Of a stretch of DNA of 64,000 nucleotides, positions 1 through 64,000 are shown in pieces. The notes under the pieces were generated by a model. The model was not told where the DNA came from. It searched no databases and saw only the letters and a program-made list of their open reading frames with translations. The stretch comes from Inhella inkyongensis (lineage in GTDB: Bacteria; Pseudomonadota; Gammaproteobacteria; Burkholderiales; Burkholderiaceae_C): the NCBI RefSeq assembly GCF_005952805.1, contig NZ_CP040709.1, forward strand, positions 1,364,001 through 1,428,000, in the 5' to 3' direction. Within the stretch, counting starts at the first letter, position 1. Each line of letters starts with the position of its first letter. The position numbers and the translations under genes were made by a program.

Positions 1-179
1 CCGATCCAACCTGCCACCTTCAATTTGGCACCCATATGCGCCTCTCTCTTCTCAGCTGCAGCCCTTTGGGCCGCGAAATCCAAGGCCCGCAGGCCCGTGT
101 CAAATCAGTATAGGCAGGGCATGAAGCCGCACGCTGGCATCAGCACCCGGGTCGCCCTGCAATTGCGCCGACTTGTGCC

Positions 180-1268
180 CTATGCACGCGCCGATTCTGG
201 GGCGGGCGGTGCTGCCGTGGCGAAGGTCACCACATGGTCAGCCTGTGCACGAATGCCGATCCACTCGCCGACATGGTGGTCGTGGTGCGAGGGCACGGCG
301 GCGATCAGGCGGGTGCCGTCGGTCAGTTGCAGGGTGTAGAGGAACTCGGCGCCGCGGAAGACCTTGTGCTCGATGCGCGCCTGCGTCGGGGCGTGGTCGT
401 CGTGCACCACATCGTCGGCGCGCAGCAGCACCTCGCAGTGGCCGCCGGGGTAGGCGCCGGGCAGCGGGCAGTCCTGGGCGTTCTCCAGCAGGCCCAGGGC
501 GGTGCGCACCTGGTTGCCCTCCAGCGTGCCGGGTACGAACACGCCGTGGCCGATGAAGCCCGCCACAAAGCGCGTGGCCGGTCGGTGGTAAACGGTGTAG
601 GCCTCGTCCCACTGCTCCAGCCGGCCTTGATGGATGACGCCCACGCGGTCGCCGATGGCGAAGGCCTCGGCCTGGTCGTGGGTGACGAAGAGCGCCGTGG
701 TCTGGGCGGCTTTCAGAATGGCGCGCAGGTCTTGCGAGAGGGACTCGCGCAGGTCCACGTCCAGGCTGGAAAAGGGCTCGTCCAGCAGCAGCAGCTGCGG
801 GGCAGGCGCCAACGCCCGGGCCAGGGCCACGCGCTGTTGCTGGCCGCCGGAGAGCTGGTGCGGCATGCGCTTGGCGGCATGGCCCAGGCCCACCAGACTC
901 AGCATCTCCTCCACGCGCGCCTTGCGCTCGTTCGGTGCCAGGTGGCGCAAACCAAAGGCCACATTGGCCTGCACGCTCAGGTGCGGAAAGAGGGCGAAGT
1001 CCTGGAACACCAAGCCGACGCGGCGCGACTCCGGGGCCAGGTGCTGCTCCGCAGCGGCGTCGGCCAGGGCTTCGCCCTGCAGGCGGATGCGACCCTGGTG
1101 GATGCGCTCCAGCCCGGCCACGGCGCGCAGCAGCGAGGTCTTGCCGCAGCCCGAAGGGCCGATCAATACGCCGATATCACCCTTGGCCAGGCTCAAGGTG
1201 ACGCCTTGGACGGCGTCCTGGCTGGCGCCCGCATAGCGCAGGCCCACGCTCTCGATCGAAAGAAACAT
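180..1268 (-). CDS. fbpC: Ferric-type ABC transporter ATP-binding protein (FbpC/AfuC-like)
   Basis: A 362-residue ATPase that would power uptake of iron or a similar cation through the permease encoded divergently next to it. Visible motifs are Walker A GPSGCGKTS (about residues 37-45), Q-loop Q89, signature LSGGQ (139-143), Walker B LLLLDE followed by PFSSLD, and switch His197. The C-terminal 120 residues form the TOBE-like regulatory region usual in FbpC/PotA-type ATPases. I chose the ATG giving MFLSIESVGL because the ATPase fold begins there; the upstream in-frame sequence lies over the divergent gene. The two starts are 48 bp apart around a Fur-like palindrome, suggesting iron control. 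No periplasmic FbpA-type iron-binding protein is encoded nearby. The class is firm; the iron substrate is inferred. Confidence 0.9.
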   Translation of the reverse strand: MFLSIESVGLRYAGASQDAVQGVTLSLAKGDIGVLIGPSGCGKTSLLRAVAGLERIHQGRIRLQGEALADAAAEQHLAPESRRVGLVFQDFALFPHLSVQANVAFGLRHLAPNERKARVEEMLSLVGLGHAAKRMPHQLSGGQQQRVALARALAPAPQLLLLDEPFSSLDVDLRESLSQDLRAILKAAQTTALFVTHDQAEAFAIGDRVGVIHQGRLEQWDEAYTVYHRPATRFVAGFIGHGVFVPGTLEGNQVRTALGLLENAQDCPLPGAYPGGHCEVLLRADDVVHDDHAPTQARIEHKVFRGAEFLYTLQLTDGTRLIAAVPSHHDHHVGEWIGIRAQADHVVTFATAAPPAPESARA

Positions 1269-1293
1269 CCACCTATGATGCCAGACGATGCAA

Positions 1294-1310
1294 ATGCAAA
1301 TTGTTCGCAT
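1294..1310. promoter_or_regulatory. Fur-box-like palindrome between fbpC and fbpB
   Basis: The 17-bp sequence ATGCAAATTGTTCGCAT is an imperfect palindrome (ATGC-AA...TT-GCAT). It resembles the beta/gammaproteobacterial Fur box (AATGAGAATTATTCTCATT type). It sits between the two divergent starts, 7 bp before the fbpB ATG, and could repress both genes. The match is by eye only. Confidence 0.55.
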
Positions 1311-1316
1311 GACTCG

Positions 1317-2930
1317 ATGCGTCTGATCCTTTTTCTTGCCTTGGGCCTGCTGTTGGCCCTGCCGGTGCTGACGGTTCTGGGGGCTTGGTTGGGCCTGGAC
1401 GCGGCGGCCTGGGCCCAATGGCGCCACCTGGCCAGCACGGTGCTGCCCGGCTATGCGGTGGAGTCTGGTTTGTTGGCGCTGGGGGTGACCGGCGGCACGC
1501 TGTTGCTGGGCGGTGGGGCGGCCGCCTTGGTCAGCCTGTTCGAGTTTCGTGGGCGCCGCTTTTGGGACTTGGCCCTGCTGCTGCCGATGGCGATGCCCGC
1601 CTATGTGGCGGCTTACGCCTACACCGATGCGCTGCAGCCCAGTGGTGCCTTGCAAACGGCGCTGCGCGCGCAATGGGGGTTGCAGGGCGCCCTGTGGGGC
1701 GAGGTGCGCAGCCTGCCCGGGGCCATGCTGCTGTTCACGGCCTGCCTCTATCCCTATGTCTACCTGCTGACCCGCACGGCTTTGAGCGAACGCGCGGCGC
1801 CCCTGATGGAGGCGGCGCGGTTGCTGGGCGCGGGTCTCACCCGGCGCATGTTGGCGGTGGCCTTGCCGCTGGCGCGCCCGGCCCTGGTGGCGGGCGTGGC
1901 CCTGGCCTTGATGGAGACCCTGGCTGACTACGGCGTGGGAAGTTACTTCGGGCTGAACACCCTGACGACCGGGATCTACAAGGCCTGGCTGGTCAATGGG
2001 GACCGGCTGGGCGCTGCCCAACTGGCCTCCATGCTGTTGATCGTGGTGAGCCTGTGCCTGATGCTGGAGCGCCGCGCGCAGGCGCAGATGCGCTTTGCGT
2101 CCAGCCGCGCGCAGTCCGCCACCGATAGCCAAACCCAGGTGCTGCGCGGCCGCTGGGCTTGGCTGGCCAATGCGCTATGCGCGTTGCCGGTCAGCCTGGG
2201 ATTTTTCATTCCCGTGGCCTGGCTGCTGCGCATGGCCTGGCTGGACGCACGCTATAGCGAGCAGGCTTGGCCCTGGGAGCGTTTCCTGAATTGGGCGGGC
2301 GGCAGTCTGAAGCTGGCCGCGCTGGCGGCGCTGCTGACCGTGATGCTGGCATTGGTGCTGGCGCTGACCCAGCGCCTGCAGCGCGGTCAGTCGTTGTGGC
2401 GCCGCCGGCTCACCGATGCCGTGATGCGCCTGGTGGGCTTGGGCTATGCCGTGCCGGGCGCCGTCATTGCCATCGGGCTTTTGTTGCCGCTGGCTTGGGT
2501 GCAGACGGTGTGGCCGGGCGCGGTGGGTTGGATGACGGGCACTGTGCTGGGCCTGCTTTGGGCCTACACGGTGCGCTTCGGCGGCGTGGCCCTGCAGTCC
2601 ATCGAGGCCGGCTATGCACGCATCCCCACCAGCCTGGACGAAAGCGCACGGATGCTCGGCGCCTCCAACTGGCGCCTCGGCCTTGAAGTGCATGCGCCCT
2701 TGCTGACCCGCGCCACCTTGGCCGCGGCGCTGCTGGTGTTCGTGGACGTGATGAAGGAGTTGCCGGCAACTCTGGTGCTGCGCCCCTTTGACAGCGACAC
2801 CCTGGCAGTGGTGGCCTATCAGCTGGCGCGTGACGAGCGCCTGGCCGAGGCCGCATTGCCCGCATTGGCCATCGTGGCCGTGGGTCTGGCGCCGGTGGCC
2901 TTGCTGTGGCGCTCGATGAAGCTGAAGTAG
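1317..2930 (+). CDS. fbpB: Ferric-type ABC transporter permease (FbpB-like)
   Basis: A 537-residue inner-membrane permease of the FbpB/AfuB type, in which two permease domains are fused in one chain. Hydrophobic helices run through both halves. Each half carries an EAA-type loop that contacts the ATPase: EAARLLGAGL in the first and ESARMLGASN in the second. The start giving MRLILFLALG begins directly with the first membrane helix; an ATG about 14 codons upstream would run through the Fur-like palindrome. It partners the divergent ATPase at 180-1268. Downstream come two tRNA genes on the other strand, not a binding protein, so the substrate-capturing component must lie elsewhere. Confidence 0.9.
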   Translation: MRLILFLALGLLLALPVLTVLGAWLGLDAAAWAQWRHLASTVLPGYAVESGLLALGVTGGTLLLGGGAAALVSLFEFRGRRFWDLALLLPMAMPAYVAAYAYTDALQPSGALQTALRAQWGLQGALWGEVRSLPGAMLLFTACLYPYVYLLTRTALSERAAPLMEAARLLGAGLTRRMLAVALPLARPALVAGVALALMETLADYGVGSYFGLNTLTTGIYKAWLVNGDRLGAAQLASMLLIVVSLCLMLERRAQAQMRFASSRAQSATDSQTQVLRGRWAWLANALCALPVSLGFFIPVAWLLRMAWLDARYSEQAWPWERFLNWAGGSLKLAALAALLTVMLALVLALTQRLQRGQSLWRRRLTDAVMRLVGLGYAVPGAVIAIGLLLPLAWVQTVWPGAVGWMTGTVLGLLWAYTVRFGGVALQSIEAGYARIPTSLDESARMLGASNWRLGLEVHAPLLTRATLAAALLVFVDVMKELPATLVLRPFDSDTLAVVAYQLARDERLAEAALPALAIVAVGLAPVALLWRSMKLK

Positions 2931-2946
2931 GCTGGCCGTGGAGGGC

Positions 2947-3021
2947 TGGCCCCGCCAGTAGGAATCGAACCTACATCTGACCCTTAGGAGGGGCCCGTTC
3001 TATCCATTGAACTATGGCGAG
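2947..3021 (-). tRNA. tRNA-Arg (anticodon CCU)
   Basis: Read on the minus strand this folds into a full cloverleaf: acceptor CTCGCCA with TGGCGGG, D stem GTTC/GAAC, anticodon stem GGCCC/GGGTC with loop CTCCTAA, and T arm GTAGG-TTCGATT-CCTAC. The anticodon is CCT. The 3' CCA is encoded. It lies downstream of tRNA-Thr with a terminator hairpin between them. Confidence 0.95.
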
Positions 3022-3037
3022 TGAGGCCAAAAGCACC

Positions 3038-3060
3038 AAAGCCCGGCAGGACCGGGCTTT
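3038..3060 (-). terminator. Terminator between tRNA-Thr and tRNA-Arg
   Basis: Inverted repeat AAAGCCCGG / CCGGGCTTT around a 5-nt loop. It follows the 3' end of tRNA-Thr in its direction of reading. The symmetric A/T flanks could let it work on either strand. Confidence 0.75.
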
Positions 3061-3069
3061 GTTGTTCTG

Positions 3070-3145
3070 TGGTGCCGGCAAGAGGAGTCGAACCCCCGAC
3101 CTTCGCATTACGAATGCGCTGCTCTACCAACTGAGCTATGCCGGC
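3070..3145 (-). tRNA. tRNA-Thr (anticodon CGU)
   Basis: Minus-strand cloverleaf with acceptor GCCGGCA/TGCCGGC, D arm GCTC-AGTTGGTA-GAGC, anticodon loop TTCGTAA (anticodon CGT), and T arm GGGGG-TTCGACT-CCTCT. The 3' CCA is encoded. A TATAAT box lies about 18 bp upstream. Confidence 0.96.
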
Positions 3146-3162
3146 ACGCGGTGAAGCCCGCC

Positions 3163-3168
3163 ATTATA
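3163..3168 (-). promoter_or_regulatory. -10 box of the tRNA-Thr promoter
   Basis: A perfect TATAAT on the minus strand lies upstream of tRNA-Thr and is followed by a GC-rich discriminator (GGCGGGC) typical of stringently controlled tRNA promoters. The -35 region is weak. Confidence 0.6.
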
Positions 3169-3299
3169 GGCAGAAAATTCCAGTTGAAATTTGGCTGTGC
3201 TGAATGGCGCTGGGGGGCGCGTTCATTCTGGTCTTGTCGGCGATGCTCGGCGCCCCAGCAGCTTTGGAGCCGGCTGGGAATGAGGCAGCGGCGGCGGGC

Positions 3300-4010
3300 T
3301 CAGCCAGATTTTGGCTTGCGCAGCTCATACATCATGCAGCCGTAGTCCGCCAAGGGCATCAGGCCCAGCGCCTGCCGATTGCGTTCGACCTCCGCGAGGT
3401 TTTCGATCTGCTGCAATTGCTCGTTCACCCCAGAGCCCCAATCGAACTGGGTTCCAAAGGCCTGTGCGCCGCCGCGCTTCTTGAGGACGCGGTCCGTCAG
3501 TCTGGCCAACTCAGTGGCACCGAATTCCCCAACTGCGTGGTGACGCTGGAACTCGCCCAGGGCCTGGCGTTGGAATTCGGGGTGCTGGTCGGCGTGTTGC
3601 ACCAGCAGCCAGGTCAGTTGCAGCCCGTATTCGCCAACCTGGCTGGCCGTGGGGAAGCCGCTCGTGTTGATGACTTTCATCAGCCAACGCAGGTTCTTGG
3701 CGTCCACGGAGGCCAAGGCCTGCGCGTCTCGCTCGGCGAAGCCGCTGGCGAGCAAGCGGCGGCGGGCGTTCTGATCGAGTTCGACCCGAGCCTCCAGTTC
3801 CTTGAGAAGCTCTGGATGGCTCAGTGATCGCGCTTGGTCGCGCCGTTTCATGGCGGGAAGCTGTTGCGCCTGGTTGGCCTGTAGCCAAGCCGAAGCGCCG
3901 GGGCAGCGCTCCTTCCAGGGCGCAGCCTCGTCGCTGTCTTCATGGGCCCGCGCTGTGGACGCGAGGGCCGCCAGAAAGATGGCCAGCCAGGGGCCCAGCC
4001 TGCCGCGCAT
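3300..4010 (-). CDS. Secreted DUF6624-like protein
   Basis: A 236-residue protein with a clear signal peptide ([22 protein letters not shown]), so probably periplasmic. The middle part, with VGEYGLQLTWLLVQHADQHPEFQ, resembles the DUF6624 family, whose function is unknown. Its ATG overlaps the stop codon of fbp (ATGA), so it is translated as the last gene of a pepN-fbp run. No catalytic residues can be assigned. The family call rests on the tryptophan/HAD-rich core and is moderate. Confidence 0.75.
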   Translation of the reverse strand: MRGRLGPWLAIFLAALASTARAHEDSDEAAPWKERCPGASAWLQANQAQQLPAMKRRDQARSLSHPELLKELEARVELDQNARRRLLASGFAERDAQALASVDAKNLRWLMKVINTSGFPTASQVGEYGLQLTWLLVQHADQHPEFQRQALGEFQRHHAVGEFGATELARLTDRVLKKRGGAQAFGTQFDWGSGVNEQLQQIENLAEVERNRQALGLMPLADYGCMMYELRKPKSG

Positions 4011-5026
4011 CAGCCTTCAGCGCCTTCCTGGTGATATCGAGTTACTCGTTCGACCTCATTCCTGGAGCCCAGCACCACGGCCACGCGTTCGTGCAGCTTG
4101 GTCGGGGTGATGTCCAGGATGCGCTGGCGGCCATTGGTGGCCAGGCCGCCGGCCTGCTCGACGATGAAGCCCATGGGGTTGGCTTCGTACATCAAGCGCA
4201 GCTTGCCGGCCTTGCCCGGTTCGCGCGCGTCCCAGGGGTACATGAAGATGCCCCCTCTGCAAAGGATGCGGTGAACGTCCGCCACCATGGAGGCGATCCA
4301 GCGCATGTTGAAGTCCTTCTCGCGCGGGCCCGTGGTGCCGGCCAAGCATTCGTCGATATAGCGCGTCACGGGCGGTGCCCAGTGGCGCTTGTTCGACATA
4401 TTGATCGCGAACTCTTTGGTGTCGGAGGGGATCTTCACGTCCTTCTCGGTCAGCACCCAGGAGCCCATCTCGCGGTCCAGGGTGAACATGGCCACGCCGT
4501 CGCCCAGGGTCAGCACCAGGGTCACCTGTGGCCCATAGATGCAATAGCCGGCCGCGGCCTGCTGCTTGCCGGGTTGCAGGAAGTCCTCCTCGCTGACGCC
4601 GCGGTGGTTGTTGACCTTGCGCAGCACCGAGAAGATGGTGCCGATGCTGACGTTGACGTCGATGTTGCTGCTGCCATCCAGGGGATCGAACAGCAGCAGG
4701 TATTCACCTTGCGGGAAGCGGTTGGGCACGACGTGGATGGAGTCCATTTCCTCAGACGCCATGGCGGCCAGGTGGCCGCCCCACTCATTGGCTTCGATCA
4801 GCACCTCGTTGGCGATGATGTCCAGCTTCTTCTGCACTTCGCCCTGGACGTTTTCGCTGTGCGCGCTGCCCAGCACATCGCCGAGGGCCCCCTTGTTGAC
4901 GCTGATGGCAATGCGCTTGCAGGCGCGGGCCACCACCTCGATCAACAGACGCAGCTGCGGCGGGATATTGCCGTTGGCGCGCTGCTGCTCAACGAGGTAT
5001 TGGGTCAGGCTGACGCGGGCGCTCAT
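4010..5026 (-). CDS. fbp: Fructose-1,6-bisphosphatase, class I
   Basis: A 338-residue cytosolic enzyme removing the 1-phosphate of fructose 1,6-bisphosphate in gluconeogenesis. It matches class I FBPase throughout: N-terminal [10 protein letters not shown], the metal-binding segment [21 protein letters not shown], and the C-terminal substrate region with [16 protein letters not shown]. Length is normal for the family (about 330-340). Its start overlaps the pepN stop and its stop overlaps the next gene's start, so the three are probably co-translated. Confidence 0.97.
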
Positions 5027-7686
5027 TTCGACGCTCCTTCCAGGGCTTTGGTGACGATCTCACGCACGTCATTGCTCAGACTGCTGCGCTCGGCCAGGCG
5101 CTGCAACGCCACCTGGGCAGCACCGCGATAGGGCTCGGCCAGGGTGGTCCAGCGATCCATGGCGCGCGCCAGGCGGGCGGCCAGTTGCGGGTTGATGGCG
5201 TCCATGGCGGCCACCTGCTCGGCCCACAGCACATAGCCGCCGGCATCGGCGCGGTGGAAGGCGCCCGGGTTCATATTGCACAACTGGACCAGCAGGCTGC
5301 GGGCGCGGTTGGGGTTCTTCAGCGTGAAGCCGGGGTGTTGCAGCAGCTTCTTGGCGCGCTCGAATACCTTGCCGTCGCGCTCGGGGGCGCGGGCCTGCAG
5401 CATGAACCACTTGTCCACCACCAGGGCCTCATGGGCGAACTGTTGGTGGAAGTGGCTCAGGGCGGCGTCGGCCAGGCCGGCGTGGGCGTTGACCAGGGCA
5501 GCCAGGGCGCCGAAGCGCTCGGTCATGTTGTTGGCGTCCTTGACCTGCTGGTAGGCGCGGCCCGGCCACACCGGCTCGCCGGTGCGGGTGGATTCGCGCA
5601 CCAGCATCGCCAGGGCCAGATTGGCCAGTGCGCGGCGGCCGGCGTCTTCGGCCACTGGGCGGTAGCCGCCCTTGACTTGATGGGCCTCAAAGGCCCACTC
5701 CCAATCGCCGCGCAGGGCCTGCGCGAGCTGGTCCCAGGCGGCCTCGACCGAGGCGTGGATGGCCTGTGGATCCACCACTTCCAGCTGTTCGGCGATGTAG
5801 GCGGCGTCGGGCAGGCGCAGGGCCTCGGCCTTGAAGGCGGCATCCAGCTGCGGGTGACGCAGCACGGCGCGCATGGCCTCCAGGTAGGCGTGGTCCAGTT
5901 GCAGCGCATGGCCCCCCTGCACGGCGCGCAGGATGCGCTTCAGCCCAAGGCGCTGGCTGGCTTCCCAGCGGTTGAAGGCGTCGCTGTCAAAGCGCAGCAG
6001 GGTCAGCAACTCGGGGTCCGAGAGCCCGTCTTCCAGCAGCACCGGCGCCGAGAAACCGCGCAACAGCGAGGGCGTGGGGTCCACCAGCACATTGATGAAG
6101 GTGAAGGTCTGCTCGGCCTTCTCCAGCAGCAGCACGGTCTCGGTGCCGCGGGCCTCGATGTCGCCTTCGAGCTGCAGCGGCAAGGCCTGACCCTCATGGC
6201 CCACCAGGCCCATGCGCACCGGGATGAGTTGGGGCTCGGTGGCCTTGCCATTGCGCTGGCTCAGCACCAGGGTGTAGCGGTGCGCGGCGGCGTCGTATTC
6301 ACCCCGGGCGCTGATATGGGGCGTGCCGGGCTGGCTGTACCAGCGCTTGAACTGTTCCAGGCGGGTGGACAAGGGTGAGTCGGGGTTGGCGTCGGCCATG
6401 GCGGCGGCAAAGTCGTCGCAGGTCACGGCCTGGCCGTCATGGCGCTGGAAGTACAGGGCCATGCCTTTGGCAAAGCCCTCGCGGCCCAGCAGAGTCTGGT
6501 ACATGCCCACCACCTCAGCGCCCTTTTCATAGACGGTGGCGGTGTAGAAGTTATTGATCTCGGTGTAGCTGTCGGGGCGCACCGAGTGGGCCATGGAGCC
6601 GGCGTCCTCGGGGAACTGGATGGCGCGCAGATTGCGCACCTGCTGGATGCGCTGCACCGCGCGGGCGGAGTCCGAGCCCGCCATGTCCATCGAGAACTCG
6701 CGGTCCCGGAAGACGGTCAGGCCTTCCTTCAGCGAGAGCTGGAACCAGTCGCGGCAGGTGACCCGGTTGCCGGTCCAGTTGTGGAAGTACTCGTGCGCGA
6801 CGATGGCCTCGATGCGCTGGAAGTCGGCGTCCGTCGCCGTGGCCGGGCTGGCCAGCAGGGCGCTGGTGTTGAAGATGTTCAGGCCCTTGTTCTCCATCGC
6901 GCCCATGTTGAAGTCGGACACGCCGACCACCATGAAGCGCTCCAGATCCAGTGGCAGGTTGAAGCGCGCCTCGTCCCAGATGATGGAAGCGATCAGCGAG
7001 TTCATCGCGTGCTCGGTCTTGTCCAGATCACCGCGGCGCACAAAGACCTGCAGCAGGTGTTCCTTGCCCGAGCGGGTGGTGATGCGCTGCTCGCGCGCGA
7101 CCAGGTCGCCAGCCACCACGGCAAACAGATAGCTGGGCTTGGGGAAGGGGTCGTGCCACTTGGCGAAGTGTTTGCCGCCATCCAGATCGCCCTGCTCCAG
7201 CAGATTGCCGTTGGCCAGCAGGATGGGGTACTTGGCCTTGTCCGCCCGCAGGGTCACGGTGTAGACCGCCATCACATCGGGGCGATCCAGGAAGTAGGTG
7301 ATGCGGCGGAAGCCCTCGGCTTCGCACTGCGTGAAGAAGCTGCCGCCCGAGGTGTAGAGGCCTGAGAGCGCCGTGTTCTTCTCGGGGGCGCAGGTGTTGC
7401 GCAGGGTCAGTTCGAAGTCGCGGTCCGGCGCTTCGATGATGAGTTCGTGGCCTTCCTGGCGGAAGCTCACCGGTTCGCCGTCGATCAGCACGCGCAGCGG
7501 CGTCAGCTCCTCGCCCAGCAGCACCAAGGGGCCGTGGGCTTGCGCCGGGTTGCGCTTGACCGCGTGCTTGGCGGTGATCAGGGTCTTGGCGGGGTCCAGA
7601 TCAAAGGTCAGATCGACCGTGGCGATCCAGAACGCGGGCGCCTGGTAGTCCAGGCGGTGGATGACTTGGGCTTGGCCTTCACGCAT
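5023..7686 (-). CDS. pepN: Aminopeptidase N (M1 zinc metallopeptidase)
   Basis: An 887-residue cytosolic aminopeptidase removing N-terminal residues from peptides. Hallmarks are the exopeptidase motif GAMEN, the zinc site HEYFH followed by the distal glutamate in [11 protein letters not shown], and the N-terminal substrate-pocket region. Length matches E. coli PepN (870). I chose the ATG giving [10 protein letters not shown], preceded by AAGGA; an upstream TTG eight codons earlier lacks a ribosome site. It leads the pepN-fbp-DUF6624 run and is separated from prfB by a terminator. Confidence 0.96.
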
Positions 7687-7710
7687 AGGGTTTCCTTGGG
7701 CGAAATGCAA

Positions 7711-7732
7711 AAAGCCCGGCAGGTGCCGGGCT
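7711..7732 (-). terminator. Terminator downstream of prfB
   Basis: AGCCCGGC/GCCGGGCT hairpin with a T-run on the minus strand, just after the prfB stop and ahead of pepN. It separates the two transcription units. Confidence 0.8.
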
Positions 7733-7739
7733 GGATGGA

Positions 7740-8844
7740 TCAGACTCCCTGTTTCAGGGAGGCAGTGATGAAAAGGTCTAGGTCGCCGTCCAGCACCTTT
7801 TGGGTGTTCGAGGTCTCGACGTTGGTGCGCAGGTCCTTGATGCGGCTCTGGTCGAGCACATAGCTACGGATCTGGTGACCCCAACCGACATCGGTCTTGG
7901 TGTCTTCCAGCTTCTGCTGCTCTTCCTGGCGCTTGCGCATCTCGTGGTCGTACAGGCGCGAGCGCAGGCGCTTCCAGGCCACATCGCGGTTGCTGTGCTG
8001 GCTGCGACCGTCCTGGCACTGCACCACGATGCCGGTCGGGATGTGGGTCAGGCGCACGGCCGAGTCGGTCTTGTTGATGTGCTGACCGCCGGCGCCGCTG
8101 GCGCGGAAGGTGTCGGTGCGCACATCGGCCGGGTTGATGTCGATCTCGATCGAGTCATCAATTTCCGGGTACACGAAGAGCGAGGCGAAGCTGGTGTGGC
8201 GGCCGCCCGAGCTGTCGAACGGGCTCTTGCGGACCAGGCGGTGCACGCCGGTCTCGGTGCGCAGCAGGCCAAAGGCGTACTCGCCCTCGACCTTGATGGT
8301 GGCGCTCTTCAAGCCGGCCACATCGCCCGGGGTCTCGTCTTCCAGCGTGGCCTTGAAGCCCTTGCGCTCGCAGTACTTCAGGTACTGGCGCAGCAGCATG
8401 CCGGCCCAGTCGCAGGCTTCAGTGCCGCCGGCGCCGGCCTGGATGTCGATGAAGCAGTTGCTCGGGTCCGCCGGGTTGTTGAACATGCGGCGGAACTCGA
8501 ACTCTTCGACGGTGGCCGTCAGCTTCGCAGTCTCGCCTTCCAGCGTTTCGATGGAATCGAAATCACCTTCTTCCTTGGCCATTTCATAGAGCTCAAGGTT
8601 GTCGCCAAGGTTGGCTTCGAGGTGATTGATGGTCTCGACCACGCGGTCGAGCTCGCGCTTTTCCTTGCCCAGTTCTTGGGCCCGCTTGGGCTCGTTCCAG
8701 ACGGCAGGGTTTTCGAGGGCGGCGTTGACCTCGTTCAGTCGCAGGGCTTTGCGGTCGTAGTCAAAGATACCCCCGTAGCGCGTCGGTGCGCGCACGGAGG
8801 TCATTGATCAACGTGCCCAAGGCATTGATGCGTTCGGCGTCCAT
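7740..8844 (-). CDS. prfB: Peptide chain release factor 2 (programmed +1 frameshift)
   Basis: RF2 releases proteins at UGA and UAA. The gene is in two frames: 27 codons from the ATG at 8844 ending ...ALRGYL at an in-frame TGA (8763-8761), then +1 into [10 protein letters not shown]. The ribosome slips at CTT TGA C, with the conserved internal Shine-Dalgarno-like GGGGG just upstream. The joined product is 367 residues (E. coli 365). The GGQ peptidyl-hydrolysis motif (GAGGQHINK) and a tripeptide-like SPFDSSG region are present. Frameshifting is autoregulatory: low RF2 lets the ribosome pause at UGA and shift. Confidence 0.97.
8757..8777 (-). promoter_or_regulatory. prfB frameshift signal
   Basis: On the minus strand: Shine-Dalgarno-like CGGGGG, then TAT, the slip codon CTT, the TGA stop and a following C. 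This is the canonical RF2 autoregulatory arrangement. Confidence 0.95.
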
Positions 8845-9043
8845 GGTGTTTCCAGCAAGGTGTTTGGGCCCCGAAGGGGTTGGCGCAGCAGGGGCGCCGG
8901 GGGCCGACAGAAGGCGCGGATTCTCGCATGCCACTCCTGCGGGAAAGCCCTGCCGGGGACTTACGCGTGGATGGCGGGCTTTGTCAGAAAGCCGTAAGAC
9001 TGCACGGCGCACCATGTCCGCCATCCCAAAGAAGGGGGTGTCC

Positions 9044-9343
9044 ATGACGCTGCTCACCATCTCCATCCTGAAGCTCTTGGCCGAGATCGCGCTGATGGCG
9101 CTGCTGGGTCGCTGGTTGCTCGGACTGCTGGCCGGTCGCCAGCGCGAGCGCAATGTGTTCTACCAAATGCTGGGCATCGTCACCGCCCCGGTGCAGCGCC
9201 TGACGCGCTGGATCAGCCCGCGCCAGGTACTGGACCGCCACATCCCCCTGGCCGCGGCCGCGCTGCTGCTTTCCACCTGGGTGATTGCCACGCTGCTCAA
9301 GATCCAAACCTGTGTACAGATCGGGGTGCAGCAATGCCAATGA
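9044..9343 (+). CDS. Small two-helix membrane protein
   Basis: A 99-residue protein with hydrophobic segments at both ends (roughly residues 5-28 and 66-86) and a basic central stretch with QRERNVFYQMLGIVTAPVQRLTRWISP. I do not recognise a characterised family; the central part is faintly like YggT-type proteins. The ATG chosen is preceded by AGGGGG at good spacing; an ATG ten codons upstream is less well placed. Its stop overlaps the start of the following TPR gene, so the two are probably translated together. Confidence 0.75.
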   Translation: MTLLTISILKLLAEIALMALLGRWLLGLLAGRQRERNVFYQMLGIVTAPVQRLTRWISPRQVLDRHIPLAAAALLLSTWVIATLLKIQTCVQIGVQQCQ

Positions 9344-9891
9344 TCCTCTTGCGGGCGGCGGTCTGGCTGCTGTTGCTGCTCGGGCTGCGGGCCCTGGCCC
9401 TGCAGGTTCTGCAGACCATGCGGGCCCAGGCGCCGCAAGATGGCTTTGCCCTCGCCACCCGGGCGCACCTGCTGGCGCAAAGCTCCGCGCCCGAGGCGTT
9501 GCGGCTGGCCGCCGCCGATCTGCGCCAGCTCTGCCAACTGCAGCCCGATCAGGCCGGCGCGGCTTTCAATCTGGGCTATGTGCTGGAAAAGCTGGGCGAC
9601 TGGCCCGAGGCCGAGCGCGCCATGGCCCGTGCAGTGGCCTTGGACCCCAAGCTCGACCGCGCCTGGTACGGCCTCGGCTTGGTTCGCCTGCAGATGGGGC
9701 AGATCCCGTCTGCCATTGAGGCTTTCAAGCGCAACACCGAGCTCCAACCCCTGAGCCCCTATGGCTGGACGCAATTGGCCCGCGCGCACCATAGCCAGCA
9801 GCAGCCGCAAGAAGCGCAGCGCATCGTCGAACACCTGCGCGGCTTTGAGCCCCAAGTCGCGGCGGCGCTGGCCCAAGAGCTGCGGACCTGA
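9334..9891 (+). CDS. Membrane-anchored TPR protein
   Basis: A 185-residue protein with an N-terminal hydrophobic segment (about residues 5-26) followed by tetratricopeptide repeats. Recognisable units include AAFNLGYVLEKLGDWPEAERAMARAV and AWYGLGLVRLQMGQIPSAIEAFKR, giving two to three TPR helix pairs. Such domains are protein-interaction scaffolds. It overlaps the upstream membrane-protein gene by 10 bp. The partner is unknown. Confidence 0.8.
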   Translation: MPMILLRAAVWLLLLLGLRALALQVLQTMRAQAPQDGFALATRAHLLAQSSAPEALRLAAADLRQLCQLQPDQAGAAFNLGYVLEKLGDWPEAERAMARAVALDPKLDRAWYGLGLVRLQMGQIPSAIEAFKRNTELQPLSPYGWTQLARAHHSQQQPQEAQRIVEHLRGFEPQVAAALAQELRT

Positions 9892-9954
9892 ATCGCTTTC
9901 CCCCTGCGTCGGCTTCACGGCCGGCATTTACAACCCAGCGAAGCCGAGGAGACC

Positions 9955-10212
9955 ATGCAGTTATCCGACACGCATCGCCAGTATTGGCAGAAGAACCTGC
10001 GCATTACCGCAGTGTTGTTGGCCATCTGGTTCGTGGTGACCTATGGGGTCGCCTTCTATGCCCGTGAACTGAGTTTCACGTTCTTTGGTTGGCCCTTCAG
10101 TTTCTGGATGGCCTCGCAGGGCGCTTTGATCATCTATGTGCTGATCATCTGGTTCTATGCCAGCTATATGAACAAGCTGGACATTGAACACGGCGTCGCG
10201 GAAGGGGACTGA
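9955..10212 (+). CDS. DUF4212 protein, small partner of a sodium:solute symporter
   Basis: An 85-residue membrane protein with two helices (approximately residues 17-37 and 50-70) and the typical QYWQKNLRIT start and GWPFSFWMASQGALIIYV core of DUF4212. In this family the gene sits directly before a large sodium:solute symporter, as here (1-bp gap), and is thought to be an accessory subunit. Function of the small subunit is not established. Confidence 0.92.
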   Translation: MQLSDTHRQYWQKNLRITAVLLAIWFVVTYGVAFYARELSFTFFGWPFSFWMASQGALIIYVLIIWFYASYMNKLDIEHGVAEGD

Positions 10213-10213
10213 T

Positions 10214-12340
10214 ATGGCCGGACTCGCTCCAGAAGCCGCCTCAGGCGGCAGCAGCAAGGCGGCCAACGCCGCCTTCAAAAAGCAGCTCAACAAGGTCTAC
10301 GGTTGGTACACCGGCGGCTTTGTGGTGTTCATCATCGTGTTGGCCATCGCCGAGCAGATGGGTCTGTCGCGCCAGGCCATCGGCCTGACCTTCCTGGCCG
10401 CCACCGTGCTGCTCTACGCCGGTATCGGCTTCATGAGCCGCACCAGCGATGCCAGCGAGTACTACGTGGCCGGCCGGCGTGTGCCAGCGGTTTACAACGG
10501 CATGGCCACGGGCGCGGACTGGATGAGCGCCGCCAGCTTCATCGGCATGGCCGGCACGCTCTACCTGGGCGGCTATGGCGGTCTGGCCTTCATCATGGGC
10601 TGGACCGGCGGCTACTGCCTGGTGGCCTTGTTCCTGGCGCCCTATTTGCGCAAGTTCGGCCAGTTCACCATCCCTGACTTCCTGGGCGCGCGCTACGAGG
10701 GCAATCTGCCGCGCATTCTGGGTGTGGCCGCTGCCATCCTCTGCTCCTTCACCTATGTGGTGGCGCAGATCTATGGCGTGGGCCTGATCACCGCACGGCT
10801 CACGGGGCTGGAGTTCACGGTCGGTATCTTTGCCGGCTTGGCCGGCATCCTTGTGTGCTCCTTCCTGGGCGGCATGCGGGCCGTCACCTGGACCCAGGTG
10901 GCCCAGTACATCATTTTGATCATTGCCTACATGATCCCGGTGGCCTGGCTGTCAGTGAAGCAAACCGGCGTGCCGATCCCTCAGGTCATCTACGGCTATC
11001 AGCTGGAGAAGGTCACGGCCAAGGAAAAGCTGATCATGGCCGACCCGAAGGAGCAGGAGGTCATTGCGATCTTCAAGGCCCGCGCCGCTGAAATCGACGC
11101 CAAGCTCAAGGATGTGCCCGGTGCGCTGGCAGCCGACCGCGCAGCGGCCGAGAACCGCCTGAATGAGCTGAAGGCCGCCAATGGGCCCTTGGCCGACATC
11201 CAGGCCGCCGAAAAGGCGCTGGCGGCGGTGCCCAAAGACGAAGCGGCGGCCAAGGAGGCCTGGACCAAGGCCAAGAAGGCGAATGAGGATCGCGCCAAGC
11301 CTTTGGCCGGCATGCCCGCGCATGCGGCGCAGTTCAAGGGTGATCCGAATGGCGACGCCAAGGCGCAAGCCGCGTTTGATGTCGATCGGCGCAACTTCCT
11401 GGCCCTGGTGTTTTGTTTGATGGTGGGCACGGCTGCGCTGCCGCACATCCTGATGCGCTACTACACCACGCCCTCGGTGAAGGAGGCACGGGAGTCGGTG
11501 ACCTGGTCGCTGTTCTTCATCTTCCTGCTGTACTTCACGGCGCCAGCGCTGGCCGTGCTGGTGAAGTTCGAGGTCTTCAACAACCTGGTGGGGACGCCGT
11601 TCGACCAGTTGCCAGCCTGGATCGCCAGTTGGGCCAAGGTCGATCCCACCTTGCTGTCGGTGGCCGATGTCAACAAGGACGGCATCTTCCAGCTCGGCGA
11701 GATGAAGATCGGCGGCGACATCATCGTGCTCGCCACCCCGGAGATCGGCGGCCTGCCTTATGTGATCTCGGGCATGGTGGCGGCCGGCGGCCTGGCTGCA
11801 GCACTGTCCACGGCGGACGGTCTGTTGCTGACCATCGCCAACGCGCTCAGCCATGACGTCTATTACAAGATGATCGACCCGAATGCCTCGACGGCGCGGC
11901 GCGTCACCATCAGCAAGATCCTGTTGTTGATGGTGGCTCTGCTGGCTGCGGCGGTAGCAGCGCAAAAACCGGCGGACATCCTGTTCCTGGTGTCGGCGGC
12001 CTTCAGCTTCGCGGCGGCGGCTTTCTTCCCGGCTCTGGTGCTCGGGGTGTTCTGGAAGCGCGCCAATAAATGGGGGGCGAGCGCCGGCATCGCCGCCGGT
12101 TTGGGCATCACCTTCTACTACATGGTGATGACCCAGCCCTGGCTGCGCTCGGTGTTTGGTGTCACCTCGCCGGTGGAGCTGTGGTGGGGCATCCTGCCCA
12201 TCAGCGCCGGTCTGTTCGGCGTGCCGCTGGGCTTCGCCGTGATCATCCTGGTCAGCCTGATCACCCCGGCCCCGGGTCGTGAAACCCAGGAGCTGGTGGA
12301 GCATGTGCGCTACCCTGATCTGAAGTTGGGCAAGGCTTGA
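10214..12340 (+). CDS. Sodium:solute symporter, VC_2705 type
   Basis: A 708-residue inner-membrane protein of the SSS family, related to acetate permease ActP. Core motifs include SDASEYYVAGRRVP, GMATGADWMSAASF and AALSTADGLLLTIANALSHD. Two insertions distinguish this subfamily. The first is an Ala/Lys-rich helical stretch at about residues 274-390. The second is a perfect EF-hand-like loop DVNKDGIFQLGE at 485-496, before the helix carrying STADG. The substrate is probably a small carboxylate but cannot be told from sequence. The downstream DUF294 and exonuclease genes belong to the same conserved neighbourhood. A strong terminator follows. Confidence 0.92.
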   Translation: MAGLAPEAASGGSSKAANAAFKKQLNKVYGWYTGGFVVFIIVLAIAEQMGLSRQAIGLTFLAATVLLYAGIGFMSRTSDASEYYVAGRRVPAVYNGMATGADWMSAASFIGMAGTLYLGGYGGLAFIMGWTGGYCLVALFLAPYLRKFGQFTIPDFLGARYEGNLPRILGVAAAILCSFTYVVAQIYGVGLITARLTGLEFTVGIFAGLAGILVCSFLGGMRAVTWTQVAQYIILIIAYMIPVAWLSVKQTGVPIPQVIYGYQLEKVTAKEKLIMADPKEQEVIAIFKARAAEIDAKLKDVPGALAADRAAAENRLNELKAANGPLADIQAAEKALAAVPKDEAAAKEAWTKAKKANEDRAKPLAGMPAHAAQFKGDPNGDAKAQAAFDVDRRNFLALVFCLMVGTAALPHILMRYYTTPSVKEARESVTWSLFFIFLLYFTAPALAVLVKFEVFNNLVGTPFDQLPAWIASWAKVDPTLLSVADVNKDGIFQLGEMKIGGDIIVLATPEIGGLPYVISGMVAAGGLAAALSTADGLLLTIANALSHDVYYKMIDPNASTARRVTISKILLLMVALLAAAVAAQKPADILFLVSAAFSFAAAAFFPALVLGVFWKRANKWGASAGIAAGLGITFYYMVMTQPWLRSVFGVTSPVELWWGILPISAGLFGVPLGFAVIILVSLITPAPGRETQELVEHVRYPDLKLGKA

Positions 12341-12362
12341 TCGGCCGCAAGGCCTGATCCTC

Positions 12363-12396
12363 GACGGCCCCGCAGCATGCGGGGCCGTCTCTTTTT
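12363..12396 (+). terminator. Terminator after the symporter gene
   Basis: GACGGCCCCGC/GCGGGGCCGTC hairpin followed by TCTTTTT. It lies 12 bp before the next ATG, so it may attenuate rather than fully stop read-through into the DUF294 gene. Confidence 0.85.
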
Positions 12397-12407
12397 GGGA
12401 GCACCGC

Positions 12408-14312
12408 ATGTCCGAGCCACAACCATCGGCCCATCTGCTGGCCCAGCAGCTGGCCCAGTGGCGCCAGCACCATCCCTTTGACGCCATGGCCCCGGCGCCG
12501 CTGGAGCAGCTGGTGCGGGCCGCCGAGGTGATGTATTACGCGCCAGGCGAGTGCATCGCCTCACCCCAGGATGGGCCGGCGCAGCGTCTGTTCGTGCTGC
12601 GCTCGGGCGTGGTGACCGCCCAGCGCGGCCTGGCCGAGCTGGACAACCCCGGGCAGGGTTGGCAGTACGAGGCCGGCGACTGTTTCCCCATGGCCGCCTT
12701 GATGCAGGGTCGCACGGTGACGGCGACCTACAGCGCTGAGACCGATGTGTTCGCCTGGAGCTTGCCGGCCGAGGTGGTGCGCACGGTGGCCGCGCAAAGT
12801 CCACCGCTGGCCGCGCACCTGAGTGAGCGGGTGCTACAGCTGATCCAGCTGGCCAGCCGCGAACAGGCGCGCCAGGCCACCCAGGCGGCGTTGGCCGAGC
12901 AGTCCATGGAGCGGCCCCTGGGGGAGCTGATGCGCAAGAACCCGCTGGCCGTGCCGCCCGACATGCCGCTGGAGTTGGCGTTGCGCGCCATGGCCGGCCG
13001 ACGCGTGGGCTCGGTGATGGTGGTCGATGCCCAGCAGCGCCCCTTGGGCATCCTGACGCGCGACGACCTTTTGGAGCGCATCACCCTGCCGCAGCGCTCG
13101 CTGTCCACGCCCATCGAGCGGGTGATGAGCCAGCCGCTGCGCACCCTGAGCGTGGACCACACGGCGCAGGATGCCGCGCTCTTGATGAGCCGCTTCACCC
13201 TGCGGCATGTGCCGGTGGTGGAGGGCGAGCCCGGTCAGCAGCGTCTGGTGGGCATCGTCTCGGAGCGCGATCTGTTTGCGCTCTCGCGCATGTCGGTGCA
13301 GCGCATCGGGGCGGACCTGCGCGCCGCGCAGGATGAGGCTGAGTTGCGCGATCTGGCGCCGCGCATCCGCGAGCTGGCCCGCCATCTGGGCGCCCAGGGC
13401 GTGGGTGCGCGCACGCTGACCGCCCTGATCGCGCACTTGAACGATTTGTTGACCGAGCGCCTGGTGCAGATCCACGCCGAGCGCCTGGGTCTGAGCCTGA
13501 AGCAGGCCGCCTGGCTGGCCTTTGGCAGTGAGGGTCGAGGTGAGCAGACCCTGGCCACGGACCAGGATAACGGCATCGTCTTCCAGAGCGACAACCCGGA
13601 GCTGGAGCGGCCGCGCTGGCTGGCCCTGGGCGAGGCGGTGTGCGCCAGCCTGGCGGACTGCGGCTTTCCGCTCTGCAAGGGCGGTGTGATGGCGTCCCAG
13701 CCGGCCTGCTGTGCCTCGGTGCAGGAGTGGTGCGAGCGTTTTCAGTCCTGGCTGGCGCGCGGCACGCCCGAGGAGTTGCTGGCGGCCTCGATCTACTTCG
13801 ACGCCCGCGCCTTGGCCGGCGCCACCGAGTTGGCCGAGCCGCTGCGGGCGGTGGCGCGCGGCCCGGCTGGGGCGCGCTTCCTGCATCTGCTGACCGAGGC
13901 CGCCTTGCGCGGCAAGGTGCCGCTGTCCTGGCGCGGCGCGCTGGACCCGCAGACCGTCAACGGTCAGGAAGGGCTGGACCTGAAGGCCGGCGGCACGGCG
14001 GTGTTTGTCGAGGCGGGGCGCATCCTGGCCCTGTCCCAAGGCCTGGAGGCCCTGGGCACGCGCGAGCGCCTGCTGCGCGCCGGTGAGGCCCTGGGCGTCG
14101 CCGCCCCCGAGCGCGAGGGCTGGACGGCGGCCTTCGAGTTTTTGCAAGGCCTGCGCCTGCGCGCCCATATGGAGGCGGCGGCGGACCCCGACAACGCCAA
14201 TTGGGTGCCCATGCGGGCCCTCAATGATCTGGACCGCCGCACCCTGCGCGTTTCGCTGCGTGTGGCCCAGCGCTTGCAGCAGCGCCTCCAGATGGAATTC
14301 TTGAAAACATGA
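12408..14312 (+). CDS. CNB-CBS-DUF294 nucleotidyltransferase-like signalling protein
   Basis: A 634-residue cytosolic protein. The N-terminus (about 20-145) is a cyclic-nucleotide-binding-like domain with VMYYAPGECIASPQDGPAQRLFVL. Two CBS repeats follow (about 165-290), with GSVMVVDAQQRPLGILTRDD and RHVPVVEGE. The C-terminal half is DUF294, with the nucleotidyltransferase motif GSEGRGEQTLATDQDNGIVF resembling GlnD-type enzymes. Such proteins are presumed to sense adenine nucleotides and modify a partner, possibly the co-encoded symporter; the activity is not proven. Its stop overlaps the exonuclease start (ATGA). Confidence 0.9.
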   Translation: MSEPQPSAHLLAQQLAQWRQHHPFDAMAPAPLEQLVRAAEVMYYAPGECIASPQDGPAQRLFVLRSGVVTAQRGLAELDNPGQGWQYEAGDCFPMAALMQGRTVTATYSAETDVFAWSLPAEVVRTVAAQSPPLAAHLSERVLQLIQLASREQARQATQAALAEQSMERPLGELMRKNPLAVPPDMPLELALRAMAGRRVGSVMVVDAQQRPLGILTRDDLLERITLPQRSLSTPIERVMSQPLRTLSVDHTAQDAALLMSRFTLRHVPVVEGEPGQQRLVGIVSERDLFALSRMSVQRIGADLRAAQDEAELRDLAPRIRELARHLGAQGVGARTLTALIAHLNDLLTERLVQIHAERLGLSLKQAAWLAFGSEGRGEQTLATDQDNGIVFQSDNPELERPRWLALGEAVCASLADCGFPLCKGGVMASQPACCASVQEWCERFQSWLARGTPEELLAASIYFDARALAGATELAEPLRAVARGPAGARFLHLLTEAALRGKVPLSWRGALDPQTVNGQEGLDLKAGGTAVFVEAGRILALSQGLEALGTRERLLRAGEALGVAAPEREGWTAAFEFLQGLRLRAHMEAAADPDNANWVPMRALNDLDRRTLRVSLRVAQRLQQRLQMEFLKT

Positions 14313-14998
14313 ACGGCCTGCAGCAGGCCTGGGGCGATTGGCGCCGCCGCCGTGCCAGCGCCCGTCATGCCTTGGCGGCGACACGCTGGGTGGTCATCGA
14401 TGTCGAGACCAGTGGGCTGGATATCCTCAATGACCGTCTGATTGCTGCGGCGGCGGTGGGCGTGCGCTGGCAGCAGGGCGCGCCCGTGCTGAATGTGGAG
14501 GACAGCTTCGAGGTGGTGCTGCAGGCACCGCCCGGCTTGGCATTGGATGCCGTGGCACGCCGCAACATCCTGCTGCATGGAATCGGGCAGGGCGAGCAGG
14601 GGGGCGGGGTGGAGCCGGTGGCGGCGCTCAAGGCCCTGCATGCCTTTGTTGATGGTGCGCCCTGCTTGGCCTTCCATGCGGCCTTTGACGCCGGCATGCT
14701 CGACCGCGAGTGGCGGCGCCTGCGGGTGGATGGGGGCCTGGGTTGGCCTGAGCCTTGGCTGGACCTGGCGGTGCTGGCGCGGGCGCTCTATCCAGAATGG
14801 CCGGAACGCCGCACCCTGGACCAGTGGCTGGAGCCCTTTGCTCTGGCCGCCAGCCAGCGTCATCGTGCCAGCAGCGACGCCTGGGTCACGGCGGAGCTGC
14901 TGCAGTGCCTGTGGCCGCGCTGGCGTGCCAAGGCCGCCGGGCGCTCGCCTTGGGCCTGCGCCCACGAACTGCTGGAAGCCCGGCGCTGGCTGGGGTGA
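14309..14998 (+). CDS. DnaQ-like 3'-5' exonuclease
   Basis: A 229-residue protein of the DEDDh exonuclease family. ExoI is VVIDVETSGLD (about residues 28-38), ExoII is FHAAFDAGMLDRE, and ExoIII is HRASSDAWVTAELL, so the four acidic residues and the His are all present. It is translationally coupled to the DUF294 gene. The same gene order recurs next to VC_2705-type symporters in other proteobacteria, so it is more likely a cluster-specific nuclease than the replicative epsilon subunit. Confidence 0.9.
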   Translation: MNGLQQAWGDWRRRRASARHALAATRWVVIDVETSGLDILNDRLIAAAAVGVRWQQGAPVLNVEDSFEVVLQAPPGLALDAVARRNILLHGIGQGEQGGGVEPVAALKALHAFVDGAPCLAFHAAFDAGMLDREWRRLRVDGGLGWPEPWLDLAVLARALYPEWPERRTLDQWLEPFALAASQRHRASSDAWVTAELLQCLWPRWRAKAAGRSPWACAHELLEARRWLG

Positions 14999-15060
14999 AC
15001 CCCGGTGGGCAGGCGGGCGGCTGCGCATAAGCTTGGGCTCTCGCCATGCAGGGAATCGCC

Positions 15061-15837
15061 ATGACGCTGATGCGTCGTCATCTGCCTTGGGCCTTGAGCG
15101 GACTGGCCAGCCGCAGCGCGCTGGCCAAAGCCGCCCCCTTGCGGGTGGCGGCTGAGAGCTTTCCGCCCTTTACCCATCAAGCCGATGGGCGCGTGCAGGG
15201 CCTGGATGTGGAGTTGGTCAGCCGGGTGATGGCGGGCCTGGGCCAGACGCTGGAGATCAGCATCCTGCCTTGGAAGCGGGCGCTGCTGGATTTGGAAGAG
15301 GGCGTACTGGATGCCGTGCTCGGCGTCAGCCGCGGCGGGCTGAACGAGCGCGAGGAGATGCTGGCCTTCCCCGATGAGCCGCTGAGCACCGCCTACAGCC
15401 ACTTCTATTTCCGCGCGGATCGGCCCTTCTTGTTTGACGGCCTGTTCACCCTCAAGGGCAAGCGGGTGGCGGTGTTGGCGGGCTATCGGCACCCGCCCGA
15501 CTTCAGCGCCGCCAGCTACTTCCAGCGCGAGGCATCGGCCACGCACGAGCAAAGCCTGCGCAAGCTGCTGGCGGGGCGCGTTGATCTGGCCCTGGTGCAC
15601 GCGGCCGTGGGGGAGTACCTGATCCAGCGCGAGGGCTGGAGTGAGCAGCTGCGGGCCGATGCCGCGCCCATTGCGCCGGGTCGCCTCTACATGGGCTTCT
15701 CGCGCCAGCGCGGGCATGCGCTGTTGGCCGAGCGCTTCGGATTGGCGCTGCAGCGGTACAAGCGCGGCCCGGAGTATCGCCAGATGCTGGCGCGCTACGG
15801 CTTGCGCCCCGAGGTACTGGCGGGGCCGCAGGCGTGA
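15061..15837 (+). CDS. Periplasmic solute-binding protein, SBP_bac_3 type
   Basis: A 258-residue family 3 binding protein, the group that captures amino acids and similar solutes. The mature part starts near PLRVAAESFPPFTHQADGRVQGLDVELVSRVM, the usual lobe-1 opening. The secretion signal is weak. The ATG used has CAGGGA seven bases upstream; an ATG five codons earlier is possible. Its stop overlaps the GTG of the next gene. No ABC permease or ATPase follows, so it may be a sensor-like or orphan receptor. Confidence 0.8.
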   Translation: MTLMRRHLPWALSGLASRSALAKAAPLRVAAESFPPFTHQADGRVQGLDVELVSRVMAGLGQTLEISILPWKRALLDLEEGVLDAVLGVSRGGLNEREEMLAFPDEPLSTAYSHFYFRADRPFLFDGLFTLKGKRVAVLAGYRHPPDFSAASYFQREASATHEQSLRKLLAGRVDLALVHAAVGEYLIQREGWSEQLRADAAPIAPGRLYMGFSRQRGHALLAERFGLALQRYKRGPEYRQMLARYGLRPEVLAGPQA

Positions 15838-17537
15838 AGCGGCGTGACAGCCTGCTGGCGGGCCTGGGCGCACCTTGGCTGATGGGGCGCGCGCAAGCGG
15901 CCGCGCCGGGGCCCGAGCGCTTCCAGCCCAGCACTTTGAGTCGCACGCAGCAGCAGGCCGAGTTGGACTGGTTTGCGCAAGCGGCCCAACGCTTTCGCGG
16001 CGGGCGCATCCGGGTGCTGTCCGAGATCATCGCCACCCACGAGTACGAGGCACGCGTGCTGGCGCCTGCCTTCGCGCAGCTCACCGGCATCCAAGTCGAG
16101 CATGAACTGCGCCCCGAGGGCGATGTGGTGCGCCGCCTGCGCGAGCAGATGCAGGGCGGTTCGGCGCTCTACGACGCCTTCGTCAATGACAGCGATCTGA
16201 TCGGCACCCACTGGCGCTACGACGCCACGGTGGTACTCAGCGACTGGATGCGCGGCGAGGGGCGCGAACAGACCTTGCCGACGCTGGACCTGAAGGACTT
16301 CATCGGCCTGGCCTTCACCACGGCGCCCAATGGCGACCTCTATCAGTTGCCCGATCAGCAGTTCGCCAACCTCTATTGGTTCCGTCATGACTGGTTCAGC
16401 CGACCCGATCTGCAGCGGCGTTTTCAGGCCCGTTATGGCTACCCCCTGGGTGTGCCACTGAACTGGTCGGCCTACGAAGACATTGCCGAGTTCTTCACCG
16501 ATGAGGTGCGCGAACTGGATGGCCGCCGCATCTACGGCCACATGGACTACGGCAAGCGCGACCCCAGCTTGGGCTGGCGCTTTACCGATGCCTGGCTCTC
16601 GATGGCCGGTCAGGGCAGCGAAGGCTATCCCAATGGCCTGCCGGTGGACGAATGGGGCATCCGCATGGAGGGCTGCCGCCCGGTGGGGGCCAGCGTGGTG
16701 CGCGGCGGCGGCACCAACAGCCCGGCCGCGGTCTATGCCTTGGATCGCTATCTGCACTGGATGCGCCGCTTTGCACCACCCGGTGCGCTGCAGATGGACT
16801 TCAACCAGGCCGGCCCGGTACCGGGGCAGGGCGCCATCGCGCAGCAGATCTTCTGGTACACCGCCTTTACGGCCGCCATGTCGCAGCGCGGGCTGCCGGT
16901 CAACCATGCCAATGGCCTGCCCAAGTGGCGGGTGGCACCCTCGCCGCATGGGGCTTATTGGCGCGAGGGCATGCAGCGCGGCTATCAGGACGTGGGCGCC
17001 TGGACCTTGCTGAAGAACAGCGCCCTTGAGCAGCGCCGCATGGCCTGGCTGTATGCGCAGTTCTGCGTTTGCAAGACGGTCTCGCTGGCCAAAAGCCTGG
17101 CCGGACTGACCTTCATCCGCGACAGCGACATCCGCTCGGCCGCGCTCACGCGGCTGGCGCCGCGCCTGGGGGGTTTGGTGGAGTTCTACCGCAGCCCGGC
17201 GCGCGTGTACTGGACCCCCACCGGCCCCAATGTGCCCGACTACCCGCGCCTGGCCGAGCTGTGGTGGCAGCACGTGGGCGAGGCCACGGCCGGGAGGCTC
17301 AAGCCCCAGCAGGCCATGGACGATCTGGCTGGCGCCATGGATGGCGCCCTGGGTGAGCTGGCGCGCAGCCAGAAGGGGCCCTGCGCGCCGCAGTTGCGCG
17401 CCCCTCTGCCCGAGGCCCAGTGGCGCGCTCTGCCTGGCGCGGCGCAGGCGCGCTTGGCCAACGAGAAGCCCGGCGGACGCACCATCGCCTACGAACGCCT
17501 GCTGCGCATCTGGCAGCTGGGTTCAGACCCGAAGTAG
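15834..17537 (+). CDS. ABC transporter substrate-binding protein, GlpV-like
   Basis: A 567-residue periplasmic binding protein starting at a GTG that overlaps the previous stop (GTGA). The N-terminal MKRRDSLLAGLGAPWLMGRAQA looks like a twin-arginine or Sec signal with an Ala-X-Ala cleavage site. The body (IRVLSEIIATHEYEARVLAP, AYEDIAEFFTDEVRELDG, GWRFTDAWLSMAGQG) resembles the long binding proteins of glycerol ABC transporters (GlpV). The rest of such a transporter is absent here. Its TAG stop codon is formed by the first bases of the palindromic element downstream, so the original end may have differed. Confidence 0.78.
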   Translation: MKRRDSLLAGLGAPWLMGRAQAAAPGPERFQPSTLSRTQQQAELDWFAQAAQRFRGGRIRVLSEIIATHEYEARVLAPAFAQLTGIQVEHELRPEGDVVRRLREQMQGGSALYDAFVNDSDLIGTHWRYDATVVLSDWMRGEGREQTLPTLDLKDFIGLAFTTAPNGDLYQLPDQQFANLYWFRHDWFSRPDLQRRFQARYGYPLGVPLNWSAYEDIAEFFTDEVRELDGRRIYGHMDYGKRDPSLGWRFTDAWLSMAGQGSEGYPNGLPVDEWGIRMEGCRPVGASVVRGGGTNSPAAVYALDRYLHWMRRFAPPGALQMDFNQAGPVPGQGAIAQQIFWYTAFTAAMSQRGLPVNHANGLPKWRVAPSPHGAYWREGMQRGYQDVGAWTLLKNSALEQRRMAWLYAQFCVCKTVSLAKSLAGLTFIRDSDIRSAALTRLAPRLGGLVEFYRSPARVYWTPTGPNVPDYPRLAELWWQHVGEATAGRLKPQQAMDDLAGAMDGALGELARSQKGPCAPQLRAPLPEAQWRALPGAAQARLANEKPGGRTIAYERLLRIWQLGSDPK

Positions 17538-17805
17538 GGCCTGTTCACACTAAGCGAGGCCACGCGAAAGGGTCTTGCCAGCTGGCAGCCTAGGCGCGCG
17601 GCGCTGCCCAGGCTGGACGCCTGGGCGAGCCGTGCAACGACGGATGGCGGCCGGCAAGACCCTTTCCCTCCGGGTTGCCACCAGAAAGGGCGCCCACTTT
17701 GTTGCAAAGCTCGCTGGGGCAGTGAGCCCCAGCTTCACTTCGCGCCGCGTTGGCGCCCCGTCTGGATGGCAACGCGCTGGCCTCCATTAGTGTGAACAGG
17801 CCCTA
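17535..17805. repeat. TA-flanked palindromic element, copy 1
   Basis: The element is bounded by a perfect 19-bp inverted repeat, TAGGGCCTGTTCACACTAA at 17535-17553 and its complement at 17787-17805, with TA at both outer ends. Inside are two long hairpins. Hairpin A has arms GAAAGGGTCTTGCC (17566-17579) and the complement at 17653-17666. Its core hairpin contains GCCCAGGC-TGGAC-GCCTGGGC. Hairpin B has GTTGCCA (17674-17680) with TGGCAAC (17767-17773) and an inner GCTGGGGC/GCCCCAGC. It holds no plausible gene. A second element at 52910-53182 has the same layout and a related core. It could be a miniature transposable element or a mobile structured RNA/DNA. Confidence 0.85.
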
Positions 17806-18691
17806 GAAATTCCTGCAGCAGGGCGGCCACCGCTTCGGGGCGGTCGTGATGCAGCATGTGGCCGCAGTCGCTCAGGCGCTCATGGCGCAGCTGCGGCACC
17901 ACGGCCAGGCGCTCCAGCAGGTCGCTGCGCGGGTAGCGGCGGCCGAAGTAGGCCGCCAGGCTGTCGTCCTCGCCCTCAATGAAGAGCACGGGGGCCGTGA
18001 TGCGCGCCCAACAGGCCAGCGCCTCGGCACGGCGGTAGAGCACCGCATGGCTGCGCTTGTGCACCGGGTCGGCGCACAGCTCACGGCCGCCAACTTCGCC
18101 GCCAGCGCCGGGGCGGCTCCACTGCGTGGCCAGCCAGGCGGCGCGCTCGGGGGCCAGGCGCGGGTTGGTCTTGCGCAGGCGCGCGGCCACGGCATCCAGG
18201 TCGGCGTAGGGCGCGAGGCGCGCGGGCTCACGCAACTCGTCCAGCCAGCGCGCCATGCGTTCGGGGGCCTGTTCGGGCGGGCTGTCGGGCAGGCCGTAGC
18301 CTTCCAGATTCACCAGTCGGCGCACCCGCTGCGGCCGCACGCCGGCATAGAGCATGGCCACATTGCCGCCCATGCTGTGGCCCAGCAGGTCCACCGGTTC
18401 GGTCGGGCTGATCAGGTCCAGCCAGGCTTCGAGATCGCCCAGGTAGTCCGCAAACCAATAGGCGTCACGGCCCGCGCCTTCGCTCTGCCCGAAGCCGCGC
18501 CAGTCCAGGGCCCAGATCGGGCGCTCGGTGTCCAGCGCATCCACCAGAAACTGGAACGAGGCGGCCAGATCCATCCAGCCATGCAGCAGCACCAGGGGAC
18601 TGCCCTGGCCGGGCCAGTGCAGGGCGTGTTGGCGCAAGGCTCGCAGGCTGCGGAACTCGGATTGCGGCTGGCGCTTGGGGGCGTAGTTCAT
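17735..18691 (-). CDS. Alpha/beta hydrolase
   Basis: A 318-residue cytosolic hydrolase of the alpha/beta fold. Visible are the oxyanion-hole segment LVLLHGWMDLAASF, nucleophile elbow LLGHSMGGNVAML, the acid region FIEGEDD, and the catalytic His in SDCGHMLHHDRPEAV. The substrate is unknown. The normal fold ends at about residue 296 (...ALLQEFL). The last 22 codons lie inside the palindromic element, so the C-terminal tail appears to be read-through created by its insertion. Its ATG overlaps the stop of the upstream proline-rich gene. Confidence 0.88.
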   Translation of the reverse strand: MNYAPKRQPQSEFRSLRALRQHALHWPGQGSPLVLLHGWMDLAASFQFLVDALDTERPIWALDWRGFGQSEGAGRDAYWFADYLGDLEAWLDLISPTEPVDLLGHSMGGNVAMLYAGVRPQRVRRLVNLEGYGLPDSPPEQAPERMARWLDELREPARLAPYADLDAVAARLRKTNPRLAPERAAWLATQWSRPGAGGEVGGRELCADPVHKRSHAVLYRRAEALACWARITAPVLFIEGEDDSLAAYFGRRYPRSDLLERLAVVPQLRHERLSDCGHMLHHDRPEAVAALLQEFLGPVHTNGGQRVAIQTGRQRGAK

Positions 18692-19365
18692 CGCGGTCGG
18701 GCGTGTTGGATGGCGGAGCCGGGCTTGTCATTGAAACAGCTGCCCTGCGTGTTGATGCCCACCGGGCCATCCATGGCGAAGAGGGCATTGGCGCGGTTGG
18801 TGTGCACACGGGTGCAGCTGCCATCGGGGCGGCGCGTCATGGTGCCACCGTCGGCCATTTCAATGACTTCGGCCTCGTTGCCGATGCGCCTGGCCAGTTT
18901 TTGCTCGGCGCTGAGGCGCGGGCTGTTGGCGCGCGGGTCGTGAATGGCCTGCTGTGCCGGGGTGTTGCGCGCATCAGGCTTCCAGTCCTTGGGCAGGGCC
19001 AGATTGAGGGGCGCCTTGGCCGTACTCGGCGCAGCCACAGAGGAGGCCGCCGCAGAAGGGCTTGCCAGCACCGTGATGGCATTCGGTCCGGGTGCTGCGA
19101 TGGCGAATTCGGGAATGGGCAGGGTGGCCGCCTCCGGCGTGGCCATCCGAGGCGGGAGCGCTGTGGGGGATCGGGCAAGGGGCCGAGGTGAGGGCGGCTC
19201 CACGGCGCGCGGCGGCGGGGTCAGCTCGATGAGCCGCAGTTCCACACGGGCGGGCTTCGGCTCGGGCAGGCTGCGCTGCTGAATGAGCACGCCGCCCACT
19301 CCCAAATGCAGGGCCAGCACCGCGAGCGCGGGCAGGGCAGGGCGGCGAGGGGGCTGGTAGACCAA
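18688..19365 (-). CDS. Membrane-anchored proline/alanine-rich protein, TonB-like layout
   Basis: About 225 residues. An N-terminal membrane helix (ALPALAVLALHLGVGGVLI) is followed by a proline-rich stretch (LTPPPRAVEPPSPRPLARSP) and a C-terminal domain with two cysteines (SCTRVHTNRANALF and GSCFNDKPG). The layout resembles TonB/TolA-type envelope proteins, but the C-terminus is not a recognised TonB domain. The start is uncertain. I use a TTG at 19365, which opens the membrane helix; an ATG at 19416 would nearly collide with the divergent ybaK start. The gene overlaps the hydrolase gene by 4 bp. Function unknown. Confidence 0.65.
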   Translation of the reverse strand: MVYQPPRRPALPALAVLALHLGVGGVLIQQRSLPEPKPARVELRLIELTPPPRAVEPPSPRPLARSPTALPPRMATPEAATLPIPEFAIAAPGPNAITVLASPSAAASSVAAPSTAKAPLNLALPKDWKPDARNTPAQQAIHDPRANSPRLSAEQKLARRIGNEAEVIEMADGGTMTRRPDGSCTRVHTNRANALFAMDGPVGINTQGSCFNDKPGSAIQHARPR

Positions 19366-19419
19366 GGCAGAGCAGGTGACGAAGGGCCGCGCATTCTGAC
19401 CGCACCACAATGCCATGCC

Positions 19420-19923
19420 ATGAGTAAGAAAACCACGCATGTCAGCGCCACGCCGGCCACCCCAGCGACAACTTGGTTGCGCGCCCACGGCGTGCCTTTC
19501 ACCGAACATCCCTACGACTATGTGGAGCACGGCGGCACGGCCGAGTCCGCGCGCCAACTTGGCGTGGACGAGCATGCCGTCGTCAAGACCCTGGTGATGC
19601 AGGACGAGGCGGCCAAGCCCCTGGTGGTGCTGATGCACGGCGATTGCCAGGTCAGCCTCAAGGAACTGGCGCGGCAAATCCCCTGCAAGAAAGTGGAGCC
19701 CTGCAAGCCGGAGGTGGCGCAGCGCCACAGCGGCTACCAGGTGGGCGGCACCTCGCCCTTTGGTCTGCGCAAGGCCCTGCCCATCTATGTGCAGCGCACG
19801 GTGCTGGAGTTGCCGCGCATCTGCATCAATGGCGGGCGGCGCGGCTTTTTGGTGGGCATCGAGCCCCAGGTGCTTGTGAATGCCCTGGGGGCCCGGGAAG
19901 TGGACTGCGCGTCGCCACAATAG
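19420..19923 (+). CDS. ybaK: Cys-tRNA(Pro)/Cys-tRNA(Cys) deacylase YbaK
   Basis: A 167-residue trans-editing protein that hydrolyses cysteine mischarged onto tRNA-Pro. The YbaK fold is clear: THVSATPATTWLRAHGVPF-like start, VVKTLVMQDE (with the essential Lys), LKELARQIPCKKVEPCKPE, and GYQVGGTSPFGLRKALPIYV. Length is typical (about 160). It lies 54 bp from the divergent proline-rich gene. Confidence 0.94.
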   Translation: MSKKTTHVSATPATPATTWLRAHGVPFTEHPYDYVEHGGTAESARQLGVDEHAVVKTLVMQDEAAKPLVVLMHGDCQVSLKELARQIPCKKVEPCKPEVAQRHSGYQVGGTSPFGLRKALPIYVQRTVLELPRICINGGRRGFLVGIEPQVLVNALGAREVDCASPQ

Positions 19924-20007
19924 CGAGGTGCGTGCCCCCAGTCTCCTTTTAGTCGCCACCCCCCGAGGGGGCCCTTGTGGTCTCGGGACGGCCCATCGAC
20001 CCCACCC

Positions 20008-20625
20008 ATGAACGCAACCCTGACCCCCTTGCTGGCCGCCTTGCTGGCCTATCTGATCGGCTCGCTCTCTTTTGCCGTCATCTTCAGCCGCCTGATGGGC
20101 CTGGCCGATCCGCGCTCTTATGGCTCGGGCAACCCGGGGGCTACCAATGTGCTGCGCAGCGGCAACAAGGCCGCCGCCGTGCTGACCCTGGTGTTTGACG
20201 CGCTCAAGGGCTATTTGCCGGTGCTGGCCGTGTTCCTGTGGGGCGCGCCGCTGGGCCTGGGCGAGGGCACGGCCGCCTTGGTGGCGGTGGGCGCCTTCCT
20301 GGGCCATCTGTGGCCGGTGTTCTTCCGCTTCAAAGGCGGCAAGGGCGTGGCCACGGCGGCCGGTGCTTTGTTTGCGCTCAATCCCATCCTGGGACTGGCC
20401 ACCCTGGCCACCTGGGTGATCCTGGTGTACTTCACCCGCCTGGTGTCGCTGGGCTCGGTGGCGGCTGCGGGGTTTGCGCCCTTCTACCAAATGTTGATCT
20501 GGGGCTTCGGGCCGGTGGTGGGGGCAGCAGGCCTGATGGGCCTGCTGCTGATCTGGCGCCACGAGGCCAACCTCAAACGTCTGATGGCCGGCACCGAACC
20601 CCGGCTGGGAGCCAAGAAGTCATGA
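20008..20625 (+). CDS. plsY: Glycerol-3-phosphate acyltransferase PlsY
   Basis: A 205-residue inner-membrane enzyme transferring an acyl group from acyl phosphate to glycerol 3-phosphate, the first step of phospholipid synthesis. The three conserved loops are present: SYGSGNPGATNVLR, FKGGKGVATAAG and the later MGLLLIWRHEANLKRLMAGTE. About five membrane helices are visible. It begins a run with ridA and a glutaredoxin-like gene, all joined by overlapping stop/start codons. Confidence 0.96.
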   Translation: MNATLTPLLAALLAYLIGSLSFAVIFSRLMGLADPRSYGSGNPGATNVLRSGNKAAAVLTLVFDALKGYLPVLAVFLWGAPLGLGEGTAALVAVGAFLGHLWPVFFRFKGGKGVATAAGALFALNPILGLATLATWVILVYFTRLVSLGSVAAAGFAPFYQMLIWGFGPVVGAAGLMGLLLIWRHEANLKRLMAGTEPRLGAKKS

Positions 20626-20984
20626 GCACGATTGAACGCATCGGCATGGCCGCGCGCTACAGCGAGGCCGCCATCCACAACGGTGTGATCTACCTGGCCG
20701 GCCAGGTGGCCGAGGCCACGGCGGGGCAGGACATCACGGCCCAGACCACCGAGGTGCTGGGCATGGTGGATCGCCTGCTTGGCTCATGCGGCTCCAGCAA
20801 GGCGCACTTGCTGCGGGTGGAAATTTATCTGGCCGACTTGGCTGACTACGCCGGCATGAATGCGGTGTGGGATGCCTGGGTGCAGCCCGGCGCTGCGCCG
20901 CCGCGCGCCACGGTGCAGGCCCAGCTGGCCAAGCCCGAGTGGCGGGTGGAGATGGTGGTCACTGCCGCGCGGAGCGCCCCGTGA
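20622..20984 (+). CDS. RidA/YjgF-family protein
   Basis: A 120-residue protein of the RidA family, which includes enamine/imine deaminases that clear reactive by-products of PLP enzymes. The family pattern is visible: HNGVIYLAGQVAE, a central helix with TTEVLGMVDRLLGSCGSSKAHLLRVEIYLADL, and PRATVQAQLAKPEWRVEMVV. The substrate-binding Arg in PRATVQ is present. It starts within the plsY stop (ATGA). Confidence 0.92.
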   Translation: MSTIERIGMAARYSEAAIHNGVIYLAGQVAEATAGQDITAQTTEVLGMVDRLLGSCGSSKAHLLRVEIYLADLADYAGMNAVWDAWVQPGAAPPRATVQAQLAKPEWRVEMVVTAARSAP

Positions 20985-21379
20985 GTTCCGAAAGCCCTCG
21001 CCGCTGGCGCGATTGGTGGCAGGTCCTGGCCGTCATCGTCGTGGCCATGGGCGTGGCGCATGGCTTGCAAGCGCGCCGCGAGGCGGTGGATGAGGAGTTG
21101 GCCAGCGCCCTGCGGGCCGTGGCGCAGCCGGGCGACCTGCGCATGCTGGGCTCAGAGACTTGCCGCTTTTGCTGGGCCGCACGCCAGTGGCTTGAAAAGG
21201 CCCAGGTGCCCTACCAAGAATGCCTGATCGAGCGCGATGCTGCGTGTGCGGCCGACTACCAGCGCACTGGCGCCCAGGGCACGCCCACCTTCATGGTGCG
21301 GGGTCAGGTGGCGCAGCGCGGCTTTGAGCCCGAGGCCTTGCTCAAGGCCCTGCAGGCGGTCAAGCCCCGCAGTTCATAG
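20981..21379 (+). CDS. Membrane-anchored glutaredoxin-like protein
   Basis: A 132-residue protein starting at a GTG that overlaps the ridA stop. A membrane helix (about residues 14-28, VLAVIVVAMGVAHGL) anchors a thioredoxin-fold domain with the redox motif CRFCWAA and the cis-proline region GTPTFMVRG. It probably acts in the periplasm as a disulfide reductase or isomerase; the partner is unknown. It ends 6 bp inside the convergent YciO-type gene. Confidence 0.82.
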   Translation: MSSESPRRWRDWWQVLAVIVVAMGVAHGLQARREAVDEELASALRAVAQPGDLRMLGSETCRFCWAARQWLEKAQVPYQECLIERDAACAADYQRTGAQGTPTFMVRGQVAQRGFEPEALLKALQAVKPRSS

Positions 21380-21997
21380 GCCCAAAACAGCGGGGTCGCC
21401 CCGGCCGCTGCGCACCAGCTCCGGCTCGGGGCCGGTCAGGTCCACCACCGTGGTGGGCTCGCGCGGGCAGGCGCCGATGCAGACGATGGCCTGCAACTGG
21501 TGCTCGAAACGCGCCCGGATCTCGCTGGCCTCATTGAGCGGCTCGTCCTCGCCGGGGGGGATCAGGGTGGTTGCCAGCAGCGGCTGGCCCAGCTCTTCCA
21601 GCAAGGCCTGGGTGACGCGGCAATCCGGCACCCGCAGGCCGATGGTGCGGCGGCTGGGGTGCGAGAGCCGGCGCGGCACCTCCTTGGTGGCGGGCAGGAT
21701 GAAGGTGTAGGCCCCCGGCGTGGCGTGCTTGAGCAGGCGATATTGCCGGTTGTCCACCATGGCATAGCTGGCCAGTTCGGACAGATCACGGCACAGCAGG
21801 GTCAAATGGTGGCGGTCATCCACCCCGCGCACGCGGCGCAGCTGTTCGGCAGCGGCCTTGTCGTCCAGGTGGCAGACCAGGGCATAGCTCGAATCGGTGG
21901 GAATGGCGGCCAGGCCGCCCTTGTGCAGGATCTGCGCAGCTTGCTTGAGCAAGCGCAGTTGCGGGTTGTCAGGATGAACTTCAAAGAACTGGGCCAT
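21374..21997 (-). CDS. YrdC/Sua5-family protein, YciO type
   Basis: A 207-residue protein of the YrdC-like RNA-binding fold used in threonylcarbamoyl-AMP synthesis for tRNA t6A37. It begins MAQFFEVHPDNPQLRLLKQA, has the pocket AIPTDSSYALVCHLDDKAAAEQ, and GAYTFILPATKEVPRR. The opening and length match YciO rather than TsaC, so it may be a paralogue of unproven activity. Its start overlaps the 5' region of the divergent DUF3047 gene. Confidence 0.88.
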   Translation of the reverse strand: MAQFFEVHPDNPQLRLLKQAAQILHKGGLAAIPTDSSYALVCHLDDKAAAEQLRRVRGVDDRHHLTLLCRDLSELASYAMVDNRQYRLLKHATPGAYTFILPATKEVPRRLSHPSRRTIGLRVPDCRVTQALLEELGQPLLATTLIPPGEDEPLNEASEIRARFEHQLQAIVCIGACPREPTTVVDLTGPEPELVRSGRGDPAVLGL

Positions 21998-22013
21998 GAC
22001 GGGATTGTCTGAG

Positions 22014-22718
22014 ATGGGGCGGCGTACTTTTCTGGGCGGCGCGGTGTTGGGTTTGACGGGCTGCGTCAGCCTACCCTCCCCGCCGCTGGAAGCTGCCGAT
22101 GGCTGGAGCCATGTGCGGCTGCCGGGCAAGAAGGCGAGCCTCTACCGCACCACGGTCAAGGAGGGGCGCGCCGCCATCGAGGCCCGCGCCGAGGGCTCGG
22201 CCAGCCTGTGGCGCCGCCCCCTGGACCTGGCACCCGAGGCGCTGGGCGAGGTGAACTTTTCTTGGTGGGTGCAGAGCCTGCTGCCGCGCTCTGATGTGCG
22301 CGACGCCGGGCGCGAGGACGCCGTGGTGCGGGTGCTGTTTGCCTTTGACGGCGACCGCAGCCGTCTCAGTGCGCGCAACCGCGCGCTTTTTGAGCTGGCC
22401 GAGTTGCTGACGGGCGAGCCCCCGCCCTTTGCCACCCTGATGTATGTGTGGGAGCGCCAGGCCCCGCTGGAGACGGTGATCCACAACCCGCGCACCGACC
22501 GCGTGCGCAAGATCGTGGTGGACACCGGGACGGAACACCTGGGCCGCTGGCGCGAGCACCGCCGCCGTCTGGACTTGGACTACCAGCGCGCCTTTGGCGA
22601 GCCGCCCGGCCGCTTGCAGTCGGTGGCCCTGATGAGCGACGCCGACAACACCGGCGGCTCGGTGCGCGCCTGGTATGGGCCGGTGGAGTTGGCAGGTCAG
22701 TCCCTCACTGGGGCCTGA
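22014..22718 (+). CDS. DUF3047 lipoprotein
   Basis: A 234-residue exported protein. The N-terminus MGRRTFLGGAVLGLTGC combines a twin-arginine-like pair with a lipobox (LTGC), suggesting an outer-envelope lipoprotein. The body has the DUF3047 features LGEVNFSWWVQSLLP, REDAVVRVLFAFDGDRSRLS and VALMSDADNTGGSVRAWYG. The function of the family is unknown. I use the ATG that begins MGRRTF, since upstream codons would place extra residues before the signal. Confidence 0.85.
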   Translation: MGRRTFLGGAVLGLTGCVSLPSPPLEAADGWSHVRLPGKKASLYRTTVKEGRAAIEARAEGSASLWRRPLDLAPEALGEVNFSWWVQSLLPRSDVRDAGREDAVVRVLFAFDGDRSRLSARNRALFELAELLTGEPPPFATLMYVWERQAPLETVIHNPRTDRVRKIVVDTGTEHLGRWREHRRRLDLDYQRAFGEPPGRLQSVALMSDADNTGGSVRAWYGPVELAGQSLTGA

Positions 22719-22763
22719 TCTATTGCGGCTTGGTCTATTGCGGCCTGGTCTATTGCGGCTTGA
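22719..22763. repeat. Three tandem copies of a 15-bp repeat
   Basis: The unit TCTATTGCGGCTTGG occurs at 22719-22733, 22734-22748 and 22749-22763 with one or two base differences. It fills the space between the convergent DUF3047 and PHP genes and supplies the PHP stop codon. Probably a slippage-generated minisatellite. Confidence 0.9.
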
Positions 22764-23655
22764 TTGGCGGAAAGTCGATGCGCGCCTGAAGCGCCATCCA
22801 CACCGGCTGCAGCCGGCCGCTCAGCGCCGGCAGGCTGCCCAGTTCGGTGCGGCTTTCCTCGGGCGAGTGGAAGTCGCTGCCGCGCGAGGCCAGCAGGCCG
22901 AACTCCAGCGCCTGCTCGGTCCAGCGCAGGGCATCTAGATCCGAGTGACTGCCCGTCACCACCTCCACCGCCCGGCCGCCGTGGGCGATGAAGTCGTTGA
23001 TCAGGCCCCACTCCTCGTTGGGTGTGAAGCCATAGCGCGCCGGGTGGGCGATCACCGCCAGGCCACCTGCCTCGTGAATCCAGCGCAGTGCGTCGGCCAG
23101 CGCAGCCCAGCGGTGTTCCACATAGCCGGGCTTGCCTGGCGTGAGAAAGCGGCGGAAGACCTCGGGCACGTCGCGGCAGTGGCCGTTTTCCACCAGGAAG
23201 CGCGCAAAGTGCGTGCGCGAGATCAGATCGGGGTTGCCCACATGCTGCAGCGCCCCCTCGAACGCCCCGTGGATGCCCACCTGCGCCAGCTGCGCCGCCA
23301 TCTCGCGCGCGCGCTGTTCGCGCCCGCCACGTGTGGTTTGCAGGCCCTGCAGCAGTTGCGGGTCGGTCTCGTCAAACCCGAGGCCGACGATGTGCACCAC
23401 CTTGCCGGCAAAGCTGACCGAGATCTCTACCCCGCTCAGGAAGGCCATGCCAGCCGCCAGCGCAGCGGCGCGCGCGCGCGCCACACCGCCCACCTCGTCG
23501 TGATCGGTCAAGGCCCAGAGTTGCACGCCCTGTGCGGCCGCGCGCGCGGCCACGACCTCGGGTGCCAAAGTGCCATCGCTGACGCTGGAGTGGCAATGCA
23601 GGTCGGCATTGGTCAGGGGGTTCAAATCGGCAGGGCGCAAGGGCATGAGCGGCAT
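22750..23655 (-). CDS. PHP-domain phosphoesterase (RNase AM/TrpH-like)
   Basis: A 301-residue metal-dependent phosphoesterase. The PHP signature is complete: DLHCHSSVSDGTL near the start, LTDHDEVGG, GVEISVSF, and the late HP and D-H pairs in VIAHPARYG and SRGSDFHSPEE. It resembles the YciV/TrpH group, which acts as a 5'-3' nuclease trimming short RNAs (RNase AM). The start is uncertain between 23655 and 23646. The stop lies in the 15-bp tandem repeat. Confidence 0.9.
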   Translation of the reverse strand: MPLMPLRPADLNPLTNADLHCHSSVSDGTLAPEVVAARAAAQGVQLWALTDHDEVGGVARARAAALAAGMAFLSGVEISVSFAGKVVHIVGLGFDETDPQLLQGLQTTRGGREQRAREMAAQLAQVGIHGAFEGALQHVGNPDLISRTHFARFLVENGHCRDVPEVFRRFLTPGKPGYVEHRWAALADALRWIHEAGGLAVIAHPARYGFTPNEEWGLINDFIAHGGRAVEVVTGSHSDLDALRWTEQALEFGLLASRGSDFHSPEESRTELGSLPALSGRLQPVWMALQARIDFPPIKPQ

Positions 23656-23705
23656 TATCGAAGCCCTATGCTCGCAGCCTTGCTTGACAAAGGAATCGCC
23701 CCACC

Positions 23706-25109
23706 ATGAGCCGACTCTCCTTGCTGGACCTTGCCTTCTTTGTGGCCGAGACCGCCGCCAGCCCCAAGCATGTGGCCGGCCTGCACATCCTGGCGCGGCC
23801 CAAGGGCAGCAGCGTGAAATTCGCGCGCGAGTTGTTCGATGAACTGCGGGAGCACACCGAGGTCCAGCCGCCCTTCAACCGCGTGATCCAGTTCGTGGGC
23901 GCCGGCTTGCTGCCCAGCTGGCGCAAGGCCGAAGCGGTGGACCTGGACCAGCACTTGTTCTTCCATCGTTTGAAGCGCGGCCGCAACCAGCGCGAGGACC
24001 TCTATGCGCACGTGAGCGAGCTGCACCAGCCCGTGCTGGACCGCAGCCGCCCGCTGTGGGAGGTGCATGTCATCGACGGCCTCTGGGACGGCCAGTTCGC
24101 CATCTACTACAAGATGCACCACGCCTATGCGGACGGCATCACCATGACGCGCTGGGGTTCTGAGGCCCTGAGCACCGAGCCCGATGAGCTCGAACTGCGC
24201 CCGGTCTGGGCCACCGACCACCTGCGCCGCCGCCGAGGGTCAGGGGGGGCGGCCGGCGCCGCGCCGCGCAGCCCCATCAATCTGCAGCTCATCGGCAAAG
24301 TCTGGAAGCAGATCACCGCCAACAGCAAGCGCGCCGTGGGCATTTCGCGCCTGGGTGCCATGCTGGCGCTGGAGGCCGTCAAGCTCACCAAGAACGCGAT
24401 TGCCTTGCCCTTCATGGCCAGCGGCGCCACGCCCTTCACAGGCACCGCTACGCCCGGCCGCCAGCTGGCCACCGCCGCCGTGCCCATGGAGCGCATTGCC
24501 AAGGTGCGCGCCAAGGCCCGCGCCACCCTCAACCATGTGGCCCTGACCTGCCTGGACGGTGCCATGCACCGCTACCTGAAGGACGAGGGCATCACGCTGG
24601 ACCGCCCCATCACCATCCAGATGCCGGTGAATCTGCGGCGCGAGGGCGAGAAGGGCGCCGGCAACAAGATCGGCATCATCCTGGTGGACCTCTCACCGCC
24701 CACCGACGACGCCTATGTGCGCCTGCGCAATGTCGGCTACTCACTGCGCAATGTGCGCACCATGATCGACGCCGTCGCCCCCGAGGCCATCGAGACCTAC
24801 ACCATCCTGACCGGCGTGCTGGGCCAGCTGGCCGATATGTTCAAGCTCGCCGACGTGGTCACGCCCATGGGCAATGCCACCGTCTCCAACGTGCCCGGCC
24901 CGGCCGAGTTCCTCTACCTGAAAGGTGCCCAGGTGCGCGAGATGCACCCGGTCTCCACCCTGCCGCCCACGCACCTGATCAACATCACCCTCTTCAGCTA
25001 TGCCGGGCAGCTGAACTTCGGCCTGATCGCCACCGACGCCTTGCCGAATCTGCAGCGGTTGGCGAGGTATGTGGAGGAGGAATTTGTGGCGTTGGAGGGG
25101 GCGGTGTAG
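23706..25109 (+). CDS. Wax ester synthase/diacylglycerol acyltransferase (WS/DGAT)
   Basis: A 467-residue acyltransferase that makes wax esters or triacylglycerols from acyl-CoA, giving neutral-lipid storage. The catalytic motif HHAYADG lies at residues 138-144. Further family features are the N-terminal SRLSLLDLAFFVAET, PLWEVHVIDGLWDGQFAIYYK, and the late segment VSNVPGPAEFLYLKGAQV. Length matches the family (about 450-470). No lipid-body or fatty-alcohol genes adjoin it. The alcohol acceptor cannot be predicted. Confidence 0.93.
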   Translation: MSRLSLLDLAFFVAETAASPKHVAGLHILARPKGSSVKFARELFDELREHTEVQPPFNRVIQFVGAGLLPSWRKAEAVDLDQHLFFHRLKRGRNQREDLYAHVSELHQPVLDRSRPLWEVHVIDGLWDGQFAIYYKMHHAYADGITMTRWGSEALSTEPDELELRPVWATDHLRRRRGSGGAAGAAPRSPINLQLIGKVWKQITANSKRAVGISRLGAMLALEAVKLTKNAIALPFMASGATPFTGTATPGRQLATAAVPMERIAKVRAKARATLNHVALTCLDGAMHRYLKDEGITLDRPITIQMPVNLRREGEKGAGNKIGIILVDLSPPTDDAYVRLRNVGYSLRNVRTMIDAVAPEAIETYTILTGVLGQLADMFKLADVVTPMGNATVSNVPGPAEFLYLKGAQVREMHPVSTLPPTHLINITLFSYAGQLNFGLIATDALPNLQRLARYVEEEFVALEGAV

Positions 25110-25477
25110 GGTGGGGGTGAATTTAACGAAATGCTGGATTGCAAGCCCCCAATACCCTAACTGGATATCTAGACAGTCCAGCAGCCGCAAAAGCCGGATT
25201 CTGTCAAGCGGGCAACACGCTAGGGCTAGTGGTTGTGGCCGCCAATCTCACTAGATATAGTCGGCTGGCATTCCAGATAGTGGAGTGCTAATAGGGGCGC
25301 CACCCAAGGCGGGAACCAAGGGTGGCGCATGATTGGCCGGATCGGTTGACACGGCCTTTCGCGTCCTGATGGGGTCAGGGGTTCGAAGCATAGCGTGGCA
25401 GTCTTTTGCCAGGTTATGCGGAATCCCCCGATTGATTGGACGTCCTCCGTTGACCTTTTAAGTGAAAGGAAAGCGCC
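25110..25477. other. Intergenic region without a clear gene
   Basis: This 368-bp stretch is noticeably less GC-rich than its surroundings and has no reading frame with a good ribosome site. A TTGACA at about 25346 could be a -35 element for the small gene downstream, but no clear -10 follows. It begins a 1.2-kb looser segment that ends at recJ. Confidence 0.5.
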
Positions 25478-25618
25478 ATGTCCAAGATCGGACGCCATGC
25501 TGGCACCGGCCAGTTCACAACCGTGCAACAAGCACGACAGCAGCCTCGAACGCATGTGGTGGAGACCATCCGCCGTCCTGCGCCGGCGCCCACTCCGCCT
25601 AAACCCAAGGTGAAGTAA
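25478..25618 (+). CDS. 46-residue conserved small protein
   Basis: A short gene with AAGGA eight bases before the ATG and a terminator five bases after the stop. The product starts MSKIGRHAGTGQFTTVQQA and continues with RTHVVETIRRP and a proline/lysine-rich tail. The pattern G-T/N-G-x-F ... A ... P-x-T-x-V-x-E-T resembles a widespread family of roughly 50-residue proteins of unknown role. It is basic and probably disordered. The full set of expression signals makes it credible despite its size. Confidence 0.7.
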   Translation: MSKIGRHAGTGQFTTVQQARQQPRTHVVETIRRPAPAPTPPKPKVK

Positions 25619-25623
25619 GGCTT

Positions 25624-25650
25624 AGGCCCCTGATTTGGGGCCTTTCATTT
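25624..25650 (+). terminator. Terminator after the 46-residue gene
   Basis: AGGCCCC/GGGGCCT hairpin with a TGATTT loop, followed by TTCATTTC. Confidence 0.8.
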
Positions 25651-25789
25651 CATGCCTGTAGATAAGGCCACTTGTCGTTCGGCATGAATTCGGCGCAAAA
25701 CCCGACCTCGGCGCCCTAGCAGGCGTGGCCGCCCCCGATGCGCACTCGCAGTGCTTGTCGGGACTTGCGACTTAAAGCTGGAGAAAACA

Positions 25790-26167
25790 ATGGGACTGAA
25801 GAAAACGTTGGGTGCCGTACTGGCTCTGGCCTGGCTGGTGGTGGGCTGCAGCAAAGCCGCTGACCCAGCCAAGCCGCCAGCCGGTATGGAAGGCACTTGG
25901 ACTGGCAGCACCGGACAAGGCCATCGATCCGTTACCTTTGGTCAGGGGAAAATGACCACAACACAGGCCGGTATGGCCGGCACCTATCAGGTGCAGTACT
26001 TCCCAGACGACGTCGTAGCACCGATGGCCGCAACGCTCAATGCCGTGCAAAGCGTGCGGGTAGAGGCCAAAAACAGTGAGACAGGTCAAAGCATCAAGTT
26101 GACTTACACCGTGATCGGGGGCGTGGTGTTGCAGGATGCGCTTGGGCCACTGCACCGGAGGCCCTGA
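25790..26167 (+). CDS. Small lipoprotein of unknown function
   Basis: About 125 residues. The signal MGLKKTLGAVLALAWLVVGC ends in a lipobox (VVGC), so it is probably a lipoprotein. The mature part is beta-rich (GMEGTWTGSTGQGHRSVTFGQ, AGTYQVQYFPDD) and resembles small lipocalin-like or DUF-type secreted proteins, but no family is recognised. A GGAG lies before the ATG. The last ten residues (DALGPLHRRP) look unlike the rest, so a late frameshift or truncated end is possible. The 186 bp from here to recJ holds no convincing gene. Confidence 0.62.
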   Translation: MGLKKTLGAVLALAWLVVGCSKAADPAKPPAGMEGTWTGSTGQGHRSVTFGQGKMTTTQAGMAGTYQVQYFPDDVVAPMAATLNAVQSVRVEAKNSETGQSIKLTYTVIGGVVLQDALGPLHRRP

Positions 26168-26353
26168 ACATTTCAATGCGATTGCCATGAGCATGCCCTC
26201 GCTGTTCAGGGATCAACTCGGCCTGTATCAGGTCGCCTATTCGGGGCTAGGGGGCCAGGGTCAAGTCTTGCCTTTTGCCCTCCAGCGGGCCAGCGGTCGT
26301 AGGGGGCTCTGGAGCCTAGCAATGCCTGACCATGGGGCCCGCTTCGTCCCCGA

Positions 26354-28087
26354 TCAGGCCAGGGCCTCCACCATCACCTGCAAGCGCGCCTGCCCCTGAT
26401 AACTGTCGCGTGCCAGCCGGTAGGCCAGGCGCACGGGGCTGCCTTCCAGGGTCTGATCGCGGCGGAACCAGATGGCGTCGAGCTCGGGGCCGCTGTTGCC
26501 CAGCCGCAGGCGCAGCTTGAGGTGGCCACTGCCGACCAGGCGTTGGTTCAGCACCTGGAAGCGGTCAACAAACAGCGGCGCCTCGAAGCCCTGGCCCCAG
26601 ACCTGGGCGTCGAGCTGCTCAGCCAGCGCCAGGGTGACAGTCTCGTGCTCCAGGCCGCCGTCGTGGCGCAGTTCGCGCGCCAGTTGCTCCGGCCCCAGCC
26701 ATTCGCTGGCGATGGCGCGCAGGCTGGCCTCGAAGCGGGTCGGGTCTTCGACGGCCAGGGTGGCACCGGCCGCCATGGCGTGGCCGCCGAACTTGGCCAG
26801 AAGATCGGGCTCGCGCTTGGCCAGCAGGTCCAGGGCGTCGCGCAGATGAAAGCCGGGGATGGAGCGGCCCGAGCCTTTGAGGCGGCCGTCCGCCCCGCGC
26901 GCGAATACGAAGCAGGGGCGGTGCAGCGCGTCCTTGAGCCGCCCGGCCAGGATGCCGACCACGCCCTCGTGAAAGCTCTCGTCAAACAGGGCCAGGGCCA
27001 GGGGGGGATCACCTTGGGGCATCAGGCGTTCGAGCAGCTCTTCGCTGCGTTCGCGCATCTCGGCCTCGACGCCGCGGCGTTCGCGGTTGATGGCGTCCAG
27101 CTGCTGGGCCAGCACGAGGGCGCGCACGGGGTCGTCGGTGCGCAGGCACTCGATGCCCAGGCGCATGTCGGACAGACGCCCGGCGGCATTGATGCGAGGG
27201 CCCAATGCGAAGCCGAAGTCCTGGCTGCTGGCGCGCGTGGCGTCGCGGCCGGCCACTTCGAACAGCGCGCGCACGCCGGCTTGCATTTGCCCGGCGCGGA
27301 TGCGCTTGAGCCCCTGGGCCACCAGGCGGCGGTTGTTGGCGTCGAGCTTGACCACATCGGCCGTGGTGCCCAGGGCCACCAGGTCCAAGAGGCCATCCAG
27401 GCGCGGCTGCGCCTGGCCCTCAAAGGCGCCGCGCTGGCGCAGCTCGGCGCGCAGGGCCAACAGCACATAAAAGGCCACGCCCACGCCGGCCAGGGCTTTG
27501 CTGGGGAAGGTGCAGCCGGGCTGGTTGGGGTTGACGATGGCGTCCGCGGCCGGCAGCAGGATGGCGCCCGTGCTGTCTTGCGCGCATAGGTGGTGGTCGG
27601 TCACCAGCACCTGCAGGCCGCAGGCCTTGGCGTGCGCCACGCCCTCCAGGCTGGCAATGCCGTTGTCCACGGTGATCAGGACTTGGGCGCCCTGGGCGAG
27701 GGCGAGGTCGACGATGGCCGGCGTCAGGCCATAGCCATGCACGGCGCGGTCGGGCACCACGTAGTCAAGTTGCTCGGGGGCAGCGCCCAAGAGCTGCAGG
27801 CCGCGCAGCAGGGTGGCGCAGGCGGTGGCGCCGTCGCAGTCGTAGTCGGCCACCACGCACAGGCGCAGGCCTTGCGAGAAGGCATCGGCCAAGAGCGTGG
27901 CGGCGGCGGCACTGCCCTTCAGCTCGGCGGGCGGGTGCAGCTGCGCGAGGTCGGGGTCCAGCTCTTGGGCGGACTGCACGCCGCGGGCGGCAAACAGGCG
28001 GGCCAGCAGGGGCGGCAGGCCCTGCTGCTCCAAGGCATAGGCGACACGGGGCGCGGCCGTGCGGGCCGTGATTCGAAGCGGGCTCAA
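26354..28087 (-). CDS. recJ: Single-stranded-DNA-specific exonuclease RecJ
   Basis: A 577-residue DHH-family 5'-3' exonuclease used in recombination and mismatch repair. Motifs are VVADYDCDGATACATLL, ITVDNGIAS, VTDHHL (the DHH triad), and in the DHHA1 domain GGHAMAAGATL. Length is normal. The only start fitting the family N-terminus is a TTG at 28087, overlapping the stop of the upstream gene (TTGA), which implies translational coupling. Confidence 0.95.
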   Translation of the reverse strand: MSPLRITARTAAPRVAYALEQQGLPPLLARLFAARGVQSAQELDPDLAQLHPPAELKGSAAAATLLADAFSQGLRLCVVADYDCDGATACATLLRGLQLLGAAPEQLDYVVPDRAVHGYGLTPAIVDLALAQGAQVLITVDNGIASLEGVAHAKACGLQVLVTDHHLCAQDSTGAILLPAADAIVNPNQPGCTFPSKALAGVGVAFYVLLALRAELRQRGAFEGQAQPRLDGLLDLVALGTTADVVKLDANNRRLVAQGLKRIRAGQMQAGVRALFEVAGRDATRASSQDFGFALGPRINAAGRLSDMRLGIECLRTDDPVRALVLAQQLDAINRERRGVEAEMRERSEELLERLMPQGDPPLALALFDESFHEGVVGILAGRLKDALHRPCFVFARGADGRLKGSGRSIPGFHLRDALDLLAKREPDLLAKFGGHAMAAGATLAVEDPTRFEASLRAIASEWLGPEQLARELRHDGGLEHETVTLALAEQLDAQVWGQGFEAPLFVDRFQVLNQRLVGSGHLKLRLRLGNSGPELDAIWFRRDQTLEGSPVRLAYRLARDSYQGQARLQVMVEALA

Positions 28088-28986
28088 AGGAATTCGTCCA
28101 GGCTTTGGAGCAGGGGGGACAGGTCAGTCTGTCGACGACGTTGCCAGGGCCAGCGCCACCCGGGCTTGGGCGCCAGCCAGCTGAGGCAGCGCGCGTCGCC
28201 GGCCAGGGTCAGCCGCGCGGCCTGGCCTTGCGCCGCGGCTTGCAGCAGGGCGGCGATGGGGCCACGGTCCAGCGCCTCCCAGTCGCTCACCTCGGGCCAC
28301 AGATGCAGATCGGCCGGTGCGGGCGCGCTTCCAGGAGAGCGGCTGAGCGCGCTGCCGCTGCCCCAGAGCCAGACCGAGTTCACGCGCAGCCGCCCCTGGG
28401 CCTCGCGGGCCTGGTTGACCGGGTGATCGTGCAGCAGCATCTGGGCTTCGTTCTGCAGCCGGCGCAGCCAGCGCTCGCTGGGCAGCCAGGGGGTGAGGGG
28501 GCGTTGCACCACGCGCGCCAGGCTGGCCACGCGCAGCGACTCCAGCTGTGGATGGGCCAGCAGCCAGGTTCCACAGCCCCCTTCCGGCAGGGTCTGGGTC
28601 CGCCAGCCTTCTGCGGCGGGGAACAGCACGCTCAGGGCCTCGAACAGGGCTGCCGACTCTGCGGGCTGCAGGTCGGTGATCGGCAGGGCCACGGCCTGCT
28701 GCGCGTCCAGCTGCAGATGCAGGGGCGACAAGAGCGCCCAGGGGCCGGGGGCTAGACCGGCGGATAGTCCGACAGCCTGCGCGGCCCGGGCCGCTGCGCA
28801 AGGGGCGGCGTCGCCGCGCAACTCGGCCAGGGCGCGCTCAAAGGGAGTGTCCAAGGCCTCGGCCTCGCCGCCCCAGGGCCAGCTCTGGGGCTCCCAGGTG
28901 CTGAGCAGCCGGGTCAACAAGGGGGGCAGGGAGGGGCCGGCGCGGTGGCCAGCAGGCCAGGCGATCAGGCAATGCATGCGGCGCAT
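28084..28986 (-). CDS. Conserved betaproteobacterial protein, phosphoglycerate-mutase-like annotation
   Basis: A 300-residue protein coupled to recJ. Characteristic segments are QNEAQMLLHDHPVNQAREAQ and VNSVWLWGSGSALSR, which I associate with proteins annotated as cofactor-independent phosphoglycerate mutase-like or RpfE-type regulatory proteins. No catalytic Ser/metal motif of true phosphoglycerate mutase is evident. Function should be treated as unknown. The start may be 28986 or the ATG three codons downstream. Confidence 0.7.
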   Translation of the reverse strand: MRRMHCLIAWPAGHRAGPSLPPLLTRLLSTWEPQSWPWGGEAEALDTPFERALAELRGDAAPCAAARAAQAVGLSAGLAPGPWALLSPLHLQLDAQQAVALPITDLQPAESAALFEALSVLFPAAEGWRTQTLPEGGCGTWLLAHPQLESLRVASLARVVQRPLTPWLPSERWLRRLQNEAQMLLHDHPVNQAREAQGRLRVNSVWLWGSGSALSRSPGSAPAPADLHLWPEVSDWEALDRGPIAALLQAAAQGQAARLTLAGDARCLSWLAPKPGWRWPWQRRRQTDLSPLLQSLDEFL

Positions 28987-29037
28987 TATCCGGACCGCTC
29001 TGCGGCCCCGCTCAGTGGCCCCGCTCAGTGCCCCCCT

Positions 29038-29055
29038 CTGTCACCGAACCGTCAC
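29038..29055 (+). promoter_or_regulatory. Pho-box-like site upstream of ppk1
   Basis: CTGTCAC-CGAA-CCGTCAC: two 7-bp direct repeats with a 4-bp gap, giving the 11-bp period of PhoB sites (consensus CTGTCAT-N4-CTGTCAC). It ends 23 bp before the ppk1 ATG. A tandem 13-bp duplication (GGCCCCGCTCAGT, 29004-29029) lies just upstream. It suggests phosphate-starvation control. Confidence 0.65.
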
Positions 29056-29078
29056 GGCGCCGCCGCAGAATCGCGCGC

Positions 29079-31127
29079 ATGACCCGATCTGCCTTGCCTT
29101 TGCTCGATCGCGAGCAGGCCATCCTCGAATTCCAGCGCCGTGTGCTGGCCCAGGCCTCGCGTGCGGATGTGCCTTTGCTGGAGCGGCTGCGCTATTTGTG
29201 CATCGTCTCCAGCAATTTGGACGAGTTCTTCGAGGTGCGCTTTGCGGACCTGTTGGACGCCATGCGCGACGAGAGCCGCAGCGCCAGCGAGGCCGATGTG
29301 GAGCGGGTGGCCTTGTTGGCGCACGAGCTGATCGATGCGCAGTACGGCATCTTCAATGAGCAGCTGATGCCGGCGCTGCGCGATCGCGGTATCGGCATTC
29401 GCAACCATGCGGACCGCAATGCGCGCCAGCGGGCCTGGGTGGCGCGCTTTTTTGCGCGGGAGGTCAAGCCCTTGCTGGTGCCTCTGAGCCTGGACCCGGC
29501 GCATCCCTTCCCGCAGGTGGCCAACAAAGCCCTGCACTTCATCGTGCGCCTGTCCGGCGCCGATGCGCTGGGGCGTGAGAACCCCATCGCCATCGTCAAG
29601 GTACCGCGTGTGCTGCCGCGCGTGATCAAGCTGCCGCCTTCGGTGGCGCCGGGCGAGCAGTGCTTCGTGCTGCTCTCCAGCGTGATTCGCGCCCACCTGG
29701 ACGCCTTGTTCCCCGGGCGCGAGGTGGTGTCCTTTTCGCAGTTCCGCGTCACGCGGGACTCGGACCTGGAGGTCGACGACGAAGAAGAGGTGGTCAATCT
29801 GCGCCATGCGGTGCGCTCGCGCCTGACCACCCGCCACTTCGGTCGCGCCGTGCGCCTGGAGGTGGTGCGCAGCTGCCCGCAGGATCTCTCCGAGCTGCTG
29901 CTGCGCCAGTTCGAGTTGCCGGCGGCTGCGCTCTACCGGGTGCACGGGCCGGTCAATCTGGTGCGGCTGAATGAACTGATCGACCAGACCCAGGCGCCGG
30001 ACCTGCGCTTTGAGCCGCACGAGCCGGTGTGGCCCCAGGGCCGGCTGCCGCGCCAGAAGCCGATGTTTGAACGCCTGCAGCGCGGCGATGTGCTGCTGCA
30101 CCATCCCTTCGAAAGCTTTGAGCCGGTGGTCCAGTTCCTGCGCAATGCCGTGCACGACCCTGAGGTGCTGGCCATCAAGCAGACCGTCTATCGCACGGGT
30201 GCGGATTCGGTGCTGATGGACCTGCTGGTCGAGGGCGCGCGGCGCGGCAAGGAAGTGCTGGTGGTGGTCGAGCTCAAGGCGCGCTTTGACGAGGAGGCCA
30301 ACGTCAACTGGGCCGAGCGCCTGGAGGCGGCGGGCGCCCAGGTGGTTTATGGCGTGGTGGGCTTGAAGACCCACGCCAAGCTTTTGCTGGTGACACGCCG
30401 CGAAGGACGACGCCTGCGGCGCTATGTGCACCTGTCCACCGGCAACTACAACCCGCGTACCGCGCGTTTCTATACCGATCTGGGCCTCTTGAGCGCCGAC
30501 CCGGCCCTGGGCGCCGATGCCGACGCGGTGTTCGGCCTGCTGGCCAGCAGCGCGCTGCCGCAGCCCCTGAAAGAGCTGGTGCTGGCGCCTTTTGAGATGC
30601 ACGCTCGCTGGTGCGCGCACCTGGAGCAAGTGCGGCAGGCCGCGCTGCAAGGGCAGCCTGCGCGGGTGGTGGTGAAGACCAATGCGCTGACGGACTTGGG
30701 GCTGATCGACGCCCTGGTGGCCGCTTCCCAGGCCGGGGCCCAGGTGGACTTGGTGGTGCGTGGCGCCTGCCGCCTGCCGCCCGGTCTGGTCGGCCTGACC
30801 GAGAACATCCGCGTGCGCTCGGTGGTCGGGCGCTTTCTGGAACACACCCGGGTGATCTATTTCCGCTGGGGCGAGGCCGACGACGCGGAGGCGCTGTACT
30901 TGAGCAGTGCTGACTGGATGAGCCGCAATATGCAGGGGCGCATCGAGCTGGCCTGGCCGGTGCGCGATGCCAAGCTGCGCCAACGGGTCATTGACGAGGC
31001 CTTCACGCCCTACCTCAAGGACGAGCGCGATGCGTGGCGGCTGCGCTCAGATGGCAGCTACCAGCGGGTGGCCGAGTCCGGCCTCAGCGCGCAGCAGGCC
31101 TTGGTGGAGCGCTATCAAGCAGACTGA
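29079..31127 (+). CDS. ppk: Polyphosphate kinase 1
   Basis: A 682-residue enzyme that polymerises the terminal phosphate of ATP into polyphosphate, usually membrane-associated. The N-terminal domain has YLCIVSSNLDEFFEVRFADL. The two catalytic regions carry the autophosphorylated His in GLKTHAKLLLV and the second site in YVHLSTGNYNPRTARFYTDL. Length is typical (about 690). The start has a GCGC-rich leader directly after a Pho-box-like site. The gene converges on ppx with a 13-bp overlap of coding ends, pairing polyphosphate synthesis with degradation. Confidence 0.96.
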   Translation: MTRSALPLLDREQAILEFQRRVLAQASRADVPLLERLRYLCIVSSNLDEFFEVRFADLLDAMRDESRSASEADVERVALLAHELIDAQYGIFNEQLMPALRDRGIGIRNHADRNARQRAWVARFFAREVKPLLVPLSLDPAHPFPQVANKALHFIVRLSGADALGRENPIAIVKVPRVLPRVIKLPPSVAPGEQCFVLLSSVIRAHLDALFPGREVVSFSQFRVTRDSDLEVDDEEEVVNLRHAVRSRLTTRHFGRAVRLEVVRSCPQDLSELLLRQFELPAAALYRVHGPVNLVRLNELIDQTQAPDLRFEPHEPVWPQGRLPRQKPMFERLQRGDVLLHHPFESFEPVVQFLRNAVHDPEVLAIKQTVYRTGADSVLMDLLVEGARRGKEVLVVVELKARFDEEANVNWAERLEAAGAQVVYGVVGLKTHAKLLLVTRREGRRLRRYVHLSTGNYNPRTARFYTDLGLLSADPALGADADAVFGLLASSALPQPLKELVLAPFEMHARWCAHLEQVRQAALQGQPARVVVKTNALTDLGLIDALVAASQAGAQVDLVVRGACRLPPGLVGLTENIRVRSVVGRFLEHTRVIYFRWGEADDAEALYLSSADWMSRNMQGRIELAWPVRDAKLRQRVIDEAFTPYLKDERDAWRLRSDGSYQRVAESGLSAQQALVERYQAD

Positions 31128-32638
31128 AGCTGCAGCAAGCCGCTCTTGTTCCACTGCAGCAATTCCTGCTGCAGCAGGTACTCGGTCTGCGGGTGGGCGC
31201 GCACCCAGGCGGGGTCCAGCGTCAGCGTGATTTCACGCTCACGGCGCTTCAGCTTCAGCGGCGGGCGCACGGGCGTTTCGCGGCCATGGCAGCACAGCAG
31301 GGCCAGGCGCAATGCCAGCACTTGCCACAGCAGGCTGTCCTCGCGCAGCTCCGCCTCCAGCTTGCGCAGCCCGCCGCGCTGGCCCAGGACCAGCAGGCCC
31401 ATGCGGCGCAGCTGGTTTTGAGAGAAGCCGGCCAGATCCAGATGGCTGATCAGGTAGTGGCTGTGGCGGTGGTGGTCGTGGTGCGAGACCTGCTGGCCGA
31501 TCTCGTGCAGATCGGCGGTCCAGCCCAGCTCCAGGCGCTGCTCGCGCGCCGCGCGCGGCGCCAGGGTCTGGTGCAGATGCCGGGCCAGCTCGCGCACCCG
31601 CAGGGCTTGGGCGGTGTCGACGCCGAAGCGGCGCTGCACGTCCAGCACGGCACCGGCACGCGGGTCATCGCCCAGGCCCTGCGGATGGACGCGCAGGCGC
31701 TCGGCCATGTCGAACACCAGGCCCTGGCGCAGGGCACCGCGGGCCGGCTCGATGGCGTCGATGTCGAACATCACCATCAGCGTGTAAAGGATGGCCAGGC
31801 CGCCGGCGACGACATTGCGGCGTTCCTCGCGCAAGCCCGGCAATTTGAGGGTGGCCACTTGGCCGGCTTGGATGCAGGCCTGGATGCACCAGCGCAGGCC
31901 GTCCTGCGTGATGCGGCCGTCGGTCTGACCGGACTCCTCCAAGATTTGCGACACCGCGCCCACGGTGCCCGAGCTGCCCAGAACCTCCAGCCAGGCCGGT
32001 TGGCAATGGGGGCGGGCAAACAGTTGCACCGCCTCTTCCAGTTCAGCCGCCGCGGCGATCTGGGCCGCGCGGAATGCTTCGGCCGTCAAGCGCCCATCGG
32101 CAAAAAAGCGCACCGAGAGGCCGACGCTGCCGATCTGGAAGGACTCGACCTTCAAGGCCTGGTGCCCCTGGCCGAGGATGATCTCGGTGCTGCGCCCGCC
32201 GATGTCGATCACCAATCGGGGGCGCTGAGATTCGTGCAGGCGGGCCACACCGGCATAGATCAGCCGGGCCTCCTCGCGGCCCGAGATCACTTCGATGGGG
32301 AAGCCCAGCGCCTCCTGGGCGCGCACCAGAAAGGCATCGCGGTTGCGCGCTTCGCGCAGGGTTTGGGTGCTCACGGCGCGCAGGCGCTCGGGTGCGAAGC
32401 CCCTCAGCTCGGCGCCGAAGCGCCGCAGGCACTCCAGGGCCCGGGCCATGGCCGCCTCGGTCAGATCCTGGTTGGCGTCCAGACCCGCGCCCAGGCGGAT
32501 GGGTTCCTTCCAGTAGGCCAGGGTCTTGTAATCCCCCGAGCGCAGGCGTGCGACCTCGAGGCGAAAGCTGTTGGAACCGAGGTCTATGGCGGCCAGCGCA
32601 TCGGGCCCCCAGCGGGTGGGATTGAGCATGGCGCGCAT
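31115..32638 (-). CDS. ppx: Exopolyphosphatase (Ppx/GppA family)
   Basis: A 507-residue enzyme releasing phosphate from polyphosphate ends or hydrolysing pppGpp. Visible are the phosphate-1 motif AAIDLGSNSFRLEVARL, SGREEARLIYAGV, the phosphate-2 motif LVIDIGGRSTEIILG, and the C-terminal HD-like region with LHEIGQQVSHHDHHRHS. Start is the ATG at 32638, with a second ATG three codons on. It faces ppk1 tail-to-tail. A CTGTCAC half-site lies upstream at about 32652, but without a second repeat. Confidence 0.94.
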   Translation of the reverse strand: MRAMLNPTRWGPDALAAIDLGSNSFRLEVARLRSGDYKTLAYWKEPIRLGAGLDANQDLTEAAMARALECLRRFGAELRGFAPERLRAVSTQTLREARNRDAFLVRAQEALGFPIEVISGREEARLIYAGVARLHESQRPRLVIDIGGRSTEIILGQGHQALKVESFQIGSVGLSVRFFADGRLTAEAFRAAQIAAAAELEEAVQLFARPHCQPAWLEVLGSSGTVGAVSQILEESGQTDGRITQDGLRWCIQACIQAGQVATLKLPGLREERRNVVAGGLAILYTLMVMFDIDAIEPARGALRQGLVFDMAERLRVHPQGLGDDPRAGAVLDVQRRFGVDTAQALRVRELARHLHQTLAPRAAREQRLELGWTADLHEIGQQVSHHDHHRHSHYLISHLDLAGFSQNQLRRMGLLVLGQRGGLRKLEAELREDSLLWQVLALRLALLCCHGRETPVRPPLKLKRREREITLTLDPAWVRAHPQTEYLLQQELLQWNKSGLLQLQSA

Positions 32639-32717
32639 TCTGTGCGGCTTTTGTGACAGCGGTTCACCCTGGCTGCGCTGCGACAATCGCGCCCCTTTTG
32701 CCTTCCCTCGCGCGTCC

Positions 32718-33497
32718 ATGACCCTTGCCTACATCGTGCTGGCCACCCTGGCCGGCGGCCTGCTGTCCGTGACGATTGCGGCGGGGCTGACGGTGAGTTT
32801 GCTGTCGCGACTGGTGCCGCAACTGGTCAGCCTGTCCACCGGCGTGCTGCTGGGCACGGCCCTGCTGTCGGTGCTGCCCGAGGCGTTTGAGGGCCAGAGC
32901 CATCCGCAGCCTCTGTTTCTGACCCTGCTGGGCGGCCTGCTGTTTTTCTTCTTCCTGGAGAAGGTGGAGCTCTACCGCCACAGCCATCATCACGAGGGCG
33001 ACGGCCACGACCACCATCACCACTTTGACCAGGAGCAGGCCGGGCGCGGCGGGCTGTCGGTGTTGGTGGGCGACAGCATCCATAACTTCTGTGATGGCGC
33101 CCTGATTGCGGTGGCCTTCCTGGCCGACACCCAGCTCGGTTGGATGACCGCCATCGCCATCGTGGCGCACGAGATCCCTCAGGAGGTGGGTGACTATCTG
33201 GTGCTGCTGAATGCCGGCTTCAGCCGCGCGCGTGCCTTGGCCTACAACGCGCTCTCGGGCCTGGCGGCGGTGGCGGGCGGGGTGCTGGGCTATTTCCTGA
33301 TCCAGCCCTTCCAGGAGCTGCTGCCCTACCTGATGGTGGTGGCGGCCTCCAGCTTCATCTATGTGGCGGTGGCCGACCTGATTCCGCAGTTGCAGCGCCG
33401 GCTGCCCTGGCGCGCCACCTTGATGCAAATCGTCTGGCTGGTGGTGGGGCTGGGGGTCGTGGGCCTGTTGCTGCTAGAGCGCGGCCACGCGCACTAA
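32718..33497 (+). CDS. ZIP-family metal transporter
   Basis: A 259-residue inner-membrane transporter importing zinc or related divalent metals. About eight helices are visible. A cytosolic His-rich loop (HSHHHEGDGHDHHHH, about residues 90-105) is typical. The metal-binding helices carry GDSIHNFCDGALIAVAF and AIVAHEIPQEVGD. It is divergent from ppx and ends 3 bp before the fused binding-protein gene on the other strand. Confidence 0.92.
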   Translation: MTLAYIVLATLAGGLLSVTIAAGLTVSLLSRLVPQLVSLSTGVLLGTALLSVLPEAFEGQSHPQPLFLTLLGGLLFFFFLEKVELYRHSHHHEGDGHDHHHHFDQEQAGRGGLSVLVGDSIHNFCDGALIAVAFLADTQLGWMTAIAIVAHEIPQEVGDYLVLLNAGFSRARALAYNALSGLAAVAGGVLGYFLIQPFQELLPYLMVVAASSFIYVAVADLIPQLQRRLPWRATLMQIVWLVVGLGVVGLLLLERGHAH

Positions 33498-33500
33498 GCC

Positions 33501-34610
33501 CTACTGCAGCACGCGCAGATCGGCGTCCACCTCGTCCAGCGGCAGATAGCCGATGGCCAGCGGCTGCTGACGCAGGCGCTGTTTCAGGGCGGCGGCGGAG
33601 TCCAGCACTTGCGGCCGCCGCCCCTTGCCGCTGAAGCCGGCGCGCGACCATTCGGCGCGCAGCTGAGCGGCGCTGCGCTGCATCAGCTCGCTGGCAAAGG
33701 CCTGCAGGGTGTCGCCACCCAGGGACAGGAGCTGTGGGCTGCCGCCCTCGTCCAGGCTGCTGAGGCGGCCGAGATAAAGCGCTTCCATCTGGGCGCGGCT
33801 GAGTTGGGTCCATGGGCTGCCCGGGCCCACCACCAGGGCCACGGTGGCCATGTTCTGTGCGCGCATCAGGGCCTCGATCTCGCCCTGCTCGACAAGCCGG
33901 CGCAGCGCCCCGAGCACGTCGGCGGCGGCCACTTTGCCTGCCTTGGGCACCGCGCAGTGGTAGGGCGCATGGCCGATTGGCAGGCGCCATTCGCTCAGGC
34001 CGGGCGCTGCTGCCTCGCGTTCAAAGGCCGTGACCTCGAACAGCGTGGCCACGGCGTAGCGGGTGCGGCCCAGGGCCAGTTTGCGCAACGCGCGATCCGG
34101 GCTGAGCGCGTCGTCGCGACGCCAGCCATTGGGCAGGGCCTCCAACTGCGGGTAGCTGAAGTGCAGGGCCGCCCCCACCGAGTCTTGGCTGCCCAAGTCC
34201 TGCAAGCGTCGCAGGGGGGGCGACTGGCTCTGCCCCACCAACACCTCGGGCAGCACAAAGAGCTTCGCGCTCCAGACATAGGCCTCGGGCTGGCGCACCC
34301 AGTCGGGGCTGGCGTGGCAGCGCAGGTCGTACTCCCCCGCCACCGCGCCGGCATCCAAGCGGGCCCGCGGCAGCGGCACGAACTGGACGCGCCGCTTGAG
34401 CAACTGCCCCAGTCGCAGCGCCAGTTCGACATTGAAACCGCCCTTGACTTGGGACTCTTGGACTTGGGCAAAGGGCGGGCCCCAGGACTGCGACAGCGCC
34501 ACGCGCAGCGCGGCCTCCTCGGCGCCGGCCTGCGGCGCGGCCAGCAGGCTGGCCAAGCCGATCAGGCCGGTCAGTCCCGTGGTGAGGCGCAGGCGGTGAC
34601 GGGCGGTCAA
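33501..34610 (-). CDS. Binding protein with SBP_bac_3 and PstS-like domains fused
   Basis: A 369-residue exported protein. After a signal peptide (LTTGLTGLIGLASLLAAPQAGA), residues about 35-245 form a family 3 binding fold (ALRVALSQSWGPPFAQV, GGFNVELALRLGQLLKRRVQF). The last 115 residues match small PstS-like phosphate-binding domains, with WTQLSRAQMEALYLG, LSLGGDTLQAFASELM, RAEWSRAGFSGKGRRP and AIGYLPLDEVDADLRV. I use a TTG whose bases overlap the porin stop (TTGA); an ATG 16 codons upstream would overlap the porin gene by 52 bp. The ligand is unknown. The coupling to a porin suggests a paired uptake or sensing role. Confidence 0.78.
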   Translation of the reverse strand: MTARHRLRLTTGLTGLIGLASLLAAPQAGAEEAALRVALSQSWGPPFAQVQESQVKGGFNVELALRLGQLLKRRVQFVPLPRARLDAGAVAGEYDLRCHASPDWVRQPEAYVWSAKLFVLPEVLVGQSQSPPLRRLQDLGSQDSVGAALHFSYPQLEALPNGWRRDDALSPDRALRKLALGRTRYAVATLFEVTAFEREAAAPGLSEWRLPIGHAPYHCAVPKAGKVAAADVLGALRRLVEQGEIEALMRAQNMATVALVVGPGSPWTQLSRAQMEALYLGRLSSLDEGGSPQLLSLGGDTLQAFASELMQRSAAQLRAEWSRAGFSGKGRRPQVLDSAAALKQRLRQQPLAIGYLPLDEVDADLRVLQ

Positions 34611-35854
34611 AACAGGAAGTCCAGGTTGACGCTGAGCTGGCGCACACGGCCATCCCACACCGGTCCGCGGTAGCTGCCGATCGGCGGCGGCGAGGGCACT
34701 TCCAGGAAGTTGCTTTGCCCCAGGCCGGCTTCGGCCGTGCTGCGGTAGCCCTCGATCTGAAGCTTGAGCGCCATGCGTTCGCGGAAGTCCCAGCGCAGGC
34801 CCAGCTGCCAGATCCGGCGGTCATTCGGCGTTTGCAGATAGCGGTCGATGCGAGCGTGAACGGCGGCGGCCGCAGGGCCGGCCTGAGGCAAGGTCTGCAA
34901 GCCCAAGGGGGGCTCGCGAAAGCGCATTTCGCCCACTACCGCATAGGGCGTCCAGTCGCCCATCCGGTGCGCCGCCAGCACATACCAGGCTTGGGCGCGG
35001 GCTGCCAAGGTGCTGTTGGCCTCACGCGCGGTGGCCTCCAGGCTCAGCAGCCAGGGGCCGTCGTCGTATTGCAGGGCCAGGCTGTGGATGCGGCTGTGGA
35101 TGCCGCGGGTAGGCACCCGCCGGGCCAGCACGCTGGCGCAGTTGCTGCAGCCCGTGCGGCCGCTGGAGAGCTCGTTCAGCAATCGCTCGATGGCCGGGAC
35201 GGCGGTGTCGAACACCAGACTGTGATGGCCATAGCGCAGGCTCCAAGGCCCTTGATCCCAGCGCAAGGCCAGGCCGCTTAGTTGTTCGGCTTTGACTTGG
35301 CCTGCGGGAACGCCCAGCTTGGCGTTGCCCCAATACAACTCGGTCTTGAGCTCGCCAGGGCCGAAGGCGTGATGGTGGTTGATCTGCACCCCGTCCACAT
35401 GAGTGAAGGGATTGATCTGGTAGACCACATTGGCCGGCCGCGCGCTGGTTTGCGCGTAGCCCAGGTGGCGGGTCTCGGAGTGCAGGAACACCGGCAGTGC
35501 GGTGCGGCCCAGGCGCCACTGCCAGCCGGACTCGGTCTCCTGGCTCCAGTACAACCATTCGGTGCGCGGCCGGGCTCCATGGCGCACGTCATCCCGCGCC
35601 AGGGCTTGCCAGACCAGCTTGCCCAGCCGGGGATGACTGGCCTGTGCCTGAACGGCCAGCAGGCTGTCGCCATCGAACACCCAGTCGCCATCGCGACTGA
35701 AGTGGCGGTTGCGGCCATCGGCGCGCACACCGGCCACGGCGTCGTCGCCGCGGTGTGCGGCCACCGTGCCATAGCCTTCCCACTGGATTTCCTGCGCTGC
35801 GCTGGCGCCCATGCCGAGTGCCAGCAGTCCAGCGATGCCCAGCCTGCGCGGCAT
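34607..35854 (-). CDS. Outer-membrane beta-barrel protein (porin-like)
   Basis: A 415-residue exported protein with signal MPRRLGIAGLLALGMGASAA and alternating beta-strand pattern ending in ...LSVNLDFLF, the C-terminal Phe required for barrel assembly. Aromatic girdle residues recur through the sequence. Two cysteines in GRTGCSNCASVLARR could form a disulfide loop. It is translationally coupled to the fused binding protein downstream. Similar binding-protein/porin pairs occur in other Burkholderiales. Substrate unknown. Confidence 0.8.
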   Translation of the reverse strand: MPRRLGIAGLLALGMGASAAQEIQWEGYGTVAAHRGDDAVAGVRADGRNRHFSRDGDWVFDGDSLLAVQAQASHPRLGKLVWQALARDDVRHGARPRTEWLYWSQETESGWQWRLGRTALPVFLHSETRHLGYAQTSARPANVVYQINPFTHVDGVQINHHHAFGPGELKTELYWGNAKLGVPAGQVKAEQLSGLALRWDQGPWSLRYGHHSLVFDTAVPAIERLLNELSSGRTGCSNCASVLARRVPTRGIHSRIHSLALQYDDGPWLLSLEATAREANSTLAARAQAWYVLAAHRMGDWTPYAVVGEMRFREPPLGLQTLPQAGPAAAAVHARIDRYLQTPNDRRIWQLGLRWDFRERMALKLQIEGYRSTAEAGLGQSNFLEVPSPPPIGSYRGPVWDGRVRQLSVNLDFLF

Positions 35855-35916
35855 GCTGTCTCCCCCTGATCCCGCACGATGGGCGGGTTGGGGAGGACTC
35901 TAAGCCAGTAAGGGCT

Positions 35917-36351
35917 TCAGCGCACCACCAGCACAGGAATCTTGCTGTGGGTCAGCACCTTCTGGGTCTCGCTGCCCAGGATCAGGGCGCTGACGCCGCG
36001 CCGACCATGGCTGGCCATCACGATGAGGTCGGCCTTGACGCGTTGGGCATGGTCGACGATGGCTTGCCAAGGCAGATTGCCCTCGACGCTGCTGCCCTCG
36101 CAATGCACCCCGGCCGCCTGAGCCAGGCGCTGCACATCAAGCAGCCGCGTGTTGGCCACGCGCAATTCGGTGTCCAGATGCTCCTGCGGGCTGATGGGCT
36201 GGGTCTCGGCCAGTGGGCTGTAGGGGTAGGGCTCCGTCACGGTGACGGCAAACATCTGGGCCCCCAATTTTTGAGCCAAGGCCACGGCCTGCTCGGCTGC
36301 TTTGGCAGTGATTTCGGACCCGTCGGTGGCGATGAGGATGCGCTGGTACAT
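35917..36351 (-). CDS. Universal stress protein, UspA family
   Basis: A 144-residue protein with the Usp fold: opening MYQRILIATDGSEITAKAA, and the ATP-binding segment VMASHGRRGVSALILGSETQKVL. The GxxGxxxxG-S pattern suggests the nucleotide-binding subgroup. It lies alone ahead of the porin gene in the same orientation. Role presumed in stress survival. Confidence 0.93.
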   Translation of the reverse strand: MYQRILIATDGSEITAKAAEQAVALAQKLGAQMFAVTVTEPYPYSPLAETQPISPQEHLDTELRVANTRLLDVQRLAQAAGVHCEGSSVEGNLPWQAIVDHAQRVKADLIVMASHGRRGVSALILGSETQKVLTHSKIPVLVVR

Positions 36352-36452
36352 GAAGGCTCCCGGTGGCATGGCGGCGCAGTCTGCCGGTATCCAGGCGGCT
36401 CCGCATTGCTCCATGTCAACCCTTGCCGGTGCTGGCCGGCCAGGGGTTCGCT

Positions 36453-37307
36453 TCAGCCTTTGGCGACGGGGCGGCGCGGGTCTGCCGACCATTCGCTCCA
36501 AGAGCCCGGGTACAGGCTACCCAGCCCCAACCCGGCCAATTCCACGGCAAAGAGGTTGTGGCAGGCGGTGACGCCTGAGCCGCATTGGTGCACCACGGCG
36601 TCGCCCCGCTGCTTGCCCAGGAGGGTTTGCCATTCCTGGCGCAACTGCTCTGCGGGTTTGAAGCGGCCATCGGCTTGCAGATTGAGCGCAAAGGGGCGGT
36701 TCAATGCACCCGGGATGTGGCCGGCCTGGGTGTCCAGGGGCTCCACCTCGCCACGGAAGCGCTCGGGCCCGCGCGCATCCACGATCAAGATTCGACCGAG
36801 TTGGGCGGCCACTTGCGCCGCGCTAAGGGTTGGCAGCTCTGCGCCCAATGCCTGGGGAGTCGGCGCCGGCTCAAGCGGTGGGATGGCGGTGCTGAGCGTC
36901 AGTCCGGCCGCACTCCAGGCGGACAAGCCGCCATCGAGCAGTCGGACGTCGTGCTCACCCAGCCAGCGCAACATCCACCACAGGCGAGCGGCATACATGC
37001 CGCCCTGCGCGTCATAGGCCACCACCGCCCTGCCCGGCGCCCAACCGCGTTGGGCCAGTCGTTGTGCAAAGACCTCGCGCTCCGGCAAGGGATGGCGACC
37101 GCGAAAGCGCCCCGTTTCGCCGTGCAGCGGGGCGCTGAGATCGGCGTCCAGGTGCAGGTAATGCGCTCCGGGCAGATGGCCCTGGGCGTAGGCGCGCGCA
37201 CCGGCCTGCGGGTCGCTGAGCTCGAAGCGCAGGTCGAAGAGCAGCGGCGGTTGCGGGCCGGCCAGTTCGCGTTGCAGGCTGGTGGCGTCGATCAGGTGCT
37301 CATTCAT
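36453..37307 (-). CDS. sseA: Sulfurtransferase (thiosulfate/3-mercaptopyruvate type)
   Basis: A 284-residue protein of two rhodanese domains. The N-terminal domain is inactive-like with GHLPGAHYLHLDADLS. The C-terminal domain has RFRGEVEPLDTQAGHIPGA and the active loop CGSGVTA, the signature of 3-mercaptopyruvate sulfurtransferases; thiosulfate is the alternative donor. Its start overlaps the EamA gene by 8 bp, so the two are likely co-transcribed. Confidence 0.92.
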   Translation of the reverse strand: MNEHLIDATSLQRELAGPQPPLLFDLRFELSDPQAGARAYAQGHLPGAHYLHLDADLSAPLHGETGRFRGRHPLPEREVFAQRLAQRGWAPGRAVVAYDAQGGMYAARLWWMLRWLGEHDVRLLDGGLSAWSAAGLTLSTAIPPLEPAPTPQALGAELPTLSAAQVAAQLGRILIVDARGPERFRGEVEPLDTQAGHIPGALNRPFALNLQADGRFKPAEQLRQEWQTLLGKQRGDAVVHQCGSGVTACHNLFAVELAGLGLGSLYPGSWSEWSADPRRPVAKG

Positions 37308-38196
37308 GGGCGGTGTCCGTTGGCAAAGAAGGGGCTTGGCGACTGCGCAGCAAGGTGGCGCTGAGGCCGGCGCTGATGATCAGAGCGATGCCCGAGACTG
37401 CGATCCAGCCCAGGGCCTCATCAAACACCCACCAGCCCAGCAGGGCAGCAAAGACGATGCCGGCGTAGTTAAGGGTGGCATTGACCAGCAGTCGTCCCTT
37501 GGCGTAGGCGGCCGTCATCATCACCTGGGCCACGGTAGCGCTCAGGCCCACGGCCAGTAACCAAAGCGGGCCCCAGGGGCTTTGGGGTGGTGCCACCACG
37601 GCCGGCAGCCAGAAGGAGAGCAGGGCGCCGGCCAGCACGCTGGTGAGGCTCAGGTAGAACACCACGCGCACCTCGGGCTCACCTGCGCGCCCTAGAGCAG
37701 CCACCTGCAAGTAGGCCAAGGCGGCGAGCAGGCCCGAGCCCAGGCCGGCCAAGCCCCAGGGCAGCTGGTCGCGCTCGAAGGTGGGCTGCAAGACCAGGGC
37801 CACACCGACAAATCCGACCAGTACGGCAGCGATTAGGCGCGGGTCCAGGCGCTGTTGCCCGAGCAAAACGGCGCCACCGAGCAGGAATAGGGCCATCCAC
37901 ACCGAGCTCATCTGATTCAGGGTGATGGCGGTGGCGAGTGGCAGGCCGCCGATGGCCCAGAACCACAGGCACAGGGCGGTGACGCCGACGATGCCGCGCC
38001 AAGCGTGCATCCAGGGCACCGAGGTGCGCAAGGGGATGCCGCGCCACCGCGCCAACGCCAGCAGTGCCAAGACGCCGATCAGACCTCGCACGGTGACGAT
38101 CTGCGCCGCGCTGTAGTGGGCACTGGCGAGCTTGACGAACAGACCCATGGCTGCGAAGAGCAGGGTCGCGGTGAGCATCAGCAGAGAGGCAGGCAT
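37300..38196 (-). CDS. EamA/DMT-family exporter
   Basis: A 298-residue inner-membrane protein with ten predicted helices in two EamA repeats. Segments include LLMLTATLLFAAMGLFVKLA, ITLNQMSSVWMALFLLGGAVL and in the second repeat VMMTAAYAKGRLLVNATLNYAG. The family exports metabolites such as amino acids or purines, but the substrate is unpredictable. It overlaps sseA. The longer reading frame upstream runs over the Rieske gene and is not used. Confidence 0.9.
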   Translation of the reverse strand: MPASLLMLTATLLFAAMGLFVKLASAHYSAAQIVTVRGLIGVLALLALARWRGIPLRTSVPWMHAWRGIVGVTALCLWFWAIGGLPLATAITLNQMSSVWMALFLLGGAVLLGQQRLDPRLIAAVLVGFVGVALVLQPTFERDQLPWGLAGLGSGLLAALAYLQVAALGRAGEPEVRVVFYLSLTSVLAGALLSFWLPAVVAPPQSPWGPLWLLAVGLSATVAQVMMTAAYAKGRLLVNATLNYAGIVFAALLGWWVFDEALGWIAVSGIALIISAGLSATLLRSRQAPSLPTDTAHE

Positions 38197-38199
38197 CAA

Positions 38200-38224
38200 G
38201 AAAAACGCCCGGCTGACCGGGCGT
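38200..38224 (-). terminator. Terminator downstream of the Rieske gene
   Basis: ACGCCCGG/CCGGGCGT hairpin with a CTGA loop, followed on the minus strand by TTTTT. It separates the Rieske gene from the EamA gene. Confidence 0.85.
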
Positions 38225-38243
38225 GATGGTTCAAAGCTCGAAC

Positions 38244-39353
38244 TCAGAGTTTCATTTTTTCGCGGTACCAAGCATGGAAGTGCTTCATGCCATCCTCCAT
38301 CGGGCTCTGGTACGGCCCCACCTCGTTGTCCCCGCGTTCCATCAGGGCCAGGCGGCCGGCATCCATGCGCTCGCCGATCTCGTCGTCTTCGACGCAGGTT
38401 TCCATATATGCGGCCTGCTGGGCTTCGATGAACTCGCGTTCGAAAGCGGCGATTTCTTCCGGGTAATAGAACTCCACCACATTGGTGGTCTTCTGCGGCC
38501 CCTTGGGGATCAGGTGCGAGACCACCAGCACATGCGGATACCACTCCACCATCAGGGTGGGGTAGTAGGTCAGCCAGACGGCGCCCTGCTTGGGGGGCTC
38601 GCCCTTGCGGTAAGCCATCAGGGCGTCGTGCCAGCGGCGATAGACCTTGGAGCCTGGCTTGTCCAGCGCACCCTTGACGCCGACGGTCTGCACCGAGAAC
38701 TCCTGGCCCCACTGCCAAGCCAGGTCGTCACAGGTGACGAACTGTCCCAGCCCCGGGTGGAAGGGGCCGACGTGGTAGTCCTCCAGATAGACCTCGATGA
38801 AGGTCTTCCAGTTGTAGTTGCAGTCGTGGATCTGCACCTTGTCCAGCACATAGCCGCTGAAGTCCAGATCCTTCAGCACCTGCAGCCCGGCCATGTCGGC
38901 CGCGATGTCGCGCCCGTTGTCCTCAAACAGCAGTCCGTTCCACTGGCGCAGATTCCAGCGGTTCAGGTTCAGGCAGGGGTCTTGCTCAAAATGAGGAGCG
39001 CCGATCAGGTCGCCCTTGAGTCCATAGGTCCAGCGATGCAGGGGGCAGACGATGTTGGCGCCCGTGTTGCCGCGTCCTTTGAGCATCACGGCCTGGCGGT
39101 GGCGGCAGACGTTTGAGACCAGCTGGATGCCATCGTGCCCACGGACGAGCGCGCGCCCCTCGCCCTCGTGGGCCAGGGTCAGGAAGTCGCCGACTTCGGG
39201 CACCGCGAGCTGGTGACCCACATAGCGGGGGCCAGGTCGGATGATGCGCTCCTGCTCGCGCTCGTAGAGCGCAGGATCGAAATAGGCAGAAACGGGGAGC
39301 TGCGTGCCACAGCTGCGTTCAAGCGCCCCGATGGCAAGACTCAGATCGGACAT
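38244..39353 (-). CDS. Rieske 2Fe-2S aromatic-ring-hydroxylating-type oxygenase, alpha subunit
   Basis: A 369-residue cytosolic oxygenase. The Rieske ligands are CRH (in SNVCRHRQAVM) and CPLH (in IVCPLHRWTYG), spaced about 20 residues. The catalytic domain has the mononuclear-iron motif LEDYHVGPFHPG, with a bridging acid. The architecture fits the group containing choline/carnitine monooxygenases and ring hydroxylases. No reductase or beta subunit is adjacent, so electron supply must come from elsewhere. Start is the ATG at MSDLSLAIGA. Its leader contains a terminator-like hairpin. Confidence 0.88.
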   Translation of the reverse strand: MSDLSLAIGALERSCGTQLPVSAYFDPALYEREQERIIRPGPRYVGHQLAVPEVGDFLTLAHEGEGRALVRGHDGIQLVSNVCRHRQAVMLKGRGNTGANIVCPLHRWTYGLKGDLIGAPHFEQDPCLNLNRWNLRQWNGLLFEDNGRDIAADMAGLQVLKDLDFSGYVLDKVQIHDCNYNWKTFIEVYLEDYHVGPFHPGLGQFVTCDDLAWQWGQEFSVQTVGVKGALDKPGSKVYRRWHDALMAYRKGEPPKQGAVWLTYYPTLMVEWYPHVLVVSHLIPKGPQKTTNVVEFYYPEEIAAFEREFIEAQQAAYMETCVEDDEIGERMDAGRLALMERGDNEVGPYQSPMEDGMKHFHAWYREKMKL

Positions 39354-39404
39354 GACCCAAGAGTTCCTCCAAGACACCCGTTTCGTCGGCTTGCTCCGGC
39401 GAAA

Positions 39405-39431
39405 CGTCAAAAAGCCCGGCAGGGCCGGGCT
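39405..39431 (-). terminator. Terminator hairpin in the leader of the Rieske gene
   Basis: AGCCCGGC/GCCGGGCT with an AGG loop, followed on the minus strand by TTTTTGACG. It is a well-formed intrinsic terminator pointing toward the Rieske ATG 50 bp away, with no minus-strand gene upstream to terminate. A second hairpin (CGTTTCG/CGAAACG, 39379-39406) lies between it and the ATG. It may end a small RNA or attenuate the Rieske gene. Confidence 0.65.
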
Positions 39432-39642
39432 TGCGGGACCCAGGAATGCGCCGGGCGCAGCTGGGAAGGGGGCGGATTCTACCCAGGGGCGCCGAGATGG
39501 GGCGGTGGCATTGCACAAGAGTTGAGTCTGCGCAATCCCGCCCAAACCAAGGGGATGTGTCGGTTCGAAGGGGGTGCCGACCTACAATCGCGCCCTTTTT
39601 TGCAGCTGCGCACCCGGTTTTTTATCCAGGCGCACCCCCGTT

Positions 39643-39873
39643 ATGCCCAAAAGCGCCAAAGCCGCTCCACCAGCCAGCTTCGACGCGGCACTTGCCGAGT
39701 TGGAGCAACTCGTGGGCGCCATGGAGGGCGGGGCGTTGCCGTTGGAGCAGCTGTTGGCGGGCTATCAGCGTGGCGCAGAGCTGCTGGGTTTTTGCCGAGA
39801 GCGCCTGCAGGCGGTCGAGCAGCAGGTCAAGGTGCTGGACGATGGGGCACTCAAGGCCTGGGAGGACACATAA
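39643..39873 (+). CDS. xseB: Exodeoxyribonuclease VII small subunit
   Basis: A 76-residue helical protein that binds the XseA catalytic subunit. Family markers are [32 protein letters not shown] and the closing [18 protein letters not shown]. Start is the ATG at [10 protein letters not shown]. It is the first gene of an xseB-ispA-dxs operon, a common order in proteobacteria, with 2 bp to ispA. Confidence 0.95.
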
Positions 39874-39875
39874 GA

Positions 39876-40766
39876 ATGTTGCAGGGTGAATCGTTTGATG
39901 CCTGGTCAGAGTTCGCGCTGACGCGCTTTGAGGGCTTGCTCGACGCTTGGGTGCCGGCCTCGGCGCCGGCGGGTTTGGGTGAGGCCATGCGCTATGCGGT
40001 GCTGGGCGGTGGCAAGCGCTTGCGGCCCCTGCTGGTGCGTGCGGCCTGCGCGGCAGTGGGCGGCAATGAGGCAGCGGCCGATAGGGCCGCTGTGGCGGTG
40101 GAATTGATCCACGCCTATTCCCTGGTGCACGACGACATGCCCTGCATGGACGACGATGTGTTGCGTCGCGGCAAGCCCACCGTTCATGTGGCCTATGGCG
40201 AGGCACAGGCCATGTTGGCCGGCGATGCCATGCAGGCGCTTGCTTTTGAGGTGCTGACAGACGATGAGTCCATTGATCCAGCCTTGCAGGCCAATTTGTG
40301 CCGGCTGTTGGCGCGGGCCTCGGGCCATGCCGGCATGGCGGGCGGGCAGGCCATCGATTTGGCGGCCGTTGGGCAGGCTTTGAACGAAGAGCAGCTGCGC
40401 GATATGCATCGGCGCAAGACTGGGTTGTTGCTGCAGGCCAGCGTGATGATGGGGGCCGCATGTGGTGCGCCATCGGCCGCCGCACACCAGGCTTTGCTGA
40501 CCTATGGTGCGGACATCGGCTTGGCCTTCCAAGTGGTGGATGACATTCTGGATGTGACCCAGGACTCGGCCACCTTGGGAAAAACCGCTGGCAAGGACAG
40601 CCAGGCCAACAAGCCCACTTATGTGAGCGTGCTGGGCCTGGAGGCTTCGCGTCGCTACGCCGCCAAACTGCGTGACGAGGCCCTCGCGGCGCTCGATGGT
40701 GTGAAAGGGTTGGCCGATCAGCGCCTGCGTGAGTTGGCCTTCAAAGTGGTTGCCCGTGAGTACTGA
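39876..40766 (+). CDS. ispA: Farnesyl diphosphate synthase (geranyltranstransferase)
   Basis: A 296-residue short-chain prenyltransferase adding isopentenyl diphosphate to make geranyl and farnesyl diphosphate. Both aspartate-rich motifs are present: [19 protein letters not shown] and [14 protein letters not shown], along with GGKRLRPLL near the start. Length is typical (about 300). It lies between xseB and dxs, linking precursor supply to chain elongation. Confidence 0.96.
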
Positions 40767-40767
40767 A

Positions 40768-42675
40768 ATGAATGCTTCAAGTGCGTCCCTGCTCTCCAAG
40801 ATCGACAGTCCTGCCGATCTGAAGCGACTGAGTCGGGCCGAGTTGCACCGGCTGGCCACTGAGCTGCGCCAATACGTGGTTGACTCGGTTTCGAAGACCG
40901 GCGGCCACTTTTCCAGCAATCTGGGCACCGTCGAGCTGACCATTGCCTTGCACGCGGTCTTTGATACGCCGCGCGACCGCATCGTCTGGGATGTGGGTCA
41001 TCAGACCTATGCGCACAAGATCCTGACCGGCCGGCGTGATCGCATGGATACCTTGCGTCAGCAAGGGGGACTTTCGGGTTTTCCGCGCCGCGATGAGAGC
41101 GAGTACGACACCTTCGGCACCGCACACAGCAGCACCAGCATCTCGGCCGCCCATGGTTTTGCGATGGCGGCCAAGCTCAAGGGCGAAGAGCGCCGCGCCA
41201 TTGCGGTGATTGGCGACGGCGCGATGACGGCCGGCATGGCCTTCGAGGCGCTGAACAACGCTGGCGTGCCGCATGGCGGCCTGCTGGGTGATGTCCTGGT
41301 GATCCTGAACGACAACGACATGTCGATCAGCCCGCCGGTTGGGGCGCTGAACAAGTACTTCACCCGTTTGATGAGCGGTAGCTTCTACGCTGCGGCGCGC
41401 GAGGGTGCCAAGTCGGTGTTGAAAAACACGCCGCTGTATGAATTCGCGCGACGCTTTGAAGAGCACACCAAGGGCATGTTCGTGCCCGGCACCATCTTCG
41501 AAGAATTCGGCTTCAACTATGTCGGGCCGATCGACGGCCACGATCTGGACGCCTTGATTCCGACCCTGGAGAACCTGCGCGACAAGAAGGGGCCGCAGTT
41601 CCTGCACGTGGTGACCAAAAAGGGGCAGGGCTACAAATTGGCCGAAGCGGATCCGGTCAAGTACCACGCGGCCTCCGGGAAGTTTGATCCCGCCATTGGC
41701 TTTGTCAAACCGAGCGTGCCGCCCAAGAAGGCCTTCATGCAGGTGTTTGGCGAGTGGCTGTGTGATCAAGCCGAGGCGGACCAGAAGCTGGTGGCCATCA
41801 CCCCCGCGATGCGCGAGGGCTCGGGCATGGTGGAATACCACAAACGCTTCCCGACGCGTTACTTTGATGTAGGCATTGCTGAGCAGCATGCGGTGACCTT
41901 TGCCGCCGGACTGGCCTGCGAAGGTCTCAAGCCCGTGGTGGCAATCTATTCCACCTTCTTGCAACGCGCCTACGATCAAATGATCCACGATGTGGCGCTG
42001 CAGGACCTGGACGTACTGTTTGCGCTGGACCGCGCGGGCTTGGTTGGCGCCGATGGCGCCACCCACGCGGGCAATTACGACATCGCTTTCACCCGTTGCA
42101 TTCCGAAGATGGCCGTATTGACCCCGGCCGATGAATTGGAGTGCCGACAGCTGCTGAGTACGGGCTATCAGTTCAAGGGGCCGGTGACCGTGCGCTATCC
42201 GCGTGGCGCGGGCACCGGAGTGGATGCCGGCAAGGCGCTGGAGACCTTGCCTTGGGGCAAGGGTGAGATGCGGCGAGAGGGCAACAAGGATGGCAAGGGC
42301 GTGGCCATCCTGGCATTCGGCACCTTGCTGTATCCGGCGCTCCAGGCTGCGGAGGCATTGGACGCCAGCGTCGCCAACATGCGTTTCGTGAAGCCGCTCG
42401 ACACGGAGTTGGTGGAACGCTTGGCGCGCCAGCATGGCTTGCTGGTCACCGTCGAGGATGGCTGCGTGATGGGCGGGGCGGGCTCTGCGGTGCTGGAGCA
42501 TTTGCAAGCGGTGGGCCTGAATGTGCCGGTGCTGCAACTGGGTCTGCCCGATGTGTTTGTCGAGCATGGCGAACCTGCCAGGCTGATGGCGCAGTGTGGT
42601 CTGGACGCGGCGGGTATCGAGCGCAGCATCCGGCAGCGACTGGGTGTGCCGGCGCTGCGCGCCGTCAACGATTGA
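40768..42675 (+). CDS. dxs: 1-deoxy-D-xylulose-5-phosphate synthase
   Basis: A 635-residue thiamine-diphosphate enzyme joining pyruvate and glyceraldehyde 3-phosphate, the first step of the MEP isoprenoid pathway. Markers are [15 protein letters not shown], the diphosphate-binding [18 protein letters not shown], and in the second domain [18 protein letters not shown]. The ATG one base past the ispA stop is used; a GTG four codons upstream would overlap ispA. Length is normal (about 620-640). Confidence 0.97.
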
Positions 42676-42754
42676 GTTCGCTCCTCTAGCCCCTTTTACG
42701 CAAGGACATTGGACGCATGCGAAGCTGCGCACCTTGTCTGCAACGCCACTGTCC

Positions 42755-43552
42755 ATGAGTCCGACTGCCCAAGCCAGCCACATCCCCGACACCCAGGGTG
42801 AGCGCGACGAGCGCCACCTGGCCATTCAGCGGGTGGGTGTGAAGCGGGTGCGCTTTCCCCTGCAACTGCGTATCGGTACGCAGGTGCAGGCGTCGGTGGG
42901 CGAATGGACCCTGGATGTGGCGCTGCCGGCCGAAAAGAAGGGCACACACATGTCGCGCTTCATGGCGTGGCTGGAGTCTGGGGCGGACGAAGTGCTGGAA
43001 GCCAGCAGCCTGCGAGACCGGCACCAGCAAATGCTGACCCTGTTGGGTGCGGTGAGCGGCCGCACGGAGGTCAGTTTCGCGCTTTTCATCAAGAAGCGCG
43101 CACCGGTGTCGGGCATTGAAAGTAGGCTGGATCACCAGGCGCGATGGGTGGTGGAGACCGATGCGGCGGGGCGCACCCGCCTTTGGCAAGAGTTGGCTGT
43201 GCCGGTCAAATCGCTGTGCCCCTGCTCAAAGGAAATCAGCGATTACGGCGCGCACAACCAGCGTTCCATTGTCACGATGGCGGTCGAGTTGCGGGAGCCC
43301 TGGAGTTTTGCTGCACAAGCGCGAGTGGCCGAAGAGTCGGCCTCCAGCGAGTTGTGGCCGCTGCTCAAGCGTGCTGATGAAAAGTGGGTCACAGAGCGCG
43401 CCTACGAAAACCCGCGCTTCGTCGAGGATCTGGTGCGCGAAGTGGCGCTGCGCCTGAATTCGCAGGCCTCAGTCGGGGCTTATCGGGTAGAGGTCGAGAA
43501 CTTCGAGTCCATACACAACCACAGCGCCTTTGCCTGTATTGAGCGCAGCTGA
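42755..43552 (+). CDS. folE2: GTP cyclohydrolase FolE2 (type IB)
   Basis: A 265-residue metal-dependent enzyme making dihydroneopterin triphosphate from GTP for folate synthesis. Features are KKGTHMSRFMAWLES, the metal/catalytic segment KSLCPCSKEISDYGAHNQRS, and FVEDLVREVALRL. FolE2 can use metals other than zinc and often replaces FolE under zinc limitation. No zinc-repressor site is recognised in the 79-bp gap from dxs. Confidence 0.95.
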   Translation: MSPTAQASHIPDTQGERDERHLAIQRVGVKRVRFPLQLRIGTQVQASVGEWTLDVALPAEKKGTHMSRFMAWLESGADEVLEASSLRDRHQQMLTLLGAVSGRTEVSFALFIKKRAPVSGIESRLDHQARWVVETDAAGRTRLWQELAVPVKSLCPCSKEISDYGAHNQRSIVTMAVELREPWSFAAQARVAEESASSELWPLLKRADEKWVTERAYENPRFVEDLVREVALRLNSQASVGAYRVEVENFESIHNHSAFACIERS

Positions 43553-43569
43553 TACGGCGCTGCGGGCGT

Positions 43570-43596
43570 AAAAAAGCCCGGCTCTTGGCCGGGCTT
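43570..43596 (-). terminator. Terminator downstream of the PEP-CTERM gene
   Basis: AAGCCCGGC/GCCGGGCTT hairpin with TCTTG loop. The T-run is on the minus strand, so it mainly serves the VWA PEP-CTERM gene; it may also block read-through from folE2. Confidence 0.8.
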
Positions 43597-43634
43597 GGAT
43601 CGAGCGGACGAAGCTGCCGCTCGGTACTTCAGAC

Positions 43635-44387
43635 TTATTGCTTGCGACGCAGGGCGCCGATGCCCAGCAGCGCCAAGCTGGTCAGAGCCAGCGTGGCAGG
43701 TTCGGGGATCTGGCCGGTCACGGTGCGCAGCTTGTTGCCGATCGCAGCCGCATAGGCCTGGGCATCGGCAACGCCGATGTAGAAGCCCTGGTTGGGGAAG
43801 TTGTAGGGCGAGGTGTCGTCGCAGGGGCCGGGATAGCAGATGTTGTTCATCAGATAGGTCTTGTCGACACCTCCGCCGATGCCTTCAATGCTGATGTTGT
43901 CCACGCCCATTGCAATCGCGGCGTCGCGAGCCGGCTTGCCATCGGTGGAGCTGATGCCGTCGGTGGCGAAGTTAATGTAGGACTTGTCGGCGTTCTGGAT
44001 GGTGTTGCCCAGCACCGTATTCATGGTGCTAAAGGCCGCCGAGAAATTGGTGCCGCCACCCGAGAAGGTCAGCCCGGCGATTTGGTTCGCCAGCGCGGTG
44101 CGCGAAGCCACATCGGTCACCAGGAAGTTCTGGATGTTGGCCGTGGCGGAGGATGCAAAGGTCACCACGGAAACTTCATAGGTTCCGTTGGCCGGTAGCA
44201 GGGTGTTCACGGCGTTGGCCAGGCCGTTAACGATGATGCTCCAGTTGCCCGAGCCGATGCTGCCCGAGCGATCCAGGATGAAGCCCAGCTGCGTGGGGCC
44301 AGCCGCAGCGGCGCTGGAGAACAGCAAAGTGGCGGCAGTGGCTGCGCCTGCGAGGGTCGAAACGGCAAAAGACTTGAGGGTTCTCAT
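43635..44387 (-). CDS. VWA-domain protein with PEP-CTERM sorting signal
   Basis: A 250-residue secreted protein. Signal peptide MRTLKSFAVSTLAGAATAATLLFSS-type is followed by a von Willebrand A domain with MIDAS motif DRSGSIG (about residues 39-45) and the third metal residue region TDGISSTDG. The C-terminus has PEPATLALTSLALLGIGALRRK: the PEP motif, a membrane helix and a basic tail, the sorting signal cut by exosortase. It is likely displayed on the surface or in an exopolysaccharide matrix. The exosortase itself is not in the window. Confidence 0.92.
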   Translation of the reverse strand: MRTLKSFAVSTLAGAATAATLLFSSAAAAGPTQLGFILDRSGSIGSGNWSIIVNGLANAVNTLLPANGTYEVSVVTFASSATANIQNFLVTDVASRTALANQIAGLTFSGGGTNFSAAFSTMNTVLGNTIQNADKSYINFATDGISSTDGKPARDAAIAMGVDNISIEGIGGGVDKTYLMNNICYPGPCDDTSPYNFPNQGFYIGVADAQAYAAAIGNKLRTVTGQIPEPATLALTSLALLGIGALRRKQ

Positions 44388-44548
44388 GATGAATTCCCAG
44401 TGGTTAAAGATCGCCTACATATCTAGCGATGTTCATGCCAGAGTTTGATTCTTTATTAATGGCAATAACTTAGCGCCTGTTTGTCAGGCGAATCGTCGCC
44501 GAATGTCAACATCACCGACGCAATGAGACAAGGGCGGTTAGGGAGGCT

Positions 44549-45436
44549 TCAGCAACTCTGGTGCGCTCTCAAGGCGCTACGCAGGGCTGCGGCGAGGATG
44601 GGCTGCAGCCGATGCTGAGGTCGATGCGACGGAAAGATGAGGCTGACGGTGAAAGGGATGGAGTGCCGCAGCGGTCGCCAATGCAGTCCTGGTCCGGCGC
44701 AAGCCCTGGCCGTGAGTGGATTGACGATGGAAAGTCCCAAACCGGCCTGTACGAGCGCGCATACCGCCACAGCGCTGTGCGTTTGCAGTCGTTGAATGCG
44801 CTGGATGCCGGCGTGCGCGAATGCTTGGTCAATGCCCTGGCGATAAGGGTCGTTGCTGGCCAGGCTGATGAAGGGTTGACCGGCGAGATCCGCCAAGTCC
44901 AGGCTGGGCTGAGCCAGCAAGGGATGGCCGGCAGGCAGCACCACCACTTCGTCCAAGTCAGCCACGACCTCCAGATGGCAGCCGCTGGGGGCGTGATGTG
45001 ACTCGGCCACCGCCAAATCAAAGCGCTGCTCACTCATCCATTGATCCAACCAGGGGTTCTCGGCCGGCGTGATGGTGAGTGGCGCTGGCGGGCAGTGCTG
45101 CAGGGCTTGGGGCAATAGAGCGTGCGCCAAGGCGGGCAAGGCCAGGACTTCCAGGGCCTGCTCTTCCTGACGCGCCAGCGCAAGTGCCTGGTCTTGGATG
45201 TGGCGCAGCCCTCGATAGTGAGCCTGAACCCCTTCGTAAAGGCGCAGCGCGGCGGCCGTGGGCGTGAGCTTGACGGCGCCGCGGTTGAAGAGGCGCAGTC
45301 CGAGTCGCTCCTCCATGCGTGCAAGTTCGCGACTCAGGGTGGGTTGGGAACTGTGTAGCGCCTGAGCAGCTGCCGTCAGACTGCCCGCCTCCATGATGGC
45401 GCGAAAAATTTCGACCTGTCGGTGGTTGATGGGCAT
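44549..45436 (-). CDS. lysR: LysR-family activator, probable regulator of lysA
   Basis: A 295-residue transcription factor. Residues about 5-65 are the winged helix-turn-helix (QVEIFRAIMEAGSLTAAAQALHSSQPTLSRELARMEERLG). The remainder is the type 2 periplasmic-binding-like effector domain. It is divergent from lysA by 80 bp, the arrangement known in E. coli where LysR activates lysA when lysine is scarce. The intergenic AT-rich stretch would hold the operator. The lysine role is inferred from context. Confidence 0.9.
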   Translation of the reverse strand: MPINHRQVEIFRAIMEAGSLTAAAQALHSSQPTLSRELARMEERLGLRLFNRGAVKLTPTAAALRLYEGVQAHYRGLRHIQDQALALARQEEQALEVLALPALAHALLPQALQHCPPAPLTITPAENPWLDQWMSEQRFDLAVAESHHAPSGCHLEVVADLDEVVVLPAGHPLLAQPSLDLADLAGQPFISLASNDPYRQGIDQAFAHAGIQRIQRLQTHSAVAVCALVQAGLGLSIVNPLTARACAGPGLHWRPLRHSIPFTVSLIFPSHRPQHRLQPILAAALRSALRAHQSC

Positions 45437-45516
45437 GTGCTTCGTATATCCAAAATGAATGCAAGGCCAATGAAATGTAATTTGACGGCATGTTGCTGGG
45501 CTTGCATGCTCACACC

Positions 45517-46779
45517 ATGCTGAATTCAGACCTTGCCAGGGAACTGGCAACCCAATACGGAACCCCTCTGTGGGTCATGGATGCCGAAGTGGTGCGCGCG
45601 CGCGTGGCCCAGCTTCAAGGCTTTGACACCATTCGCTTTGCCCAGAAGGCCAATCCCAACACCCATGTGCTGGGCTTGTTATGCGGGTTGGGAGTCAAAG
45701 TGGACGCGGTCAGCCGAGGCGAGGTGTTACGGGCCCAGCACGCGGGGTTTTCGTTGGGCGGAGCGCAGGGCAGCATGGCCGAGGCCGTCGGAGCGGAACT
45801 GGTTTACACGGCGGACTTGTTGGACCGCGAGACCTTGGACCTGGTGTGCGAGCGCGCGCTGGTGGTGAACTGCGGTTCCTTGGACATGCTGCAGCAACTG
45901 GGAGAACGATCGCCGGGACATGCAGTGTGGCTGCGCATCAACCCAGGCTTTGGCCACGGTCACAGCCGCAAGACCAACACGGGCGGCGAGGGCAGCAAGC
46001 ACGGCATTTGGCATGGCCAATTGCCGCAGGCGCTGGACTTGCTGCGCGCCCTGGGCCTGCGGCTGGTGGGCTTGCACATGCACATCGGCTCTGGGGTGGA
46101 CTATGAACATCTGGCGCGGGTCACGCGCGCAATGCTGGATGCGGTCACGACCGTGCGTCAGGCCGGTTTGGACTTGCACGCTTTATCCGCCGGGGGTGGG
46201 CTGTCGGTGCCCTATCGGCCCGAAGACCCCAGTGTGGATACCGCGCACTACTTCAGTCTGTGGGATGCGGCCCGCAAGCAGGCTGAAGTGATACTCGGTC
46301 ACGGCCTAGCACTCGAGATCGAGCCGGGTCGCTTCTTGGTCGCCGAAGCTGGCAGCTTGTTGGCCGAGGTACGGGTCCGCAAGCAACAGGGCGACTTGAG
46401 CTATTTGCTGATCGACGCGGGCTTCAATGACTTGGTGCGGCCGGCGATGTACGGGGCCCACCATGCTATGCGGCTGATCACCCGCACACCGCGCGAGTTG
46501 GGGCCTACGCAAGAGGTCATCGTGGCGGGTCCGCTGTGCGAGAGCGGCGATGTCTTCACCCAGGATGCTGCGGGCGAACTGAGACCGCAAACCCTGCCGC
46601 AGGCCGATGTGGGCGACTGGATTGAGATTGAACGCACCGGCGCCTATGGCAGTGCGATGTCGAGCAACTACAACACCCGACCTTTGGCCGCGGAGGTCTT
46701 GGTCGATGGCGCTGATTGCCGCTTGATCCGGCGGCGGCAGGCGGTCGAGGACTTGCTGGCCCTGGAGTCCGGGCTGTAG
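45517..46779 (+). CDS. lysA: Diaminopimelate decarboxylase
   Basis: A 420-residue PLP enzyme, the same length as E. coli LysA, removing CO2 from meso-diaminopimelate to give lysine. Strong matches to the E. coli form are FAQKANPN (PLP lysine), NPGFGHGHSRKTNTGGE, HMHIGSGVDYEHL, SAGGGLSVPY, GPLCESGDVFTQ and SSNYNTRPL. I use the ATG at MLNSDLAREL; an upstream ATG nine codons earlier adds residues unlike the family. It is divergent from lysR. Confidence 0.96.
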   Translation: MLNSDLARELATQYGTPLWVMDAEVVRARVAQLQGFDTIRFAQKANPNTHVLGLLCGLGVKVDAVSRGEVLRAQHAGFSLGGAQGSMAEAVGAELVYTADLLDRETLDLVCERALVVNCGSLDMLQQLGERSPGHAVWLRINPGFGHGHSRKTNTGGEGSKHGIWHGQLPQALDLLRALGLRLVGLHMHIGSGVDYEHLARVTRAMLDAVTTVRQAGLDLHALSAGGGLSVPYRPEDPSVDTAHYFSLWDAARKQAEVILGHGLALEIEPGRFLVAEAGSLLAEVRVRKQQGDLSYLLIDAGFNDLVRPAMYGAHHAMRLITRTPRELGPTQEVIVAGPLCESGDVFTQDAAGELRPQTLPQADVGDWIEIERTGAYGSAMSSNYNTRPLAAEVLVDGADCRLIRRRQAVEDLLALESGL

Positions 46780-46830
46780 TCGCAGGCAATCCCGGGTGGC
46801 GTAGCGGGCGGCCCGGTGCAAGACTCGGCC

Positions 46831-47574
46831 ATGGGCGCAACGCGAATCATGATCGGAGTACTGAGTGCTTTGACCTTGTCGGTCGAAGCTGCGCAGCCCC
46901 TGCCTTTGCGCTTTGACGCTGGCAACCCGCCCTTCATGTCAGAACAACAGGGCGTGGCCGTGGGCTTCTATCCCTTGCTGTTGGAAGCGGCCGCGCGGCG
47001 TGCCGGGGTGGCGGTTGAATTGCGTGCGATGCCGTGGGTGCGGGTGGTGCGTGAAGTCGACGACGGCCTGTCTTGCGCAGTGGGGGTTTATTCGACCCCG
47101 GCCCGCCGTTCTCGCTGGGCGTTTTCAGAGCCGTTTTTCAAGGACCAGATTCTGGTGCTGGGCCTGCCCGGCCGAGAGTTGCCGCCAGTGCGCGAAGTGA
47201 AGGATCTTGTGGGCCTGCGGGTGGGGGTGGTGCGTGGATGGGCCTACGGGGAACTGCAGGAAAAGGTGGAAAGGCTCGACCGCTTGGAGTCCACCTACGA
47301 CGACCAACTCTTTCAGAGTCTGCAGGCCGGCAAGAGCGATGTGGTGCTGGCCCTGCAGCATGCCGCCCAGCACACCCTGGAGCGATTGGGCATGGAGGCT
47401 CGCATCCTGGCCGTATTGGCGGAGCAAGACGTGCACATCGCCTGCCCGAAGCGGGCACCATTCGTGCCGCAGATGCAGCGTCTGAGTCAGGTGCTGCGGG
47501 TCTGGAAGCGTGATGGCACGATGGCCCGGATGGCTGGGCAGTCCTTGGGTCCGGCCGTCAAGCCGTCGCGTTAG
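46831..47574 (+). CDS. Periplasmic solute-binding protein, SBP_bac_3 type
   Basis: About 247 residues. After a signal-like N-terminus (MIGVLSALTLSVEA), the family 3 binding fold is seen: PLPLRFDAGNPPFMSEQQG, GFYPLLLEAAARRAGV, SRWAFSEPFFKDQILV and VGLRVGVVRGWAYGELQ. There is no adjacent permease. The start could be 46831 or the ATG six codons later. Like the genes at 15061 and 33501 it may serve sensing rather than transport. Confidence 0.8.
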   Translation: MGATRIMIGVLSALTLSVEAAQPLPLRFDAGNPPFMSEQQGVAVGFYPLLLEAAARRAGVAVELRAMPWVRVVREVDDGLSCAVGVYSTPARRSRWAFSEPFFKDQILVLGLPGRELPPVREVKDLVGLRVGVVRGWAYGELQEKVERLDRLESTYDDQLFQSLQAGKSDVVLALQHAAQHTLERLGMEARILAVLAEQDVHIACPKRAPFVPQMQRLSQVLRVWKRDGTMARMAGQSLGPAVKPSR

Positions 47575-47684
47575 GGCCGGGCTGGTTTGTTCGCTGAGCC
47601 TGGTGCGGCCCTGCTGGCTAAGCAGCCGGGGCCGCCCAATCCTGCCGCACACTGTGGAACTGTGTGAATTTGGAGATCGCCACG

Positions 47685-48446
47685 ATGAGCATCGACCGCC
47701 GCGATTTGGGTGCCAGCTTCAATGAGTACTTTGAACTGGTGCCGGCCTTCGATGCAGCCACCAAAGCCGAGGTGTTTCGAGTGCGGCATGAGGTGTATTG
47801 CCGGGATCTCGGTTGGGAGCCGCTGCGCGACGATGGCCAGGAACGGGATGCCTTTGATGACCAGGCCTTGCATTGCCTGCTGCGGCGGCGCGGCAGCGGC
47901 GAGCCTGTCGGTTGTACGCGGCTGATCCTGACCTCCAGCTCGCAGCCGCATGACTTGCTGCCCTTCGAGCGCAGTTGCGCCGAGGTTCTGTATCGAGATC
48001 GAGTCGACCCCGCGCAGTTGCCACGCGCGCAAGTCACTGAGATTTCGCGGCTGGCTGTGATGCGGAACTTTCGCCAGCGCAAGGGCGAATCCGGTTCCCC
48101 GGTGGCCTTGGCGGATGAAGACTTTCAGCCCCAGGGCGGGCAGATGCGCTTCCCCTTCATCCCGGTAGGCCTTTATATGGGTGTGGCGGCCATGGCCATT
48201 CAGCTGGGGTGCGACTTCAACTTTGTGCTGACCGAACCGCGCCTGGCTGCGCATTTCGAGCGCATCGGCTTTGACATCGAGTGTGTGGGGGCAGCCATCG
48301 AGCACCATGGCGAGCGCGCCCCGTATTTGCTCTATGGGCCGCGCGCCTTGGTCAGGCTGCGCCCGATGGTGCGGCCGCTGTATGAGGTCATTGCGGCCGA
48401 TGTCGCGCGCGCCATCGCAGCACATGGGCTGCAACGGCGCGCATAG
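47685..48446 (+). CDS. PEP-CTERM/exosortase system-associated acyltransferase
   Basis: A 253-residue GNAT-like protein resembling N-acyl amino acid synthases that accompany PEP-CTERM/exosortase systems. Segments include FDAATKAEVFRVRHEVYCRDLGWEP, TEISRLAVMRNFRQRKGE and HFERIGFDIECVGAAIEHHG. The family is found in genomes with exosortase and is proposed to modify a lipid or sorted protein. It lies about 3.3 kb from the VWA PEP-CTERM gene, with lysR/lysA between. Confidence 0.85.
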   Translation: MSIDRRDLGASFNEYFELVPAFDAATKAEVFRVRHEVYCRDLGWEPLRDDGQERDAFDDQALHCLLRRRGSGEPVGCTRLILTSSSQPHDLLPFERSCAEVLYRDRVDPAQLPRAQVTEISRLAVMRNFRQRKGESGSPVALADEDFQPQGGQMRFPFIPVGLYMGVAAMAIQLGCDFNFVLTEPRLAAHFERIGFDIECVGAAIEHHGERAPYLLYGPRALVRLRPMVRPLYEVIAADVARAIAAHGLQRRA

Positions 48447-48460
48447 CGATCAAGCGGCGC

Positions 48461-49468
48461 TCAGAAGATTTGCAGACTGAGCCAATAGGCCAGGGCGGCC
48501 ACAAAGGCCGAGGCCGGAATCGTCAAGATCCAAGCCCACACGATGCCCCCGGCCACTCCCCAGCGCACGGCGCTGGCACGGCGGGTGGAGCCCACCCCGA
48601 CGATGGCGCCGGTGATCGTGTGCGTGGTGGACACCGGGATGCCCAGCGCGGTGGCCAAGAACAGCGTCATCGCTCCGCCCGTTTCGGCGCAGAAACCGCC
48701 CACCGGCTTGAGCTTGGTGATGCGTTGCCCCATGGTCTTGACGATGCGCCAGCCACCGAACAGCGTACCCAGGCCGATGGCCGCATAGCAGCTGATGATG
48801 ACCCAGCCCGGCGGCGCCTTGTCGGCGGCTGAGGCATAGCCTGTTGCCAGCAGCAGCATCCAGATGATGCCAATGGTCTTCTGCGCGTCATTGCCGCCAT
48901 GGCCCAGGCTGTAGGCACCGGCCGAAACCAGCTGCAGGCGTCGGAACCATTTGTCCACTTTGGTGGGGCGGCTGCGCCGGAAGATCCAGGCTACCGCCAC
49001 CATCATCAGCGAGCCCAGGGTGAAGCCGAGTAGGGGCGAGACCAAGATGAAGCTGACCGTCTTCAGAATGCCCTTGGCGATCAGCGCATCGGTGCCGGCC
49101 TTGGCCACCGTGGCGCCGACGATGCCCCCCATCAGCGCGTGTGAGCTGCTGGAAGGGATGCCGTAGTACCAGGTGATGAAGTTCCAGGTGATGGCGCCCA
49201 CCAGGGCTCCGAAGACCACATGCGTGTCCACCACCCCGGACTCCACAAAGCCCTTGCCCACGGTGGCAGCCACACCCAGCTGGAAGATGAAGATGGCGAT
49301 GAAGTTGAAAAAAGCGGCGAAGGCCACCGCCTGACCCGGACGCAGAACCCCAGTGGACACCACGGTGGCGATCGAGTTCGCCGCATCGTGGAAGCCATTC
49401 ATGAAGTCAAACGCCAAGGCCAGGGCGACCAGGATCACCACTACATAGAGCGCGGATTGCGTATCCAT
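48461..49468 (-). CDS. pit: Low-affinity inorganic phosphate transporter (Pit family)
   Basis: A 335-residue inner-membrane transporter using proton-metal-phosphate symport. The two Pit signature repeats are visible: FDFMNGFHDAANSIATVVSTG near the start and SLGHGGNDAQKTIG in the second half. About ten helices. Shorter than E. coli PitA (499), as is common in the Pit-DUF47 arrangement. It lies 19 bp downstream of the DUF47 gene in the same direction. Confidence 0.94.
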   Translation of the reverse strand: MDTQSALYVVVILVALALAFDFMNGFHDAANSIATVVSTGVLRPGQAVAFAAFFNFIAIFIFQLGVAATVGKGFVESGVVDTHVVFGALVGAITWNFITWYYGIPSSSSHALMGGIVGATVAKAGTDALIAKGILKTVSFILVSPLLGFTLGSLMMVAVAWIFRRSRPTKVDKWFRRLQLVSAGAYSLGHGGNDAQKTIGIIWMLLLATGYASAADKAPPGWVIISCYAAIGLGTLFGGWRIVKTMGQRITKLKPVGGFCAETGGAMTLFLATALGIPVSTTHTITGAIVGVGSTRRASAVRWGVAGGIVWAWILTIPASAFVAALAYWLSLQIF

Positions 49469-49487
49469 GTCGACTCTCGGGCGCCGC

Positions 49488-50132
49488 TCAGGAGTTCTCG
49501 AGGATGATGCCCTCGATCACATTGGCCACGTCCTCGCAGCGGTCGGTGATGCTCTCCAGCAGCTCGTAAATGGCTTTGAGCTTGATCAGTTCGCGCGCCT
49601 CGGTGTCGTCGCGGAACAGCTTGCTCATCGCCATGCGCATTACGCGATCGGCGTCGCCTTCGAGCTGGTCAATCTCTTCGCAGGTCTTGAGCGCCGCCTC
49701 CATGGTGGCCGGTTCCGCGATGCGCGGCAACAGGCTGACCGCGTGGCGCACGCGCTCGCAGCACTTCACGCTCAGATCGGTGAGGCGCGAAATCTCCTCT
49801 GTCATGGTGCGCACGTCGTAGAGCGCCATGGTTTCGGCGGCGTCCTGCATCAGGTCGGCCACGTCGTCCATGGTGTTGATCAGCGCATGGATCTGATCGC
49901 GATCAATGGGCGTGATGAAGGTGACGTGGATGGCGCGGTTGACCTCGTGGGTCACGCGGTCGGCTGCATGTTCGGCGTGGTCCACGGCCTCGTTGTACTT
50001 GGCGCGCAACTCCAGATTGTTGTAGTTGGCCACCAGTTGAGAGAAGGCCTGCGCAGCTTCGACGATGTAGCCCGCGTGCTGGTTGAACAGCTCAAAGAAA
50101 TTGCCCTCACGGGGCAGCAGTTTTCCAAACAT
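49488..50132 (-). CDS. DUF47 PhoU-like protein, Pit accessory
   Basis: A 214-residue all-helical protein with the PhoU/DUF47 pattern: FFELFNQHAGYIVEAAQAFSQL, EHAADRVTHEVNRAIHVTFITPIDRDQIHALI and YELLESITDRCEDVANVIEGI. Proteins of this group are encoded beside pit and are thought to regulate phosphate entry. Gene order DUF47-pit is conserved here. Confidence 0.93.
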   Translation of the reverse strand: MFGKLLPREGNFFELFNQHAGYIVEAAQAFSQLVANYNNLELRAKYNEAVDHAEHAADRVTHEVNRAIHVTFITPIDRDQIHALINTMDDVADLMQDAAETMALYDVRTMTEEISRLTDLSVKCCERVRHAVSLLPRIAEPATMEAALKTCEEIDQLEGDADRVMRMAMSKLFRDDTEARELIKLKAIYELLESITDRCEDVANVIEGIILENS

Positions 50133-50283
50133 GGAGGTTCCTGGTTGGGAGGTGTGAAGTGGCGCAGGGTCTGCCAGGCAGACTGCGCTGGCAGTCGATG
50201 AGATTGCCGCAATCGCGTATTTTCGGCCATTGGCGATCCCAGAACCGCCGAATGGGGAGGAATCTCTCGGACGCGAGCCGCCC

Positions 50284-50583
50284 CTAATTGTCGAGGTCGA
50301 ACTGTTGTATCAATGCCTCGCACCAGGGCAGCGGGCCCACCACGGTGAGCGACAACTCTAGCCACTCACCTTGCGAATGCAGGTCCAGCTGGGCATCCCA
50401 GTGGCCGCCTTCTTCGCGTGGCCCCCGGGGGCCGGGCGCATGGGCCTCCGCCCAGGCCAGCAACTCGTCGAGCTCGGCTCGCGCTTGCGGGGCCTGCGGC
50501 GCGCGGATGCTGGCCAAGGCCTCGATGCAGCCTAGGCCCTCGTCCGTCTCGTCCAATCGGGCGTTGACGAACTGCAGTCTCAT
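50284..50583 (-). CDS. Small conserved protein of unknown function
   Basis: A 99-residue acidic protein starting MRLQFVNARLDETDEGLG, with a helical middle (ARAELDELLAWAEAHAPG) and a beta-rich end (WLELSLTVVGPLPWCEALIQQF). Its ATG overlaps the stop of the DUF1631 gene (ATGA), so it is translated with it. No family recognised. Confidence 0.7.
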   Translation of the reverse strand: MRLQFVNARLDETDEGLGCIEALASIRAPQAPQARAELDELLAWAEAHAPGPRGPREEGGHWDAQLDLHSQGEWLELSLTVVGPLPWCEALIQQFDLDN

Positions 50584-52394
50584 TCCACGCTCAATGCAGG
50601 TCCCGCTGCGTGGGTGGGCGATGTCTGGGATCTCAGGGATGGGGCCAGATCGGTCAGCAGGCCGGCGGCGCGTAGCTTTTCCAGCGCACGCCGCGTCATG
50701 GTGTGCGAGCCACTGGCCAGTGGTGAGCTGAACATGAAGAACTTGCCGTTGTCGCTGCGCCAGATCAGGCGCGCCGTGACCCATTGACCCAATAGAAAGA
50801 CCTTGCAGCGGCTGCCAATCGGCAACTGCTCCAGCCAGGCCGAGGCCGCCCCTTGCTCCTCCAGGGGTAGCGGTACGGTGGGCAACTGGCCCAGATCGGT
50901 GTCGCTGCGTTGCCAGTGATCGGCAGCTTGAGCCTGAAAGCTGGCGTCATCCCACTCAATCTCCGTTGCCGTGGCGACGGCCGGCGGCGTCCGCGACCTG
51001 AACAGCAGGCGTCGATGCGTCTTCATCAGGGCGTCCAGGATAGGGGCCTGGGCCGCCTCGGGGAGGGCAAGGAGCCGCAGGCAATCTTGAACCTGGGCGA
51101 TCAGGGTCGGGAGCTCCTGCACTTGACGCTGGCGCTCGGCCTCGCCTTTGGGGCGATGCAGGCTGAGGATCAAGGCGTCGAGCGTGCCCATCAGACGCTG
51201 ACTGGCGGGCGCGCTTTCGCCCTCGGTGGCCAGGCTGTGGGCAATGGCCTGGGCCCAGGCGCCGGTCATCAGGTTCAAGAGCAGTGGGCTGAGCGCGGGC
51301 GCGCGACGCAGTTGCTCTGAAATCTGCTCCTGCACGCAGGGCAGCAAGCACTGTTCTTGCTCCGCTTGCAAGAGCACTCGCACCGTCGGGGCGGCTTCTT
51401 GCAGTTGCTGTTGAACATCCTGCTCGGCCAGCTCCTGGACTTCTTGCAGAGCCCGAACGAAGTCCGCGGCCTGCGGAGATAGGCGTGTCTCCAGCCGACT
51501 GAGCGCAGGCCGCAGCCCCAATGCGAGTGACTGGCTGCGATGCGCGGGGCGGTGGTTGTCGAAGAGCTCGGCGATGGCCTCGACCAAAGCCAGGGCGGGA
51601 TCTGCGCCGGTCAGCGCCAAGGATTGGCCTTGCGCCTGGGCCAGTGCGCGAACCGGCGCGCGCAGGCTTTCCAGTGCACTGCGCAATCCGGGATCCAGCT
51701 GCGGGGTGGACAGGAGCTGTGCCAGACGCTCGTGGGCCGGAGGGCTCGATGCAGCCAAGCTGTAGCGCGCGGCCGGAGCGCCTTGCTCTGCCAGGGCACG
51801 GCTCCAGGCCGCGTACTGACTTTTCAGCGTGACGCCCAGGGTGGGGCCAACCACCCGCATCAGCAGCTCAATCTGATTGGGGGCGAAGGGCAGCCCTTGG
51901 GCCAGTTGGCACAAGGCGCGGGCAAAAACCGCCGGACTGGCGGGATAGTTGCTCAGTTCAAAGCGGCGCAGCCCATCCAACGCTGCCAAGCAGTTGACCC
52001 GCCCGAGTAGTTCGCGCAATTCCCACTCGGCTTGCAATTCCACCTGTTGCACCAGGCGGGCAATCAGGATGTCGCGCTCAGCCTGGGCTTCGTCCACCAG
52101 GGCGAAGTCGCTCAGCGCAAACAGCGGCGCCGGCCGACTGGGGGCGAACTGCGGTGCCTGGCCGACGCGGGCCTGGCGAATCTGCGTCGTCAGCGCCTGT
52201 GCCAATTGGCGACAGAGGCCGGGCCAGCAGGCCTGTAGTTCACCGGCCAAGGTGTGGGCTTGGCGGGACTGTGCTGCCGTGAAGTTGGCATGCGGGGTGC
52301 GCAGCGCGCGAATCCATGCCTGGACCTGGTCCTCAGACAGCTGGGCGGCACAGCCTTCCAGGGCCTCAAGGTGGCGGGACAGCAGGGTGGACAT
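50580..52394 (-). CDS. DUF1631 family protein
   Basis: A 604-residue, largely helical cytosolic protein. The C-terminal part with IGSRCKVFLLGQWVTARLIWRSDNGKFFMFSS and the DALILSLHRPKGEAERQ segment are typical of DUF1631, common in Burkholderiales and sometimes wrongly annotated as thymidine phosphorylase. The C-terminal beta module is PilZ-like in pattern, which hints at cyclic-di-GMP binding or protein contacts, but this is not proven. Coupled to the small gene downstream. Confidence 0.85.
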   Translation of the reverse strand: MSTLLSRHLEALEGCAAQLSEDQVQAWIRALRTPHANFTAAQSRQAHTLAGELQACWPGLCRQLAQALTTQIRQARVGQAPQFAPSRPAPLFALSDFALVDEAQAERDILIARLVQQVELQAEWELRELLGRVNCLAALDGLRRFELSNYPASPAVFARALCQLAQGLPFAPNQIELLMRVVGPTLGVTLKSQYAAWSRALAEQGAPAARYSLAASSPPAHERLAQLLSTPQLDPGLRSALESLRAPVRALAQAQGQSLALTGADPALALVEAIAELFDNHRPAHRSQSLALGLRPALSRLETRLSPQAADFVRALQEVQELAEQDVQQQLQEAAPTVRVLLQAEQEQCLLPCVQEQISEQLRRAPALSPLLLNLMTGAWAQAIAHSLATEGESAPASQRLMGTLDALILSLHRPKGEAERQRQVQELPTLIAQVQDCLRLLALPEAAQAPILDALMKTHRRLLFRSRTPPAVATATEIEWDDASFQAQAADHWQRSDTDLGQLPTVPLPLEEQGAASAWLEQLPIGSRCKVFLLGQWVTARLIWRSDNGKFFMFSSPLASGSHTMTRRALEKLRAAGLLTDLAPSLRSQTSPTHAAGPALSVE

Positions 52395-52509
52395 TGGGGG
52401 CGAAGAAGCGCGGGCAGAAGTGCGCGCGCGACTCTAGCTCCGGCTGGCCCGGGACTTCAGGGCCGAACGCGCAGCCGGTGTGATGAATTCACACCGTGCC
52501 AGCGGACGA

Positions 52510-52758
52510 TCAGAGCGCCAGGCGCACCGTTTCGGCAAAGTCGTCGAAATCCCGCGCGGCGGGTGTGCTGGGCGCGCGCCCCAGCGTCTCCAGATGCTCA
52601 TCGAGCAAGGCGGCGAGGCGGCGGGCATCGCTGGCTGCATCTGAGGGGTCACGGCGCAGGGCAGTCGCCAGTGCACCACGCAGCCAAAAACTCAGGCTGG
52701 CATCTTGAAGCGCCTGATCCAGGGGCGCGTGACGCTCGAGGGAATGGGTGTCTTGCAT
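52510..52758 (-). CDS. Small hypothetical protein
   Basis: An 82-residue helical protein (MQDTHSLERHAPLDQALQDASL..., SDARRLAALLDEHLETLG). It is in the same direction as the DUF1631 gene, 115 bp upstream of it. No recognised domain. The predicted helices and codon pattern fit a real gene, but support is moderate. Confidence 0.6.
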   Translation of the reverse strand: MQDTHSLERHAPLDQALQDASLSFWLRGALATALRRDPSDAASDARRLAALLDEHLETLGRAPSTPAARDFDDFAETVRLAL

Positions 52759-52909
52759 CGCAGTCTCCGACTCAAATTACGGGCCTTGCCAATGGGGCGG
52801 GGCCGTTCGAGAGCGGGCGGATTCTGCGAGGCTAGTCTTGGCGCAAAAAGCGAGGCAAACCCGATTCGGGCAACACCTAGAGTGGAAACCCCATACCCCC
52901 CGAGGGCTA
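52759..52909. other. Leader region between the small gene and the palindromic element
   Basis: No gene seen. It probably contains the promoter of the minus-strand gene at 52510-52758. A stretch GTCTTGGCGCAAAAAGCGAGGC resembles part of the arm of the adjacent element's hairpin A but does not continue into it. Confidence 0.4.
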
Positions 52910-53182
52910 GGGAGGGTCTGCAAAACCCCCTGCGCCCGCGCCAAGACTTTTCGGGATGAGGGCCAAGGCGCGAGCCGCCGCTCAGGCTGGAGGCCTGAGC
53001 AAGGCTTGCTACGCCGGCCATCGCCCGAAAAGTCTTTGGCCCGCACGGGTTTGCGAGATAACCGGCCGTCTCGGTCGTTGGCGCGCTCGGCTGTCGGACG
53101 TCGAGTCCGACCTTCGCGCGCCGCCTACGATCCGGCCGGTTCTCTCGCAAACGCGGGCTGCAGGGGTTTTGCTGACCCTCCC
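52910..53182. repeat. Palindromic element, copy 2
   Basis: An outer stem pairs GGGAGGGTCTGCAAAACCCC (52910-52929) with 53163-53182 (19 of 20 positions) and extends inward to 52940/53152 with small bulges. Inside are two long hairpins. Hairpin A pairs GCCAAGACTTTTCGGG (52940-52955) with 53024-53040; its core hairpin is GCTCAGGC-TGGAG-GCCTGAGC. Hairpin B pairs 53049-53068 with 53133-53152 (19 of 20) and encloses GGCGCGC/GCGCGCC and GTCGGAC/GTCCGAC. No gene fits. The right end lies 7 bp from the stop codon of the receiver gene. Layout and core match the element at 17535-17805. Confidence 0.85.
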
Positions 53183-53189
53183 TACGGGG

Positions 53190-54455
53190 TTATGCGGGCA
53201 ATTGAACCGCGAGCCGGGCGCGCTCGATGCAGGCGATGAGCTCGGCTTCGGAGTAGGGCTTGCCCAGCAGCACGCTGACGCCCGCCGCTTGCGCAGCCTC
53301 CTGGCGGTCATCGGCCGAGGTGATCATGATCACCGGCAGTTCGGCAATGGCGGGCGTGGCCCGCACATGGCGGGTCAGATCAAAGCCGTCCATGCCGGGC
53401 ATCTCCACGTCGGTAATCAGGACATGGGGAGCTTGTGCGCTGAGTTTTTCGATGGCCTCTTCGGCGCTCTCGGCCAGCACCACCTGATAGCCCCGGGGCG
53501 CCAGGACGCGGCTGGTTTTGACCCGCACGACTTTGGAGTCATCCACCACCATCACCCGGGTCTCTTGGGGACTCAAGGGGCGCGAGGGTGCGGCCGCGAT
53601 CTTTGCTGCAGCGGCTTCGGCTGCGGCTTGTGCTGCGGCTTGTGCCGCCGCCTGGATCGCCAACGCCTCGGCCTGCGCTACCCGCTCGGCTTCCGCGGCG
53701 CGTTCGCGAGCAAGGCGCTCGGCCTCGGCGGCTTGCTCGGCCGCTGCCGCACGCGCGGCGGCCTCGGCCTCTACGCGCCGAGCCTCCTCCGCGGCGGCGG
53801 CCAGGGCCGCTTCTCTTGCAGCCGCCTCGGCCGCTTCAGCTGCTGCGGCTCGTTCACGCGCCTCGGCGGCCTCTTGCTCGGCGCGCGCCTGAGCTGCCGC
53901 CAGGGCGGCTTGGCGCTCCGCCTCGGCCTGTGCCGCCAGGCGTTCCGCTTCCGCCGCCGCTTGGGCTTGTGCTTGCGCGAGTGCCTCGGCTGCGAGGCGC
54001 TCTGCCTCGATCCGCGCCGCCGCTTCTTCAGCTTGGCGCGCGGCGGCTGCGCGCTCTTCGGCCGCGGCCTCGGCCAGGCGTTGTTCCTCTAGGGCCTTGG
54101 CCTGAGCCGCTGACTGGGCGGCCGATTCAGCTTCGGCCTTGCTGCGTCGATCCGACTCGACCTGCGCAGCCGCCAGGGCATAGGCCTCGGCCACCATGCG
54201 CTCTGCTTCAGCGGCCTCGCTGTCTTCAAGCGACTCTTTGGCCTCCTCTTCAGAATGCTTGAGGGCAGTGTCGGCCTGGGTGTCCGCTTGGGTATGGGTG
54301 TGGGTGTCTGCGTGGGTATCGGCCTGCGTTTCGGCGTGGACGTCCGCGGGTCGACTGTCGCTTGCTTGTTTTCCGCGCTTGGATCGGTGCCAAGCCCACA
54401 GAACCAGCACCAGGGCCAGGCCGCCGCCGAGCATCCAAATCAGATCTTCATTCAT
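53190..54455 (-). CDS. Membrane-anchored response-regulator receiver with TolA-like Ala-rich rod
   Basis: A 421-residue protein in three parts. An N-terminal membrane helix (about residues 5-22, DLIWMLGGGLALVLVLWAW) is followed by a low-complexity stretch rich in A-D-T-H (HTHTQADTQADTA) and about 220 residues of Ala/Glu/Arg-rich coiled coil like TolA. The C-terminal 125 residues are a CheY-like receiver: VMVVDDSKVVRVKTSRVL, the phospho-acceptor Asp in ITDVEMPGMDGFDL, then MITSADD and the Lys in VLLGKPYSEAEL. No output domain follows, so signalling must be by protein contact. The ATG at MNEDLIW is used. Confidence 0.88.
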   Translation of the reverse strand: MNEDLIWMLGGGLALVLVLWAWHRSKRGKQASDSRPADVHAETQADTHADTHTHTQADTQADTALKHSEEEAKESLEDSEAAEAERMVAEAYALAAAQVESDRRSKAEAESAAQSAAQAKALEEQRLAEAAAEERAAAARQAEEAAARIEAERLAAEALAQAQAQAAAEAERLAAQAEAERQAALAAAQARAEQEAAEARERAAAAEAAEAAAREAALAAAAEEARRVEAEAAARAAAAEQAAEAERLARERAAEAERVAQAEALAIQAAAQAAAQAAAEAAAAKIAAAPSRPLSPQETRVMVVDDSKVVRVKTSRVLAPRGYQVVLAESAEEAIEKLSAQAPHVLITDVEMPGMDGFDLTRHVRATPAIAELPVIMITSADDRQEAAQAAGVSVLLGKPYSEAELIACIERARLAVQLPA

Positions 54456-54567
54456 GGTCAAGTCAGCGTTGGCGCCGGGACCGGGGCGGCGCTTTCGGGT
54501 GCTGGGGCGTCAGCATAGCAACGCAGTGCCGGTATCCGGGCGTTGTTGACGCTCCGACTGGCCGGCT

Positions 54568-56838
54568 TCAAATGGCCAGGGCCGCCTCATCCGAGGGGCT
54601 GGTGTGCTCCAGCTTGGCCCAGAGGGCCAGGCCGCCACTCAAGCTCCAGGCTTGCTCATGGCCCAGGCGGCGCAGGGCCCGGGCTGCTTGCAGGCTGCGA
54701 TTGCCACTGCGGCAAACGAAGAGCAGGGGGCGCGGCGGCTGCTCGGGCAACCAGTCAGGCAGGTGATTGATCAGGGTGGAGAGGGGCGCGTTCAGCGCCG
54801 GGCAGGCCGGCTCCAGCACCTGGGGCGCACTCAAACGTTGCTCATAAGGCTCGCGCACATCGATCCAATGCGCGTTGGGGTGCTGGCGCAGCCAGGCCCT
54901 TAGTTCGCTGGGGTCCAACTCCAGCGGGCCGCTCTCAATTTGGGTGGGCTGCGGCGCACCGCAGGCCAAGGTCTGATAGACCGTCGGTGCCAGATTGCGT
55001 TCCAGCACAGCCTTGCTGGCGGCGAATCCGTTGGCATCGAGTTGGCCGTTCAGCACCTTGCTGAGTAGCGGCTGCTGGGCCGATTCGGTGCGCAGATTGG
55101 TGGCCAGGCGGCGGTCATAGTCATGCGCCGGCAAAAGCAGCAGGTCAGGCCCAAGGGTCTGGGCCAGAAGTTGCAAGGAACCGGCGTAGGCCAGGGGGGC
55201 GCTGCGCTCAAAGTCGCTGCGCCCCAGCGCGCCGGGCAAGACGGTGTCGCCGACAAAGGCCAGGCGCAGGCTGCCGGTGTCGCGCAGCAGGTAAGCGGTG
55301 GAGTCTTGCGTGTGGCCGGGCAGCGGCAGGCGTTGCAGCGTCCGTGCGCCCAGAGGGATGATCGTCTGCCCTTCGGGCCAGCCCAGCGAGTTAATGGGCA
55401 GCGCGTCAACGGCCAGCGGGTTCATCAAGGCCTCGCGCAGTGTGCCCGCCACGCTTTCATGATCGGCGTGGCTGTGGGTGTCCAGCACCGCACGCACTTG
55501 GGCTTGCTGACAGCTCAGCCATTGAAGCAGGTGATCAAACAGCTCGGGCAGCGGATCGATCACGACGCATTGCCGGCTGGCGGCATCGACCACCACATAG
55601 CAACAGGCGCCATCGACCTCGAAGCGGGTCACGCCGTCGGTCAAGGGCAGGGGATCGGTGTGGCTGCCCAGGCAGCATGCCCGCAGGGCCTCGCCGCAAC
55701 TGCGGATGCGTGCGCAGGCGTCGTCAATGAAGAGCTGGTTGACGGCCGGCCCGAAGGAGAGCCGTACGGCGGAGTCAGCCTGCCAGGCTGGCAGCCCCAT
55801 GGCCTGCAACACATGGCTGGGCTGGGCCTTGCTGGCATTGCAGGCCGAGCCCCCGCTGACACGCACCTCGGCGGCGTCGAACAGGTCGAGCAGCAACTTC
55901 GAGCTCAGCCCGGGCACCGAGAAATTGAGCGTGGTGGGCAGGCAGATGGCCGGCGGTGCGTTAAAGCACAGACCGGTGAAGGCGGCTTGCAGGGCTGCGC
56001 TCAACTGCTCGCGGTAAGCCTGAAGAACGGGCAGGGGTTTGAAGCGCTGGCCTTCTTCCAGCGTGGCCAGCACGGCACCCAGGGCGGCAATGCCCGACAT
56101 GTTTTCGGTCCCCGAGCGTCGCGCACCCTCTTGGCCGCCGCCGGCCAGCAGAGGGGTGAAGGGTGCTCCCTCGCGCACATACAGCAGGCCAATGCCCTTG
56201 GGGGCGTACAACTTGTGCCCGGAAAAGGCTGCGTAATCGATGCGCAGCGCGCCCAGTTGGAGTGGCAGCTTACCCAGGGCCTGTACGCCGTCGACCAGCC
56301 ACAGCGCCGGGCTGTCGGTCAGGGCGGTGGCGATGCCGCTCAGGTCGCTGATGACGCCGCTCTCGTTGTTGGCGGCCATGGTGCAGACCAAGCCGGCGCG
56401 CGGCGCCCGTTGCTTTAGCCATTCAAGATCATGGCGTCCATCGCTGTGGACGGGAATGGCCTGGATCTCGAAGTCCAGCCCCAGCAACTCATTCCAGTGG
56501 CGCAGGGACTCCGGCACCACCTTGTGTTCGGTGGCGCCGTAGAGCAGCAACCAAGGCTGGCCGTCCGGGCTCGGGCGACGGCGCAGCGCGTGCAGGGCTG
56601 AGAGAACAGCGGTCTGGATGCCCTCGGTTGCGCCGCTGACGAACAGCAACTGGCCCGTGGGTGCGCCCAGCACCCGGCGAGCCAGCGCACGCACGCCGTC
56701 CACCAAGGCGCGGGCCTTCAGGCCGCTGCTATGGATGCTGCTGGGGTTGCCGTAGTCGTCGGCCATGGCCGCCAGCGCGGCGGCGCGGGCGCGCGCCAGC
56801 ACCGGCGTGGTGGCATTGGCATCGAGATAGATTTCCAT
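54568..56838 (-). CDS. Cysteine desulfurase / persulfide dioxygenase-like / rhodanese three-domain fusion
   Basis: A 756-residue protein with three sulfur-handling domains, each with its catalytic residues. Residues 1 to about 390 are a NifS/IscS-type cysteine desulfurase: LDANATTPV start, PLP-site His in GATEHKVV, PLP Lys209 in SGHKLYAPKG, and catalytic Cys333 in GGSACNAS. Residues about 400-640 are a metallo-beta-lactamase fold of the ETHE1 type: HSHADH (455-460), PGHTQDS, FVGDT and LPAHDYD. Residues about 650-756 are a rhodanese with Cys709 in CRSGNRS. It could take sulfur from cysteine as persulfide, oxidise it or pass it on. The pilin gene lies 54 bp downstream-upstream in the same direction. 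The domain calls are firm; the combined reaction is inferred. Confidence 0.9.
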   Translation of the reverse strand: MEIYLDANATTPVLARARAAALAAMADDYGNPSSIHSSGLKARALVDGVRALARRVLGAPTGQLLFVSGATEGIQTAVLSALHALRRRPSPDGQPWLLLYGATEHKVVPESLRHWNELLGLDFEIQAIPVHSDGRHDLEWLKQRAPRAGLVCTMAANNESGVISDLSGIATALTDSPALWLVDGVQALGKLPLQLGALRIDYAAFSGHKLYAPKGIGLLYVREGAPFTPLLAGGGQEGARRSGTENMSGIAALGAVLATLEEGQRFKPLPVLQAYREQLSAALQAAFTGLCFNAPPAICLPTTLNFSVPGLSSKLLLDLFDAAEVRVSGGSACNASKAQPSHVLQAMGLPAWQADSAVRLSFGPAVNQLFIDDACARIRSCGEALRACCLGSHTDPLPLTDGVTRFEVDGACCYVVVDAASRQCVVIDPLPELFDHLLQWLSCQQAQVRAVLDTHSHADHESVAGTLREALMNPLAVDALPINSLGWPEGQTIIPLGARTLQRLPLPGHTQDSTAYLLRDTGSLRLAFVGDTVLPGALGRSDFERSAPLAYAGSLQLLAQTLGPDLLLLPAHDYDRRLATNLRTESAQQPLLSKVLNGQLDANGFAASKAVLERNLAPTVYQTLACGAPQPTQIESGPLELDPSELRAWLRQHPNAHWIDVREPYEQRLSAPQVLEPACPALNAPLSTLINHLPDWLPEQPPRPLLFVCRSGNRSLQAARALRRLGHEQAWSLSGGLALWAKLEHTSPSDEAALAI

Positions 56839-56891
56839 GGGGACGGGCCTGTGGTGCGCCTGTCCCGCAGGGACCGGGGCGAGCGGGTGCT

Positions 56892-57350
56892 TTACTGGCA
56901 GTTGGCCAGGGTTAGGGCGGTGGTGCTGATGGTGGGGGCGGCACCAGCCGCTGCCTCGGTATAGGTGATCAGGCAGGCGGCCTTGCTGATGTCACTGATG
57001 GGAATGGCGCCCGCTGCCACCGTGCCCGCATTGAAGTCGTTGCTCGACAGGCCTGCCAGCGTGGCGATCACAGAAGCCGCTGGATAGCCGTTGACGATCT
57101 GGGTGGCCACTGTGAGTGAGCCGCCTTCATAGGCCAGAGTGCCCGCCGTGGGCGAGCCATTGGCCAGCCACTTGGCATGGATGGTGGCCGCCGCCGAGTT
57201 GATGGCGCCGGCCGCGCCATTCATCTTGCCGATGCGCGCCTCGCCGCTGAGGTGCACGAACTTGGGCAGGGCAATGGCCGCCAGGATGCCCAAGACCACG
57301 ATGACCACAATGAGTTCAATGATGGTGAAACCGCGCTGACGTGAAGGCAT
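56892..57350 (-). CDS. Type IV pilin-like protein
   Basis: A 152-residue prepilin. The leader MPSRQRG is followed by FTIIELIVVIVVLGILAAIALP, the class III cleavage site and hydrophobic helix with Glu5. The globular part has two cysteines (KAACLITYTE and ALTLANCQ) near the end, forming the usual D-region disulfide. It resembles MshA/PilE-type major pilins. No assembly genes adjoin it. Confidence 0.92.
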   Translation of the reverse strand: MPSRQRGFTIIELIVVIVVLGILAAIALPKFVHLSGEARIGKMNGAAGAINSAAATIHAKWLANGSPTAGTLAYEGGSLTVATQIVNGYPAASVIATLAGLSSNDFNAGTVAAGAIPISDISKAACLITYTEAAAGAAPTISTTALTLANCQ

Positions 57351-57577
57351 GCAAAGGGCTCCAGAGCTGAGGTTGGGGGCGAACAGGGCCGCCGACTGGC
57401 TGGGGCCGAAGCATAGGCAAGGCCCGTCAGTTTGGGCATCGGGTGAAGCGCGGGGGCAGGGTATTCATCCCCAGCGCCTGTGGATAAGTCCGTGGATGGG
57501 CGCCGGGCCGATCTCGCAAGTGCTTGATGGGCCTGGCACTTCTCTCCATTGCCTGCAAATGAGGCAGGCAGTGGTTC

Positions 57578-59179
57578 TTACTTCTTGATGCTGGTGAAGC
57601 GGGCCTCGGGCTTGTCGTCGGCTCGGTGCAGGCTGGTCACCGCGGGTTTCATGGCCCAGGGGCGCACCTGGTGGTGCAGGGGGATGAAGTAGGTCTCGTC
57701 CTTGATGCGCTGCTGCACCGCATTGATCAAGGCGTTGCGCTTGACGGGCTCCATCTCGATCTTGATGTCGGTGATCAGGGTGTCCAGCCGGCCATCGCTG
57801 AGCTTCCAGTAGTTGTTGTTGCCATCGGCGCCGCCCGTGCGGGTGTGGGCCAGGGCCTGCAGGGTGTAGAGGGCATCAAAGGTGTTCACGCCCCAGCCGT
57901 ACAGGAAGAGGGGGAATTCGAAGTTCTGCAGCTTGGGGCTGTAGCTGGCGAAGCTCTCGGTGGCCAGCTTGGCCTTGACCCCGATGCGCGCCCACATGCT
58001 GACGATGGCCTGGCAGACCTCTTCGTCGTTGACATAGCGGTTGTTGGGGCAGTTCAGCGGCACTTCGAAACCATTGGCATAGCCGGCCTCGGCCAGCAGC
58101 TTCTTGGCGCGTTCGGGGTCGGCCTTGGGCGCGGCGTCCAGCTGCGGGTTGTGGCCGTTGACACCCGGCGCCAGCATGGTCATGGCTGGCAGGGAGAGCC
58201 CGCGCATGATGGCGCGCTGGATGCCCTGACGGTCGATGGCGATCGACAGGGCTTCGCGCACGCGCTTGTCCTTGAAGGGATTGGCGCCCTTGATGTTGCT
58301 GCCCTTGATCTCGTCGGAGCCCTGGTCCATCACCAGGAAGATCGTCCGGACTTCATTGCCCTCGATCAGCTTGTGTTTGGGGTCGGCCTTCAGCTTGGCG
58401 AAGTCCTGGGTCGGCAGGTCGGTCAACAAGTCGATCTCGCCCGAGAGAAAGGCTGCCACGCGGGTCTGGTCGCTCTTGATCGGGCTGTAGATCACTTCGC
58501 TGACATTGCTGGCGTTCTTGGCATCCCACCAATCCTTGTTCTGGACCAGGGTGATGCGCTGCTCGGGCTGCCAGCCGGTGATCTTGTAGGGCCCCGTGCC
58601 CATGGCATTGCGGGTGGCGTAGTTCTCTTCCTTGGCCTTGAAGTTGGGCGGCTGCGTCGCCTTGTTCTTTTCGGCCCAGGCCTTGCTGACGATGCGAAAG
58701 CCCACGATGGTGCGGGTCAGGATGGGGTCAGGCCGCTCCAGGATCAGGTCCACGGTGTGCGCGTCAATCTTCTTGATCTCCTTCACACCGGCCACAAAGG
58801 CGTGCATGTTGGAGGTGGGGGCCTTGACGCGCTGGAAGCTGAACACCACATCGTCGGCGGTGAAGGGGCTGCCGTCATGGAACTTCACGCCCTTGCGCAG
58901 GCTGAAGCGGATCTGCGTGGGGGTGATGGCCTTCCACTCCGAGGCCAGCGCGCCTTCGACCTGGTAGTCCTTGGAGAAGCGCGTCAGGCCCTCGTAGCTG
59001 TGCTGCAGGATGGCGCTGGTGGTGTTGTGGTTTTGGCTGTGTGGGTCCAGGGTCAACACATCGTTCTGGGCCGCCCAGCGCAGGGTGGAGGCGGGGCTGG
59101 CAGCGCTGAGGCACAGCGCGGCGGCGGCCAGCAGCGTGGCGATGGGGGTGCGGGCAAGGGCAGGGGCAACGAGCGACAT
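57578..59179 (-). CDS. Peptide ABC transporter substrate-binding protein (SBP family 5)
   Basis: A 533-residue periplasmic binding protein of the DppA/OppA family. It has a signal peptide (ARTPIATLLAAAALCLSAASPAS), then TLRWAAQNDVLTLDPHSQNHN, FSLRKGVKFHDGSPFTADDVVFSF and AMGTGPYKITGW, typical of the group. The ATG is preceded by GGAGGA. No permease genes are next to it. The ligand is probably a peptide or similar solute. Confidence 0.92.
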   Translation of the reverse strand: MSLVAPALARTPIATLLAAAALCLSAASPASTLRWAAQNDVLTLDPHSQNHNTTSAILQHSYEGLTRFSKDYQVEGALASEWKAITPTQIRFSLRKGVKFHDGSPFTADDVVFSFQRVKAPTSNMHAFVAGVKEIKKIDAHTVDLILERPDPILTRTIVGFRIVSKAWAEKNKATQPPNFKAKEENYATRNAMGTGPYKITGWQPEQRITLVQNKDWWDAKNASNVSEVIYSPIKSDQTRVAAFLSGEIDLLTDLPTQDFAKLKADPKHKLIEGNEVRTIFLVMDQGSDEIKGSNIKGANPFKDKRVREALSIAIDRQGIQRAIMRGLSLPAMTMLAPGVNGHNPQLDAAPKADPERAKKLLAEAGYANGFEVPLNCPNNRYVNDEEVCQAIVSMWARIGVKAKLATESFASYSPKLQNFEFPLFLYGWGVNTFDALYTLQALAHTRTGGADGNNNYWKLSDGRLDTLITDIKIEMEPVKRNALINAVQQRIKDETYFIPLHHQVRPWAMKPAVTSLHRADDKPEARFTSIKK

Positions 59180-59210
59180 GCGATTCCTCCGAATGAGGCG
59201 CGCATGGTAG

Positions 59211-59564
59211 TCAGGCTTCGGGTGCTTTTGCAGGCTGGGCTTCGATGTCGGCATCGCAGCCGATACCGGCGGCGATCCAACGCCGTGCCAGCGGCCTGAG
59301 CAAGGCATCGACTGCGTGAGGGGCTTTGGCCTTCAGGCCGAGTAGATGCGCGGCGGGTGCGCGCAGCAGTCCGCAGCGGTAGCGCGCTGCTTCAGCTTGC
59401 CACTCTAAGGCCCGGCAGGCGCCTTGGCGGCTGCGGCTGGCCAGCATGCCCAGGGGGCAGGGCTCGGCCAGGCAACACAGGCCGCAGCCATTGCAGGGGG
59501 CGCCCAGCGCCGGCTTGGCGGGGGCGCTGGGATGGATGGCGACGAGACGGCGCGATGAGTTCAC
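59211..59564 (-). CDS. Small cysteine-cluster protein (YkgJ-like)
   Basis: A 117-residue protein starting at a GTG (NSSRRLVAIHPSAP...). The Cys pattern CNGCGLCCLAEPC, with later Cys residues in GACRALEW and RYRCGLL, resembles the YkgJ group, thought to bind zinc or an iron-sulfur cluster. It lies 31 bp upstream of the peptide-binding protein gene and 13 bp downstream of the HDOD gene, so all three may be co-transcribed. Function unknown. Confidence 0.75.
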   Translation of the reverse strand: MNSSRRLVAIHPSAPAKPALGAPCNGCGLCCLAEPCPLGMLASRSRQGACRALEWQAEAARYRCGLLRAPAAHLLGLKAKAPHAVDALLRPLARRWIAAGIGCDADIEAQPAKAPEA

Positions 59565-59577
59565 GCCGCCATTGTGA

Positions 59578-60444
59578 TCAGCCTTCCTGGTTGAAGAGTT
59601 CGTGAATCTCTTCGGTCCAATGTTCGAGCTGTGCCTCGTCCAGGTCCAGGCAGTGGCAGGAACGCGGACCGGCCTTGGCCCACTCCAGGGTGTGGTTCTG
59701 GCCGGCGAAACGCTGAATGATGTGATCGACCACGGCGGAGAGCGCCACCAGGTCGCGCACCACCGTTGGCGTGCGGGGGTCATCCAATGTTGCGTAGTCA
59801 TGGTGCAGACGCACCGCCAGTAGCACGGTCTGCGAGACCCCCCAGTCGCGCGCCATGGCTGCGCCCAGCAGGCAGTGGTCGGTGCCGTGACGCTCGCGCT
59901 CGACCTGGGTGAAGGGATCCATCGAGTCGTTGGCAATCCTCAGGGTGTTGGCGTAGCTTGGGATCAGCGGCTGTTGCATCAGCAGCGCGATGCCCACATC
60001 CATGAAGAGGCCGAAGCTGTGTGCGATGTCAGCCGGCCCCAGGCGCTCGCGGCGCGCGAGGTAAGCCATGGCCCGAGCGCGCTTGGAGGAAACATCCCAG
60101 AACCGCTCCATGGCCATGCCGTCCCCACGCAAAGCCTTTTTGAGTGTGATTTCGGTCAGCACCGCCTCTACCTGGCGCAGGCCCAACAGTGTGAAGGCCT
60201 GGCTGACGGTTTCGGCGCGGCGGCTCAGTCCCATCAGCGGTGAGTTGGCGATCTTGAGCAGGGCGGCTGAGATGGCCACATCGCAGCTCACCGTTTGCGC
60301 CAGGCGCTGAATGAGCGGCGCTTCGCTTTGCAGTTCCTCCTGCACCTTGGCCAGGATGCTGGGCCGCGCCGGGATCTGAACCGTGCGGATCAGCGGGGTG
60401 AGCAGGGCCAGATCGATCTCGTGTTGCAGTTCAACGGCGTCCAT
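59578..60444 (-). CDS. HDOD-domain protein
   Basis: A 288-residue protein carrying an HDOD domain, a metal-less relative of HD phosphohydrolases. Segments are SCDVAISAALLKIANSPLMG, QAFTLLGLRQVEAVLTEITLK and AHSFGLFMDVGIALLM. HDOD proteins act in signalling and cell-cycle or motility control, but the partner cannot be named. Starts MDAVELQHEIDLALL. Confidence 0.9.
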   Translation of the reverse strand: MDAVELQHEIDLALLTPLIRTVQIPARPSILAKVQEELQSEAPLIQRLAQTVSCDVAISAALLKIANSPLMGLSRRAETVSQAFTLLGLRQVEAVLTEITLKKALRGDGMAMERFWDVSSKRARAMAYLARRERLGPADIAHSFGLFMDVGIALLMQQPLIPSYANTLRIANDSMDPFTQVERERHGTDHCLLGAAMARDWGVSQTVLLAVRLHHDYATLDDPRTPTVVRDLVALSAVVDHIIQRFAGQNHTLEWAKAGPRSCHCLDLDEAQLEHWTEEIHELFNQEG

Positions 60445-60509
60445 CGCTGCGTCTCCAAGGTCGTGGATGGACGAGCTTGTACCGCGAACGCCGAACGGCC
60501 GTCGTACTC

Positions 60510-60551
60510 AAAAAGAAGGAGGCCCCGGCAGGCGGCTTGCCTGCCGGGGCC
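60510..60551 (-). terminator. Terminator downstream of the 2OG-oxygenase gene
   Basis: GGCCCCGGCAGG / CCTGCCGGGGCC hairpin at 60521-60551, followed on the minus strand by TCCTTCTTTTTGA. Confidence 0.85.
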
Positions 60552-60572
60552 TGGAGGGCGGCAGCCCGGGCG

Positions 60573-61415
60573 TCAGGACTTCACGCCCAGTTCGCGCAGT
60601 CGCTCTTCCAGATAGGCACCGGCCGTGTAGCGGTCGCTCAGCACCACGTCGTTGCGGGGGTGCAGGAACAAGGGCAGCGACACCCGGCTGCGCTTCGCCC
60701 CCTCGCCGACGGGGTTGAGCACCTGGTGCAAGGTGCTGGGGTAGTAGCCCTGGCTGGCTTCTTGCAGCATGTCGCCGATGTTGATGGCGAGCGTGCCGAA
60801 GTCGCAGGGCACGTCGCGCCATTGGTTGTCGGTGCCCTTGATCTGCAGACCCGGTTCATTGGCGGCCGGCAGGATGGTGAGCAGATTGATGTCGCCGTGG
60901 GCAGCAGCGCGCACGGCGCCTGCGGGTTCATTGCCCGTGAGCGGCGGGTAGCGCAGCACGCGCAGCAGGGTGCCTGTGCTGTCCTTGATCATGTTGGAGA
61001 GCGGCTCGCGGTAGTTCTTGGCGATTTCCGGCGGCGTGTAGCGCTCCACCCAGCCCAGCAGCTCCTGCGCCAGGGCGTTGGCGCGCTGGTAGTAGTCCAT
61101 GGCGTCGGCCTTGAGTTGCTCCGGAATGCGACCCCAGGGGTAGATGTGGAAGTACTCCTTGATGTCCTTCTGCGTGAAGCCCTTGGCGGTCTCGCTGATG
61201 GCGGTGCTGAAGTAGCCATCCTGCTTCTCCTTGCTGAAGGCGAAGTCGTGTTTCTGTTCGGAGTTGAAGAAGTCCAGCCAAGTAGCGTAGATGCGCTCGA
61301 CCAGATCCTGGGGGATGGGGTGGTTCTTCAGAACGCCAAAGCCAGTCTCATGCAGGCTGCGCGTGAAACGCTCGGCCGCATCGGGGGCGCGGTAGTCGAC
61401 GACTTGAACTTCCAT
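60573..61415 (-). CDS. 2-oxoglutarate/Fe(II) dioxygenase, isopenicillin N synthase family
   Basis: A 280-residue cytosolic oxygenase. The N-terminal DIOX_N region is seen as HETGFGVLKNHPIP. The double-stranded beta-helix domain has the iron ligands His and Asp in AAHGDINLLTIL, a distal His in STLHQVLNP, and the 2OG-binding Arg in RSRVSLPLFLHP. The substrate is unknown; close relatives are annotated only by family. I use the ATG preceded by GGAG; a GTG one codon upstream is equally in frame. A palindromic operator-like site lies 30 bp upstream. Confidence 0.9.
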   Translation of the reverse strand: MEVQVVDYRAPDAAERFTRSLHETGFGVLKNHPIPQDLVERIYATWLDFFNSEQKHDFAFSKEKQDGYFSTAISETAKGFTQKDIKEYFHIYPWGRIPEQLKADAMDYYQRANALAQELLGWVERYTPPEIAKNYREPLSNMIKDSTGTLLRVLRYPPLTGNEPAGAVRAAAHGDINLLTILPAANEPGLQIKGTDNQWRDVPCDFGTLAINIGDMLQEASQGYYPSTLHQVLNPVGEGAKRSRVSLPLFLHPRNDVVLSDRYTAGAYLEERLRELGVKS

Positions 61416-61442
61416 CACGGGTCTCCTGCAGAGGGTTGTAAG

Positions 61443-61460
61443 TTTGACCAGTTGGTCGAA
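61443..61460. promoter_or_regulatory. Palindromic operator-like site, TetR type
   Basis: TTTGACCAGTTGGTCGAA: a palindrome with half-sites GACCA/TGGTC and a 2-bp centre, flanked by TT/AA. This spacing resembles operators of TetR-family repressors. It lies 28 bp upstream of the 2OG-oxygenase ATG. No repressor gene is adjacent. Confidence 0.5.
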
Positions 61461-61695
61461 TTTCGCAGTCTAAAGCAAAGGCCGGGTGACCCTTAGGGGG
61501 GCAAAGGCGGGTGCTACAGTCGGCGCCCCGGTCAGTGTGTTCGCATTCGGACCGGTCTGAATTTCTAGAGTTTGCCCTTTCTGTAGCCCTTCCCGTCCCC
61601 CTTACGGGTCGCAATCCGCTAACCGGTCTGGCCGTGTCGCGGAAGGTTCAATAACCAGCCAATTGCTTTGGAAACCGAAGCGTGAGGTCAGCGAA

Positions 61696-64000
61696 ATGAT
61701 GCAGCAATACAGGTCGAACTCGTACCTCTTCGGGGGCAATGCGCCCTATGTCGAAGAGATGTACGAGGCTTACCTCGACAACCCCGGTTCGGTGCCGGAC
61801 AACTGGCGCGCCTACTTCGACGCGCTGCAAAACGTGCCCGCGACTGACGGCACGAACAGCCCCGATGTGGCCCATGCGCCCGTGATCGAGAGCTTCGCTC
61901 AGCGTGCCAAGTCCAATGCCTTTGCGGCCAAGGCCAGCAGTGCCGATCTGGCCGTGGCGCGCAAGCAGGTGCATGTGCAGAGCCTGATCGCGGCCTACCG
62001 CTTTCTGGGCAACCGCTGGGCCGAGCTGGATCCACTCAAGCGTCAAGAGCGCCCGAAGATCCCCGAGCTGGAGCCTGCGTTCTACGACCTGTCCGAAGCG
62101 GACATGGATCTGACCTTCTCGGCCGCCAATACCTATTTCGGTGGCGAGACGATGTCCCTGCGCGCCATTCACCAGGCGCTGCGTGAAACCTATTGCGGCA
62201 GCATTGGCGCCGAATTCATGCACTGCACGGACCCCGGCGAGAAGCGCTGGTGGCAGGAGCGCCTGGAGAAGGCCCGTGGCCGGCCCAGCTTCAGCGCTGA
62301 GAAGAAGAAGGCGATCCTGGAGCGCCTGACGGCGGCCGAGGGCCTGGAGCGCTATCTGCACACCAAGTACGTGGGCCAGAAGCGCTTCTCGCTGGAAGGG
62401 GGCGAGAGTTTCATCGCCGCAATGGACGAGCTGATCCGCCGCGCCGGCGAAAACGGGGTGCAGGAGATCGTCATCGGCATGGCCCACCGTGGCCGCCTGA
62501 ACGTGTTGGTGAACACGCTGGGCAAGATGCCCGCCGAGCTGTTTGCCGAGTTTGAGGGCAAGAAGGACATCGACCTGCCCGCCGGCGACGTGAAGTACCA
62601 CCAGGGCTTCAGCTCTGATGTGTCCACCCCCGGCGGCCCGGTGCATCTTTCGCTGGCCTTTAACCCCTCGCATCTGGAAATCGTCAACCCGGTGGTGGAG
62701 GGCAGCGTGCGCGCCCGCCAGGACCGCCGTGGCGACAAGGAGGGTCGCCAAGTCATGCCGGTGCTGGTGCACGGCGATGCGGCTTTCGGCGGCCAGGGTG
62801 TGGTGCAAGAAACCTTGTGCATGGCCCAGACGCGCGGCTACAAGACCGGCGGCACGGTGCACATCGTCATCAACAACCAGATCGGCTTCACCACCAGCGA
62901 TCCGCGCGACCTGCGCTCGACCACCTACTGCAGCGATGTGGTGAAGATGATCGAGGCCCCGGTGCTGCATGTGAATGGCGACGACCCCGAGGCTGTGGTC
63001 TGGGCCATGCAACTGGCCATGGACTACCGCGCCGAGTACCGCAAGGACGTGGTGCTGGACATTGTTTGCTTCCGCAAGCTGGGCCACAACGAGCAGGACA
63101 CCCCGGCTCTGACCCAGCCGCTGATGTACAAGAAGATCGCGGCTCACCCCGGCACCCGCAAGGTCTATGGCGACAAGCTGGTGGCGCAGGGCGCCCTGGC
63201 CGCTGATGGCCCTGATGAGATGGTCAAGGCCTACCGCGCCGCGATGGACGAAGGCCGTCACACCGTGGATCCGGTGCTGACCAACTTCAAGAGCAAGTAC
63301 GCCACCGACTGGTCGCCCTTCCTGGGCAAGAAGTGGACGGACAACTGCGACACCGCCATCCCCAGCGCCGAGTGGAAGCGCCTGAGCGAAAAACTCACCA
63401 CCCTGCCCAAGGACTTCGCAGCCCATTCCCTGGTGGCCAAGGTCTATGCCGACCGCGCCGCGATGGCCAAGGGCGACATCAATGTGGACTGGGGCATGGG
63501 CGAGGCCATGGCTTTCGCTTCGCTGGTGGCCTCGGGCTATCCGGTGCGCCTCTCGGGCGAGGACTGTGGTCGCGGCACCTTCACGCACCGCCACTCGGTG
63601 CTGCACGACCAGCAGCGCACCAACTGGGATGACGGCACCTACATCCCGCTGCAGAACGTGGCCGAGGGCCAGGCCAGCTTCACCGTCATCGATTCCATCC
63701 TTAGCGAGGAAGCGGTGCTGGGCTTCGAGTACGGCTATGCCGCCGCCGAGCCCAACACGCTGACGATCTGGGAAGCGCAGTTCGGCGATTTCGTCAACGG
63801 CGCCCAGGTGGTGATCGACCAATTCATCGCCAGCGGCGAAGTGAAGTGGGGCCGCGCCAATGGCCTGACCATGATGCTGCCGCACGGCTATGAGGGCCAG
63901 GGCCCCGAGCACAGCTCGGCTCGCCTGGAGCGCTTCATGCAGCTGGCCGCGGACAACAACATGCAGATCGTGCAGCCCACCACGGCCAGCCAGATCTTCC
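61696..64000 (+). CDS. sucA: 2-oxoglutarate dehydrogenase E1 component (partial, 3' end cut by window)
   Basis: The first 768 codons of the thiamine-dependent E1 subunit of the TCA-cycle 2-oxoglutarate dehydrogenase complex, usually about 950 residues. It starts MMQQYRSNSYLFGGNAPYVEEMYEAYLDNPGSVPDNWR-type, as in proteobacterial SucA. Catalytic segments are MAHRGRLNVLVNTLGK, the TPP-binding VHGDAAFGGQGVVQETL, and NGDDPEAVVWAMQ. A GAGG lies before the ATG. The reading frame is open to the window edge, and sucB and lpd are expected beyond it. The 280-bp region upstream carries the shared promoter area with the divergent oxygenase gene. Confidence 0.97.
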   Translation, partial: MMQQYRSNSYLFGGNAPYVEEMYEAYLDNPGSVPDNWRAYFDALQNVPATDGTNSPDVAHAPVIESFAQRAKSNAFAAKASSADLAVARKQVHVQSLIAAYRFLGNRWAELDPLKRQERPKIPELEPAFYDLSEADMDLTFSAANTYFGGETMSLRAIHQALRETYCGSIGAEFMHCTDPGEKRWWQERLEKARGRPSFSAEKKKAILERLTAAEGLERYLHTKYVGQKRFSLEGGESFIAAMDELIRRAGENGVQEIVIGMAHRGRLNVLVNTLGKMPAELFAEFEGKKDIDLPAGDVKYHQGFSSDVSTPGGPVHLSLAFNPSHLEIVNPVVEGSVRARQDRRGDKEGRQVMPVLVHGDAAFGGQGVVQETLCMAQTRGYKTGGTVHIVINNQIGFTTSDPRDLRSTTYCSDVVKMIEAPVLHVNGDDPEAVVWAMQLAMDYRAEYRKDVVLDIVCFRKLGHNEQDTPALTQPLMYKKIAAHPGTRKVYGDKLVAQGALAADGPDEMVKAYRAAMDEGRHTVDPVLTNFKSKYATDWSPFLGKKWTDNCDTAIPSAEWKRLSEKLTTLPKDFAAHSLVAKVYADRAAMAKGDINVDWGMGEAMAFASLVASGYPVRLSGEDCGRGTFTHRHSVLHDQQRTNWDDGTYIPLQNVAEGQASFTVIDSILSEEAVLGFEYGYAAAEPNTLTIWEAQFGDFVNGAQVVIDQFIASGEVKWGRANGLTMMLPHGYEGQGPEHSSARLERFMQLAADNNMQIVQPTTASQIF

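What the first reader, a model, noticed from the sequence alone, without database searches (positions are those of the whole stretch)
52910..53182. Second element with the same architecture and base-pair-preserving changes in the core: a candidate undescribed structured repeat family
Both elements have an outer stem enclosing hairpin A then hairpin B. Arms differ in sequence but pair in each. The hairpin-A cores align without gaps for 52 columns after AGGCGCG, with about 36 identities. Differences keep pairing: GCTCAGGC/GCCTGAGC versus GCCCAGGC/GCCTGGGC, and GCGAGCC/GGCTTGC versus GCGCGGC/GCCGTGC (one C-G to G-C swap and A-T to C-G). This is the sign of selection on a fold, as RNA or single-stranded DNA. 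Each lies beside a gene's stop codon.
Basis: partly seen in the sequence, partly recalled or inferred. Interest (0 to 1): 0.85.

Follow-up and report, generated by a model that had tools for sequence, protein, structure and literature searches.

The report
Mobile double-hairpin repeat with conserved core
The feature is one copy of a small mobile DNA element that folds into two bulged hairpins; the same hairpin core turned up in many bacteria, several phyla among them, in elements with quite different ends, which suggests that the fold does something useful that has still to be worked out.

Summary
The 52910-53182 element and its partner at 17537-17803 fold far better than shuffles, and their hairpin-A cores match at 36 of 52 columns. 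Both are multicopy MITEs, about 270 bp long: 16 A-type loci and eight full-length B-type copies in this 4.08-Mb genome. The "outer stem" is a pair of terminal inverted repeats, mostly between TA or YTAR duplications. One empty site in a congener shows insertion at a stop codon. Five IS5-family insertion sequences in other genomes carry matching ends (15-18 of 18 bases).

Hairpin B is an inverted, diverged hairpin A. The bulged core (C-WA-GGC-GC / GC-AAC-GCC-G) recurs in 129 of 250 genomes sampled from the family, in other classes of the phylum, and in named Streptomyces, Planctomycete and Omnitrophota records. Compensatory changes are massive (covariation 0.57 against 0.165±0.009 shuffled). 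Wobble asymmetry suggests each hairpin is selected on the strand entering from its own end. Rfam has no match and ten full-text searches found no description; ISfinder was not available. What the hairpins do is inferred: probably an RNA-level transcript-end or insulator role, less likely single-stranded DNA.

The parts
52908..52909 (.). left copy of TA target duplication
   Evidence: sequence; flanks printed for 26 copies, 33 entries
52910..52940 (+). left terminal inverted repeat, type A1 (GGGAGGGTCTGCAAAACCCCC...)
   Evidence: inverted repeat I1; 20 of 22 matches of the A1 end pattern in the genome lie at element copies
52943..53036 (+). hairpin A, folded on the + strand
   Evidence: perfect outer arms; R1 101.4 bits in L001, R2 79.7 bits at 52944-53032; this copy is in the training set of both models, so the scores are by construction
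52964..52971 (+). 5' side of conserved core: C-AA-GGC-GC (two-base bulge)
   Evidence: alignments A1, A3
53008..53016 (+). 3' side of conserved core: GC-TAC-GCC-G in this copy (three-base bulge; AAC in most relatives)
   Evidence: alignments A1, A3
53040..53049 (+). centre between the hairpins, CCCGCACGGG; a CCC-NNN-GGG centre read by eye in several relatives
   Evidence: sequence; relatives; the RNA MFE draws only a 2-bp hairpin here
53055..53145 (-). hairpin B: inverted, diverged copy of hairpin A
   Evidence: R1 hit on the opposite strand, 37.8 bits, E 2.7e-6 (L001:1656-1746); hairpin B was not used in training; R2 on the window did not list it at E up to 1
53152..53182 (-). right terminal inverted repeat
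   Evidence: inverted repeat I1
53183..53184 (.). right copy of TA target duplication
   Evidence: sequence
53190..54461 (-). flanking gene with C-terminal response-regulator receiver domain (PF00072); its stop codon faces the element
17535..17536 (.). left TA of the partner element; also the first two bases of the TAG stop of the upstream gene
   Evidence: empty site in G004
17537..17562 (+). partner element, left TIR, type B (GGGCCTGTTCACACTAAG...)
   Evidence: another member of this TIR class (L164) matches the ends of IS5-family element L213 at 18 of 18 bases
17566..17666 (+). partner element, hairpin A
   Evidence: R2 51.0 bits (a training sequence)
17667..17675 (+). partner element, centre CCCTCCGGG
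   Evidence: sequence
17681..17769 (-). partner element, hairpin B (inverted hairpin A)
   Evidence: opposite strand: R2 34.3 bits, E 4.4e-7; R1 42.4 bits; not a training sequence
17778..17803 (-). partner element, right TIR
17804..17805 (.). right TA of the partner element

Best explanation
SHOWN: both features are copies of non-autonomous insertion elements (MITEs), about 270 bp long, with IS5-type terminal inverted repeats and TA or YTAR target sites. The body is two inverted copies of one bulged hairpin around a small centre. SHOWN STATISTICALLY: the hairpin is under selection as a single-stranded fold. Stems covary freely; the bulged core (5' C-WA-GGC-GC, 3' GC-AAC-GCC-G) is nearly fixed. 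Each hairpin prefers G.U/G.T over A.C on the strand running inward from its own end. INFERRED: movement was driven in trans by IS5-family transposases. The core does not depend on the transposase, because its carriers have ends of different IS5 subgroups and it was not found in the IS5-family elements examined. It therefore most likely works through a widespread host factor. MECHANISM COMMITTED TO (probability about 0.4): the hairpin acts in RNA. A transcript entering from either flank meets a correctly oriented bulged hairpin first, which ends, insulates or protects the transcript, so the element is tolerated at gene ends and persists. The confidence below is for identity plus selected fold, not for this mechanism.
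For: Dispersed repeat: 16 A-type loci, seven near-complete at 94-100% identity, and eight full-length B-type copies at 78-100%. TA/TA flanks in 10 of 10 B copies with both ends readable; identical 4-bp YTAR flanks in 3 of 5 A2 copies; identical dinucleotides in 6 of 10 readable A1 copies. Empty site in congener G004: joined flanks align through without an element, with a stop codon at the junction. Five DDE_Tnp_1 elements have TIRs matching element ends at 15-18 of 18 bases (shuffled maxima 13-15); five other IS candidates match at 10-11. The five are NCBIfam IS5_4 or IS5_3, and R1 finds no core inside them. Hairpin B = inverted A in 61 of 97 sources. Covariation: 91.0% of cells paired against 67.4%, score 0.572 against 0.165±0.009, slid controls at most 0.105. 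Wobble on the + strand, 85 elements: hairpin A G.T 61-67, A.C 21-30; hairpin B G.T 24-26, A.C 58-59; MFE strand difference P 4e-9 and 0.002.
Against: No RNA data. No intrinsic-terminator or promoter pattern in either element. The wobble asymmetry is no stronger in halves facing a gene's 3' end (45 to 26) than in halves facing a 5' end (53 to 24; P 0.49), so it is not tied to the local gene. In the model-fitted alignment it is strong for hairpin A (137 to 18) but weak for hairpin B (34 to 25, one column giving 20 of the 25). The convergent-gene preference of this genome (15 of 24 fully called copies) is absent elsewhere (11 convergent, 48 tandem, 15 divergent of 74). No DDE_Tnp_1 transposase was found in this genome or in 5 of 20 element-bearing relatives, so the mobiliser here is not seen. 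4 of 10 readable A1 and 2 of 5 A2 copies lack matching flanks, and many copies elsewhere do.
Confidence: 0.85

Rival explanations
1. The hairpin works as single-stranded DNA. The strand with its 5' end at each element end folds (during replication or transposition), and the bulged hairpin is bound by a replication or transposition factor.
For: The asymmetry is two-fold symmetric about the element centre, as transposon ends are, and is independent of the direction of the neighbouring gene. G.T is also a mild mismatch in DNA (recalled).
Against: The core is shared by elements with TIRs like those of different IS5 subgroups and was not found in those IS, so it is not a site of one transposase. 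No ssDNA transposase partner is known here, but none was searched for.
Confidence: 0.3
2. No function: long palindromes are kept perfect by template switching (quasipalindrome correction), and copies spread only through their terminal repeats.
For: Explains compensatory changes without selection. The elements are repeated and mobile.
Against: Correction would erase bulges, yet the two opposed bulges and flanking GC pairs are the most conserved positions, also in 96 hairpin-A rows chosen by model score and not by motif. Strand-specific wobble is not predicted. Tip length varies while the core does not.
Confidence: 0.12
3. The conserved core belongs to an unrecognised autonomous element (its recombination or target site), and the IS5 ends are secondary passengers.
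For: Forms read by eye as single-hairpin palindromes with other ends occur in Streptomyces and Endozoicomonas records. TIR class changes 18 times on the interior tree against a minimum of 8 for nine classes.
Against: TIR class mostly follows interior ancestry (18 changes; 60 label shuffles gave a mean of 42.9 and a minimum of 38). I saw no gene linked to the core in the stretches I read, but did not search for one systematically.
Confidence: 0.1
4. Ordinary Rho-independent terminators or REP-type repeats.
For: GC-rich hairpins close to stop codons.
Against: No terminator-like site with a T-run; TIRs and target duplications; 270-bp plan. The GTAG tag of REPs (PMC3733652) is not among the invariant columns.
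Confidence: 0.03

Closest known systems
MITEs of IS origin, type II (review PMC10969869, sections 2, 3 and 4.2 read)
   Same: Under 500 bp, no gene, TIRs shared with an autonomous IS, target duplications, intergenic, multicopy, transcript predicted to fold.
   Different: The review says type II MITEs share only their TIRs with the IS and that MITEs are typically AT-rich. Here the GC-rich interior is itself conserved, symmetric and covarying across many genera and several TIR classes.
ERIC, Correia, QMITE2 and similar structured bacterial MITEs (same review)
   Same: Palindromic intergenic elements; the review places QMITE2 primarily in 3' untranslated regions.
   Different: Nothing I read describes an inverted pair of bulged hairpins with this core. 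Not compared base by base here.
REP / GTAG and CGTC palindromic repeats (PMC3733652, abstract start and passages seen)
   Same: Short structured repeats in intergenic DNA with varying stems.
   Different: REPs are 20-40 bp, tagged at one end and often associated with RAYT genes; here 270 bp with IS5-type TIRs and a CAAGGCGC/GCAACGCCG core.
Integron attC sites (definition recalled)
   Same: Single-strand hairpins recognised through unpaired bases, variable stems, conserved short boxes.
   Different: Boxes differ: the invariant CAAGGCGC/GCAACGCCG does not fit RYYYAAC/GTTRRRY.
Archaeal bulge-helix-bulge RNA motif (recalled)
   Same: Two small bulges on opposite strands flanking a short helix.
   Different: Here bacterial, bulges of 2 and 3 nt, in a mobile element; no known processing enzyme. 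Resemblance only.

Membership tests
MITE (non-autonomous IS derivative) | short, multicopy, no coding capacity | tested here: met
   about 270 bp; 16 A-type and eight full-length B-type loci; the codon model calls no gene lying inside either window element
MITE (non-autonomous IS derivative) | terminal inverted repeats | tested here: met
   TIR alignment score of at least 18 in 80 of 92 other elements scanned
MITE (non-autonomous IS derivative) | target-site duplication | tested here: met
   TA/TA in 10 of 10 B copies with both ends readable (seven further B entries are fragmentary); 4-bp YTAR in 3 of 5 A2; 6 of 10 readable A1. Many copies in other genomes lack clean duplications
MITE (non-autonomous IS derivative) | empty site in a relative | tested here: met
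   one site tested: G004 aligns through the B site without the element; G003 carries a different insert there. The 52910 site was not tested
MITE (non-autonomous IS derivative) | an autonomous IS with the same ends | tested here: met
   five IS5-family elements in other genomes match MITE ends at 15-18 of 18 bases; none found in this genome, and no IS was found with exactly the A1 end of the 52910 element
MITE (non-autonomous IS derivative) | actual mobilisation | not testable with these tools
   needs an in vivo assay
Rfam families (release 15, 4227 models) | match at gathering score | tested here: not met
   whole window: sucA and two tRNAs elsewhere; 52880-53210, relaxed: best E 3.5
Rho-independent terminator | hairpin followed by T-run | tested here: not met
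   0 found in either element
REP / REPIN | GTAG tag and RAYT association | tested here: inconclusive
   GTAG is not among the invariant columns of A3; RAYT proteins not searched
Integron attC | RYYYAAC / GTTRRRY boxes | tested here: not met
   invariant core in A3 does not fit, by reading; box definition recalled

The most novel reading that the evidence does not exclude
The hairpin is a previously undescribed, cross-phylum structured nucleic-acid module: two opposed bulges around a 3-4 bp GC helix, recognised by a host factor common to many bacteria. Selfish insertion elements carry it, usually as an inverted pair so that either strand presents it, and combine it with the ends of different IS5-type transposons. 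It makes insertions tolerable, for instance by handling transcripts that run into the element.
Probability: 0.4. Interest if true: 0.88.

Novelty: new variant of a known kind. Interest (0 to 1): 0.74.

Why it matters
MITE interiors are generally treated as leftover DNA. Here the interior holds the most conserved positions, varies by compensatory changes, and keeps a bulged motif across many genera and several phyla while the ends change. That makes it a good handle on an open question: what do folded inserts do for the elements that carry them and for the genes they abut? It would also give annotators a covariance model for a common repeat class in Burkholderiales and beyond that Rfam 15 does not hold.

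Tried and rejected
Convergent-gene hypothesis: a first look that scored only inward-reading frames made copies look convergent. With a six-frame codon model it holds in this genome (15 of 24 fully called copies; background 9 of 52 adjacent pairs; P 1.5e-4) but not elsewhere (11 of 74). Dropped as a general rule. Two cruder gene callers were superseded by that model.

Stop-codon targeting: 14 of 26 copies here make a stop exactly at the junction, against 3 of 34 non-coding YTAR sites (or 16 of 131 TA sites) in the window. Insertions in the last codons of a gene can also create such stops, because the element begins TAG, so I do not claim active targeting.

Free end-swapping: rejected in the strong form; TIR class largely follows the interior tree (the unshuffled count was).

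Cargo between two far hairpins: the inverted pair 3.8 kb apart in G003 (L135) is two separate copies. Plasmids (both elements) and phages (partner element only): no blastn match. A motif regex over loci was too noisy and was replaced by BLAST-defined hairpins.

Dropped rows: 21 of 30 hairpins went into A1. A3 holds 79 rows: 55 of 65 motif-selected loci (ten, mostly weak, left out), two window copies and 22 model-selected rows; core invariance in the 55 is by choice of the search pattern, stems are not. Of 94 elements listed for context, 2 were too short and 12 of the remaining 92 had no clear TIR. In the IS-end comparison 11 of the 15 loci with an inverted-repeat candidate (of 30 scanned) were used; L212, L223, L226 and L227 were left out, and four A-type ends from the congeners were added to the MITE end pool by hand. 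One A1 copy (R1632892, first) had unreadable flanks.

Literature: ten full-text searches showed no description of the core or of its ends as an element; the library is open-licence papers only, most listings were seen as titles and abstract starts, and ISfinder was not available. The Polaromonas MITE paper cited in the review is not held.

Full report
WHAT IS THERE. Its outer stem is a 33-nt inverted repeat, and the whole folds 15 standard deviations better than shuffles. The partner is 17537-17803. The two hairpin-A cores share 36 of 52 columns; no shuffled or palindrome-keeping control reaches the match.

IT IS A DISPERSED, MOBILE ELEMENT. In the window's own genome (G000, 4.08 Mb) BLAST finds 16 A-type loci and eight full-length B-type copies plus fragments. 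The covariance model R1, built from 21 hairpin-A sequences, gives 35 matches in G000: 28 with E at most 1.4e-7, six antisense shadows and one weak partial. A-type copies fall into two sets by their ends: A1 (GGGAGGGTCTGCAAAACC, 11 copies) and A2 (GGAAGCGCTGAAYAAG, 5 copies). One pair compared (L001, L011) has interiors 88.5% identical and outer 33 columns 72.7% and 45.5%. All ten B copies with both ends readable are TA-flanked; A2 copies show 4-bp YTAR duplications in 3 of 5; A1 copies show identical dinucleotides in 6 of 10. At the B site congener G004 aligns through the junction without an element and has a stop codon at the insertion point; G003 has a different insert there, without an R1 match.

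WHO MOVES IT. PF01609 transposases were not found in G000; other transposase families were not searched. The A1 end occurs in G000 almost only at element copies (20 of 22 matches; the other two have three mismatches, and the backwards control gives one). In 20 element-bearing relatives PF01609 is found in 15. Of 30 loci fetched there, 15 gave an inverted-repeat candidate and 11 were compared. Five have ends matching MITE ends at 15-18 of 18 bases: L213 (TAGGGCCTGTTAACACTA, 18 of 18 at both ends, its right end at a contig end), L203, L207, L217, L215. Shuffled ends reach 13-15; five others reach 10-11; L220 (IS1182) reaches 14, no better than its shuffles. NCBIfam names the five IS5_4 or IS5_3. 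R1 finds no core in them. The best-matching MITE copies lie in other genomes than the IS, so the pairing is by end type, not proven in one cell. No IS with the A1 end of the 52910 element was found.

THE BODY. In 61 of 97 sources R1 hits a second hairpin on the opposite strand within 30 nt of the first, both window elements included. The plan is TIR, hairpin, small centre (often CCC-NNN-GGG, read by eye), inverted hairpin, TIR. It is plainest in G236, where both hairpins score about 70-75 bits. L236 was read by eye as a shorter single-hairpin form.

DISTRIBUTION (R1, one genome per species, own genome counted in each tally). Family: 129 of 250 genomes, 92 of 141 genera (E up to 1e-3). Order: 79 of 300. 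Class: 50 of 369. Phylum: 34 of 398, 16 of them outside the class (E up to 1e-4). The plain-DNA search with the A element matched only 7 of 100 genomes, so sequence search alone misses most of the family. Hosts include Comamonas, Acidovorax, Variovorax, Polaromonas, Methylobacillus, Halothiobacillus and Endozoicomonas. Records titled Streptomyces, Planctomycete, Acidobacteria and Omnitrophota also match: 25-47 bits with R1 where matched, 43-62 bits with R2. R2 was trained on three of these loci (L245, L261, L304); L268, L320, L251, L319, L322 and L273 were not in it, and second copies in L273 and L288 were not motif-selected either. Some metagenome bins may be misassigned. In viral contigs the motif occurs in 7 stretches, 5 confirmed by R1, against 1 for the pattern read backwards.

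SELECTION ON THE FOLD. On MAFFT alignment A3 (79 sequences, not fitted to a structure) 19 of 23 predicted pairs have double compensatory changes. For a 25-pair structure, set by me from that prediction and the single-sequence fold, 91.0% of cells pair (shuffled 67.4±0.7), with 457 doubly changed cells (151±11) and a covariation score of 0.572 (0.165±0.009; slid structures at most 0.105). The number of pairs with any double change (19) is not unusual in the shuffles (85 of 500). Relatedness is not modelled by the shuffles. Stem III shows all four Watson-Crick types. The core barely varies: 5' C-WA-GGC-GC and 3' GC-AAC-GCC-G; in 96 hairpin-A rows chosen by model score [AT]AGGCG is present in 89 and GCAACG in 79.

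WHICH STRAND. With G.T pairing forbidden, single mismatches inside helices were counted on both strands' structures for 85 elements. Hairpin A, + strand: G.T 61-67, A.C 21-30. Hairpin B, + strand: G.T 24-26, A.C 58-59, the reverse. Each hairpin thus looks selected on the strand that runs inward from its own end. One RNA containing both hairpins is not what is selected; two inward-reading RNAs, or the two 5'-end DNA strands, fit. In the model-fitted alignment the bias is strong for hairpin A (137 to 18) and weak for hairpin B (34 to 25, with 20 of the 25 in one column). A repeat on a differently cut set, each half read inward, gave 98 to 50, with no dependence on the direction of the neighbouring gene.

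GENE CONTEXT. With a codon model trained on the window, 24 of 26 copies in G000 are called on both sides: 15 convergent, 9 tandem, 0 divergent, against 9, 34 and 9 of 52 adjacent pairs in the window. In 80 other elements: 11, 48 and 15, with 6 half-called. Where a gene reads into the element its end lies within 10 nt of the element end in 52 of 73 cases; values of -4 to -6 there include frames that simply run on into the element. The gene callers are home-made, so these are trends.

HOW IT MOST LIKELY WORKS. Movement by IS5-family transposases in trans is inferred from ends and target sites. The hairpins are shared by elements with different transposase-type ends and recur in other phyla, so I infer a host-facing function. 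An RNA-level role on transcripts entering from either side is my first choice (about 0.4), single-stranded DNA second (about 0.3), neutral palindrome upkeep third; the fixed bulges argue against the last.

COMPARISON. It meets the tested features of a MITE. It is not an Rfam family, shows no Rho-independent terminator pattern, and does not fit attC boxes. The review PMC10969869 (sections 2, 3 and 4.2 read) and passages of PMC3733652, PMC4853749 and PMC4853030 describe nothing with this core. IS5-group target and end facts not cited to a call are recalled.

Noticed in passing
G000 copies L008, L009, L015, L016: Four A-type copies carry a further palindrome of about 70 bp at the tip of hairpin B (...ACAAACAGTCC / GGACTGTTTGT...), and L015 also has a 27-bp palindrome in its hairpin-A tip. 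They share the CAGTCC/GGACTG stem and look like nested insertions.
   Followed up: no
L135 3638-4615 (-), element at 4486-4755: In congener G003 a copy overlaps the start of an ORF whose sequence reads like an integron-type tyrosine recombinase (by eye, not tested).
   Followed up: no
window 17735-17803: The reading frame of the alpha/beta hydrolase gene (17735-18697, -) runs past the element boundary and ends inside the partner element, so the insertion may have changed its C-terminus.
   Followed up: partly
window 61609-61693: sucA RNA motif (RF01070, 84.4 bits) on the + strand, the only Rfam match in the window besides two tRNAs.
   Followed up: no
window 54568-56838 (-): A 756-aa ORF reads like a fusion of a cysteine-desulfurase-like, a metallo-beta-lactamase-like and a rhodanese-like part (by eye; no family search run).
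   Followed up: no
PMC4853030, PCR primer T679RIGHT: A published Xanthomonas oryzae junction primer begins with AGAACCTGTTCACGATCT, identical to the 18-base end of element L174; it may sit in an IS or MITE end.
   Followed up: no
viral contigs L365, L367, L368, L369, L371: Five of seven IMG/VR stretches with the motif also match R1, so such elements occur in contigs classed as viral.
   Followed up: no
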